A DNA stretch of 38,533 nucleotides from assembly GCA_903919035.1 (NCBI GenBank), contig CAIXGY010000061.1, positions 1 through 38,533 on the forward strand, read 5' to 3'. Below, piece after piece: positions 1 to 38,533 of this stretch. The first letter of the stretch is position 1, and each line of letters begins with the position of its first letter. Below the pieces are notes generated by a model. It was not told where the DNA came from. It searched no databases and worked only from the letters and a program-made list of their open reading frames with translations. The translations under genes and the position numbers were made by a program. The stretch comes from an uncultured Planctomycetaceae bacterium (GTDB taxonomy: Bacteria; Planctomycetota; Planctomycetia; Pirellulales; UBA1268).

Positions 1-176
1 CAGCCAAGGTCAGCGGGGCTTGGGTCTTCGCCAAAACGCGAGTGCCTGTTCGGGCACTTTTCGAGAACCTCGAAGACGGCGCCACCATTGACGAATTCGT
101 TGAGTGGTTTCCCGGAGTCACCCGAAAGCAGGTTGAGGCGGTGCTTGAGTTCGCGCCGACAATCCAAGACACTTGA
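1..176 (+). CDS. DUF433 family antitoxin-like protein, 5' end missing
   Basis: This gene is cut by the window start and is absent from the ORF track. Read in the frame beginning at base 3, it gives 57 residues ending ...FAPTIQDT before a TGA at 174-176. The segment KVSGAWVFAKTRVPVRALFE followed by a GATIDEFVEWFPGV-type helix and a VEAVLEF helix matches the DUF433 family: a small winged-helix-like, VapB45-type protein usually found as the antitoxin of a PIN-like toxin. No DUF5615 toxin follows it. A second, complete DUF433 gene starts only 53 bases downstream. It may be an orphan antitoxin or part of a tandem array; its upstream context is outside the window. Family assignment is by recognition of the conserved pattern only. 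Confidence 0.75.
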   Translation, partial: AKVSGAWVFAKTRVPVRALFENLEDGATIDEFVEWFPGVTRKQVEAVLEFAPTIQDT

Positions 177-180
177 TGGA

Positions 181-205
181 AACATGTACGGGTGTACGCC
201 ATGTT
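181..205. promoter_or_regulatory. Candidate operator: inverted repeat before the DUF433/DUF5615 pair
   Basis: The arms AACATG (181-186) and CATGTT (200-205) form a perfect 6-bp inverted repeat around 13 bases, within the 53-base gap between the two DUF433 genes. Antitoxins of toxin-antitoxin operons often autorepress through such palindromes, so an operator role is plausible. The arms are short, and no clear -35/-10 pair is visible around them. Confidence 0.35.
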
Positions 206-229
206 GAATCCTCCTGAGTCGACGGCCCC

Positions 230-469
230 ATGACCAACCAACTGATCCAGTCCGAACCCGGCCTGATGCTAGGAAAGCCGGTCGTTCGGGGAACTCGCAT
301 CACTGTCGAAATGATTCTGCGGAAACTCTCCTGCGGCGAATCCGTCGAGCAGATTCTCGCATCGCATCCAAGGCTCACCCGTGAAGCGGTCCTGGCGGCG
401 CTTGAGTATGCCGCTGACGCCATGGGGCATGAGACAGTTCACTCCGTGGGCGATCGGGAGTCGGCATGA
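230..469 (+). CDS. DUF433 family antitoxin-like protein
   Basis: This 79-residue protein is a complete DUF433 member. It has the family signature PGLMLGKPVVRGTRITVEMI near the N-terminus (about residues 10-30), then CGESVEQILASHPRLTREAV and a final helix VLAALEYAAD. DUF433 proteins adopt a small winged-helix-like fold and are the predicted antitoxins of DUF5615 PIN-like nucleases (VapBC45-like). The stop overlaps the start of the next gene by ATGA at 466-469, so the two are translationally coupled, as expected for a toxin-antitoxin pair. No strong Shine-Dalgarno sequence precedes ATG 230; an inverted repeat upstream may be the autoregulatory site. The start is supported by family length. Confidence 0.87.
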   Translation: MTNQLIQSEPGLMLGKPVVRGTRITVEMILRKLSCGESVEQILASHPRLTREAVLAALEYAADAMGHETVHSVGDRESA

Positions 470-816
470 GATTCCTCGCCGATGAGGGCGTGGATGGAGC
501 GATTATCGGTTCCATTCGTGGCGACGGACATGATGTCCGGTGGATGGCTGAGGAACTTGAAGGAGCGAGCGACGACATCATCCTTGAAGCGGCCGTGCAG
601 GATGCACGGGTCTTGATCACCGAAGACAAGGATTTTGGTGAACTCGTCTATCGGCAGCGACTCCACCACCGCGGCGTTGTGCTCGTTCGCGTCGATGGCA
701 TTTCGAATGACAAAAAGGGCTGGATCGTCGCCCGTGCCATCCGAGAGCACGAGATAGAACTCCTTGGGGCTTTTACCGTGATTCAACACGGCACGATCCG
801 GATCCGACGAGCATGA
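466..816 (+). CDS. DUF5615 PIN-like toxin
   Basis: The 116-residue protein begins MRFLADEGVDGAII and contains VLITEDKDFGELVY at about residues 49-62, the hallmark of DUF5615 (Mut7-C/PIN-like) predicted ribonucleases. Acidic residues in LADEG (D6, E7) and TEDKDFG are the likely metal ligands. A GVVLVRVDG strand and a C-terminal AFTVIQHGTIRIRR strand complete the fold. The ATG lies inside the stop of the DUF433 gene (ATGA), fixing both the pairing and the start. The pair is best read as a type II toxin-antitoxin-like module; the toxic activity is inferred from family membership and is not shown here. Confidence 0.88.
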   Translation: MRFLADEGVDGAIIGSIRGDGHDVRWMAEELEGASDDIILEAAVQDARVLITEDKDFGELVYRQRLHHRGVVLVRVDGISNDKKGWIVARAIREHEIELLGAFTVIQHGTIRIRRA

Positions 817-838
817 CGATCTGACAAGACAGGAGCGC

Positions 839-869
839 CTCTGGCCCCGCGCTCACGCGATGGCCAGAG
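839..869 (+). terminator. Hairpin downstream of the toxin gene, possible terminator
   Basis: CTCTGGCC (839-846) pairs perfectly with GGCCAGAG (862-869), and the enclosed bases contain a second nested stem CGCG-CTCA-CGCG (848-859). The hairpin starts 22 bases after the toxin stop codon. There is no U-run after it, so intrinsic termination is uncertain. It could instead stabilise the 3' end of the transcript. Confidence 0.4.
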
Positions 870-1030
870 TCGATCGGTTGGCCCGTGTCATGCGGCCTGA
901 TCTTGAGGCGCTCGCATGGCGATGCAGCTCATGAGCGGCATCCATGCTTCGGCTTGGCGACCGCCTTCATCAGTGCACTGAGTACCTCGGACGACATCGT
1001 GGTTCACGATCGCGAATCGTTGCTCGCAGC

Positions 1031-1255
1031 TCAATGCCCGTCACCGATGAGGGGTTGAAAGCGGGCGACAAGCCTGCCATCCAGCAACACCGTCTCGCGA
1101 AACATCGCCGCCGGGCGGACCCAGAGCCCCCGGTCGCCGTATTCCTGCCGGTAGACCACGAGCTCCTCGAGCGTCTCGCTGTGCCGGGCGACGCCGACGA
1201 CGGTGTATTCGTTTCCCTTGTAGTGCCGGTAGCGGCCCGGCGTGATCTCGGCCAT
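1031..1255 (-). CDS. DUF1653 domain protein
   Basis: The 74-residue protein MAEITPGRYRHYKGNEYTVV... ending RLVARFQPLIGD is a DUF1653 member. The family shows the core PGxYRHYKGxxY, an EELVVYRxxYG segment and a WVRPxxMFxE segment, all present here. The fold is SH3-like and the function is unknown; members occur alone or as domains in larger proteins. The ORF track extends to a TTG at 1273. I prefer ATG 1255, because a purine-rich GAGGGCGAGG lies about 6-16 bases upstream and the family normally begins just before PGxYRH. The neighbouring stretch 870-1030 holds no recognisable gene. Transcription is convergent with the toxin operon. Confidence 0.87.
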   Translation of the reverse strand: MAEITPGRYRHYKGNEYTVVGVARHSETLEELVVYRQEYGDRGLWVRPAAMFRETVLLDGRLVARFQPLIGDGH

Positions 1256-1314
1256 GTGTTGCCTCGCCCTCAAAAGTGATCGGATACTGCAGGTAGCCCT
1301 GCACCGCCTCGATC

Positions 1315-1554
1315 ATGAAGAACATCCCGCGAACCGGAAAGCGCGACCGGCCCAAGACCGCGATCAAGGGAAAGCGGTACCGCTGCGCCACCTGCCACAA
1401 GCGGAGCCCGCGGCCAGTCAAGACGCCCGCACCGTGGTACTGCCCGCGGTGCGCGGCGGAGAAGGAGGAGAGGTTTCAGGGTATTGGCGTCACCGTGGAT
1501 GCGGCGAGCCCGGCTCCATCTGGCGACACCCCTACCCCCGATTCATCCACGTGA
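1315..1554 (+). CDS. Possible small zinc-ribbon protein
   Basis: This 79-residue ORF encodes a basic N-terminus followed by RYRCATCHKRSP and WYCPRCAAEKEERF. The two CxxC knuckles are spaced like a zinc ribbon, which would not be expected by chance in a shadow frame. The tail (VTVDAASPAPSGDTPTPDSST) is low complexity and overlaps the 3' end of the convergent tspO gene by 23 bases. No Shine-Dalgarno sequence is evident before ATG 1315. If real, it is divergent from the DUF1653 gene. It remains a tentative call because the region is GC-rich and several other frames are open. Confidence 0.42.
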   Translation: MKNIPRTGKRDRPKTAIKGKRYRCATCHKRSPRPVKTPAPWYCPRCAAEKEERFQGIGVTVDAASPAPSGDTPTPDSST

Positions 1555-1939
1555 CCGAGAGCTGCAGCACCGTGGCGATCGAGACCCAGACGAAGTAGGG
1601 CACCTGCGCTGCGGCCACCCAGCGATAGTGCGGCCAGATGGCCAGCATCATCCAGAGGATCGTGCCCCAGACGACGAGGATGTCGACCGCCGCCAGTGGC
1701 AGGTTCCGCATGCCGAACTGAATCGGTGTGAACATGAGATTCGCCACGAGGTTGATGCCGAATGGCAGGGCCACGAGCAGCGGCAGCCGGCCCCGCCCAG
1801 CCTGCACGAACACGTAGCCGAAGCTCGCGATGATGACGGGATAGAGGATCTGCCAGATGAGGCCGATCGTCCGCGGCGCGGGCGTCCACGACGGCTTGGC
1901 GAGGCTCTGATACCACTCGATCCACGGAACGTCGGTCAT
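1532..1939 (-). CDS. tspO: TspO/MBR family membrane protein
   Basis: The 135-residue protein begins MTDVPWIEWYQSLAKPSWTP, matching the TspO start in which WYxSLxKPSWxPP precedes the first membrane helix. Further hydrophobic segments (IGLIWQILYPVIIASFGYVF; LLVALPFGINLVANLMFTPI; LAAVDILVVWGTILWMMLAI; VPYFVWVSIATVLQLSVTWM) give the expected five helices. TspO proteins bind porphyrins and related ligands and have been linked to stress and redox responses. The tracked ORF begins far upstream, but ATG 1939 is preferred: it overlaps the stop of the FmdB-like gene by ATGA (1936-1939), so the two are translationally coupled. The protein is slightly shorter than the usual 150-165 residues. Confidence 0.9.
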   Translation of the reverse strand: MTDVPWIEWYQSLAKPSWTPAPRTIGLIWQILYPVIIASFGYVFVQAGRGRLPLLVALPFGINLVANLMFTPIQFGMRNLPLAAVDILVVWGTILWMMLAIWPHYRWVAAAQVPYFVWVSIATVLQLSVTWMNRG

Positions 1940-2157
1940 CCGAGCCCCGCGCAGCCGCCCATGCCGCACTGCGGCCGGCCGCAGCCCTCGGCCGCAGCGG
2001 AGTTTCCACCGCCGCCGGCCACGTGGCCGCTGACCACACTCAAGAGTTTGGTGAGTTTGGTGCTCTGGCAGTGCGGGCATTCGGGCTTCTCGTCGCCGCG
2101 AATGAGCAACTCGACTTTTTGGCTGCACTTCTCACAGGAATATTCGTACAACGGCAT
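1936..2157 (-). CDS. FmdB-type zinc-ribbon protein
   Basis: Starting at ATG 2157, the 73-residue product MPLYEYSCEKCSQKVELLIR...PECPHCQSTKLTKLLSVVSG is a classic FmdB/CxxC_CXXC_SSSS zinc ribbon: YEYxCxxC, then CPxC, then the TKLLSxxS segment. The tail is rich in Gly, Cys and Ala (GCGRPQCGMGGCAG) and could bind additional metal. FmdB-like proteins are putative regulators, but their real role is mostly unknown. The gene overlaps tspO by four bases and is divergent from the nitroreductase, with only 36 bases between the two starts, so the two directions share a compact regulatory region. Confidence 0.92.
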   Translation of the reverse strand: MPLYEYSCEKCSQKVELLIRGDEKPECPHCQSTKLTKLLSVVSGHVAGGGGNSAAAEGCGRPQCGMGGCAGLG

Positions 2158-2193
2158 CGGTTTCAGCTCCCTGGCAAGAGGAATGGATTTTAC

Positions 2194-2799
2194 ATGGACA
2201 CGTTTGACGCCATCAACCAGCGGCGGGCAGTGAAGGCCTTTGATCCCACCCATCGATTCACCACCGCCGAGGAAACCAAACTCCTCGAGGCCGCGATCCT
2301 GTCACCGACGTCGTTCAACATGCAGAACTGGCGATTCGTGATCGTTCGCGACCCGCAACTGCGGAAGCTGATTCGGGCAGCCGCCGTCGATCAGGCGCAG
2401 GCGACGGATGCGTCGCTGCTCATCGTGCTCACCGCCGATCTCAAGGCGTGGAAGAAGTCGCCCGAGCGGTACTGGCGGAATGCCACGCCCGATGTCCAAA
2501 AACTCGTCACGGGCTGGATGGGACCGTTCTACGAAGGCAAGGAGCAGCTTCAGCGGGACGAGGCCATGCGGTCGTGCGGGATCGCGGGGCAGACGATCAT
2601 GCTCGCGGCCAAGGCCATGGGCTACGACTCCTGCCCGATGATCGGCTTCGACCCAGCGAAGGTGGCCGAGCTCATCAACCTCCCGAGCGACCACGTGATT
2701 GGCTTCATGATCGCCGTCGGCAAGGCCGTGAAACCCGCCATGCCGAAGGGCGGCCAACTCGCCCTGTCGGAGGTGGTGGTCGAAAACCGGTTCGCGTGA
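2194..2799 (+). CDS. Nitroreductase family protein
   Basis: From ATG 2194 the product has 201 residues. It starts MDTFDAINQRRAVKAFDP, the FMN-phosphate-binding RRA segment of nitroreductases, and continues with AAILSPTSFNMQNWRFVIVRD, the typical SPSxxNxQxWxF motif. GIAGQTIMLAAKAMGYDSCPMIGFDPAKVAELINLP matches the C-terminal half, in which GYDSCPM(I/E)GF is characteristic of NfsB/YdgI-like enzymes. These are FMN-dependent NAD(P)H oxidoreductases of quinones and nitro compounds, active as cytoplasmic dimers. The tracked ORF begins 57 codons earlier, overlapping the FmdB-like gene; ATG 2194 is chosen from family length and the upstream AAGAGGAA. A DUF167 gene follows after 15 bases, suggesting one transcript. 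Confidence 0.94.
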   Translation: MDTFDAINQRRAVKAFDPTHRFTTAEETKLLEAAILSPTSFNMQNWRFVIVRDPQLRKLIRAAAVDQAQATDASLLIVLTADLKAWKKSPERYWRNATPDVQKLVTGWMGPFYEGKEQLQRDEAMRSCGIAGQTIMLAAKAMGYDSCPMIGFDPAKVAELINLPSDHVIGFMIAVGKAVKPAMPKGGQLALSEVVVENRFA

Positions 2800-2814
2800 C
2801 GGGCCGTTGATCGC

Positions 2815-3099
2815 ATGGGACGCTTGAGCCTGAAGGTGGTGCCGGGATCGTCGCGGGACGAGGTTGCGGGCTGGCTCGGCGACTCGCTCACAGTGAAGGT
2901 GAAGGCACCACCCGAGAAGTGCCGGGCCAACGAAGCCGTCGTCGCCCTACTGGCCGACCGCCGTGGAATCGACCCGTCGAACTTCGTCGTGGTGAGCGGC
3001 CACGGGTCGCCCGCGAAGGTCGTGGCCGTCGATGGCATGGACGACAAGGCGATCCGGGAGGCGTTTCCACGCGAGAAACCGGGAAAACCAGCGGTATGA
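2815..3099 (+). CDS. DUF167 (YggU-type) protein
   Basis: The 94-residue product shows the DUF167 pattern: LSLKVVPGSSRDEVAGW, then LTVKVKAPPEKCRANEAVVALLA, then a VVVSGHGSPAKVVAVDG strand-turn-strand. In the family these segments read VxPxASRxxI, KAPPxxGKAN and SGxxSRxK. These are small cytosolic alpha/beta proteins of unknown function. The gene follows the nitroreductase by 15 bases on the same strand. ATG 2815 is the only start matching family length. The 133 bases after its stop hold the promoter of the arsR-like gene. Confidence 0.93.
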   Translation: MGRLSLKVVPGSSRDEVAGWLGDSLTVKVKAPPEKCRANEAVVALLADRRGIDPSNFVVVSGHGSPAKVVAVDGMDDKAIREAFPREKPGKPAV

Positions 3100-3157
3100 G
3101 GAGCCGCGATCGGCGAGTTGCCCATCCGACAACACTTTTTGCCCGCCGGAACACTAA

Positions 3158-3185
3158 TGGACATGTCGCAATATTCCGATATACT
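3158..3185 (+). promoter_or_regulatory. Predicted sigma70-type promoter of the ArsR-family gene
   Basis: TGGACA (3158-3163) and TATACT (3180-3185) are separated by 16 bases. Each differs from consensus at one position. The pair lies about 48 bases before the arsR-like start, in an AT-rich patch that stands out from the GC-rich surroundings. The -10 element overlaps a candidate operator, which would suit autorepression. Confidence 0.6.
3163..3184. promoter_or_regulatory. Candidate ArsR-family operator, site 1
   Basis: The site ATGTCG-N8-CGATATAC lies between and over the promoter elements. Its central CG-N8-CGATA arrangement is shared with the better palindrome at 3626-3649, which precedes the next gene. 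The dyad here is imperfect. Repressor binding at the -10 region is inferred from position and from this similarity. Confidence 0.4.
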
Positions 3186-3232
3186 TAGGGGGCGGTGGCG
3201 GAGTCGCCGCCAGCCCCCTGAGGCATGCCGTC

Positions 3233-3586
3233 ATGGTCGACACCAAGCGAAAGCCTGCCCGTCCGCCCAAGCTCACGAGCATCGAGAGCCTGTGTCAGGC
3301 GGCGGAGTGCCTCAAGACGCTTGCTCACCCCCACCGGCTCCGCATCGTGCAGATGCTGCTTAGCGGACGCTACACGGTCGGCGAGTTGGCCGAGGCCTGC
3401 GAAATCCCGAGCCACATGGCATCGGAACACCTGCGGCTGATGCAACGATGCGGCTTCCTCGATATGGCGAAGGAGGGACGGTGTGCCTACTACACGATCG
3501 CCGAGCCCCACCTCGCCAACATCATGGCCTGTATCGAGGCCCGCTTCGGCGGCCCGAAGTCGCCGCGAACCGGTGTGTCGGCCTAG
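3233..3586 (+). CDS. ArsR-family transcriptional repressor, probable sulfur sensor
   Basis: The 117-residue protein has the ArsR winged-helix core: CLKTLAHPHRLRIVQMLLSG, then the recognition region TVGELAEACEIPSHMASEHLRLMQ, then a wing GFLDMAKEGRCAYYTIAEP. It contains six cysteines (residues 21, 26, 56, 73, 84 and 100), but not the CVC metal motif of arsenic sensors. The cysteine in the last helix (NIMACIE) lies where persulfide-sensing SqrR/BigR proteins carry one of their two reactive cysteines; the partner position differs. Genes downstream handle persulfide and sulfite, so sensing of reactive sulfur is the most likely role, with autorepression through the upstream sites. The start ATG at 3233 lies close after the promoter. 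The ligand is inferred. Confidence 0.92.
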   Translation: MVDTKRKPARPPKLTSIESLCQAAECLKTLAHPHRLRIVQMLLSGRYTVGELAEACEIPSHMASEHLRLMQRCGFLDMAKEGRCAYYTIAEPHLANIMACIEARFGGPKSPRTGVSA

Positions 3587-3625
3587 GAGCACACCTGCTA
3601 ACGTCCGAGCCCATTGTCCTTTAGC

Positions 3626-3649
3626 ATGTATCGACAGATCGCGATACAT
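3626..3649. promoter_or_regulatory. Perfect palindrome before the rhodanese fusion gene, candidate operator site 2
   Basis: ATGTATCG (3626-3633) and CGATACAT (3642-3649) form a perfect 8-bp inverted repeat with an 8-base spacer, about 1.5 helical turns between arm centres. It lies 43 bases before the next start codon, in the 105-base gap after the arsR-like gene. Its right arm resembles that of site 1. The simplest reading is an operator that lets the repressor control the sulfur genes separately from its own gene. A possible -10 (TACATT, 3645-3650) overlaps it, but no good -35 is seen. Confidence 0.52.
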
Positions 3650-3691
3650 TGATTCTTAAGTACCTTTCCTGACCTTTCGGAGGATGGTTTC

Positions 3692-4651
3692 ATGATTGCC
3701 ACGATTTCCCCGACGATGCTCGCTGATCTCCGCCGCAAGGGAGACAAGGTCACGCTCATCGACGTGCGCACGCCCGCCGAGTTCGGCGAGGTACACGTTG
3801 ATTTCGCCCAAAACATTCCACTCGACCGGCTCGACCTACAGTCCGTGAAGGCGGTGGCCGGCGACGGGCCCGTGTACTTCGTCTGCAAGTCGGGCACCCG
3901 CAGTCAGAAGGCCTGCGAGAAACTGATCGGCGCCGGGCTCAAGGACGTGGTCAGCGTCGAAGGGGGTACGACGGCCTGTGAAGCCGCCGGTGTGCCGGTC
4001 ATCCGCGGCCGCAAGGTGATGTCGCTCGAGCGGCAGGTGCGGATCGCGGCGGGGGCGCTCGTCGCCATCGGGGCGGCGCTGGCCGCCTTCGGCCCCGAGG
4101 CGCCGGTGAATTGGCAGGCGATCGGCGCGGGCCTGGCCGGCTTCGTCGGCTGCGGCCTCGTGTTCGCCGGAGTCACCGACACCTGTGGCATGGCGATGCT
4201 GATTGCGCGGATGCCGTGGAACCAGGCGTCTGGCGGCGGCTGCCGCACGGCCACCACCTGCTCGCGAGCCGTTCTGCTCGGGCTCGTGCTCGGGGCCATC
4301 TCCGGCACCGCGATCGCCGAGCACACGAAGGACTCGCTCGACGTCGTGAAGCAGGCAGTCGCGCAGCAGAAGGCGGTGATCATCGACGTGCGTGAGCCGG
4401 ACGAATGGCAGGAGGGTCACCTCGCCGGTGCCGGCCTGCTTCCGTTGAGCGCGATCGAGCGCGGCGTGCCCCCGCAGGAGCTCGCGAAGATCCTGCCGAA
4501 AGACAGGATCATCTACTGCTACTGCCTCGCCGGCGGCCGCTGCATGGAAGCCGCCGACAGGCTCAAGCCCCTCGGGTACGACGTGCGGGCCTTGAAGCCC
4601 GGCTACCCGCAGCTCGTGAAGGCCGGCTTCCCGGCCGTCGTCGGCAAGTAA
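3692..4651 (+). CDS. Rhodanese - DUF2892 membrane - rhodanese fusion protein
   Basis: This 319-residue protein has three parts. Residues 1-105 are a rhodanese domain with active-site loop CKSGTRS (Cys65). Residues 112-180 are a DUF2892/YgaP-type membrane hairpin (ERQVRIAAGALVAIGAALAA, then GFVGCGLVFAGVTDTCGMAML and MPWNQ). Together these resemble E. coli YgaP, a membrane sulfurtransferase. A third hydrophobic stretch (residues 192-209) reads like a signal peptide, and a second rhodanese domain follows (about 215-319) with loop CLAGGRC (Cys278, plus Cys284). The membrane segments could place the two rhodaneses on opposite faces or the same face; the sequence does not settle this. A strong CGGAGG lies 9 bases before ATG 3692. 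It is the first structural gene after the ArsR-family regulator. Confidence 0.93.
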   Translation: MIATISPTMLADLRRKGDKVTLIDVRTPAEFGEVHVDFAQNIPLDRLDLQSVKAVAGDGPVYFVCKSGTRSQKACEKLIGAGLKDVVSVEGGTTACEAAGVPVIRGRKVMSLERQVRIAAGALVAIGAALAAFGPEAPVNWQAIGAGLAGFVGCGLVFAGVTDTCGMAMLIARMPWNQASGGGCRTATTCSRAVLLGLVLGAISGTAIAEHTKDSLDVVKQAVAQQKAVIIDVREPDEWQEGHLAGAGLLPLSAIERGVPPQELAKILPKDRIIYCYCLAGGRCMEAADRLKPLGYDVRALKPGYPQLVKAGFPAVVGK

Positions 4652-4694
4652 CGAGCCGGTTCGCCACCCCCACCCCACCAGCGGAGACATCGCC

Positions 4695-6098
4695 ATGAAG
4701 ATCCAGCAGTATTACCTGTCGTGCCTGTCGCACGCGTCGTACATGATCACCGACGAGAAGACGAAGACGGCCGCGGTGGTCGATCCCCAGCGTGACATCG
4801 ACCAATACCTCGCCGACGCCAAGGCCGGCGGGTACACGATCAAGCACGTCTTCCTGACGCACTTTCATGCCGACTTCATCGCCGGCCACATCGAGCTGCG
4901 CGACAAGGCCGGGGCGACGATCCACCTTGGCCGACGGGCGGACGCGGAGTTCTCGTGCGTGAAGATGCAGGATGGCGATGTGATCGAGTTCGGCGACGTG
5001 AGGCTCGAGATCATGGAGACGCCGGGGCATACGCCCGAGGGCATCTCGATCCTCGTCTACGACCTCGCGAAGAGCCGCACCGAGCCGCTGGCCGTGCTCA
5101 CCGGAGACACGCTCTTCATCGGCGACGTGGGCCGGCCCGACCTCCTGGCGAGCATCGGCGTGACGGCCGACGAGCTAGCCGACATGCTCTACGAGAGCAT
5201 CACGAACAAGCTCGTGAAGCTGCCCGATGCCACGCTCGTCTATCCGGCTCACGGGGCCGGCAGCATGTGCGGCAAGACCCTGTCGAAGGAGACCGTCTCC
5301 ACGATCGGCGAGCAGAAGAGGTTCAACTACGCCCTCCAGCCGATGAGCCGCGAGGAGTTCAAGAAGATCGTCACGGCCGATCAGCCGGAGGCCCCCGACT
5401 ACTTCGTCCATGACGCGATCCTGAACCGCAAGGAGCGGGCGTCGCTCGGCGCGGCGATGGAAAAGACACTCAAGCCCCTATCGCTTGATGAGGTACTGGC
5501 CCTCGGGAAATCGGGTGCGCAGCTCCTCGACGTGCGCGACGGCATCGACTTCGAAGGGGGACACCTGAAGGGAGCCCTCAACATTGCCTTGAACGGCAAG
5601 TACGCGACGTGGGCTGGGTCGATGCTCGCGCACGACAAGCCGATCGTGGTGATCGCGGAGGAAGGCGGGGAGGAGGAGGCCGTGATGCGGCTTGGCCGCA
5701 TCGGCTTCGACAACGTCGCGGGCTACCTCGCCGGCGGCATGAGTGCCTTGGCGGTCCGCGACGATCTTGTGGAGCGGACGGAGCGGATCACGGCGATGGC
5801 CCTCGGCGAATGGCTCGCCGGGAAGCGGCCTGACGCCGGTGCGGCACCGATCGTCGTGGACGTGCGAAGCGAGGCGGAGCATGCGGGTGGCCACATCGCT
5901 GGCGCCTTGAACATCCCGCTCACGCATCTCGATGAGCGGATCAGTGAGATTCCGGCCGGCCGGCCCGTGGCCGTGCACTGTGAAGGAGGCTATCGCTCCG
6001 CGATCGCCGCGAGCCTGCTGCAGAAGCTCGGCCGCCGTGACGTGCACGACATGGTGGGCGGTTACAAGGCCTGGCTCGCAGCAAAGCTACCCACATGA
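4695..6098 (+). CDS. Persulfide dioxygenase-like metallo-beta-lactamase fused to two rhodanese domains
   Basis: Of 467 residues, about 1-250 form an ETHE1/persulfide-dioxygenase-type metallo-beta-lactamase domain. It has THFHADF (His56, His58, Asp60), PGHTPEG (His112), TGDTLF (Asp138), the GRPDL signature and YPAHG. Such enzymes use one Fe(II) to oxidise glutathione or similar persulfide to sulfite. Residues about 263-355 form a rhodanese-like domain with VIAEEGG where the catalytic Cys loop should be, so it is inactive. Residues about 365-467 form a rhodanese with loop CEGGYRS (Cys429), which is intact. The architecture resembles the dioxygenase-rhodanese fusions known in bacteria. The stop overlaps the exporter gene by ATGA. 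The neighbouring sulfurtransferases could supply persulfide, and the exporter could remove sulfite. Confidence 0.95.
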   Translation: MKIQQYYLSCLSHASYMITDEKTKTAAVVDPQRDIDQYLADAKAGGYTIKHVFLTHFHADFIAGHIELRDKAGATIHLGRRADAEFSCVKMQDGDVIEFGDVRLEIMETPGHTPEGISILVYDLAKSRTEPLAVLTGDTLFIGDVGRPDLLASIGVTADELADMLYESITNKLVKLPDATLVYPAHGAGSMCGKTLSKETVSTIGEQKRFNYALQPMSREEFKKIVTADQPEAPDYFVHDAILNRKERASLGAAMEKTLKPLSLDEVLALGKSGAQLLDVRDGIDFEGGHLKGALNIALNGKYATWAGSMLAHDKPIVVIAEEGGEEEAVMRLGRIGFDNVAGYLAGGMSALAVRDDLVERTERITAMALGEWLAGKRPDAGAAPIVVDVRSEAEHAGGHIAGALNIPLTHLDERISEIPAGRPVAVHCEGGYRSAIAASLLQKLGRRDVHDMVGGYKAWLAAKLPT

Positions 6099-6973
6099 TC
6101 GCCCCCGTACTGGCTGCCATCGACGCCGTCGCGGCCACGAATCCCCCCACGTGGGCAGCGGCGGCATCGGTGGCGGCTGGGAGTCTCGTCGGTCTTTCGC
6201 TGGGGCTGACCGGCGGCGGCGGCGCGATCTTCGCCGTGCCGCTGCTCGTTTACTGGATCGGCGTCGATCCGCGGACGGCCGTGAGCATCTCGCTCGTCAC
6301 CGTGGCGGCGACGGCGCTCGTCGGCGCAGTCGAGCGGTGGTGGTATGGCCAGGTCGAAGTCCGCACGGGGCTGCTCTTCGCGGCGGCGGGAATGCTGACC
6401 GCTCCGGCCGGCGGCTGGCTCGGCGGGCAGGTGCCGCCGCAGACACTCATGGCCACGTTTGCGGGGCTCATGCTGCTGATCGCCGCCAGGATGTGGCGCA
6501 AGGCATCGGATGACACCGAGCGGGCGGCCGCCGGCGTATTTGCGGCGGGAGTTGGCCCGACCTGTAGTCGCGATGCGGAGGGCCGGCTTCGGATGACCAC
6601 GCGCTGCTTCGTGCTCCTCACGCTCGTGGGGCTCGTGGTCGGGCTGCTTTCCGGCCTGTTCGGCGTCGGGGGCGGATTCCTCATCGTGCCGGCGCTCGTC
6701 GCCTTCGCCACGATGGACGTCTTTCGTGCCATCGGGACGTCGCTCTTCGTGATGACACTTGTGGGGGCCGCGGCGGTGGCCGCCCAAGTGGCTGCGGGCC
6801 GCAGCATTCCGCTCGACATCGCCGGCAGCTTCGTGGGTGGCGGCGTGCCCGCCCTGTTCGTTGGCTCGTGGATCGGCCGCCAGATCCGCGGCCCAACGCT
6901 AGCCCGCGTCTTTGCCGTCGCGATCGTCCTCGTCGCTGCCTTCATCATCTACAAGAGCATGGCGCGTATTTGA
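6095..6973 (+). CDS. TauE/SafE family sulfite/organosulfonate exporter
   Basis: The 292-residue integral membrane protein shows two homologous halves, as in TauE/SafE proteins. The first is GSLVGLSLGLTGGGGAIFAVPLLVY with GVDPRTAVSISL. The second is GLVVGLLSGLFGVGGGFLIVPALV with FRAIGTSLFVM. Repeated GxxGxGGG loops are the family hallmark, and about eight membrane helices can be drawn. Members export sulfite, sulfoacetate and related anions. The gene is coupled to the persulfide dioxygenase by a four-base ATGA overlap, which supports sulfite, the dioxygenase product, as cargo. Substrate specificity is inferred from context. Confidence 0.94.
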   Translation: MIAPVLAAIDAVAATNPPTWAAAASVAAGSLVGLSLGLTGGGGAIFAVPLLVYWIGVDPRTAVSISLVTVAATALVGAVERWWYGQVEVRTGLLFAAAGMLTAPAGGWLGGQVPPQTLMATFAGLMLLIAARMWRKASDDTERAAAGVFAAGVGPTCSRDAEGRLRMTTRCFVLLTLVGLVVGLLSGLFGVGGGFLIVPALVAFATMDVFRAIGTSLFVMTLVGAAAVAAQVAAGRSIPLDIAGSFVGGGVPALFVGSWIGRQIRGPTLARVFAVAIVLVAAFIIYKSMARI

Positions 6974-7009
6974 GTTCGGCCCTTCCCTGTAACGCAGAGG
7001 AAAGCATCG

Positions 7010-7582
7010 ATGATCCAATCGATCCACTCCGTCCGACGCACCGGCCTCGCCCTGGTCGTGGCGGTGGCATCGGTAGCGTCGTGCTTCGGCGCCGAGTCTG
7101 TTGTCGCTCCCGCCCTCCAGTTTCCGAAGATCGAAACATACGGTGGGGTCGTGGATCTTCCGTCGGCTGACGAACGGCCGCGGGCTGGTGGCAGAGTGGT
7201 CTTCGACACCACGGCCGCCGCACCGGCGGGTAAACCGAATCGGGGCCTCGAAAGTGCGGCCCGGCTGGTGAACATCTACGAACTGGAGGAGATGACGCCG
7301 GACCGGCCGAAGATCGCGGTGATCCTGCACTTCAACGCCACGGCGGCAGCGCTCAACGACATGGCCCATGCCAAGACGCCCGCCGGCGGTGTGAACCCAA
7401 ATCGCGAACTGGTTGAAACGCTGCTGGCCAACGGGGTGGAGGTGTGGGTGTGCGGTCAGTCAGTGATTCGCAGCGGCCACGCCTTGGCCGACGTGCTCCC
7501 CGGCATCCGTGTCGCCCATTCGGCGATGATCTTCAACACGAACCGTCAGACCGACGGTTGGGCCACGCTCGCCGTGCATTGA
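7010..7582 (+). CDS. Secreted DsrE/DsrF-like protein
   Basis: The 190-residue product starts with a signal peptide (RRTGLALVVAVASVASCFGAES). The mature part ends in a DsrE-like alpha/beta domain: RLVNIYELEEM, KIAVILHFNATAAALND, NRELVETLLANGVEVWVCGQS, then LPGIRVAHSAMIFNTNRQTDGWATL. Cys148 in VWVCGQS sits at the position of the sulfur-carrying cysteine of DsrE/TusD-type proteins. It follows the exporter gene by 36 bases. A periplasmic sulfur carrier or persulfide acceptor is plausible. Many secreted DsrE-like proteins occur beside rhodaneses, but their partners are mostly unproven. Confidence 0.9.
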   Translation: MIQSIHSVRRTGLALVVAVASVASCFGAESVVAPALQFPKIETYGGVVDLPSADERPRAGGRVVFDTTAAAPAGKPNRGLESAARLVNIYELEEMTPDRPKIAVILHFNATAAALNDMAHAKTPAGGVNPNRELVETLLANGVEVWVCGQSVIRSGHALADVLPGIRVAHSAMIFNTNRQTDGWATLAVH

Positions 7583-7598
7583 ACGGACGAACACCGTG

Positions 7599-8396
7599 AT
7601 GAAACCGGGTTTGCTTCGCGGCATAGTGCTGGCGGCGTTGATTCATGCACCGCTCGCCTCCGCGCAGCAGTTCACCGAACTCGACACGGATCGAGACGCC
7701 TTCACGCCGGCGACCCGACCGGTTCCGGCCGGCGGTGTACTCATGGAGGCGTCGTATTCATTCATCGACAACCGCGGTACGCCGGCAACAAACAGCTTTC
7801 CAGAACTACTCATTCGCCTGGGAGCCACGGAGCGATTCGAGTGGCGCGTTGGCGTGAATTACGAATCTGGATCCGGAGGGAGTGTTGTGACAGCTGTTGA
7901 GGGAGGTGAGGGCGTCGCTGGAGACGCCCTCACTTCTGAGACAAGCGTCCTCTATGGCTTCAAGGCGCTCCTCACGGAGCAGGATGGACTGGTGCCGCGC
8001 AGCAGTGCGCTCGTCGAGGCATTTACGCCCCTCTCAGGCGAGGTCTGGGGCACGGAGCCCGCGATCACATACGTATTCGGCTGGGAGCTTGTCCACGAAT
8101 GGCGGTTCGACGCGGCCATGCGCTATGTGCTCGCCGACAGCACTGAAGGGCTCTTCAACAAGTGGCTGCCCTCCGCCGTGCTTCGCATCCCGGTCACCGA
8201 ACGGTGGGAGCTTCACGCCGAATGGTTTGGGAGCTGGAGCGACGGGCTCATGGACGAAAAAGTGCGGCCTTTCGTGGGCCCCGGCACGCACTTCATGATC
8301 GCCCCCAACCTCGAGATCGGCTGCCGCATGGGCTGGGGGCTCACGCAGGACGCTGCGTCATATTTCGTTGACTCCGGGCTGGGGTGGCGGTTCTGA
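7599..8396 (+). CDS. Outer-membrane beta-barrel protein (phenol-degradation MetA/transporter-like)
   Basis: The product has 265 residues from ATG 7599; a GTG one codon earlier is an equal choice. A signal peptide (LRGIVLAALIHAPLASA) is followed by FTELDTDRDAFTPATRPVPAGGVLMEASYSFIDN. The rest is made of alternating strands such as LLIRLGATERFEWRVGVNY, AFTPLSGEVWGTEPAITYVFGWEL and WELHAEWFGSWS. It ends in a strand with terminal Phe (YFVDSGLGWRF), the usual outer-membrane assembly signal. This pattern fits the MetA-like 'transporter' barrel family. Its place 16 bases after the DsrE-like gene suggests a channel for sulfur species across the outer membrane. That role is inferred. Confidence 0.85.
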   Translation: MKPGLLRGIVLAALIHAPLASAQQFTELDTDRDAFTPATRPVPAGGVLMEASYSFIDNRGTPATNSFPELLIRLGATERFEWRVGVNYESGSGGSVVTAVEGGEGVAGDALTSETSVLYGFKALLTEQDGLVPRSSALVEAFTPLSGEVWGTEPAITYVFGWELVHEWRFDAAMRYVLADSTEGLFNKWLPSAVLRIPVTERWELHAEWFGSWSDGLMDEKVRPFVGPGTHFMIAPNLEIGCRMGWGLTQDAASYFVDSGLGWRF

Positions 8397-8619
8397 ATCG
8401 CACCACGCCTTCCCGGTGTCGCCGCCGATGTGTCGCATGCTCGCGGCAGTTTTCTCGGCCCAGATTTGCCGAGTTGTGGCTCCTGCACTCGTTTCATCAG
8501 CGAAAAGTGAATATCTGAGGGTGTTGTGAGGCGGAATAATACGGTCGCAGGGCAGGCCACCGACGTTGGTGTTCGTGTCTGTGCAGAGCTGCACGTCCTT
8601 CCTTGGAATCAAAGGGGGC

Positions 8620-9213
8620 ATGATGAGACCGGTATTCCTCGTGGTCGTTCTCGGGGCGGTACTTGATGGTGGGGTTGTTCGAGCAGACGAGCCGCCAGCC
8701 GTCGTGAGCCGTGAAGAGTCTGCGCCCGCCCGTCCAGGCTATGGGCGAGACAGCGGCCGCTGGCAGTGGGATGACCCGAGGTTCAACGAGGATAGGAAAT
8801 GGTTCCACTTCCTCTTGGACAATCGAGCGCGGATCAGGCGCACCATCGAGCAGCTTCCCAATGGCGTGGAGACCGTCACCGAATCCGACGATCCCGAGGT
8901 GGCGGCAGGCATACAGACGCATGTGGCGACCATGCACGTCCGTCTCAAAGAAGGGCGAGGAATCCACCTCCGCGATCCGCTTTTTCGGGAGGTCTTTCAT
9001 CACGCCGATGAAATCCACATGCAGATCGAGGACATTGAAAATGGTGTCCGCGTCACCGAGACATCCGACGACCCGCATGTGGCGGCTCTCATCCAGGCTC
9101 ACGCCCACGTCGTGAGTAAGTTCATCGAGCACGGGCATGACGAGGTGAGGAAGAATCATGCCACGCCACCAAGGCCCGAGCGCCCACAGCCGGGTCGTGC
9201 GGAGCACGAGTGA
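8620..9213 (+). CDS. Secreted protein with two 60-residue repeats, unknown function
   Basis: From ATG 8620 the product has 197 residues. A signal peptide (MMRPVFLVVVLGAVLDGGVVRA) is followed by two tandem units of about 60 residues. Unit 1 spans roughly 62-120 and unit 2 roughly 121-180. Each runs aromatic-helix, a NGV(E/R) turn, T-x-SDDPxVAAxIQ(T/A)H, and a second helix. The motifs TESDDPEVAAGIQTH and TETSDDPHVAALIQAH align directly. The protein is rich in His (for example FHHADEIHM), suggesting metal or heme contacts. I know similar proteins from Proteobacteria only as hypotheticals. It is 223 bases from the barrel gene, so it may have its own promoter. The tracked GTG start at 8566 is rejected because it precedes the signal peptide. 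Confidence 0.82.
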   Translation: MMRPVFLVVVLGAVLDGGVVRADEPPAVVSREESAPARPGYGRDSGRWQWDDPRFNEDRKWFHFLLDNRARIRRTIEQLPNGVETVTESDDPEVAAGIQTHVATMHVRLKEGRGIHLRDPLFREVFHHADEIHMQIEDIENGVRVTETSDDPHVAALIQAHAHVVSKFIEHGHDEVRKNHATPPRPERPQPGRAEHE

Positions 9214-9336
9214 TGCGGCAGTCCGCAGGAATGATCATGGACTGGCCGGGAGGCATGAACAGCGGAAAGGCTGGGGGTCCGCACGGAGCGGATACGCTAT
9301 GTGCGTCGCCTCGAAAAGCATGCGGAGACCGTAGGA

Positions 9337-9954
9337 ATGACCAATCGCGCTGAGCATTGGAATCAGATTTTCGCAAGCAAGACCGACAAGGAACTCGGCT
9401 GGTACGAAGGCGACGTCAGGCAGACGCTCGCTTTCCTCGATCGAATCCCTAGCGAGAAATCCAGGACGGTATTTTTGCCTGGGGCAGGCACGTCGTTGCT
9501 CGTCGATGAGTTACTGGCCCGCGATACCCGGCTCGTCCTCAACGATATCAGCAGAGAGGCGCTGGCAAGGCTGAAGGAGCGGATCGGTGCGCGGGGCATT
9601 GAGATCGAATGGCTTCACCAAGACATCTCGCAACCGTTGCCCGTTGGTGTGACGCAGGCCGATATCTGGATTGACCGAGCTGTCCTCCATTTCCTGCTGA
9701 CGGAGCCGGAGATCGACGGCTACTTCGGGAACGTGCGTGCGGTTGTGAAGCCTCGCGGGTACGTCCTGCTTGCCGAATTCTCCGAGACCGGTGCTCCCCG
9801 ATGTGCCGGACTCGATGTCCACCGCTATACCGTGGACGAGATGCGAGTGAGGCTGGGGCAGGAGTTTTCGTTGGTATGGGCGGAGAACTACACGTTCGTG
9901 AATCCGGCCGGTGATCCGCGGCCGTATGTCTACGCACTCTTTCAGCGCACGTGA
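9337..9954 (+). CDS. Class I SAM-dependent methyltransferase
   Basis: The 205-residue product begins MTNRAEHWNQIFASKTDKELGWYE, typical of a small methyltransferase group whose N-terminus reads HWNxxxxxKxxxExxWY. The SAM-binding motif I is TVFLPGAGTSLLVDELL (residues about 44-60), with Pro-Gly-Ala-Gly in place of the usual GxGxG. It is followed by the acidic strand end VLNDIS and by ADIWIDRAVLHFLL and RGYVLLAEFS. The substrate is unknown. Its place behind sulfur genes makes thiol or sulfide S-methylation conceivable, in analogy with TPMT-like enzymes, but nothing in the sequence proves it. ATG 9337 is preferred over the tracked GTG 9301 from family length. Confidence 0.88.
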   Translation: MTNRAEHWNQIFASKTDKELGWYEGDVRQTLAFLDRIPSEKSRTVFLPGAGTSLLVDELLARDTRLVLNDISREALARLKERIGARGIEIEWLHQDISQPLPVGVTQADIWIDRAVLHFLLTEPEIDGYFGNVRAVVKPRGYVLLAEFSETGAPRCAGLDVHRYTVDEMRVRLGQEFSLVWAENYTFVNPAGDPRPYVYALFQRT

Positions 9955-10446
9955 GCCGTCAGCGTGGGGCATCCAACACGGGCGGCGGCCCCCGGGCCCA
10001 AGGCCTTCAACCGGTTCTGACCCCCCCAGTTTTTTTACCAGTGCTCATGAGAGAGTTGGGGCACAGGCCGCGTTGTCAGTGGAACCGAACAGCAACTGCT
10101 GCGGATCGGCGCGGCGAGCCATGACGGAAATCCCTGCGTACGAACCGGACGAGGCACCAGTTCTCCGATTTGCGCTCGCTACGCCCTTCAGCACGATCCA
10201 CATCGGCCTCGGCCTGCTCGTCGAGAAGCGAGGCCCCTTCGGCCTGCATTGATTTCTTGCTTTTGGGGTGAACATTCGAGCGCGGCGTTATGCGACGCAC
10301 ACCATGGTGTCGATCGGGCGGGATCGGCAGTCACGCTCTTGTCGCGACAAACACCGGGCAACCAGCCGGGCTTCGACGCCCGGCGGCGTTTGCCGCCGCG
10401 AGGCGGCCGGCTCGCATTCACCACCGAACCGTGTCAGACTCAGCTC
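9955..10446. other. 492-base stretch without a convincing gene, palindrome-rich
   Basis: No frame here encodes a recognisable protein. Visible signals are a C-run followed by a T-run (GACCCCCCCAGTTTTTTTACC, near 10018-10039), a perfect 12-bp palindrome ACACCATGGTGT at 10299-10310, and two overlapping GC hairpins at 10365-10398. A 43-codon ORF at 10121-10252 is open but unsupported. The stretch separates the sulfur gene set from a short hypothetical gene and may hold a terminator and a leader or small RNA. None can be assigned with confidence. Confidence 0.5.
10365..10398. repeat. Two mutually exclusive GC hairpins
   Basis: GCCGGGC (10365-10371) pairs with GCCCGGC (10378-10384) around a 6-base loop. 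CGGCGGC (10381-10387) pairs with GCCGCCG (10392-10398) around GTTT. The two stems share 10381-10384, so only one can form fully at a time. They lie 49-82 bases before the small gene at 10447. They could act as a switchable leader or be an extragenic palindrome; no partner copies were noticed elsewhere in the window. Confidence 0.5.
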
Positions 10447-10677
10447 ATGACACTGCAGAGTGACGAATTCCACCGACTCGAGGGGTTGATCTTTCGCCCC
10501 GTCTCGTCGCGGCCGGACTGGCTCAAGGCCTGGCGGAACGAGGCACAATACCTGCTCTCGCTCGCCCGACGCGCCGCCGACAACGATGACGAGGAGACCC
10601 TTCAGGAACTCGAAGATCAGGCCCGCGACATGGCGGATGTCGTCGAGGCCAGACTGCGATTCGAAGGGCTCTTGTAG
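10447..10677 (+). CDS. Small hypothetical protein, helical
   Basis: This 76-residue product (MTLQSDEFHRLEGLIFRPVS...) is acidic and predicted to be almost wholly alpha-helical. Its long segment DWLKAWRNEAQYLLSLARRAADNDDEETLQELEDQARDMADVVEARLRFEGL could form a helical hairpin or coiled coil. I do not recognise the family. The ORF track extends upstream to 10249, but that part runs through hairpin-rich non-coding sequence. ATG 10447 marks the point where the composition becomes protein-like. It is convergent with the giant nuclease gene, whose stop is only 39 bases away. Confidence 0.6.
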   Translation: MTLQSDEFHRLEGLIFRPVSSRPDWLKAWRNEAQYLLSLARRAADNDDEETLQELEDQARDMADVVEARLRFEGLL

Positions 10678-10716
10678 CGGCCCGTCCGCCGTGCGGCCTC
10701 CGGATCGTCAGGCCGA

Positions 10717-13700
10717 TCATCCGTCCTGCTGGCGGGAGACCAGGAGGCTCCAGCAGTCGGCATAGAGCTCCACCTGGGGCCGATAATGCTCCGCGAGCAG
10801 CCGCTCGCTGGCGGCCGTCACCGCGTCGGTCTTCCAATCGACCACCGTCCAGCGGCCTGCGGTGTCGCTGAAAACAAGGTCGATCACGCCGCGGATCACC
10901 GTCGGCAGCGGCCCGCCGTCGCCAGCAAACTTCCGCACCCCCTCCGGCAGGTCCGCGCCCCGCACCTGCACGGAAAACGGCACCTCGGCCAGCCGCGCCG
11001 GGCTCGCCTGAGCCCGCCTCCAGACGTCACTGGCAAGCACGCCGCGCACGGTGGCGACGGCCCGGTCGAGGTGCACGAGCGACACGTCCTCGCTCGAAAG
11101 CACGGTGACCGCCGCAGCCGGGATATCGAGGCCACGATCGCGAAACGCGAGCTCCAGAAGCCGATGGATGGCACGACCCCACGGCTCCCCCAGGCCGTCA
11201 CCTGTGAAGCGAATGCCCTCGGCGGGTTCCGTGAGCAGTTCGCGTGGTGCGATCCGCGCGAACGTCGGCGGCACGCAGGCCGCCAGGCTGACCTGGATAG
11301 CAGCCCAGTCGCCGGGAGCAGGCTTTGCGGCCTGGGCAGGCACAGCCATGCCGGCGGCCGGCAGCCCGGGGATGTCGGGGACCCCGTCGAGATGACCGGC
11401 GAACCGCCCCCAGGCGCCGTGGGCGACGAACGCCTCGGGCTTCGTCTTCGTCGCGGGCTCGTGCTTCTCGAACAGCGACACCACGAGCCCGCACCCGGCT
11501 CGCGTGGCCGCGACATAGTCGAGCCGCAACTGCTCGGCCTCCTCGAAGGCCCGCTCGCGAAGGCGGAGATCATCCCAGCCGAGCGGGGCGGCGACGATCC
11601 TCGTGGCCCAGCCGACCGACTGCGTCACGGCGAGCCAGCCGGTGGTGCGATCACCGGCGCGATCGACGTGCAGGAACGGACCGGCGGTCGCGTCGTCACT
11701 CGGCGACCGCCGCTGGTAGTCGACGAGAAACACGACCGGAGCCTCGAGGCCCTTCGCTTTGTGGAGATTCATCACCCGCACGCGATCCGCGGAGGGCACA
11801 TCGATCGTCAGGGGGTCGAACTCCTCCCGGGTCGCCTTGCCGACGAGTTCGTCGAGCAGATCGAGGCAGTCATGGAGCGACACCACGTCGAGTCGCTCGG
11901 CCCGCAATCGCTCGAGAAACGCGAGGAGCAGACCCGCCACCGCCCGGCCACCAGGTCCTCCTGCACCGTCGGCTGCAGCGGCGAGCAGCAGGAGCCCAGC
12001 GTCGTCGATGACGCGATCCACGGCCGCGACCACCGGCAGATGCCGCTGCCATGTCCGCCAGCGGGCAATCGCGTCGCGGGCGCCGGCAAACCGAGCCGCA
12101 AGCCCCGCATCCAGCCCCGCGGGCACGTCGATCGCTCCGCCAAAGCGGCCGCCGGCCTCTCTGTAGGCGAAGAGCTCGGCATCGCTGAAGCCGAACGTGC
12201 TGCCGCGGAGGAGCGCGAGCATCGCGATCGGATCGTCGGGATCCGCCACGGCCGCGAGGCACGTGCGGACTGCGCGGAGGGACTCGGCCTGATCCTCGCC
12301 CAGCGTGCCGGTGACATCCACGGGCAAACCCGCGGCGTGCAGGGCGGCGGCGTAGATGCCCAGATGCTTCCGCTCGCGGGCCACGAGCAAAAAATCACCG
12401 GGACGGCAGGCGGTGGTGGCCCCGCGGCCTGCCTCCTCGACCGTCCGCGGCACAGCCAAGCCCGCCTCGATCGCCCCCCTGATGAAGGCCGCGACCTCGC
12501 GGGCCTCGCGCTCTACCCAGGCAGGGCCGGCGGTGCCCGCCCGCACGAAGCGCAGCGTACGGATGCCGGTGAGCCAGCCCGGCTCGCCGCCGCCAGCGGC
12601 CGCCTCACGCCGGCCGGAGGTGCTCGGCATGAAGGCGGGCGATTCGAGCGTCGCGGCCGGCGGAAACTCGGCCGCAAACACGTCGTTGGCCCAGGCGACC
12701 AAGTCCCCACGGCTCCGAAAGTTCGTGGTCAGCGCGAGCACGTCGCCGCACGCGGCGATGATGTCGCGGACGGCCGCGTAGGTGACGATGTCGGCCCGCC
12801 GGAACCGGTACAGCGACTGCTTCGGGTCGCCCACCACGAACAGCGAGCCGGCCACCGGCACACACTTCCGCCAATCGCGCTCGCCGACGTCACCTGCCGT
12901 CAGCAACAGGAGCATCTCGGCCTGCACCGGATCCGTGTCTTGAAACTCGTCCACAAGGATGTGGGTGTAGCGACGACGAAACGCCCTTCGCACCTCCGGG
13001 TGTCCAGCCAACAGCCGGGCGGCCTTGCCGAGCAGATCCTGAAACGAAAGCCCGCCCCGTTCCGCCCGCAAACGGTCGTATTCCACACCCGCCGCGCGGA
13101 GGGCCGCGATCGCCACCGGATAACGATGGGCCCTCCACTGCGCCAGCGCCGGGGCCGCCACCGTCTCCCGTAGTCGCTCCCACTCAGCCTGCCACCCGAG
13201 CGCGAGCGCTTTCTTCGCCTCACGCGTGGCAGCGGCCGTGGGTCCGCTGCCCGGCCAGTTGGTCTGCGTGACTTTCGGCGTCCGCTCCAGTTCCTGGAGC
13301 ACCTCCATGACCGCGATGACCGACGTGGTGTCACAGCGGCGCACGAGCCTGGCGAACTGCTCGAGCGCGGTCATCAGGTCGTCGCTGCCACGCGCCGCAG
13401 GCTCGGTGAACTCCGCCGCCTCGATGCGGGCTGCGAAGGACTCGATGGCCGCCACCACCGTCGCGACGTCCGGCGGCGCGGCGGCGGGCGTCGGCCAGTG
13501 CTCCACGTCACCGTAGGTGGCGAAACGCTCGATGAACAGCGGCGACAGGTCGCCGAGTCGCAGGCCGACGGCGGCGAGATCGGCCAGCAGTTGCGGATGG
13601 TCCGTGGGCGCCGCCGTGACGAAGGCGCGCCAGGCCTGTCGCCGCAGGAGCCGGTCAGCCGAATCGTCGAGTTCGCGGAAGGCGGGATCGACGCCCGCCT

Positions 13701-16700
13701 CCAGCGGTCGCTCGCGCAGCAGGCGGCCGGCGAATGAATGGATCGTGCCGATCACCATCGCATCGATCCGGGCAAGGGCGGCCGTGAATCGGGCCTGCTC
13801 GACCGGATCGGCAGCCGCAACAGCTGCCCGCTGCAACTTCTCGCGAAACCGACGACGCAACTCCGCCGCGGCTTTTTTCGTGAACGTCACCGCCACGATC
13901 CCTTCGGGCCGAGCCGTGCCGGTGCGCACCAACGCCAGCATCCGGTCGACGATGCACGTCGTCTTTCCGGTGCCGGCGGCGGCCTCGACGAGGAGCGTGG
14001 TCGTGAGATCGCCCCGGATGCGCTGCCGGACTGGCTCATCGGGCGGCGGGACCGGCGGCGCGGGATGCGGTGTGAGCGCGAGCGGTGACGGATGGGGTCG
14101 GCGGATCTCGGGCACGGCCCGTCCGCGCAACTCGCCGCGGAGCGCACCAAACAGGTCACGGAGTGCCGCGGAGGCGGCCACCATCCGGGCTGCGTCTCGA
14201 GTCACTTCTTCGGCATCGCCGCAGACCGTCGCGAAGTCGCAAAACGCGCAGTCACTTCGCTCGCTCGTCGGCAGAAAGGCGCCCTGCCCGGCGATTTCGG
14301 CAAGTTGCCGCACGAGCGTCGTGCAGGTGTAGAGTTGATCGGCCGTCCACTCGAGCCGGCGGCCTTTGCCGGCCCGCGTCGGAAAGAAATACCCGAACCG
14401 CTCCACCTGCCCGCTCCCCGCCGCACAGCCAGGATCGGCGAGCCGCGTCCGCAGCATCACCAGATAGAGCCCGTGCTGGAGCGTGCGCCCGCCCTGAAAC
14501 GGATCGGCGGCGGCGGTGTCGGGAAATCCATAGCCGCTGCCGCTCTTGTAGTCCCACAGCGTGTAGCCGCGATCGTCGCCCGATTCACGGACGTCGATCC
14601 GGTCGATCCGGCCACGCAGCCGGATCGTCTCGCCCGGCGCGAGCGACACCGCCACCGGCTCACGGACGTCGAACGGCGTGCCGCAGCCGGCTGGCTCCAC
14701 ACCGATCGCCGCCTCGATAGCCAGGGGTCTCCGCCCCGACTCCCGGCACGACCGGGCCTCGTCATGGAGGAACGTCCGCATCGCCGTGCGAAGTTCGTCG
14801 CGGCGGGCCTCGAAGGCAAGCGACGTCAGCGGCGGCTGGCGGCGTCGACTGGCCTCGAGTTCCTCGTCGAGGATCGCGTGCACGCCGGCGAGGTCACGGT
14901 CGAAGTCGGGCAACTCACCACGCTCGATGAGTCCGCGCATGAACCGCTCGAGCACCGTGTGCAGCAGGCTGCCGGCGTCGAGCGCGGTCAGCCAGCGATC
15001 GGTATCCTCGTCGAACGTGTCGAGCGGCTCGATGCCGAGACCGTATCGGAAGAAGAACCGCCGCGGGCAGGCCCCGAGCGACTCCAGACTGTTGGGCGAC
15101 GCCGCACGGCCCGCGTCTGCGCGCGGATCGAGCCGCGGGCCGGCCGCGGGCACATGCCCGTCGTAGGGCGTAAAGTCGGTGGAGGCCCGCGCCGCCGCGG
15201 CCACCTGGCCGTGCGCGAGGTAGTCGCGATGGGCGACGAGCATCGCCTGCACCTCGGCGGCGGTGGCCGTCGATCCCAGGACAGCGAGCCGCCATTGCGA
15301 CTCGTCGAGGGCGAGTGCCGGGTCGGTCGGCACGAACGACTCCGGCGGGGCCAGCGTCTGCAGCAGGTCGTCCACCGTCTCCAGCGGATCGCCGATCGCC
15401 TGGGCATGGAGCGCGAGCAGAGCCGGTGACGGAAACACCTCCGCGTCGTCGGCCATGTCGCGGCACGTGAATCCGAGCCACACCTCGCCGCGGAGCCTCG
15501 CCAACAGCCTTCGCCAGAGGTCCAGATTGCGGGCGGCGGCGTCGCGGGCCACGGTCAGCCGGGCCTCCGGCCGCACGGCGTTGATGTCCATGCGATCGCC
15601 TTCGGTGAGCACCGGATCGGTCGCAGAGCCGCCGGGGAAGCGGTTTTCGTCGAGCCCGAGCACGAAGGTGTAGGGGCGGCCGGAGTGGCCGCCCGCGGCG
15701 AACCCGCAGACATGGATGGAGCCGGGCCGCGGGCCCGAGCCCAGCACGACGAGTTCCGCCGGAAGTTGCTCGAGCCACTCGAGCATGTCACGGGCGGTGG
15801 CGCGGTCGCCCTGCCACGTCAGCATCGCATCGATCTCATCCAGGATGAGCCGCCGGGCGTTGCCGTCGAACTCACTGTCGGCGGCGCAGAGATCGTGGAT
15901 GAATCGCCGGGCCCCCTCGAGCGCCGACCTCGCGGTGGGCTCGGCGCCGCCCTCGCAGTCGCCGATGGCGCGGGCCAGCGCCACGAGGGCGTCGAGGCGG
16001 CCGGTGGTCCGCTCCTTGCGGGCCGCGAGCGCCTCGGGGGTGGCTGACTCGACGCCATCTTCTTCATCGTCGGCTCCGCGGGCGAATGCGGCGACAGGCT
16101 GCTCATGGGCCCGCGCCGCCGCGGCCGCCAGCATCGAGACGGTCCGGTCGAGTCCCCGGCCGATCTTCACACCCCGCAACTGCCGCACGAGTGCGCCGGC
16201 CCGCGGCGCGTCGGGCAGGAGACGGGCCAGGTCGATCACGCCGTCACGGAGCAGCCGCTCGAATCCGGCCTGCGGATGGCCGTCGCGCCGCCAGGCAAGC
16301 CAGCCTGCGAGCGCCCGGCCGGGCTTCGAGTCGGCCAGCGGCAGCCCCTCGGCAAAGGTGACGGGCAGATGATCGTCGCGGCCCCCACCCGGCGCCGGCG
16401 GCCGAGGCAGGGCAGCGACAATCTCGCGGACGAGCGCGGGATACGTGGCCGCGTCGGTGTGGATGATCTCGATCTCATCGAACCGCAGGCCACGGGCCAG
16501 TGCCGTCCGCAGCACGTGGCGGACTTCATTGGCTTCGCCGGCGGCGCGGAAGATGGAAATATGCTTTATGTCGATCGGAGCCGGAGCCGCGGGGAGCGGC
16601 TGGTCGGTCGAGAGCGTGCGGACGGTCACGCCTGGAGCGGCGGCGAGCGCGTCCAGCAGCCGACGTTCGAGCGGTGGCGGATCGACGTCATCGGGGACGA

Positions 16701-17397
16701 GCACGACCTCGATCGCGGGTGGCACGCGGCCCGTGGCCACATGGTCGATCGCGAGGGCGAACTCGCCTGACTGGTCGATGAGATTGACCGCCTCGAGTGA
16801 CGCCGTGTAGCGGTCGAGCAGGAGGCCGATGTCGCGGGCCCGCGCCGTGTGCCCCAACGCGGCGACGAGATCGCCCGACGTGAGGCCCGACGCCCGCAGC
16901 GCCTCGAGGCTCACCAGCACCCGCTCGGCGAGCCGGCGCAGCGGACCAATCACGTCACGGAACGACTCGAGATCGCCGCGACTCTCCTCGAGCATCCGCT
17001 CCACGGCCACGAGCCTGGCCCGCGGCGGGGCCAGTGCGGTGCCCGACGCGGCCAGCGTGTCGGCAACGATGTCGAAGGCGAGGGCGGGCAGCGTGGTGAC
17101 GTGCAGATCGCCGACCGGATGACCGAGGCGGACGATGGTCTCGACCCACTCCTGCCCCACGCGGCGCGACGGGGCGACGAGCCAGGCGGAGCCGCCGCCG
17201 CGAGCGACGATCTCGTCGAGCGCGGCGATGAGCGACCGGGAGAGCGTGTTGGCCTGCGGCGGCGCCCGGCCCGGCAAGCCGCCGGCCACCATCCCCAGCC
17301 GGCTCGACGCGGGCACGGGCACCTCGAGCGCATGCCAGGCCGGGGATTGCCACGCGGTCGCCGCAGGCCGGTCGGAGGTCTTCCGTGACGAACTCAT
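10717..17397 (-). CDS. Single-chain AddB-AddA helicase-nuclease fusion
   Basis: One open frame of 2226 codons carries both subunits of an AddAB-type double-strand-break resection enzyme. Residues about 1-760 resemble AddB's helicase-like region, with a degenerate Walker A (LVAPSRRVGQEW). Residues about 770-1060 form the AddB Fe-S nuclease: GACPRRFFF (first Cys), DAGSLLHTVLERF, TLWDYKSGSG (Asp949) and CAFCDFATVC. A proline-rich linker follows (about 1100-1125). The AddA half has Walker A AAGTGKTT (Lys1145), ILVDEFQDTDP (Asp1483), VVGDPKQSLYRFRRADI, VMNLHKAKGLEAPVVFL, YVAATRA, and a C-terminal nuclease with GVIDLVF and VVDWKTD (Asp2187). AddA and AddB are normally separate genes. There is no internal stop or frameshift. 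The amidohydrolase gene lies 174 bases upstream on the same strand. Confidence 0.93.
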   Translation of the reverse strand: MSSSRKTSDRPAATAWQSPAWHALEVPVPASSRLGMVAGGLPGRAPPQANTLSRSLIAALDEIVARGGGSAWLVAPSRRVGQEWVETIVRLGHPVGDLHVTTLPALAFDIVADTLAASGTALAPPRARLVAVERMLEESRGDLESFRDVIGPLRRLAERVLVSLEALRASGLTSGDLVAALGHTARARDIGLLLDRYTASLEAVNLIDQSGEFALAIDHVATGRVPPAIEVVLVPDDVDPPPLERRLLDALAAAPGVTVRTLSTDQPLPAAPAPIDIKHISIFRAAGEANEVRHVLRTALARGLRFDEIEIIHTDAATYPALVREIVAALPRPPAPGGGRDDHLPVTFAEGLPLADSKPGRALAGWLAWRRDGHPQAGFERLLRDGVIDLARLLPDAPRAGALVRQLRGVKIGRGLDRTVSMLAAAAARAHEQPVAAFARGADDEEDGVESATPEALAARKERTTGRLDALVALARAIGDCEGGAEPTARSALEGARRFIHDLCAADSEFDGNARRLILDEIDAMLTWQGDRATARDMLEWLEQLPAELVVLGSGPRPGSIHVCGFAAGGHSGRPYTFVLGLDENRFPGGSATDPVLTEGDRMDINAVRPEARLTVARDAAARNLDLWRRLLARLRGEVWLGFTCRDMADDAEVFPSPALLALHAQAIGDPLETVDDLLQTLAPPESFVPTDPALALDESQWRLAVLGSTATAAEVQAMLVAHRDYLAHGQVAAAARASTDFTPYDGHVPAAGPRLDPRADAGRAASPNSLESLGACPRRFFFRYGLGIEPLDTFDEDTDRWLTALDAGSLLHTVLERFMRGLIERGELPDFDRDLAGVHAILDEELEASRRRQPPLTSLAFEARRDELRTAMRTFLHDEARSCRESGRRPLAIEAAIGVEPAGCGTPFDVREPVAVSLAPGETIRLRGRIDRIDVRESGDDRGYTLWDYKSGSGYGFPDTAAADPFQGGRTLQHGLYLVMLRTRLADPGCAAGSGQVERFGYFFPTRAGKGRRLEWTADQLYTCTTLVRQLAEIAGQGAFLPTSERSDCAFCDFATVCGDAEEVTRDAARMVAASAALRDLFGALRGELRGRAVPEIRRPHPSPLALTPHPAPPVPPPDEPVRQRIRGDLTTTLLVEAAAGTGKTTCIVDRMLALVRTGTARPEGIVAVTFTKKAAAELRRRFREKLQRAAVAAADPVEQARFTAALARIDAMVIGTIHSFAGRLLRERPLEAGVDPAFRELDDSADRLLRRQAWRAFVTAAPTDHPQLLADLAAVGLRLGDLSPLFIERFATYGDVEHWPTPAAAPPDVATVVAAIESFAARIEAAEFTEPAARGSDDLMTALEQFARLVRRCDTTSVIAVMEVLQELERTPKVTQTNWPGSGPTAAATREAKKALALGWQAEWERLRETVAAPALAQWRAHRYPVAIAALRAAGVEYDRLRAERGGLSFQDLLGKAARLLAGHPEVRRAFRRRYTHILVDEFQDTDPVQAEMLLLLTAGDVGERDWRKCVPVAGSLFVVGDPKQSLYRFRRADIVTYAAVRDIIAACGDVLALTTNFRSRGDLVAWANDVFAAEFPPAATLESPAFMPSTSGRREAAAGGGEPGWLTGIRTLRFVRAGTAGPAWVEREAREVAAFIRGAIEAGLAVPRTVEEAGRGATTACRPGDFLLVARERKHLGIYAAALHAAGLPVDVTGTLGEDQAESLRAVRTCLAAVADPDDPIAMLALLRGSTFGFSDAELFAYREAGGRFGGAIDVPAGLDAGLAARFAGARDAIARWRTWQRHLPVVAAVDRVIDDAGLLLLAAAADGAGGPGGRAVAGLLLAFLERLRAERLDVVSLHDCLDLLDELVGKATREEFDPLTIDVPSADRVRVMNLHKAKGLEAPVVFLVDYQRRSPSDDATAGPFLHVDRAGDRTTGWLAVTQSVGWATRIVAAPLGWDDLRLRERAFEEAEQLRLDYVAATRAGCGLVVSLFEKHEPATKTKPEAFVAHGAWGRFAGHLDGVPDIPGLPAAGMAVPAQAAKPAPGDWAAIQVSLAACVPPTFARIAPRELLTEPAEGIRFTGDGLGEPWGRAIHRLLELAFRDRGLDIPAAAVTVLSSEDVSLVHLDRAVATVRGVLASDVWRRAQASPARLAEVPFSVQVRGADLPEGVRKFAGDGGPLPTVIRGVIDLVFSDTAGRWTVVDWKTDAVTAASERLLAEHYRPQVELYADCWSLLVSRQQDG

Positions 17398-17571
17398 GGG
17401 CCGCCCATTGTGTTCAGGCGTTCAGTGACTGTCCAGTGGATCGTGACGCGCTCGCCAGCCTGTCGGCTTTCGCGCCGACGGCGGACGCCGCCCTCCGCCG
17501 GCGGTTGCCCGACCGGCGCCACCGGGCACAGGCTTCCGGTCTGCACATCGACCCCGCGCTGAGGCGTGGCG

Positions 17572-19269
17572 TCAGCGGTCGGCAGGACGACGCCAGACCG
17601 TGACGCCCTCCTTGATCGTCTCGTCGACGTGGATGTCCTTGATCACACCGGGTTCGACCGTGAGCGGGTTGGCCGAGAGGATCGCCAGATCGGCGAGCTT
17701 GCCGACGGAGATCGAGCCTTTCATCTCCTCCTCGCCGTATTGCCGGGCTCCGTCGATCGTGATCGCCTCGAGGGCCTCGAGCGGCGTGATTCGCTCGGCC
17801 GCACCGAGCACGCGGCCCGACCGCGTCTCCCGATTCACCGCCGAGTGGATCGTGAAGAGTTGATCGAGCGGCGAGACGTTGAAATCGGTGTGATTGGTCG
17901 GTCGGAGGCCGAGCGCCCGGGCCGACTTCATCGGGCTGATCCCCTCGGCCTGCGCCAGGCCACGGTTGGCAACGTGCGTGTCACCGAAATAGAAGCAGTG
18001 GAGCGTGAAGAAGGACGGCGTGATCTTCCAGGCGGCATACTTCGCGAGCTGGTCGGGACGGATGAATTGAGAGTGCACCCCGACCGTGCCCCGCGGCTTC
18101 GCCGGATCGTCGCCGGATGCGACGCGGTGGGCCTCCAGGAAGGCGTCGATCGCGGCGTCGCCGTTGCAGTGGACGAACATCGGTGCGTCGCCCGCGTAGA
18201 CCTGCTTCACCATCTCGTTGAGTTCGGCCTGCGGAAAGCTCGGCTCGCCCCGCCAGTTTTTCTGGCCCGCCGGGCCGTCCACGAGGTACGGCGTGGAGAA
18301 GAACGCCGTCCGACCCTGCGGCGAGCCATCCATCAACAGCTTCACGCCGCCGATTCGCAGTCGGTTCGTGTACGCCTTCTCCACCTGCGGCGGCTTGCCG
18401 GCGAAGATCGCGGCGAGGTCGGTGACGAAGGGCAGGGCGATCACGTCGAGCTTGAGCAGCCCGCGGGCTGCGATGATCCGGAGGAGGTCCATCTGGTGCT
18501 TCATCGTGGCCCCCTCCTGAGCCGTCGTGATGCCCTCCCGCAGGTAGAGTTCCTGACCGGTCGTGATGAGCTTCACGAGTTCGTCGTCCGTGGGTCCCGG
18601 CACCTTCGCGAAGATCGGCAGGAAGGCGGTCTCGAAGAGCAGCCCGTTCGGCTCTTCCGAGCCCGCCTCACGGCCGATGACGCCGCCCGGAGGCGTGGGC
18701 GTGGCGGCCGTGACGTCATAGGCGGCGAGCGCGCGGGAATTCAGCATCGCACCGTGGCCCGACACGTGGACGAGGATCACGGGGTTGTCTGGAAAGGCGG
18801 CGTCGAGTTCCTGCTTCGTGGGTGCGCGCTTCTCGGCGAGCAGTTCAGGGTCGTAGCCGAAGCCGACGACAAATCGACCGGGGCCGAGATGCAGGCGATC
18901 ACGGACCTTCTTCAGTTGGTCGATGACGTCGGCGACGGTCGTGCACGGCCCGGCCGGAGGCGATGCACACAGCGCCTGCACCTGCACCTGCCCGCAGGTG
19001 AAGAAGTGGCTGTGGCCGTCGATGAAGCCCGGCACGAGCGTCTTGCCGGCGAGTTCGGTGACCTCCGTCGCCGGGCCGCGGTGCTGCATCACCTCGGCCT
19101 CGGTGCCGACGGCCACGATCCGGCCGGCCGCGATGGCGACGGCCTCGGCCGCAGGCTGAGTGGGGTCGATCGTGACGATCGGCCCGCCGCGGACGATGCG
19201 GTCGGCCGGAGCAGCGGCGGCATTCAGACAGAGTGCCGCGAGAATCAGACTCAGCGTGCGGATGACCAT
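17572..19269 (-). CDS. Secreted amidohydrolase (YtcJ-like)
   Basis: The 565-residue product begins with a signal peptide (MVIRTLSLILAALCLNAAAAPA). The amidohydrolase fold follows: IVTIDP, AIAAGRIVAVG, KTLVPGFIDGHSHFF (metal ligands His86 and His88), GKLADLAILSANPL near the C-terminus, and a TITI-type segment ALEAITIDGARQYG. This is the YtcJ/AepA-type branch, metal-dependent hydrolases of amide-like bonds with unknown natural substrates. Export suggests it acts on extracellular or periplasmic compounds. It lies upstream of, and co-directional with, the AddB-AddA gene, separated by 174 bases. The divergent DUF3293 gene starts 95 bases away. ATG 19269 begins the signal peptide directly. Confidence 0.92.
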   Translation of the reverse strand: MVIRTLSLILAALCLNAAAAPADRIVRGGPIVTIDPTQPAAEAVAIAAGRIVAVGTEAEVMQHRGPATEVTELAGKTLVPGFIDGHSHFFTCGQVQVQALCASPPAGPCTTVADVIDQLKKVRDRLHLGPGRFVVGFGYDPELLAEKRAPTKQELDAAFPDNPVILVHVSGHGAMLNSRALAAYDVTAATPTPPGGVIGREAGSEEPNGLLFETAFLPIFAKVPGPTDDELVKLITTGQELYLREGITTAQEGATMKHQMDLLRIIAARGLLKLDVIALPFVTDLAAIFAGKPPQVEKAYTNRLRIGGVKLLMDGSPQGRTAFFSTPYLVDGPAGQKNWRGEPSFPQAELNEMVKQVYAGDAPMFVHCNGDAAIDAFLEAHRVASGDDPAKPRGTVGVHSQFIRPDQLAKYAAWKITPSFFTLHCFYFGDTHVANRGLAQAEGISPMKSARALGLRPTNHTDFNVSPLDQLFTIHSAVNRETRSGRVLGAAERITPLEALEAITIDGARQYGEEEMKGSISVGKLADLAILSANPLTVEPGVIKDIHVDETIKEGVTVWRRPADR

Positions 19270-19364
19270 GATGGGCTCCTCGGTGGCGGCGGTCGAGAAA
19301 ACATCTCATCATGAATCGCCGCGGGTCGCCAGCCCCCGGTGGGTCCCCGTTGGCAGGACAGCGC

Positions 19365-19805
19365 ATGACAAACTTCCGGGAGAGGCTGCGGGCGGCCTAC
19401 GAGGCCACCGACTATCTGTTCTCGGCCGGACCACGAGGTCCGTTCGCGATCCGCTGCGGCGCGACTTCGGCCGAGGTCGATGCGCTGCTGGCCGCGACGG
19501 GCCATGACCACTGGGCGTATGTGACGGCCTGCAATCCGAGGTCGGAGCGGCTCTCGGCCGCCGCGAATGCGGAGCGCATGGCCCGGCTGGGGACGCTGGT
19601 CCGCGACCGTGGGCTCCCACACTTCGCCGGGGCCGGCATCGCGAGCGGCGGCGACTGGCCGCCGGAGCAGAGCCTGCTCATCCTCGGGATCACGACGGCC
19701 GAGGCCGCTGAACTCGGTCGCTCGTTCGAGCAGTTCGCGATCGTCGTGGGCCGCCGCGGCGAGCCCGCCCGGCTCATGTGGATCGACCCCGAAACCGCCA
19801 CGTGA
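19365..19805 (+). CDS. DUF3293 family protein
   Basis: From ATG 19365 the product has 146 residues and follows the DUF3293 pattern: LRAAYEATDYLF, HDHWAYVTACNPRSERLSAA, NAERMARLGTLVRDRGL, GGDWPPEQSLLILGIT, and a final strand with ARLMWID. DUF3293 proteins are small cytosolic proteins of unknown function. The tracked ORF begins 18 codons earlier with a low-complexity stretch; AGGA about 10 bases before ATG 19365 and the family start favour the shorter form. It is divergent from the amidohydrolase gene. Confidence 0.9.
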   Translation: MTNFRERLRAAYEATDYLFSAGPRGPFAIRCGATSAEVDALLAATGHDHWAYVTACNPRSERLSAAANAERMARLGTLVRDRGLPHFAGAGIASGGDWPPEQSLLILGITTAEAAELGRSFEQFAIVVGRRGEPARLMWIDPETAT

Positions 19806-19907
19806 GGCCACCGCGCGAGGCTGGAAACGGCCGTTATTCCCGGTCGCCACGGGCTTCCGACGCCGCCGATCGCCTGCTAGCCTCTCGACCCCCCAGGGAG
19901 GCCCTGC

Positions 19908-20738
19908 ATGCTCCGCGGCTGGATCCTCGTCGTGGTTTGTCTGATCAACGCGATCGCCGCCACCGCGTGCCGCGCGGAGGCCGAGCACGAGGCACCACCG
20001 CGGAAGTTCGCCATGCGTGTCGAGAGCGAACTCTTCAGCGGTGGCAGCCAGCCCGTTGCCCGCAGCATCACGCTATTTCGTGACGGGGTGGCCTGGGACT
20101 TTCTCGAACTACCCACCTCGGGCAAGGGCCGCGGCGATGCCCCGATGCGGCTCGCCGAGATCGCGCTCCATGACCCGGCGCGGGAACGGGTGGTCGTGAT
20201 CGATCCCGAGCGACACGTGAAGACGCAGGTTGAATCGCTGCGGCTCGAGCGGTTGAGCGTGTCGCTGGCCAAGTGGGCCAGGGGCTCGGACGACCGGCTC
20301 GTGCGCTGGGCGGGTGGCCCGGACTTCGCCGCTGGACTCACCGAAACCGCCGACACGATCGAGCTGGCCGGACCACGGGTCCGCTACGCCGTGGACCTCG
20401 AGGAGGCCCCATCCTTGGAGGCCGCGACCGCCTACCGTAAGTTCGCCGACTCCGCACTCCTCATGCGGGCGCTCATCCACCCGGGCGGCATCCCGCCTTT
20501 CCCTCGGCTCGCGTTGAACCGACGGCTCGAGGCCGCCGGCGCCATTCCCAGTCGGGTGACACTCGAGGTCGAGCCACGCCTCGGCGCGCTGGCAGGCCAG
20601 TCCGAGCGGCTCACCTGTGTTCACAAGGTGCATCCGGCCATCCTGACCGCCGATGCGACGCGGATCGAGGAAGCCGAGGCCCACGTGGCCACCGCGGAGA
20701 ACGTCGATCTCGCGACGTTCGCCACCGACGCGAAGTGA
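19908..20738 (+). CDS. Secreted hypothetical protein
   Basis: The 276-residue product has a signal peptide (GWILVVVCLINAIAATACRAEA) and a mature region of mixed strands and helices. I do not recognise the family. Visible features are FAMRVESELFSGGSQPVARSI, VVIDPERHVKTQVESLRLERLSVSL, YAVDLEEAPSLEAATAYRKFADSALLMRALIHPGG, and RVTLEVEPRLGALAGQSERL. These suggest a periplasmic beta-rich domain, possibly a lipoprotein-like ligand binder. GGGAGG lies about 7 bases before ATG 19908, a strong ribosome site. It ends 264 bases before csrA and probably forms its own transcript. Confidence 0.8.
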   Translation: MLRGWILVVVCLINAIAATACRAEAEHEAPPRKFAMRVESELFSGGSQPVARSITLFRDGVAWDFLELPTSGKGRGDAPMRLAEIALHDPARERVVVIDPERHVKTQVESLRLERLSVSLAKWARGSDDRLVRWAGGPDFAAGLTETADTIELAGPRVRYAVDLEEAPSLEAATAYRKFADSALLMRALIHPGGIPPFPRLALNRRLEAAGAIPSRVTLEVEPRLGALAGQSERLTCVHKVHPAILTADATRIEEAEAHVATAENVDLATFATDAK

Positions 20739-20935
20739 GCCGAAGTGCCCGCGCCGGGCGCCGCCGTCACAAAGCGTTTCCCCGGTGATTCAGCGGTCGC
20801 CGACAAGAAAGTCTGCCTGACCGGACGATGTTTCCTCCGGCTCAAGGCTTTCCCAATCGTCTCGGTCGGGGCGTGCAGGGCGTTCGGCGGGGGCGGGGGA
20901 ATGCCATGGCGGCCGGTGCCGCTTTCGGTGGCCGG

Positions 20936-20965
20936 TTGACACCTGTACGCGTGTTCCGTTACATT
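20936..20965 (+). promoter_or_regulatory. Predicted sigma70-type promoter of csrA
   Basis: A perfect -35 TTGACA (20936-20941) is followed after 18 bases by TACATT (20960-20965), a 4/6 match to the -10 consensus. It sits in an AT-rich island just before csrA. The transcript would start about 30 bases upstream of the ATG. A CGGAGG ribosome site (20991-20996) follows. It would serve csrA and probably the coupled genes after it. Confidence 0.62.
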
Positions 20966-21002
20966 CATTCAACCATCATTCACGGAAGAACGGAGGCTTT
21001 TC

Positions 21003-21221
21003 ATGCTGGTGCTCTCCCGCAAACAAAACGAACGGATTCGGGTCGGCGATTCGGTGGTGGTCACGGTGGTCCGCGTGAGCGGTGACAAGGTGCGGATTGG
21101 TATCGAGGCTCCTCCCACGGTGCGCGTGCTGCGGGACGAGCTCGAAGAGACGCTCGGTGACGTGACGGTCGACACGTCTGCGGAGCTCCCGATCCCCCGG
21201 CTGTTCAAGTTCGTGGGCTGA
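21003..21221 (+). CDS. csrA: Carbon storage regulator CsrA
   Basis: The 72-residue product begins MLVLSRKQNERIRVGDSVVVTVV, then DKVRIGIEAPPTVRVLRDEL: the canonical CsrA fold of five strands and a helix. The RNA-binding segments LSRK near the N-terminus and the VRVLRDEL segment are preserved. CsrA dimers bind GGA motifs in mRNA leaders, blocking translation or changing stability. The C-terminus is about ten residues longer than E. coli CsrA (61 residues). The upstream CGGAGG could itself be a binding site, allowing autoregulation. The next gene starts 5 bases after the stop. Confidence 0.97.
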   Translation: MLVLSRKQNERIRVGDSVVVTVVRVSGDKVRIGIEAPPTVRVLRDELEETLGDVTVDTSAELPIPRLFKFVG

Positions 21222-21226
21222 CGCCG

Positions 21227-21910
21227 ATGCCGGCACCCCGCGAGCCGTCGCCGCCCCCGCGCCCGCGGCGGCGACGCAGCGTGTGGGCGGTGCCGGCAGC
21301 CGGGGCGGCCGCGATCGTGGTGGTGGCGATCGCGGCCGCCCGCTGGTCACCGGGATGGTACGCCGAACGACTCGCGGTCGGGGATGTCGCCGCCGCCGAT
21401 CGTGACGCCCGGCGGCTCGTGACCGCAGTCGCCGGCCTCCGCGTCGCGGCTGGACAGCCCGGCCAGTGGGGAGTTGCCATCCGCGAGCAGGAACTCAACG
21501 CCTGGCTGGCCACCGACCTGCCGCGACACCATGCTGCGGCGCTGCCGACCGGCGTCCGCGAGCCGCGGGTCGGCCTCGAGGTGGGCCGAGTCCGCATCGC
21601 CGCCCGGGTCGCGATGGGCCCGATCGAAGGGCTCGTGTCGCTGCTGGTCGAGCCGCGGCTTCGGGCCAACGATCAACTCGAACTCGCCGTCAGCGAGGCC
21701 CGCTGCGGGGCGCTGCCGATTCCGGCCGGGCCGTTCGTCCACCGCCTGGCGAGCCTGTTCCGCCGGCTCGGTTTCGCGACGGACGTGCGCCGACTGGACG
21801 GCCGCAGCGTGGCCGTGGTTTCCTTGGGTGGCCGCGGCGCGGTGCTGCGGGGAGTGACGGTGGACGCCGGTGAACTGCTGATCGCCGGCTTGACCGAGGA
21901 AACGCGATGA
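21227..21910 (+). CDS. Single-pass membrane hypothetical protein
   Basis: The 227-residue product has a proline- and arginine-rich cytosolic tail (PREPSPPPRPRRRR), then one membrane helix (SVWAVPAAGAAAIVVVAIAAA) with the rest outside. The outer part includes REQELNAWLATDLPRHH, then strand pairs such as VRIAARVAMGPIEGLVSLLVEP and ANDQLELAVSEARCGALPIPAGPFV. This arrangement, with an ELNAWLA helix followed by a lipid-protein-like beta sheet, recalls bacterial membrane-anchored proteins of the DUF2140/LmeA sort, but the match is weak. It starts 5 bases after csrA and overlaps the next gene by ATGA (21907-21910), so it belongs to the csrA operon. Confidence 0.8.
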   Translation: MPAPREPSPPPRPRRRRSVWAVPAAGAAAIVVVAIAAARWSPGWYAERLAVGDVAAADRDARRLVTAVAGLRVAAGQPGQWGVAIREQELNAWLATDLPRHHAAALPTGVREPRVGLEVGRVRIAARVAMGPIEGLVSLLVEPRLRANDQLELAVSEARCGALPIPAGPFVHRLASLFRRLGFATDVRRLDGRSVAVVSLGGRGAVLRGVTVDAGELLIAGLTEETR

Positions 21911-23301
21911 CCAAGCTCCATTTTCTGGGTGCGGCGGGCATGGTGTCGGGCTCCCGACACCTCGTCGAAACCGGCGGCACGCGGGTGCTCGTCGATTGCG
22001 GGCTCTTCCAGGGCGAAAAGGATCTTCGGGAGCTGAATTGGCAGCGGTTCGCCGTGCCTCCTGACACGATCGACGCGGTCGTGCTCACCCACGGCCACAT
22101 CGACCATTCAGGGTTCCTGCCGCGGCTCGGTCGCGACGGGTTCCGTGGCCCGATCATCACGTCGCCGGCGACGGCCGACCTGCTCGGGCTGCTGCTCTAC
22201 GACTCGGCCAAATGCCAGGCGGAAGACGCCCTGTACGCCAACCGGAAGGGCTACGCCAAGCACAAGCCGGCGCTGCCGCTCTACGAGGAGCGCGACGTCG
22301 ACCGCGTGCTGCGGCTGGTGCGGAAAGTGCCCCGCGAGGAATGGTTCGAGCCCGCGGCAGGCGTCCGCTGCCGGTTCCACGAGGCGGGTCACATGCTCGG
22401 CAGTTCGTTCGTGGAGATGGAGGTACGCGAGAGCGGAGTCGGCTCCCCGACGCGCATCATCTTCTCGGGCGACGTCGGCCGCTTCGATGCGCCGTTGTAC
22501 AAGGATCCGATCGCACCGCCGCCCTGCGACTACCTCGTGCTCGAGAGCACCTACGGGGACCGCGATCACACCCCCTCGCGTCCCCTCGACGAGTTGGAGA
22601 CGGTGACCACCGAGGCGATCGGCCGCGGTGGCATGATGCTCGTGGCCTCGTTCGCCATCGGCCGCTGCCAGCAACTCGTTTACCTGCTGCGCACGCTGAT
22701 GGGGGCCGGCAGGCTGCCCGAGATCCCGATCTGGGTCGATTCCCCGATGGCGGTCGATGCGATGGCGGTATTTCGCAAGCATGGGACGGAACACGACTTC
22801 AGCGAAGCCCACCTCGAGGGCGTCGCCGAGTCGCTCGCCAGCCCGTTCGTGCGGATGGCGAAGACGGCCACCGAGTCGAAGGCCATCAACGCGCACGACG
22901 GTCCCGGGATCGTGATCGCCTCCAGCGGGATGATGAATGGCGGCCGGATCCTCCACCACCTTGCCCGCCGGCTCCCGGATCCGCGGACCACCGTGCTCGT
23001 GGCGGGCTATCAGGCCAGTGGCACCCGCGGGCGGAACCTCGTCGACGGGGCCCGGTTTCTCAAGATCCACGGCCGCGACGTGCCCGTGAAGGCCGCGATC
23101 CGCAAGGTGGATGCCCTGTCGGGCCACGCCGACCGCAGCGAGATCGATCGCTGGCTGGGGGCGATGCCGGCCCCGAAGACGACCTACCTCGTGCATGGCG
23201 AGCCGCCGGCCGCCCGCGGCATGGCCGATTTCCTCCGCGAGCGCCGGGGCTGGTCGACCCACGTTCCCGCGCTCGGCGACGCGGTGCTGCTGGACACCTG
23301 A
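21907..23301 (+). CDS. Beta-CASP metallo-beta-lactamase nuclease, RNA-processing type
   Basis: The 464-residue product has the beta-lactamase metal site THGHIDHSG (His62, His64, Asp66, His67), EAGHMLGSS (His162) and FSGDVGR (Asp189). These are followed by the beta-CASP region: LESTYGDR (motif A), ASFAIGRCQQL, IASSGMMNGGR, ALSGHADRSE and VHGEP. The layout matches YSH1/CPSF-like bacterial and archaeal RNases of about 450 residues, predicted endo- or 5'-exonucleases on RNA. It starts within the stop of the preceding gene (ATGA). Linkage to csrA could join RNA binding and RNA cleavage in one transcript. The substrate is not known. Confidence 0.94.
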   Translation: MTKLHFLGAAGMVSGSRHLVETGGTRVLVDCGLFQGEKDLRELNWQRFAVPPDTIDAVVLTHGHIDHSGFLPRLGRDGFRGPIITSPATADLLGLLLYDSAKCQAEDALYANRKGYAKHKPALPLYEERDVDRVLRLVRKVPREEWFEPAAGVRCRFHEAGHMLGSSFVEMEVRESGVGSPTRIIFSGDVGRFDAPLYKDPIAPPPCDYLVLESTYGDRDHTPSRPLDELETVTTEAIGRGGMMLVASFAIGRCQQLVYLLRTLMGAGRLPEIPIWVDSPMAVDAMAVFRKHGTEHDFSEAHLEGVAESLASPFVRMAKTATESKAINAHDGPGIVIASSGMMNGGRILHHLARRLPDPRTTVLVAGYQASGTRGRNLVDGARFLKIHGRDVPVKAAIRKVDALSGHADRSEIDRWLGAMPAPKTTYLVHGEPPAARGMADFLRERRGWSTHVPALGDAVLLDT

Positions 23302-23339
23302 CGCGCACGCCCTACAACCAAGCGTACGAGGCCCGGATC

Positions 23340-24290
23340 ATGACCAAGAAGTCGATCGCCGGACAGGATCGAGACCCGCAACCACCGCCGCCGAAGGCCT
23401 GCCCGGTGCTGCCCGACACGGTCCTCGGCGACGACGTCGCGCTCGTCGCGGCGAACATGGAGCGGATCCTCACGTCGCCCAGTTACCTCCTCGCCCAGGA
23501 CGATCCGGCCCTGCTCTCGAAGGTCGAGATGCGGGGCGTCCGGATGCTCCTCGAACTCGGCAAGCCCGAACTCGCACTCCAGGCCGACAGGATCGAGTCC
23601 ACTGTGATCGTCTTCGGCGGCACGCAGATCGTGGAGCGGTCGGCCGCCGAGCGGCGGCTCTTCGAGGCCCGCCGCGCGGCACAGTCCAGACCGGACGACA
23701 AGACGCTGCAGCGGGAGGTCGAGCGGAGCACGAGGCTACTCGACTTCGCGCGGTATTACGACGCCGCCCGCGAGTTTGCCCGCATCGTGTCGATCGACAA
23801 CCAGTGCGAGGACCAGCGGGACTATGTCGTCGTGACCGGGGGCGGGCCGGGCATCATGGAGGCGGCCAATCGCGGCGCCTTCGACGTCGGCTGCAAGTCG
23901 ATCGGGCTCAACATCAAGCTTCCGGCCGAGCAGCAGCCCAATCCCTTCATCACGCCGGAGTTGTGCTTCCAGTTCAAGTATTTCGCGTTGCGGAAGTTCC
24001 ACTTCATCCTGCGTGCGGCCGCGGTCGTGCTCTTCCCCGGCGGGTTTGGCACGCTCGACGAGATGTTCGAGACACTCACGCTGCGGCAGACGCACCGCAT
24101 GCAGCCGGTGCCGATCATCCTCTTCGGCCACGAGTATTGGTCGAAGGTGATCGACTTCCGCCATCTGGCCGACACCGGCGTGATCGGCGACCACCACCTC
24201 GAACTGTTCACCTATGCCGAGACCCCCGAGGAGGCCTGGCAGCAGATCCTCGACTTCCACGCCCGGCGTCCGCCGACGGGGGAAGCGTGA
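23340..24290 (+). CDS. LOG-family protein (nucleotide 5'-monophosphate phosphoribohydrolase-like)
   Basis: The 316-residue product carries the LOG (Lonely Guy) signature: VVTGGGPGIMEAANRGA (residues about 164-180), FALRKFHF (about 215-222), and the catalytic PGGFGTLDE (233-241). LOG enzymes cleave the N-glycosidic bond of nucleoside monophosphates, including cytokinin nucleotides; bacterial members include PpnN-type nucleosidases. An N-terminal extension of about 85 residues precedes the Rossmann core (VIVFGGTQIVERS). ATG 23340 lies 38 bases after the nuclease gene. The stop overlaps the next gene's GTG start (GTGA), showing coupling. The much longer frame in the ORF track is a shadow through the nuclease gene. 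Confidence 0.93.
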   Translation: MTKKSIAGQDRDPQPPPPKACPVLPDTVLGDDVALVAANMERILTSPSYLLAQDDPALLSKVEMRGVRMLLELGKPELALQADRIESTVIVFGGTQIVERSAAERRLFEARRAAQSRPDDKTLQREVERSTRLLDFARYYDAAREFARIVSIDNQCEDQRDYVVVTGGGPGIMEAANRGAFDVGCKSIGLNIKLPAEQQPNPFITPELCFQFKYFALRKFHFILRAAAVVLFPGGFGTLDEMFETLTLRQTHRMQPVPIILFGHEYWSKVIDFRHLADTGVIGDHHLELFTYAETPEEAWQQILDFHARRPPTGEA

Positions 24291-24916
24291 CGTCCGGCGG
24301 CACACCCGCTGCACTGGTGATCGGCGGCACCGGCAGGATCGGCCGGGCGGTGGCCGCACTCCTCGCGGCCCGCGGCTGGGACGTCGCGGTGCATTGCCAT
24401 GCGGCGCTGACCGAGGCCCGGGCCCTGGCCGCCGCGTGCGGCGGCCGCAGTTTCGCCGTCACTGCCGATCTGCGAGAGGAGGGGGCTGTGCGGGTGGTCG
24501 TGCATCGCGTGTGCGACCACTTCGGCCGACTCGACGCGCTGGTGCTCTGCGGCCGGCGGCGGGTGCTGACGCCGCTGGAGGAGACCACGGCCGGCGACTT
24601 GAGGACGCATTTCGACGTCAATGTGACAGGCGCGTTCGTGGCGGCGCAGGAGGCGGCCGCGACGATGGCTCACCAGGAACGGGGCGGCACGATCGTGTTC
24701 GTCGTCGACCGCGACGCGGAGCCGGCCGCTTCCGGCGACGTGCCCCACCTCACCAGCCGCGCCGCCCTCGCGGGACTCGCCGGTGGCCTCGCCGCGGAGT
24801 TCGCCGCCCGGCATCCGGTTGTCCGGGTGGCGCGCGTGGCCGCCGGCGAACCGGCCGCCACAGCCGACGCGATCGTCGCCGAACTCAGCCGCGTGACGCC
24901 GGCAGGCGGAGCGTGA
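24287..24916 (+). CDS. SDR-fold protein lacking the catalytic residues
   Basis: From GTG 24287 the product has 209 residues. A Rossmann start VIGGTGRIGRAVAALLAARG and NVTGAFVAAQEAA identify a short-chain dehydrogenase/reductase. The active-site YxxxK is replaced: HLTSRAAL has His154 and Arg158 at the Tyr and Lys positions. The usual Ser strand reads VFVVDRD, and the NNAG motif reads LCGRR. It may bind NAD(P) without acting as a normal dehydrogenase, or it may have a non-redox role. The start overlaps the LOG gene stop (GTGA). Its 3' end overlaps the convergent histidine kinase gene by 32 bases. The activity statement is inferred from missing residues. Confidence 0.85.
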   Translation: MTSGGTPAALVIGGTGRIGRAVAALLAARGWDVAVHCHAALTEARALAAACGGRSFAVTADLREEGAVRVVVHRVCDHFGRLDALVLCGRRRVLTPLEETTAGDLRTHFDVNVTGAFVAAQEAAATMAHQERGGTIVFVVDRDAEPAASGDVPHLTSRAALAGLAGGLAAEFAARHPVVRVARVAAGEPAATADAIVAELSRVTPAGGA

Positions 24917-26678
24917 ACAGGGTGCCCACGCCCGGCTCACTCTCCACGGTCACCGTGCCACCGTGGGCCTGGACGATGTGCTTCACGATCGCCAGGCCGA
25001 GGCCCGTGCCGCCGAGCTTGCGGCTGCGCGCCTTGTCGACGCGATAGAACCGCTCGAAAAGCCTGGGCAGGTGTTCCTCCGCGATCCCGCACCCCTCGTC
25101 GCGGACGCGGATCGACACGTGGTCCGGCTCGTCGCGGACTCCCTCGATGCGGACCGTGCGACCGGCATCACTGTATTTGATGGCGTTGTCCACGAGATTG
25201 ATCACCGCCTGCTCGACGAGCGGCTGATTGATCTCGGCAGCCAGATCCGGAGGGCAGTCGACCTCGAGCCAGATGGACCGCTCGCCGGCGCGGGCCTCGC
25301 AATCCGCCGCCGCGGCCTGGAGCGCGGCGAGCACGGGGAGCCGTTCGAGCGGCAGCGTGCCGGCACCCTCGCTCTGCTCGATCCGCGACAGTGCCAGCAG
25401 ATCGTCGATGATCGCCGCCAGGCGGTCGGCCTGGCGGCCGATGATCCCGAGAAAGCGGCCACGGTCGGCGGGATTGTCGGCGGCTCCGTCGAGGAGGGTC
25501 TCCACGAAGCCCTTGATCGAGGCCACCGGCGTCTTGAGTTCGTGCGACACGTTCGCCACGAAATCACGACGGACGTTTTCCAGCCGCTCCACGGCGGTGA
25601 CGTCGTCGAGCACGATCACCGCCCCCCCCTCGCCCGACACGTCGCGGAGGGCCGTGCCACGAAGACGGATGGTGCGATCGGTCATTCCCCGAAGGACGAT
25701 GTCGTCCTCCACAGGCTCGCGGCAGTCGATCGCCTCCAGGGCGAAGCGCCGCAGGTCCGGATTCCGCACGATCTGCTGGAGCGTGCGGCCCACGGTCTGC
25801 TCGACCTCGAGGCCGAGCAGATCGGCGGCGGCCCGATTGATGCCCACGATCCGCTGCCGGGCATCGATCGCCAGCACACCCTCGATCATGCTGCCGAGCA
25901 CCGCCTCCTGCTGCGTCCCCTGCCGCCCGATGAGGAGCCCGCGTTCGACGAACTGCTCGCGAAGCCCGTCGAGCGCGGCGGCCAGTTCCGCAACCTCCGC
26001 GACGTCGCTCGCGGGCAATGCCGCCGTCACGTCGCCACCCGCGAGCTGTCGGGCCGAGGAGGCGAGATCCTCGACCGGCCGCGCAGCCCGTCGCGCCACC
26101 CACCACCCGGCCACCGCAGCCAACCCTCCGACCGCGAGACAGCCGACGATGAGGTGCCGCTGCGTGGCAGCCAGGGTGGCATCCGCCGCGAACGTATCGG
26201 CGGTCGCCAGCACGATCGCCACGGGCGCTCCCGGCGGCCCGTGGGGCACCGCCACCGTCAGCCGGCGGCGGCCGGTCGCCGGATCCAGACTGCTCGACGC
26301 GGCGGTGCGACCGCCGCGGGTGGCGGCCACGAGTTGCCGGACAGGCGCCGCGGTCGGTCGCGCCGTGGCGGTGCCCCCAGGCGGGTCGGCGGTCGAGGCC
26401 ACCGTGTCGCCAGTGGGGGACACGAGTTCGAGCGACACGTCGGCCGATGGCCGCAGTTCCCGCGCCCGCGCGGCGAATTCGTCGGCGGCGCTTCCGATCG
26501 CATCCGCAGCGAGGCGGGTGGCCACCGCAGCGGCCGCGTCGGTCAACCGCCGCCGCTCGGCCTCGTCGGCCAGCCGTGCCAACTGCACCGACGCCAACCA
26601 GGTGCACCCCGCGATCACCGTCGCGACGAGCGAACACCATCCCGCGAACAGGCGCCAGGCGAGGCGGGAGCGAGGCAT
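24885..26678 (-). CDS. phoR: PhoR-type sensor histidine kinase
   Basis: From ATG 26678 the protein has 597 residues. Two membrane helices (near residues 8-30, and HLIVGCLAVGGLAAVAGWWVA) bracket a periplasmic domain. A HAMP region, a PAS domain (LGSMIEGVLAIDARQRIVGINRAAADLLGLE), a HisKA domain (FVANVSHELKTPVASIKGF, His379) and a HATPase domain (NLVDNAIKYS, DEGCGIAEEHLPRLFERFYR, GTGLGLAIVKHIV) follow. The architecture is that of PhoR, which signals phosphate limitation in many bacteria, but no phosphate genes are nearby, so the signal is uncertain. It follows the response regulator by 23 bases. The tracked ORF starts upstream inside the regulator gene and is not used. Confidence 0.93.
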   Translation of the reverse strand: MPRSRLAWRLFAGWCSLVATVIAGCTWLASVQLARLADEAERRRLTDAAAAVATRLAADAIGSAADEFAARARELRPSADVSLELVSPTGDTVASTADPPGGTATARPTAAPVRQLVAATRGGRTAASSSLDPATGRRRLTVAVPHGPPGAPVAIVLATADTFAADATLAATQRHLIVGCLAVGGLAAVAGWWVARRAARPVEDLASSARQLAGGDVTAALPASDVAEVAELAAALDGLREQFVERGLLIGRQGTQQEAVLGSMIEGVLAIDARQRIVGINRAAADLLGLEVEQTVGRTLQQIVRNPDLRRFALEAIDCREPVEDDIVLRGMTDRTIRLRGTALRDVSGEGGAVIVLDDVTAVERLENVRRDFVANVSHELKTPVASIKGFVETLLDGAADNPADRGRFLGIIGRQADRLAAIIDDLLALSRIEQSEGAGTLPLERLPVLAALQAAAADCEARAGERSIWLEVDCPPDLAAEINQPLVEQAVINLVDNAIKYSDAGRTVRIEGVRDEPDHVSIRVRDEGCGIAEEHLPRLFERFYRVDKARSRKLGGTGLGLAIVKHIVQAHGGTVTVESEPGVGTLFTLRLPASRG

Positions 26679-26701
26679 GGTAGGTGCCGGGCGACGGGGA
26701 G

Positions 26702-27421
26702 TCAGGCCCGGAACCGGTATCCCACACCGCGAACGGTCTCGATGTAGGAACCGAAGGTGCCGAGCTTTTTCCGCAGCCCGACGACCTGCACGTCCACGGA
26801 CCGCTCCGTGACAGGATAATCCTCTCCCTTCACCGCGTCGACGATCTGGGTGCGGGTGAAGGCCCACCCGGGCCTTCGCGCCAGGAACTGGAGCAGCGCG
26901 AACTCGGTGTAGGTCAACTCGAGCAACTGCCCCGCCAGCCGGGCCTCGTGGCGACCGGGATGGATCGACAGTTCGTGGACGTCGATCGTCGTCTCGCGCT
27001 CGGCCTGCGCCCGCGATTCATGCCGCCGCAGCAGCGCCCGCACGCGGGCCGACAGCACCCGCGGGCTGAAGGGCTTGGCGATGTAATCGTCGGCGCCCCG
27101 CTCCAGGCCCGCCACGATGTCCGCATCCTCTCCCTTCGCGGTCAGCATCACGATCGGCACGTCGCGGGTCTTCGCGTCGGCCTTGAGCCGGCGGCAGACC
27201 TCGAGCCCGTCCACGGCCGGCAGCATGAGATCGAGCACGATCAAGTCGGGCGGCTGGCGGCGGGCAGCCTTGAGGGCGTCTTCCCCGCTGCCCACGCACT
27301 CGACCTGGTAGCCGTCCTTCGTGAGGTTGTACCGCACCAACTCCAGCAGATCCTCCTCATCGTCAACGACGAGGATCTGTGGCGGAGCCGGCGCGGCGGA
27401 CGTCTTCGGCTTCGGTGTCAC
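26702..27421 (-). CDS. phoB: PhoB/OmpR-type response regulator
   Basis: The 239-residue protein has a receiver domain (ILVVDDEEDLLELV, phospho-acceptor Asp64 in IVLDLMLP, MLTAKGE, and Lys in AKPFSP). A winged-helix DNA-binding domain follows (LTYTEFALLQFLARRPGWAFTRTQIVDAV, then RSVDVQVVGLRKKLG, YIETVRGVGYRF). The N-terminus carries a short PKPKTSAAPAPP extension. It precedes the kinase gene by 23 bases, forming a PhoB/PhoR-like pair. A 64-base gap with a hairpin separates it from the last envelope-cluster gene, so it may be co-transcribed with that cluster or have its own promoter. Confidence 0.95.
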   Translation of the reverse strand: MTPKPKTSAAPAPPQILVVDDEEDLLELVRYNLTKDGYQVECVGSGEDALKAARRQPPDLIVLDLMLPAVDGLEVCRRLKADAKTRDVPIVMLTAKGEDADIVAGLERGADDYIAKPFSPRVLSARVRALLRRHESRAQAERETTIDVHELSIHPGRHEARLAGQLLELTYTEFALLQFLARRPGWAFTRTQIVDAVKGEDYPVTERSVDVQVVGLRKKLGTFGSYIETVRGVGYRFRA

Positions 27422-27443
27422 GCATCGCAGACTACCGATCCGA

Positions 27444-27463
27444 TCACGCGAGGCAAAGCGTGA
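27444..27463 (-). repeat. Small intercistronic hairpin
   Basis: TCACGC (27444-27449) and GCGTGA (27458-27463) pair perfectly around 8 bases in the 64-base gap between the last envelope-cluster gene and the response regulator. No T-run follows in the direction of transcription, so it is more likely to affect mRNA processing or partial read-through than to be a strong terminator. Confidence 0.4.
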
Positions 27464-27485
27464 GATTTCGGTGAGCGCCGACGGC

Positions 27486-28442
27486 TCACCGGCGTTGCGG
27501 CTGGAGCAGGCCCTGCCCTTCGATCCACGACCGCATCGACCGGCCCTGGTTGGCCAGCATCACGACCGCCTTCCAGCGGTCCTCCCCGACGGTGGCCCGC
27601 AGCGCCTTCTGATCCACTTCGGCGAGCACCATGAAGACGAGCATCTTTTCGGCCTGGTCGTTGCGCTGCTGGCTCGGCGGATCGAGCCGTAGCGGTGGCT
27701 CCCGCTCGAGCAGCAGTCGCTCGAGTTCGTCGTGCTGCTCCTGGTCGAGGGCCAGCATGTCGTCGAGCCTGAGCAGGGCCGTGCCGACGAGCGACCGCCA
27801 GCGAAACGACCGCCGGGACGATGTTTCCGCCTCCAGCGCCGCGAACTGCATCTCGTCGAGCACCGTCGGCAGGCATTCGGCGAACAACGAACTCTCTTCG
27901 AAGAGGGTGAGCAGCCGGCGGCGACACCGCTGCACGTCCTGCTGGAAGCGATGCCACTTCTGCTGGCCCTCGCGGTCGCGCATGTTGACGGAGGAGCCGG
28001 CATACCGGCGCCGGACCTGTTCGATCTCCGCCACGCACCGGCGAATGTCGGCCTCCAACGCCAATTCGAGTTTGCGCCGCTGCGCTTCCGACAGCGTGCA
28101 GGCCCGCTCCACCCGCTCGATCTGCGCCGCCCCCAGCGCGCGGATGCGAGCCACGGCGGGCGTGGCATCCGGTCCGTCTCCACCCGGCCAGCGGCCCCCG
28201 AGGTTGTTCACGCCGCGGTGTTGGATCACCCAGCCGTTGCCCCCTTGATCGAACACATTCGTGTCGAAGTTGGCCCCCAGGTCGACGAGATTGCCGTCCT
28301 CGTCGGCCGGCTGGTCGCCGACCACGTCCGTCGCCCGCACGTCGTCGTCGGCGGCCCGCGCGCGACCGTTCACGAGCAGGATCGCGATGATCAGCGACAT
28401 GGCGCGGACGCCGCCGCGTGTGGGCCGTGCAGTGCCGATCAT
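27486..28442 (-). CDS. Secreted helical hypothetical protein
   Basis: The 318-residue product begins with a signal-type segment (VRAMSLIIAILLVNGRARA). The rest is highly helical and charged, for example RVERACTLSEAQRRKLELALEADIRRCVAEIEQVRRRYAG, LRLDDMLALDQEQHDELERLLLER and AEKMLVFMVLAEVDQKALRATVGEDRWKAV. I know the pattern LSxAQRRKLxLA followed by QxRALxxxVGxxRW only from uncharacterised planctomycete proteins at the tail of VWA clusters. ATG 28442 overlaps the stop of the preceding gene (ATGA). The tracked longer start reads through that gene and is rejected. No enzymatic motif is visible. A role in the envelope is inferred from context. Confidence 0.8.
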   Translation of the reverse strand: MIGTARPTRGGVRAMSLIIAILLVNGRARAADDDVRATDVVGDQPADEDGNLVDLGANFDTNVFDQGGNGWVIQHRGVNNLGGRWPGGDGPDATPAVARIRALGAAQIERVERACTLSEAQRRKLELALEADIRRCVAEIEQVRRRYAGSSVNMRDREGQQKWHRFQQDVQRCRRRLLTLFEESSLFAECLPTVLDEMQFAALEAETSSRRSFRWRSLVGTALLRLDDMLALDQEQHDELERLLLEREPPLRLDPPSQQRNDQAEKMLVFMVLAEVDQKALRATVGEDRWKAVVMLANQGRSMRSWIEGQGLLQPQRR

Positions 28443-29359
28443 GGTCGCCACCAGGAGTCGATCTTCAGCTGGCCCTGCTGCAGCGCGTTGAGGTCCGACC
28501 AGTCGACGCCGCCGCGGGGGATCGCGTCCCAGCCCGCGGCCTGGCTCCACTCCCGCCAGCATCGCAACTGGGTGGCGTCGAGATGGGGAGCGATGCTGGC
28601 GTCGGCGAAGTCGGGAGCCGGTGGACGGCCGTTGATCATGACGCCGTCGTGATCCTCGAGTTCGCGGATCCATGCTCCACTCCAGTGCGCCCGCAGATCG
28701 TCGAGCACGTCACGCCGCTGCGCCGCCGACAGACCCAGCTGCTCGTCGAGTTTGGACACGATCCGCACCCGGGCCGCCTCCGCCCGCCGCTCCAACCGCA
28801 GCCGCGACTCCCGCTGGTAGGCCGCGAATTCCTCCGGTGCGGCCCGCGCGGCGACGGCGGCGGCAACGAGATCGTGGAGGGACTGCCGCACCTCGACGCC
28901 GCCGGCGGCGTCCCCGAGCCCTTCGAGTTGCTGGCGGGCGATCTTCTCGGAAATGCCCTGCACGGCCTGACGGGCCGCCGCCAGCACCGCGCGGCGGTCG
29001 TCGGGGGCGAGACTGCCGCAGGCCCGACGGACGAAGGCGAGTTCCGCGGCGAGGAGCGGCTGGAGCATCTGCTCGAACTGCTGCGCCTGCTGGCGAATGA
29101 ACTGTCGACGCTGCGCCTCCTCCACGGCCGCCCGGTTGCGGACGGTCGCCCGCTTGAGGATGTCGTCGAGCGTCTCGTGGTCGGGCACGGATTCGAGAAA
29201 GCCCCGCATCACCCGCTCGAGCAACTCGGGTGCCGGGGGCAGGGGCTGCAGGGGTGCGGCGGGCGGCTGCTCCGCCGCGGCGACACCCGCGCCGACGAGG
29301 AGCGCGGCGGATGCGCAGCAGCCGGCTGCCGTGCGCGCGATCCTCGACGTCCGCCCCAT
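28439..29359 (-). CDS. Secreted helical hypothetical protein, similar in style to its neighbour
   Basis: From ATG 29359 the product has 306 residues, starting with a signal peptide (RTAAGCCASAALLVGAGVAAAEQ). The mature part is helical: AAVEEAQRRQFIRQQAQQFEQMLQPLLAAELAFVRRACG, then DEQLGLSAAQRRDVLDDLRAHWSGAW, and a C-terminal DWSDLNALQQGQLKIDSWW. The phrase LSAAQRR(D/K)(V/L) is shared with the next gene product, hinting at common ancestry. GGAGGGG lies a few bases before the ATG. Its stop overlaps the next start (ATGA). It begins 13 bases after the toroid gene ends. I do not recognise a function. Confidence 0.8.
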   Translation of the reverse strand: MGRTSRIARTAAGCCASAALLVGAGVAAAEQPPAAPLQPLPPAPELLERVMRGFLESVPDHETLDDILKRATVRNRAAVEEAQRRQFIRQQAQQFEQMLQPLLAAELAFVRRACGSLAPDDRRAVLAAARQAVQGISEKIARQQLEGLGDAAGGVEVRQSLHDLVAAAVAARAAPEEFAAYQRESRLRLERRAEAARVRIVSKLDEQLGLSAAQRRDVLDDLRAHWSGAWIRELEDHDGVMINGRPPAPDFADASIAPHLDATQLRCWREWSQAAGWDAIPRGGVDWSDLNALQQGQLKIDSWWRP

Positions 29360-29372
29360 CCGCCCCTCCGTT

Positions 29373-30476
29373 CTAGCGCTCGTAGATCGGCTTGAACTTG
29401 AAATTGACCGCCAGTGCCAGAAGCGCCAGCGACGTGTCGACCGTGCCGCCAAAGCCCCCTCCGCGGTTGGCGAATCCGGCGAAGCTTCCGTCCCGGCCCT
29501 GCATCGATTTGAGTTCCCGCACCAGGCCCATGTTCCACTTGTCCCAGGCGTCGACGTCCCCCTGGAAGAGTGCCTGGGCGCGATAGTAGCGGGTGTAGGT
29601 CGGGTAGCCTTCCATGGCCGACTGCGCGTTGTCGCGACTGCGGCCTTTCAGATACTGCAGCGCCCGCTTGAATTCGGGCGTGTCCTTCTGCCGCGCGATC
29701 GACAACACGAGCACCGCGATGCTCGTCACGGCGTCGCTGCCCCCGCCCGGGCTGCCGGAGTAGCCCACCTGGCCGTTCGGGCCGGTCATCGACCGCACGT
29801 ACTTGCAGGCCCGCACGATCGTCTCGTCCGGCACCTCGATGCCCGCATTGCGGGCCGCGAGCAGGCCCATGAGCACGGCGCCCGTCACCGACGTGTCGGC
29901 ATCCTTGGCATCGGGCGAGTAGCGCCACGCACCCAACGGATTCCGCTTCGCACTCGTCACGGCGCAGCGCACGGCGAGTTCGAGCGCCTGCCCGATGGAG
30001 CGGCGGCGCGACCGCTGGCCCGCGTCGTCGGTGCCCCACAGGCCGCGGTCGTCGACGGCGCCGTAACTTTCAGCCAGCGCGAGCATCCCGAAGCCATGCT
30101 GGTACATGCTGTCGTGCCCGGTGTTGCCCCCGAGGAAGCCGGTGTCGGGATCCTGGGCGGTGATCATGCTGCGGAGTGCCCGGCGAAGCGGCTCCCGATA
30201 GGGACCGAAGTTCGGATCCTCGCCCGAGGCGAGGAGCACCATGACTGCCATCCCGGTCACACCGGGGCCGGACTGGCCGTCCTTCCAGACGCCCGATGCG
30301 TCCTGCGTCTTGAGCAGATAGCGGATCCCGGCGTCGTACATTTCGCGGACGTCGCGGGGCACCGGATCGCCGTATTTCACCAGCGGCCCCTGGGCCGCGG
30401 CGGCGCCGGCGGCGCCGACGACGACGGCCCACGCCAGCAACCGTGCGGGAAGAAGGGTCCGCATCGTGACGCTCAT
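29373..30476 (-). CDS. Secreted prenyltransferase/squalene-cyclase-like toroid protein
   Basis: The 367-residue product has a signal peptide (LLAWAVVVGAAGAAAA) followed by repeated alpha-alpha hairpins with QW-like motifs. These include IRYLLKTQDASGVWKDGQSG, LRSMITAQDPDTGFLGG, AWRYSPDAKDADTSVTGAVLMGL and LKSMQGRDGSFAGF. This is the terpenoid cyclase/prenyltransferase alpha-alpha toroid fold. The DXDD motif of squalene-hopene cyclases is not seen, so it is unlikely to be a normal cyclase. Planctomycete genomes often carry such secreted toroids beside VWA genes, with unknown roles. The start overlaps the stop of the large coiled-coil gene (ATGA), showing translational coupling. Confidence 0.88.
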   Translation of the reverse strand: MSVTMRTLLPARLLAWAVVVGAAGAAAAQGPLVKYGDPVPRDVREMYDAGIRYLLKTQDASGVWKDGQSGPGVTGMAVMVLLASGEDPNFGPYREPLRRALRSMITAQDPDTGFLGGNTGHDSMYQHGFGMLALAESYGAVDDRGLWGTDDAGQRSRRRSIGQALELAVRCAVTSAKRNPLGAWRYSPDAKDADTSVTGAVLMGLLAARNAGIEVPDETIVRACKYVRSMTGPNGQVGYSGSPGGGSDAVTSIAVLVLSIARQKDTPEFKRALQYLKGRSRDNAQSAMEGYPTYTRYYRAQALFQGDVDAWDKWNMGLVRELKSMQGRDGSFAGFANRGGGFGGTVDTSLALLALAVNFKFKPIYER

Positions 30477-33400
30477 GGCCGCCCCTTCTCGAAACGATTG
30501 AAGTAGACGTCGAGCCCGGCGCGAAACTCCTCGGGCAAGACCCTCCCCGAGGCACCGGTCGCCTGCTGCTTCTCACCGCCGTCACCGGCGCCACGGTCGC
30601 GGTTGCCGGCACCCACCAACGCGAGCGCCGAGGTGGCCGTGGTGCCGGTAGCGCCGCCGCCGGCCCGCTGGCTGTTGCCACCACCACCACCGCCGCCGCC
30701 ACCACCGCCCCCGCCCGCCCGTGCCGCGAGCAGCAGCTCGATGGCCTCGGTCTCCGCGCCGATCGCCTTGGACCCGGTATCGGGCGCCTGGAGGATGCCG
30801 GCGGCGTCCGCCATCACCGTCTCGACTTTCTCGAACAACTCGATTTCCGCGGCGAACCGCCGCTCCCCTTCGTCTTCTTCCAGGAGCCGGTCGATCATTC
30901 CCGCGACGCGATCGGCCAGCGCGTCCTGACGATCCGCCAGTTTCCGGCCGGCGGCCGCATATTCGCCTGCGGCGACGGCATCCCTGGCCTGCTCGGTCAC
31001 GCGCGTCTCCTCGCGGAGGTTGGTCTCCTCCTCGAGAATCTGCATCGTCTCCAGCACCACCTCCGGCGGCACGCTCTCCGACTGCCCGTCCCCACCCGGG
31101 CCCGATCCCGACTGCGGCGGCTCGACGAGATCGTCGGCCAGACGGTCGAACGTGTCGGACCAGAACTCGGCCTGCGCCAGTGACATGCCGGCCTCCTTCG
31201 TCACGTCATCGGAGAGCTGCCGCAGGCTGCCGAGCGCGTCGAGGGATTTCATCTCCTCGAGCACCGTGCGAAAGGCCGGCACCTGACGGCGGTCGAGGTA
31301 GGACTGCAGGTCGTCCATGATGTGCGAGACCTTGTCGGCCTCACGGGCATTGGCGTCGGCCACGTCGCGCACCGACTTCTGCACCGCGGGGGGACGCCCA
31401 TCCGACCGCCCGAAGGCGTCGGGAGCGAACCCCGCGATGCGGCCGGCGATGGTTCCCTGTTCGCGCGACGCGAGTTTGAGCCGCTTCACGAAGGTGCTGC
31501 CCTCGAGATTCGCCATCACCCGGCCGAGGTCGTCGGCCACCTTCGCGAACTCTTTGAGCAGCCTCTGCTGGGATTCGACGGCGCCCGCGAGCGCCTCGTC
31601 GGCCGGCTCCTCCTGCTCGGGCTCGTCCGCGGCAGGCGGCGGCGCGACACCGGCCTGGGTCGACGGCAGGCCGAACCGCCCCTGACCAGGTCCCGACGGC
31701 GACCCATCGGCGCCTGAAGGAGGCTGCGGCTGCTGCGAGCTCTCGCGGTCGACGACCTGCGGGATTGGCGGTGGCCCGCCATCCGTCTGGGCGGCGGGGG
31801 TGACGCTGCCCCGCTGACCACGATCTGCACCGACCTCGGGCGGCGACTCCGCGGCCAGATCGTCCGGCACGGGCCGGTCGCGATCCCGGGACGGCGGCTC
31901 ATCTGCGGGTGACTGCCGGCCGGGGGACGAGGGGCCGCCGGCCTGCGCATCGCCGTCCCGCTGACCGGCCGCGGCCTGCGGCGTCGCGCCCCCCGCCGCG
32001 TCCGCGGTCGCCAGTCGCGCGTGTGCCGCGGCCCGGAGCAACTCGGCCACGCCGGGCATGCGGTGCGCACCGATGTCGGCCAACGTCTGGATGTCCTCGG
32101 CAAGCCGCTCGAGCGTGGCCGCCTCGAACTCCGGATTCTTGATCGCCTCGCGGACGAGCTTTTCGCCCTCCTCCACGAGCCGGTCCATGCGACGTTGCTG
32201 GGCATCCCCCGCCGCCGCCTGCTGCTCGAGCCGCCGCCGCGTCTCCGGATCGAGCAGCCGTTCCGGCGCCAGACCGCGGAGTTCCTCGTTGCCGGCGAGC
32301 AGGGCCATCTCACGGTCGCGTACTTCCGCGGCCTGCTGTCGCCAGCGGCTGAGCCGCTCGTTCATCACGAGCGCGTGCTCCGCCTTGTCCACCACATAGA
32401 TCAGGAACGGCGCCGAATAGACGCGGCCCCGGCCGGGACGATAGTCCTCCGCGAACGCGCGGAGCAGGAGTGGCTGGGGCCGCACGCCGAGCGCGTCGGG
32501 ACAGAACGTGGCCGCCACATCCAGCGCGACCTGATCGGGGCCACCGACCTTCAGCGGCCGTTCGCCCTTTTCCGGCGGCCGATCCTGGTCGCCCGCATCC
32601 CCCTCCCATTCGATCCCCACTCGGCGGATGCCGAAGTCGTCGGCCGCGCCGATCGTGAACCGCAGGGTGTCGGACGAGAGCAGGATGTCGCGACCGACGG
32701 GCAGGCCGGCGAGCGCGAGCGTCGGCGCCTCGTCGACCCGCGGGACGACCCTCACCACGAGCGGCCCGGCGCCGTCGAGTCCGCGGGCATCGCGCCATTC
32801 GATCGTCACCGTCGACTCCGCGGCGGCCACCGCCGGGGGCGAACGCACCTCGGCGCCGGTGGTCTCGACCACGACCCCGTCGACCCGGGCCGAGGCGAGG
32901 TCGCGGGTGGCGGTCGCCACGATCGAGACCGTGCTGCCCACGACCGGAGTGATCGCACCGGTGCGAACGTCGATCCGCTGCGACTCGGGCCGCTGGAGAT
33001 AGTCGGGCAACCGCACCTCCGCGACCACGGCCGCCATGTCGGGCCGCGCCAGCGGCACGATCCGCGACCGGGCCCGCGCGTCGCCCACGGCCAGCGCGAG
33101 CGGCATCTCGGTGAGTTGCGGCGGCAGCGTGAAGGCGTAGGCGTCGGCCGCGAGAGCCGCGGCGAGCGGCGGCTGCATGCCCACGCGGAGGCGGGCGAAC
33201 CTCGGATGGGTGCGGGTGTCGGCGGCCAGCGACACGGCCAGCGGCACCGGCTCACCGCGCGGCACGACGATCTCGTCGGGCAATGCCGCGACTCTGGTGA
33301 ACGTGAACCGCTCGACGCTCCGCCACGGCGCGAGGAACCGCGCCCAGGCGTTGGCCGCCGCAGTCGGCGCGACGAGGGCGGCACCCACCGCCGCCGCCAC

Positions 33401-33976
33401 CGGCGCTGCGGCCAGGGCGAGCCACAGCCGATGCCGTGGCCGCGGCACGGCAGCGGCGAAGTCGTACTGCAGCGAGCGTTCGGCCACCTGCGCGATCGCC
33501 GCCACGCGGAGCCGCCGCGAGCCGAGTCCGCCCGAGACCGCCTCCCGCGATCCGTCGGCCGACCGCACGATCTCGATGATTCCCAGCAGCGCATCACCCA
33601 GGCTCGGAAATCGCCGCGCGATGAGCCGGGCGACCTGATCGAGGGCCCGGTGGTTCCATACCCAACGATGCAGGGCCAACGGCACGGCCAGGCACGCGCT
33701 CGCCGCGGCGGCGAACGCCCCCACCCGCACCCACCAGGGCGTCTCCATGACGCGATCGAGACAGAACACCGCGAGGTAGCCACACACCACGCCGCAGGCG
33801 GCACCGGCGACGGCCTCGACGATCTTGATGCGCCGGACCAGCCCTCGGAAGGCATAGAGCCTGCGTTCCAGATCGGGCGGCAGCCGGATACCGACGTCGT
33901 CGGGCCTCTCGGCGGCGCTGTCCACGGCTCGCATGACTGCCGGCTCCTCAGCGTCTCCGGGTTTCGCTCCCGTCAT
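30473..33976 (-). CDS. Very large membrane protein with coiled-coil C-terminal half (DUF4175-like)
   Basis: The product has 1167 residues from ATG 33976. Three membrane helices lie near residues 52-72, 82-102 and 184-207. Beta-rich extracellular segments follow to about residue 560 (for example PDEIVVPRGEPVPLAVSLAAD and RFTIGAADDFGIRRVGIEWEG). Then comes a long helical, coiled-coil-prone region containing a Pro/Gly/Gln-rich stretch, and a 13-Gly run near 1085. The plan, with membrane anchor, Ig-like strands and coiled coil, resembles DUF4175-type proteins of planctomycetes and alphaproteobacteria. The function is unknown; an envelope structural or scaffolding role is likely. ATG 33976 shares one base with the upstream stop (TGATG), and the stop overlaps the toroid gene by ATGA. 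Confidence 0.85.
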   Translation of the reverse strand: MTGAKPGDAEEPAVMRAVDSAAERPDDVGIRLPPDLERRLYAFRGLVRRIKIVEAVAGAACGVVCGYLAVFCLDRVMETPWWVRVGAFAAAASACLAVPLALHRWVWNHRALDQVARLIARRFPSLGDALLGIIEIVRSADGSREAVSGGLGSRRLRVAAIAQVAERSLQYDFAAAVPRPRHRLWLALAAAPVAAAVGAALVAPTAAANAWARFLAPWRSVERFTFTRVAALPDEIVVPRGEPVPLAVSLAADTRTHPRFARLRVGMQPPLAAALAADAYAFTLPPQLTEMPLALAVGDARARSRIVPLARPDMAAVVAEVRLPDYLQRPESQRIDVRTGAITPVVGSTVSIVATATRDLASARVDGVVVETTGAEVRSPPAVAAAESTVTIEWRDARGLDGAGPLVVRVVPRVDEAPTLALAGLPVGRDILLSSDTLRFTIGAADDFGIRRVGIEWEGDAGDQDRPPEKGERPLKVGGPDQVALDVAATFCPDALGVRPQPLLLRAFAEDYRPGRGRVYSAPFLIYVVDKAEHALVMNERLSRWRQQAAEVRDREMALLAGNEELRGLAPERLLDPETRRRLEQQAAAGDAQQRRMDRLVEEGEKLVREAIKNPEFEAATLERLAEDIQTLADIGAHRMPGVAELLRAAAHARLATADAAGGATPQAAAGQRDGDAQAGGPSSPGRQSPADEPPSRDRDRPVPDDLAAESPPEVGADRGQRGSVTPAAQTDGGPPPIPQVVDRESSQQPQPPSGADGSPSGPGQGRFGLPSTQAGVAPPPAADEPEQEEPADEALAGAVESQQRLLKEFAKVADDLGRVMANLEGSTFVKRLKLASREQGTIAGRIAGFAPDAFGRSDGRPPAVQKSVRDVADANAREADKVSHIMDDLQSYLDRRQVPAFRTVLEEMKSLDALGSLRQLSDDVTKEAGMSLAQAEFWSDTFDRLADDLVEPPQSGSGPGGDGQSESVPPEVVLETMQILEEETNLREETRVTEQARDAVAAGEYAAAGRKLADRQDALADRVAGMIDRLLEEDEGERRFAAEIELFEKVETVMADAAGILQAPDTGSKAIGAETEAIELLLAARAGGGGGGGGGGGGGNSQRAGGGATGTTATSALALVGAGNRDRGAGDGGEKQQATGASGRVLPEEFRAGLDVYFNRFEKGRP
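30677..30715 (-). repeat. GGN simple repeat coding for a 13-glycine run
   Basis: Thirteen successive GGN codons sit inside the large coiled-coil gene near its C-terminus, flanked by AARA and NSQRAGGG. Mixed codons (GGC, GGT, GGG) argue against very recent slippage. It probably forms a flexible linker before the last 60 residues. Confidence 0.85.
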
Positions 33977-36186
33977 CAGACCAGCCCCTGACGCTTGCGG
34001 CCCACCCAGAACAGGCTCAGGAGCACGACGAGCGTGCCAGCTACGAGCGGATGACACCACAACTGCACGCGACGGACCGTCGGCGGCTGCTCCGGCAACG
34101 CACCGAGCGCGGCGACGAGACCCGCGATCTCCTCAGCAGGCACGAGCCGACCACGGGTCACCTGCGCGATCTCCGCGAGCACCTCGGGCCGGGCGGGCCG
34201 GCCGATCCCCTCGGCCGCCTGCCCCTGCACGAACACCGCAGCTTGGAGTGTATCCCCCGTCTCCCGACACCCGAGCACGACGGCGTGGGAGCCGGGCTCC
34301 GTGGGAGTGAAGGTCGCGGCGAACACACCCCATTCTCCCTCACCCGCCGGCGGCGCGAACCGCACCGTCTCCACGGCCCCGGAGGGCGCCGTGATGCGGG
34401 CCGACACCTCGCCCCGCGAGAGCGGCTCGCCACCGGCCTGCGCCACCCGCGCATCGAGCGCGACCGCCTGCCCGAGTTGCGGCTGCTCCGGCGCGAACGA
34501 GAAGCTCATCCGCTCTCCCTTGGCCATGTTCCGCCGATAGGCCATCCAGCGGACCACCTGTCCCCAGAACCGGTAGTGGTATTTGTCCTCGACGCCCTTC
34601 CGCCAACGCCAGGCGCCGTCGGTGGCCATGTAGAGCACCTTGCCCGCGCCATACGTCCGCGTCACGAGCAGGGGAATGCGGCCGTATTCGTTCCCCGCCT
34701 CCTCGTGCACCGCGAGCACCTCGCTGCCGGCCTTCGCGCGGACGACGGGGCCGTACCATTGCACGCCGGGCAGGCTCTCCCACACGGCGAGGTTCTCGGC
34801 CGCCGAATCGGCGAGTTTCGTCAGCAGGCTCTTCTGCCCCCCCTCGGTGAGCACGAGCCGATGCGGCATCGGCGTCGAGGAACCCTCCGCCCGAGACGCA
34901 TCGATCACCACCGGGCAGAGATCCTCGAGTGCCGTCCCCGCGAACGATGCCTGCGCGCCGCGCCAGCCCGGCATGAACACCAATCCGCTCGCCTGATACT
35001 CGACGAGGCCCCTGAGGAGTCGGCAGTCCTCCTCGGTGAGTTGATCCGCGCCCACGCCGACGTCGCCGAGGAACACGACGTCGTAGGCCGAGAGTTCGTC
35101 GAGCCCCGCGGGAAACGTTTGGATGTAATCGCGGTTGCCGCCACCCCGCTTGGAGAGGCCCGGCTGGAAGAGGAGACACGAGACGTCGACGCCCGGGTCG
35201 CGGGACAGCGCGTTGCGGAGGTAGCGGTATTCCCACCGCGGCATCCCCTCGACCACGAGCACCTTGAGCTTCTCCGTCCGCACCGCGATGGGGGCCGTCC
35301 GCTCGTTGTTGTCGGCGAGCAGTTCGCCCTCCTGGGGCGGGATCGTCACCGTCACCGTGTAGTCGCCGGTGTCGCGCGGCGTCCAGAAGATCCAGTCGGT
35401 GACGGTGCCCATCGGCGGCAGCCGGACATCCTTGGTGAGCGTCTCGCCCGACGAGACCGCGAGCCGCACCGAGAGACCGCGCTCCGTGGGCAGTGACGAG
35501 TGGATCGTGAACGGCACGCGAACCGGCTTGCCCGCCACGCCGACGGTGGGGCAGTCGAGGCTCGCCAGTTCGACGTCGGGCAGCTTCGTGGGACTGCCGA
35601 CGGCGACCGTGAACACCGGCACATTGGCGAGCCGGAGTTTCTGGGCCGCCTCGAGGGGCGGCCCGCCCTCCGTCCAGTCGCCGTCCGACACGAGCACCAC
35701 CGCCCGCAGACCGGCGAATCGCTGGGCCGCGGTCGCGAGCGGGCCGGCGAGGTCGGTGCCCGTGGCCGGCGGGGCGGCCGAGACCGGCGCGAGATCGACG
35801 GCGAACCGGTCGCCGAGCGGTCGCCAGAACTCCGGCATCGCGAGCGATTCGACGCTCTCGCGCCGGCTCTGCGGCCCGCTCGACGGCCCGCCGCCCGCGG
35901 TCGGCATCACGTCGCGGGTGTCCATGCTCCGCGAGCCGTCGTGGAGCACCGCGATGGTCGGCTTCTCGTCGCTCCGCCGCTCCTGCACCCACTCCGGCTG
36001 GTTGAGGAGCGCAGCCACGATCCCCACGATCGCCAGCCGCAACGCCTCGAGCAGACCCTGACCAGACGACCAGCCGCTCCGCTTCCAGGCGACGATCGAC
36101 ACGGTCACCGCCACGGCCACCAGCGCAGCGGAGATCCCCAGCGTCCAGGGCGTCGTGAAGAACCGCAAGCCGTCGCCGCCGGTCAT
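33976..36186 (-). CDS. Membrane protein with VWA and glutamine-amidotransferase-like domains
   Basis: From ATG 36186 the product has 736 residues. Two N-terminal helices (near 17-34 and 50-62) precede a VWA-like domain with metal site HDGSRSMD (Asp83, Ser85, Ser87). Then come beta-sandwich segments (VPFTIHSSLPTERGLSVRL, DYTVTVTIPPQEGELLADNN) and a class I amidotransferase-like region (KVLVVEGMPRWEYRYLRNAL, YDVVFLGDVG, LVFMPGWRG). No catalytic Cys-His pair was identified. A last membrane helix sits at the C-terminus (PLVAGTLVVLLSLFWVG). This arrangement is common next to BatA-like genes in planctomycetes. ATG 36186 overlaps the upstream stop (ATGA). The role is unknown, probably in envelope protein complexes driven by a MoxR ATPase. 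Confidence 0.88.
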   Translation of the reverse strand: MTGGDGLRFFTTPWTLGISAALVAVAVTVSIVAWKRSGWSSGQGLLEALRLAIVGIVAALLNQPEWVQERRSDEKPTIAVLHDGSRSMDTRDVMPTAGGGPSSGPQSRRESVESLAMPEFWRPLGDRFAVDLAPVSAAPPATGTDLAGPLATAAQRFAGLRAVVLVSDGDWTEGGPPLEAAQKLRLANVPVFTVAVGSPTKLPDVELASLDCPTVGVAGKPVRVPFTIHSSLPTERGLSVRLAVSSGETLTKDVRLPPMGTVTDWIFWTPRDTGDYTVTVTIPPQEGELLADNNERTAPIAVRTEKLKVLVVEGMPRWEYRYLRNALSRDPGVDVSCLLFQPGLSKRGGGNRDYIQTFPAGLDELSAYDVVFLGDVGVGADQLTEEDCRLLRGLVEYQASGLVFMPGWRGAQASFAGTALEDLCPVVIDASRAEGSSTPMPHRLVLTEGGQKSLLTKLADSAAENLAVWESLPGVQWYGPVVRAKAGSEVLAVHEEAGNEYGRIPLLVTRTYGAGKVLYMATDGAWRWRKGVEDKYHYRFWGQVVRWMAYRRNMAKGERMSFSFAPEQPQLGQAVALDARVAQAGGEPLSRGEVSARITAPSGAVETVRFAPPAGEGEWGVFAATFTPTEPGSHAVVLGCRETGDTLQAAVFVQGQAAEGIGRPARPEVLAEIAQVTRGRLVPAEEIAGLVAALGALPEQPPTVRRVQLWCHPLVAGTLVVLLSLFWVGRKRQGLV

Positions 36187-38219
36187 GCCGCTGCCTCCAG
36201 GGGCGGGGCCGGGCGGGCGGCGCGGCCCGCACGGGGCTGCGGCAAGCAGAGGATCCCCTCGGCGACGAGCGCGAGGAGCATCGCGATCAAAAACGTGCGC
36301 CAGATCTCCTGCACGAGACTGTCCGGGCTGCCGGCCGTGCCCGTGATGCGGGACCACGACAGGCCCCGGAAGAGCCCGTCGACCCGGTCATCGGCCAGCA
36401 CCCGCGCGGCATCTTCGGCGGCCGGACGGTTGACGGCCACGAGCCGGTCATCGGCCGCGAACACGCCGGCGTGTCGGCCGCGTTCGGTCGAGGGCGCGTC
36501 GGCTCCAGCGACGCGGCTCCAGGTGGTCCCGGTGGTGCGGGCGAGACACTCCTCCGCCGGCTGGCCGGCATCGAGTTGCCGCGCGTGGCCGAGAACCGCG
36601 AGGCCCCGGTCGATCACCCGCTGCACGAGCGCGTAGAGCACGACGCCTTCGCGGGCGAGCGTGGAATCACGGGCCTCGGGACGCGTGGCGCAGGCATAGG
36701 CGCCGCCGCGGCCGGCATCGAGCCGGCCCACGAGCGCGAGTCCGCCGGGCAGGAGGGCGAGCGGCACGTAATCTCCCGCGAGACCGCACGACCGCGACAC
36801 CTCCAGCCCGCCGACCGGCAGGGCGGCGCCCGCGAGCGTGTTGCACAGCAGATCGTCGTCGGTCCGCCACGACACCGGCGCGAGCGGCGGCGCATGGGCC
36901 GCCCACGACCGCCACGACAACCCGAGAAACACACCGTCGTCCGGCGCGTCGGGCGGGAAGAAAACCGCCTGCCCGCCGCGGTCGATGAAGGCCCGCATGG
37001 GTTCAGCCACGGCGCCCGTGGGCAGGTCGGCCAGCCAGAGGATCGCCGCCGTCTCGTCGAGCGCCGCGGTGGCGAGGCCCGCGGTGGTGATGGTGTCGAC
37101 GGCAGCCCCCTGCTCCTTCGCAGGCGGGATGCCGGCGATCAGGGCGAGCGCTTCCGCGGCGGCCCTCTCGGCGGCCGTCGGCGCGGTCGACGTCACCACC
37201 AGCGTCTTCCGCGGCGGCGGCTCGGCGAAGGCGAAGTAGAAGTCGTTGTCGGCAGCGTTGGCGTCGGCGGGCACGGAGACGCGGCCCCAGCCGCGGGGCG
37301 GGGCACCGCGATCGAGCGGGATCACATGGTTCTTGAGCACGGCCTCGCGGCCGGCGAGCTCGACCTCGACGGCGCTCCTCACGCCTCCAATCTCGAAGGC
37401 CAGTGGCACCCTGGCGGGCGGGCCATCGTCGGCGCGGGTGACCGTGACCGTGACCACGAGGGACCGCTCGCCGGCTCGGCCCTCGACCCGCACCGCGGGC
37501 ACGCGGACGGAGAGATTGCCCGCGGCCGGAGCGGTGAACGAGAGCAATTGGAAACGCACCTGCTGGGGGAGCCGGGCGAACGCGTCGCGGATGCCCGCCC
37601 AGGCACCGTCCTCGGCGGCCCAGTCGTTGGACCGCTGGTCGGAGCAGATCCAGATCTCGGTCGTGCCAGCGGCGTTCTCGCGGACATGGTCGAACGCCGC
37701 CTGCAGCAACTGGGGCAGCGCCGCCGGCACGTCCGTCGGCCCGGCGGCGGGCAGGTCGGCGATCACCCGCGGATCGTCGAGCGGCACGGCCGGCCGCGTC
37801 GGATCGGTCAAGAGCAGGCACCGCGAGGCGGCGAGCGTGGCCAGGGCGTCGGCGAGTTGGCGGCGTCCCGTGTCGAGCTTCGTGGCGGGTGCGGCGGGAT
37901 CTCGAGCCCGCATCGACGGCGAGCGATCGACGATCACCAGCGCCGTGTCGGGCCGGCCGCCGCCGGCCAGCGCCAGCCAACCACGGGACAGCGGCCGGCC
38001 CGCGGCCAGGATCACCGCGGCCACCGCCGCCATGCGGAGGATCATGATGAGCCAGTGACGCAGCCGCGAGTAGCCGCGGGACAGCGCCTTCGCAGCCACG
38101 AGGAACTGCATCGCGGCCCACGGCAGGGTCTGGAAGCGACGCTGGTTGATCAGGTGGATGATCAGCGGCAGCGCCACCAGCGGCAGCGCGGCGAGCACCA
38201 GCGGCTGCAAGAACGTCAT
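36183..38219 (-). CDS. BatA-domain and VWA membrane protein
   Basis: The 678-residue product begins with the BatA/aerotolerance N-terminal domain: FLQPLVLAALPLVALPLIIHLINQRR, then LPWAAMQFL and LRHWLIMILRMAAVAAVILAAGRP, giving two membrane helices. A VWA domain follows with metal site VDRSPSM (Asp98, Ser100, Ser102), then beta-rich segments and a final membrane helix (FLIAMLLALVAEGILCL). Such proteins occur beside DUF58 and MoxR genes. MoxR ATPases with VWA partners are thought to assist protein maturation or metal insertion. The ATG overlaps the DUF58 stop (ATGA) and its own stop overlaps the next start (ATGA). Confidence 0.92.
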   Translation of the reverse strand: MTFLQPLVLAALPLVALPLIIHLINQRRFQTLPWAAMQFLVAAKALSRGYSRLRHWLIMILRMAAVAAVILAAGRPLSRGWLALAGGGRPDTALVIVDRSPSMRARDPAAPATKLDTGRRQLADALATLAASRCLLLTDPTRPAVPLDDPRVIADLPAAGPTDVPAALPQLLQAAFDHVRENAAGTTEIWICSDQRSNDWAAEDGAWAGIRDAFARLPQQVRFQLLSFTAPAAGNLSVRVPAVRVEGRAGERSLVVTVTVTRADDGPPARVPLAFEIGGVRSAVEVELAGREAVLKNHVIPLDRGAPPRGWGRVSVPADANAADNDFYFAFAEPPPRKTLVVTSTAPTAAERAAAEALALIAGIPPAKEQGAAVDTITTAGLATAALDETAAILWLADLPTGAVAEPMRAFIDRGGQAVFFPPDAPDDGVFLGLSWRSWAAHAPPLAPVSWRTDDDLLCNTLAGAALPVGGLEVSRSCGLAGDYVPLALLPGGLALVGRLDAGRGGAYACATRPEARDSTLAREGVVLYALVQRVIDRGLAVLGHARQLDAGQPAEECLARTTGTTWSRVAGADAPSTERGRHAGVFAADDRLVAVNRPAAEDAARVLADDRVDGLFRGLSWSRITGTAGSPDSLVQEIWRTFLIAMLLALVAEGILCLPQPRAGRAARPAPPLEAAA

Positions 38220-38533
38220 CGCAGCCCCCTCCCGGCCGCCCGGCCCACGAGAAACCGCGCGAGCGACTGCTCCACCGGATCGCTCGTCAGCACCCGGTGA
38301 TAGTCGACGGCCGACTCCAGCATCGCCTGCTTGACGGCCGCCTGATGGATCTCGACGGCGCGGTGGTAGCGGTCCGCGATGTCGACGGGGTCGGCAAAGA
38401 TCGCCCCGCCCCCCTCCATGTCGAGGAAGCGCGTGGGCCGCTGGAGCGTGAAGGCGATCTCCTGCGGATCGAGGAGTTGGAAGACCGCCACGTCATGTCG
38501 GCGAAACGTGAGATGCCCGAAGCTCCGGGCCAA
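38216..38533 (-). CDS. DUF58 family protein, C-terminal part only
   Basis: The reading frame is open to the window end, so the 5' part is missing. The visible 105 residues, such as FRRHDVAVFQLLDPQEIAFTLQRPTRFLDMEG, IADRYHRAVEIHQAAVKQAML, DYHRVLTSDPVEQSLARFLVGR, match the C-terminal half of DUF58 proteins (VWA-like, usually about 290-300 residues). DUF58 genes normally lie directly after a MoxR ATPase gene, which may be beyond the window. The stop overlaps the BatA gene start by ATGA, so this is the upstream end of the seen operon. The start shown in the ORF track is not the true start. Confidence 0.88.
   Translation of the reverse strand: MARSFGHLTFRRHDVAVFQLLDPQEIAFTLQRPTRFLDMEGGGAIFADPVDIADRYHRAVEIHQAAVKQAMLESAVDYHRVLTSDPVEQSLARFLVGRAAGRGLR

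Follow-up and report, generated by a model that had tools for sequence, protein, structure and literature searches.

What does a small, apparently exported protein of no assigned function do amongst a set of sulfur genes? The question is posed by an open reading frame, referred to here as X, found in a 38,533-nucleotide stretch of DNA from an uncultured Planctomycetaceae bacterium ('the window'), where its surroundings are as follows:

3233-3586, forward strand: ArsR/SmtB-type repressor, with BigR (a sulfide sensor) among the best subfamily matches, below that model's cut-off
3692-4651, forward strand: YgaP-like membrane rhodanese with a second rhodanese domain, by library match
4695-6098, forward strand: persulfide-dioxygenase-like metallo-beta-lactamase with two rhodanese domains, by Pfam and NCBIfam; homologue near X in 18 loci
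6095-6973, forward strand: member of the TauE/SafE sulfite exporter family, by library match; homologue near X in 14 loci
7010-7582, forward strand: DsrE-like protein, putatively exported, with a cysteine (C148) in a CGQ motif (PF02635, score 38.2 against a cut-off of 22.7)
7596-8396, forward strand: outer-membrane-type protein (PF13557) between DsrE and X, by library match
8623-9213, forward strand: X, a putatively exported two-repeat protein of 196 amino acids, from the open reading frame list and family alignment (alternative ATG at 8620)
9337-9954, forward strand: SAM methyltransferase of cytoplasmic type, by library match; homologues beside X elsewhere

Judged on these matches, the ArsR, rhodanese, persulfide dioxygenase, TauE and DsrE genes are a sulfide/persulfide detoxification set, with repressor, persulfide dioxygenase and TauE standing in one run as in clusters of the bigR/cst type. 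Elsewhere in the same genome, a second persulfide-dioxygenase-like copy lies at a contig edge (L092, G000:C206:1-1359) and is 83% identical to 4695-6095 of the window; no second X was found in that genome. On the reverse strand of the window, positions 10717-17397 hold an ORF of 2226 residues with, by eye, the look of an AddB/AddA-type helicase-nuclease fusion.

Working from the start of the gene, we see two candidate initiation codons, ATG at 8620 and ATG at 8623, with the stop ending at 9213; the second is favoured, as the run AAAGGGGG sits directly 5' of it (residues are nevertheless numbered here with the ATG at 8620 as residue 1). The 226-base gap upstream holds a terminator-like site, though in number such sites do no better than chance (three found, 1.7 expected). 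To the eye, the N-terminus (MRPVFLVVVLGAVLDGGVVRA/DE) is like that of a Sec signal peptide, and the mycobacterial and acidophile members of the family carry N-termini that look, again by eye, Tat-like (RR followed by A, T or N); we infer from these sequences that X is exported. With its 14 histidines and no cysteine in 196 residues, the protein agrees with the initial annotation, which had placed a secreted, His-rich ORF at 8620-9213.

That annotation also knew of no function for X, and the libraries supply none. Neither Pfam nor NCBIfam returns anything above cut-off; 62 family members run singly against Pfam give scattered weak matches with no family in common; PHROGs yields no convincing match to the family; searches of PDB sequences, with the protein and with the family profile, produce chance-level matches only; a phage collection contains no relative; and we found no description of the family in the literature. 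X does not belong to DsrE/DsrF (PF02635), there being no profile match above the Pfam cut-off and no sulfur-carrying cysteine, and the Spy/CpxP profile (PF07813, LTXXQ) does not match it either. Two kinships were considered and set aside: DUF1059 (PF06348), sub-threshold in 2 of 62 members, and Spore_YhcN_YlaJ (PF09580), sub-threshold in 8 of 62; searched against the window's genome, neither model scores a hit at E≤10. Matches by phmmer to ankyrin/DARPin, SLC30A10 and nitrogen-fixation proteins were judged to be chance. X is a real, conserved and undescribed domain family, putatively exported, that matches nothing in the libraries searched; homology to a characterised family, which would have overturned the initial annotation, is absent from Pfam, NCBIfam, PHROGs and the PDB.

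The family numbers about 60 distinct relatives, mostly from Planctomycetota, the remainder coming from mycobacterial and proteobacterial plasmids (12 plasmid records, from mycobacteria, Aminobacter, Neotabrizicola, Acidiphilium and Acidithiobacillus). A scan of named genomes, for which the query was a four-sequence X alignment (a broader one being too variable for pattern scans), located 32 loci, 31 of them planctomycete and one betaproteobacterial; a contig search with a single X protein as query recovered no relatives. X is present, always in single copy, in 25 of 392 sampled Planctomycetota genomes, the phylum to which the whole-genome sample is confined, such that relatives from outside it are under-sampled. 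Its distribution is patchy, since just one of the 21 other genomes in the window's own genus has it. Gene calls in the X loci are mechanical.

The initial annotation described X as two 60-residue repeats, and self-alignment bears this out:

8803-8955, forward strand: repeat 1, residues 62-112, helix + beta hairpin + helix (self-alignment, AlphaFold)
8983-9135, forward strand: repeat 2, residues 122-172, helix + beta hairpin + helix (self-alignment, AlphaFold)

No gap is needed to align the two, which lie exactly 60 residues apart; 18 of 51 positions are identical and the score is 77, where 2,000 shuffles average 23 and reach 61 at most. In 62 of 68 members, likewise, the alignment of the two halves outscores each of 200 shuffles. 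An AlphaFold model of the 133-residue core, built from an alignment with 52 relatives from which the plasmid sequences had been left out (mean pLDDT 96, pTM 0.88), predicts the order helix-strand-strand-helix, twice over, as does a full-length model. Foldseek with the core model finds nothing in the PDB at E≤0.001 (best E 0.14, to a designed protein), and the best match amongst predicted viral structures has E 0.017; matches to H-NOX (E about 0.5-1.3) and to histidine-kinase folds were judged to be chance. Compared with the PDB and predicted viral structures, the modelled fold of X may be new.

Conservation is concentrated at a handful of positions. T87, H101, M105, G142, H161 and G172 are invariant in all 69 aligned sequences, with R74 and G82 absent from just one truncated fragment. 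Four codons specify the candidate ligands, as identified from the family alignment:

8920-8922, forward strand: H101, invariant in 69/69, candidate ligand
8932-8934, forward strand: M105, invariant in 69/69, one helix turn past H101, candidate ligand
9100-9102, forward strand: H161, invariant in 69/69, the repeat-2 equivalent of H101, candidate ligand
9157-9159, forward strand: H180 in the tail, His in 54/69 and Met in 8/69, possible further ligand

H101 and H161 occupy equivalent positions in the two units. The conserved histidines of the initial annotation are therefore there in part: H101 and H161 throughout and H180 in the majority, but most of the remaining histidines among the 14 vary. 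A lack of His conservation between orthologues, which would have overturned that annotation, is the reverse of what the family shows at these two or perhaps three positions. As 65 of 69 cores have no cysteine, X would be unable to carry a persulfide itself. In some planctomycete members (L043, L046, L048, L061) a Cys-rich N-terminal extension with CCGKC, CGDC or CKC motifs precedes X, the composition of which suggests a further metal-binding segment.

Who, then, are the partners of X? A DsrE domain follows X in the same protein at 20 of 60 loci, a SAM methyltransferase precedes it at 8, and at 6 all three are joined in the order methyltransferase-X-DsrE. The DsrE protein of the window (7010-7582) matches the X-fused DsrE domains at up to 1.5e-34, and the CGQ cysteine is invariant in 22 of 22 DsrE domains; as it belongs to the same subfamily, what in the window are separate DsrE and X genes have, at other loci, a single fused counterpart. 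The methyltransferase at 9337 is of another type to those fused with X; in L055 and L066, X comes directly after a homologue of it, and in L087 there is one nearby. X-fused methyltransferases in L011 (L011:793-1941), L055 and L072 have signal-peptide-like N-termini, clearest in L011. X is fused as well, in L090, to a MauG-type di-heme peroxidase and, in L087 (L087:7657-9243), to a Tll0287-like domain; a Tll0287-like protein also adjoins X at L043:6491-7114. A C-terminal domain bearing the motif YIPALALTNQ, with no Pfam match, follows X in five planctomycete loci (L079, L089, L090, L042 and L053), and in L090 leads into the MauG-type peroxidase.

The sulfide setting of the window recurs. At 21 of 60 loci, at least one of three genes (persulfide-dioxygenase-like, TauE, SQR) lies no more than five ORFs from X; by individual gene, persulfide dioxygenase lies near X at 18 of the 60, TauE at 14, SQR at 13 and RND efflux genes at 10. 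On a tree of 66 X sequences the sulfide setting is scattered, not confined to one clade, and needs about 16 changes, which argues that the association has been made or kept many times. A phylogenetic profile against sulfur genes, proposed with the initial annotation, shows co-occurrence as well: 14 of the 25 X-positive planctomycete genomes encode a type III SQR-like protein, compared with 23 of the 367 others (Fisher 8e-10, shared ancestry uncorrected), and 21 of the 25 encode persulfide dioxygenase, compared with 125 of the 367 (Fisher 1e-6, shared ancestry uncorrected). In a same-genus relative (G018), X lies outside any sulfide set.

The plasmid relatives present a second setting, in that most adjoin resistance genes for Cd, Hg or As; their neighbours include P-type ATPases, CadD, ArsR, MerA, arsenic genes, a Spy-like LTXXQ protein (encoded near X in L002) and two-component systems. 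The C-terminal tails of nine plasmid/proteobacterial members are 16-35% Met, where the figure for long ORFs in those loci is 2.1%; these members have Met at the position of the planctomycete H180. The initial annotation had proposed X as a candidate component of a sulfur gene set: the recurrent sulfur setting and the DsrE fusions agree with this, but the RND neighbours, the metal-resistance plasmids and G018 show it to be too narrow, and X, judged by the company it keeps, is not a dedicated sulfur-oxidation component.

Taking these strands together, our preferred reading—held tentatively, at a little less than even confidence—is that X is an exported module that binds a soft metal, probably of the Cu(I) type, through His and Met, and sits beside a DsrE carrier in sulfide operons. 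The set of invariant His/Met ligand types expected of a periplasmic soft-metal-binding protein is present (H101, M105, H161), and its invariance extends to relatives of about 25% identity; a metal site is, as far as sequence can argue, well motivated. We infer that a single soft ligand, probably a metal ion akin to Cu(I), would be held by H101 and M105 from the first unit and H161 from the second, perhaps assisted by His or Met from the tail; a single shared site would then arise from the duplication, with each helix-hairpin-helix unit supplying residues. In sulfide operons, X might act beside or within the DsrE protein, whose single cysteine would carry sulfane sulfur, with X retaining the soft metal, or metal-bound sulfur, in the periplasm during the export and oxidation of sulfide-derived species; on metal-resistance plasmids, the Met-rich-tailed form might serve as a metal buffer. 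Counting against this reading, the X of the window is His-rich, not Met-rich, and stands behind a gap with a terminator-like site, albeit one no better than chance; the X of G018 lies outside a sulfide set. The metal settings also differ (Cd, Hg, As, efflux), such that no single metal is implied.

The main rival, on the strength of cytochrome-type partners seen at a few loci, is that X is a heme domain, in which a b-type heme is ligated by H101 with H161 (or by H161 with M105) and electrons pass between sulfur enzymes and cytochromes. An invariant Met and two invariant histidines that sit on matching helices would suit such a site; the MauG fusion of L090 and the two Tll0287-like proteins, one fused and one neighbouring, point the same way, as do SoxA/TsdA-type cytochrome c genes adjoining X in four loci and a cytochrome in L087. 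We nevertheless regard it as unlikely: X has no CxxCH motif and no conserved cysteine, its plasmid members are accompanied by metal resistance and Met-rich tails in place of cytochrome neighbours, and no heme protein matches convincingly by sequence or fold, the H-NOX values given above being noise.

To be rated no higher is a non-catalytic scaffold or chaperone, docking DsrE and methyltransferase, for which the invariant His and Met would be structural or bind a small anion. The frequency with which X is fused, at either of its ends, and the lack of any catalytic motif found in it, would fit a docking role, and the conserved R74 and T87 could form an anion site; His and Met are, however, unusual as invariants that hold a fold, and plasmids carry X alone, with neither DsrE nor methyltransferase. 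An enzyme acting on sulfur species with Zn or Cu—releasing or methylating sulfane sulfur, for instance, with the attached DsrE and methyltransferase—could draw on the His/Met/His set alongside a conserved Arg and Thr and on the six triple fusions, but appears quite improbable, as Met ligands are rare among hydrolytic Zn enzymes, X resembles no enzyme family, and an exported methyltransferase would need a supply of SAM that goes unexplained.

Returning to the soft-metal module, its fullest version would make X an undescribed, exported domain of new fold whose duplicated halves build one His/Met/His site, forming with the fused DsrE and methyltransferase a periplasmic complex for metal-assisted handling of sulfane sulfur, and reused on plasmids as a module of soft-metal resistance; as a whole, this version is rather unlikely. 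The family matters in any case, being missing from Pfam, NCBIfam, PHROGs and the PDB (sequence and fold) and yet spread across Planctomycetota and mycobacterial and proteobacterial plasmids. The repeated X-DsrE fusion offers a concrete, testable partner pair for periplasmic sulfide handling, and occurrence in both sulfide operons and metal-resistance cassettes would tie soft-metal to sulfide chemistry in the cell envelope.

Several small periplasmic proteins handle metals with Met-rich segments, amongst them CusF, Spy/LTXXQ and similar proteins. Plasmid members of X share with these a Met-rich tail, a metal-resistance setting and, to judge by their N-termini, export, but match them in neither sequence nor fold, the predicted alpha-beta-beta-alpha repeats of X differing from both the CusF barrel and the helical cradle of Spy. 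The link to DsrE/DsrF (PF02635) is one of partnership, by fusion in 20 loci and as a separate gene in the window; X itself has neither a PF02635 match nor a conserved cysteine. As a whole, the locus is a sulfide-detoxification cluster of a type already known. In published accounts (PMC5823870, PMC5480029), bigR/cst operons place a persulfide dioxygenase-rhodanese, TauE and SQR under a repressor that senses persulfide. The window has, likewise, a single run of genes that encodes rhodaneses, TauE and a persulfide-dioxygenase-like protein along with an ArsR-type repressor, to which the loci of X relatives add a type III SQR-like protein. It differs from them in that the window's genome has no match to type III SQR, and in the addition of two putatively exported proteins, X and DsrE, that elsewhere are often one.

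Follow-up and report, generated by a model that had tools for sequence, protein, structure and literature searches.

A natural single-chain AddB-AddA fusion in one planctomycete family, very probably an AddAB-type helicase-nuclease that takes the place of RecBCD

The AddAB (RexAB) enzyme of B. subtilis (PDB 3u44/3u4q) consists of two polypeptides, in the order AddB then AddA, and contains one SF1A motor and two PD-(D/E)XK nucleases. Its AddB subunit has Fe-S cysteines, a helicase-like domain, a Walker A sequence (GRSGSGKT), and a second ATP site. According to the current model, AddA is the motor and the 3′-strand nuclease, and AddB is the 5′-strand nuclease and the Chi scanner (PMC4824097). 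RecBCD, in which RecC is distantly related to AddB, performs the same task with three subunits, two motors (RecB and RecD), and one nuclease. AdnAB of actinobacteria is a motor-nuclease of two subunits, each of which has a nuclease, and both AdnA and AdnB are UvrD-like proteins with motor domains. The phylogeny of RecBCD and AddAB was reportedly surveyed in a J Bacteriol paper of 2009. To our knowledge, AddAB and its relatives are known only as multi-subunit complexes, and no description of an AddB-AddA fusion was found in the part of the literature that was covered. Here, we describe a planctomycete locus that very likely encodes a natural end-to-end fusion of AddB and AddA, an AddAB-type helicase-nuclease replacing RecBCD in its hosts.

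The window, by which we mean the whole stretch of 38,533 nucleotides analysed, belongs to a draft assembly of 338 contigs. The fused addB-addA gene occupies 10717–17397 on the minus strand and runs from an ATG at 17397 to a stop at 10717–10719, over 2226 codons without interruption. The initial annotation had given these coordinates exactly, and its proposal of one 2226-residue AddB-AddA protein is borne out by the single frame in the window and by the same in-frame junction in eight separately assembled genomes. A chance frame is ruled out by the length, the matching domains, and the junction common to those eight genomes. Pfam searches of the protein identify a PD-(D/E)XK nuclease (residues 766–1059), a UvrD helicase (1131–1543), and a UvrD C-terminal domain (1870–1977), and a six-frame search adds a C-terminal nuclease at 10741–11184. 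Among the NCBIfam models, TIGR02784 (addA) matches residues 1124–1977 with an E value of 3e-63 and TIGR02773 (AddB) matches residues 768–954 with an E value of 8e-10; both scores are far under the equivalog cut-offs, and thus both halves have diverged. All motifs quoted earlier were located, i.e. GACPRRFFF from residue 775, CAFCDFATVC at 1050–1059, VVDWKTD at 2185–2191, and the Pro-rich linker. Just 5′ of the ATG, a weak sigma-70-like sequence (17407–17435, minus strand) agrees with the consensus at 9 of 12 positions; it is a consensus match only, with one observed against 0.2 expected in the region.

The AddB half (residues 1–1061; 14215–17397, minus strand) is made of an inactivated helicase-like domain followed by a nuclease. 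In single-sequence searches the AddB signal is confined to the nuclease. Homology of the N-terminal half to AddB was established by profile comparison: aligned with 15 relatives, it matches canonical planctomycete AddB over nearly the full length (hhalign, 984 columns, probability 100, E 5e-71), and it matches B. subtilis AddB (PDB 3u44 chain B) with an E value of 3e-7, compared with 2.5e-65 for the canonical planctomycete AddB group. A degenerate Walker A had been proposed for this half; there is none at all, since G/AxxxxGK[T/S] finds no match in it or in 14 aligned relatives, whereas GPAxSGKT is present in seven of nine canonical planctomycete AddBs. Nor does the UvrD Pfam domain match the N-terminal half. 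The absence of helicase motifs here sets the protein apart from AdnAB, and the absence of Walker A sets it apart from B. subtilis AddB.

The AddB-type PD-(D/E)XK nuclease (residues 766–1059; 14221–15102, minus strand; PF12705, E 2.4e-34) has its predicted catalytic residues around H813, D932, D949, and K951, which are kept in all eight fused rows of the alignment. The sequence contains the four-cysteine Fe-S motif of AddB nucleases. Three putative cluster cysteines, C1050, C1053, and C1059, lie in CAFCDFATVC (14221–14250, minus strand), and the putative fourth, C777 (15067–15069, minus strand), lies in GACPRRF; all are invariant in 15 AddB rows and the eight fused rows. As for the ionic latch of B. 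subtilis AddB, R602 aligns with the latch arginine R629. Its partner E129 is matched by E165 only with a one-position shift of the alignment, and no aligned row outside the window's subclade has E165. AlphaFold gave no usable model of the AddB half (pLDDT 46).

The AddA half (residues 1123–2226) carries a complete SF1 helicase motif set and a second nuclease. Its assignment to AddA, also made in the initial annotation, agrees with the TIGR02784 match and with a match to PDB 3u44 chain A. The SF1A motor (residues 1131–1977; 11467–14007, minus strand; PF00580, E 2.9e-51; PF13361) is intact from Walker A to motif VI. Walker A reads AAAGTGKT (residues 1139–1146; 13960–13983, minus strand), and Walker B, or motif II, reads DEFQ (residues 1483–1486; 12940–12951, minus strand). 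The C-terminal nuclease (residues 2072–2219; 10741–11184, minus strand; PF12705, E 9.2e-11) has the residues H2078, D2173, D2187, K2189, and Q2208xxxY2212. Both nuclease signatures, Walker A GTGKTT, DEFQDTD, GDPKQS, and YVAxTR are found in all eight fused proteins wherever the contig covers them. The motifs agree with the earlier view of one motor and two nucleases in one polypeptide, and, as far as the sequence can be read, every clear feature is that of AddAB, save the single chain.

The two halves are joined by a Pro-rich linker of 61 residues (1062–1122; 14032–14214, minus strand), which is present in all eight fused proteins and consists of the AddB C-terminal tail and the AddA N-terminal leader. 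When compared with split genes, the distance of about 80 residues from the last AddB cysteine to the AddA Walker A roughly equals that tail plus that leader. Therefore, no extra domain was gained.

Phyla beyond Planctomycetota were covered solely by a peptide-seeded scan of 84,980 species, which returned two fused homologues, each a single ORF. One is L019 (genome G464; 2226 aa, 73% in the best segment) and the other is L020 (G013, a Pirellulales bacterium; 2247 aa, 67% in the best segment). The record of L019 bears the name Planctomicrobium piriforme, of the NCBI order Planctomycetales. This name is probably wrong, as G464, which seems to contain the same contig, is assigned to the family that includes the window and a Pirellulales MAG. 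Within that family the gene occurs in 9 of 72 genomes, and all eight that span the junction are fused (the window, G464, G013, G460, G463, G475, G433, and G439). They represent five planctomycete genera, or six with the ninth carrier, G469, in which the gene begins at the contig end and does not reach the junction. Relatives with two genes and a stop in the linker had been named beforehand as evidence against a true fusion; the same-family relatives proved to be fused with the linker kept, and split genes were found only in other families.

A wider survey sampled the phylum (392 genomes), the order (397), and the class (398); these sets overlap and amount to about 1,000 distinct Planctomycetota genomes. 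Long frames were read at the DNA level and other matches were judged by frame length only, and no further fusion was seen. In these samples, the planctomycete survey suggested at the outset thus finds the fusion in one family only, every closely examined pair outside it being split. Apparent frames of 1875–2623 aa in G031, G577, G622, G524, G482, G184, G083, G920, and G798 resolve into separate genes in the DNA; in G031, G577, and G622 stop codons part the two. The split genes are usually adjacent and overlapping, in the order addB then addA. In G494, G577, G524, G230, and G080 the two genes have a common reading frame and are separated by just one stop, and therefore a fusion requires little change. 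In G033, G106, and G168 they are on different contigs, in G033 beside unrelated genes. The closest split planctomycete homologues (G033, G494, G744, G050, G358, G100, and G171) are about 30–44% identical, and their AddB is also without Walker A; they differ from the fusion in being two genes, adjacent or on different contigs. Plasmids have separate genes at best (Salinibacter pSR116), and phages have helicase-core matches only, among the matches listed.

RecC (PF04257) has no match in the window's genome, in which RecA is present. Across the family, RecC is found in 34 of 72 genomes: one of the nine fusion carriers (G433) versus 33 of the 63 non-carriers. This association has a Fisher P of 0.03 in the whole family and of 0.0004 in the carrier genera only, and shuffling labels within genera gives a P of 0.001. 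The family is represented by draft MAGs that differ in completeness. About 30 of the 72 genomes, including entire genera such as g287 and g289, have neither the fusion nor RecC; in the carrier genera there are eight such genomes, five of them g1 genomes less than 90% complete. Within the carrier genera, therefore, the genomes mostly possess just one of the two systems, as would follow if both do the same job. From this near-complementary occurrence, a single-chain AddAB-type enzyme, with an AddA half that resembles RecB, seems to substitute for RecBCD in these hosts.

Three other explanations have to be weighed. The join might be an assembly or base error in a MAG that really has two genes, as the 338-contig draft state of the genome and the two genes with a stop between them in other families of the order might suggest. 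However, eight separately assembled genomes of five genera have the in-frame junction and a related linker, and no split addB/addA pair occurs in any same-family relative, which leaves such an error hardly conceivable. It is improbable, though less so, that one gene gives two working proteins, with AddA made from an internal start or released by protease cleavage of the linker to form the usual heterodimer. The linker is indeed the most variable region (dN up to 0.44), Pro-rich, and probably exposed. Nevertheless, its length is nearly constant inside each subclade, and no ATG, GTG, or TTG lies near it at a position common to the three species compared. The candidate starts differ, i.e. GTG at 1095 in the window, GTG at 1091 and 1112 in L019, and only GTG at 1119 in L020.

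It has also to be asked whether the protein could be a defence or accessory nuclease rather than a housekeeping resection enzyme. Its occurrence in the family is patchy, and the models for GajB and further UvrD-like defence proteins give matches to the helicase core. The GajB matches, however, are limited to that generic core, no defence gene was seen nearby, the neighbours being genes for an amidohydrolase and a methyltransferase, and fusion genomes are mostly without RecC, as would be the case for a substitute. We consider a defence role very unlikely.

For the fusion replacing RecBCD, which remains the preferred reading, a history can be proposed from the trees. All fused rows form one clade in both the AddA tree (support 100/100) and the AddB tree (support 100/99), with the same two subclades in each; the simplest reading of both trees would be one fusion event. 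It would have occurred in an addB-addA operon with both genes in one frame, probably when the stop codon of addB was lost. In both halves dN/dS is about 0.14–0.27, with dS several times dN in every pair compared, and purifying selection acts on both. The window's gene (genus g1) clusters with that of G460 (genus g290) and not with that of G013, which belongs to g1 as well. This pattern suggests either deep sorting or a transfer from one genus to another. A gene downstream of the fusion is common to G013, G460, and G464; therefore the locus was partly inherited as a block. A bolder version, which we regard as rather doubtful, is that a one-gene resection module spreads horizontally and displaces RecBCD, and that linkage alters its working state, e.g. 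into a permanent pair or a swapped two-motor dimer with altered Chi control.

An AddAB-type activity, i.e. ATP-dependent unwinding, degradation, and Chi response, is predicted for the fused chain, and its mechanism can be modelled on that of AddAB (PMC4824097). The chain would fold on itself into the AddAB architecture by intramolecular assembly, and the fusion would force a 1:1 ratio of the two halves. The AddA motor would travel 3′-5′ and unwind double-strand ends, with the 3′ strand cut by the nuclease of AddA and the 5′ strand by that of AddB. The helicase-like AddB domain would scan for a Chi-like sequence, and RecA would receive the 3′ tail. If true, a natural single chain with one motor and two nucleases would serve as a ready tool for structural and single-molecule work because subunit ratio and dissociation cease to matter, and it would test the role of subunit separation in Chi control. 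Its exchange with RecBCD within genera would amount to a natural test of replacing the main enzyme for the resection of double-strand breaks.

Several features of the surrounding genes may be mentioned. In G464, G013, and G460 a DUF2130 gene (PF09903; L019 ~14695–15846, L020 ~14738–15889, and L151 ~3590–4738) lies directly 3′ of the fusion and overlaps or abuts its stop, in L020 by an ATGA-type overlap; its product has an N-terminal CPHC zinc-ribbon-like start. It is possibly a translationally coupled partner of the fusion. PF09903 has no match in the window's genome, and the control genomes gave no match either. In the window, a gene for a small acidic protein (MTLQSDEFHRLEGLIF...; ~10447–10674, plus strand) runs convergently towards the end of the fusion; this protein is also encoded downstream in G460 and G464, with the DUF2130 gene intervening. 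Farther away, at 3692–8396 on the plus strand, is a cluster of rhodanese, metallo-beta-lactamase-rhodanese, TauE exporter, and DsrE genes, which is likely a sulfur or sulfide handling set.
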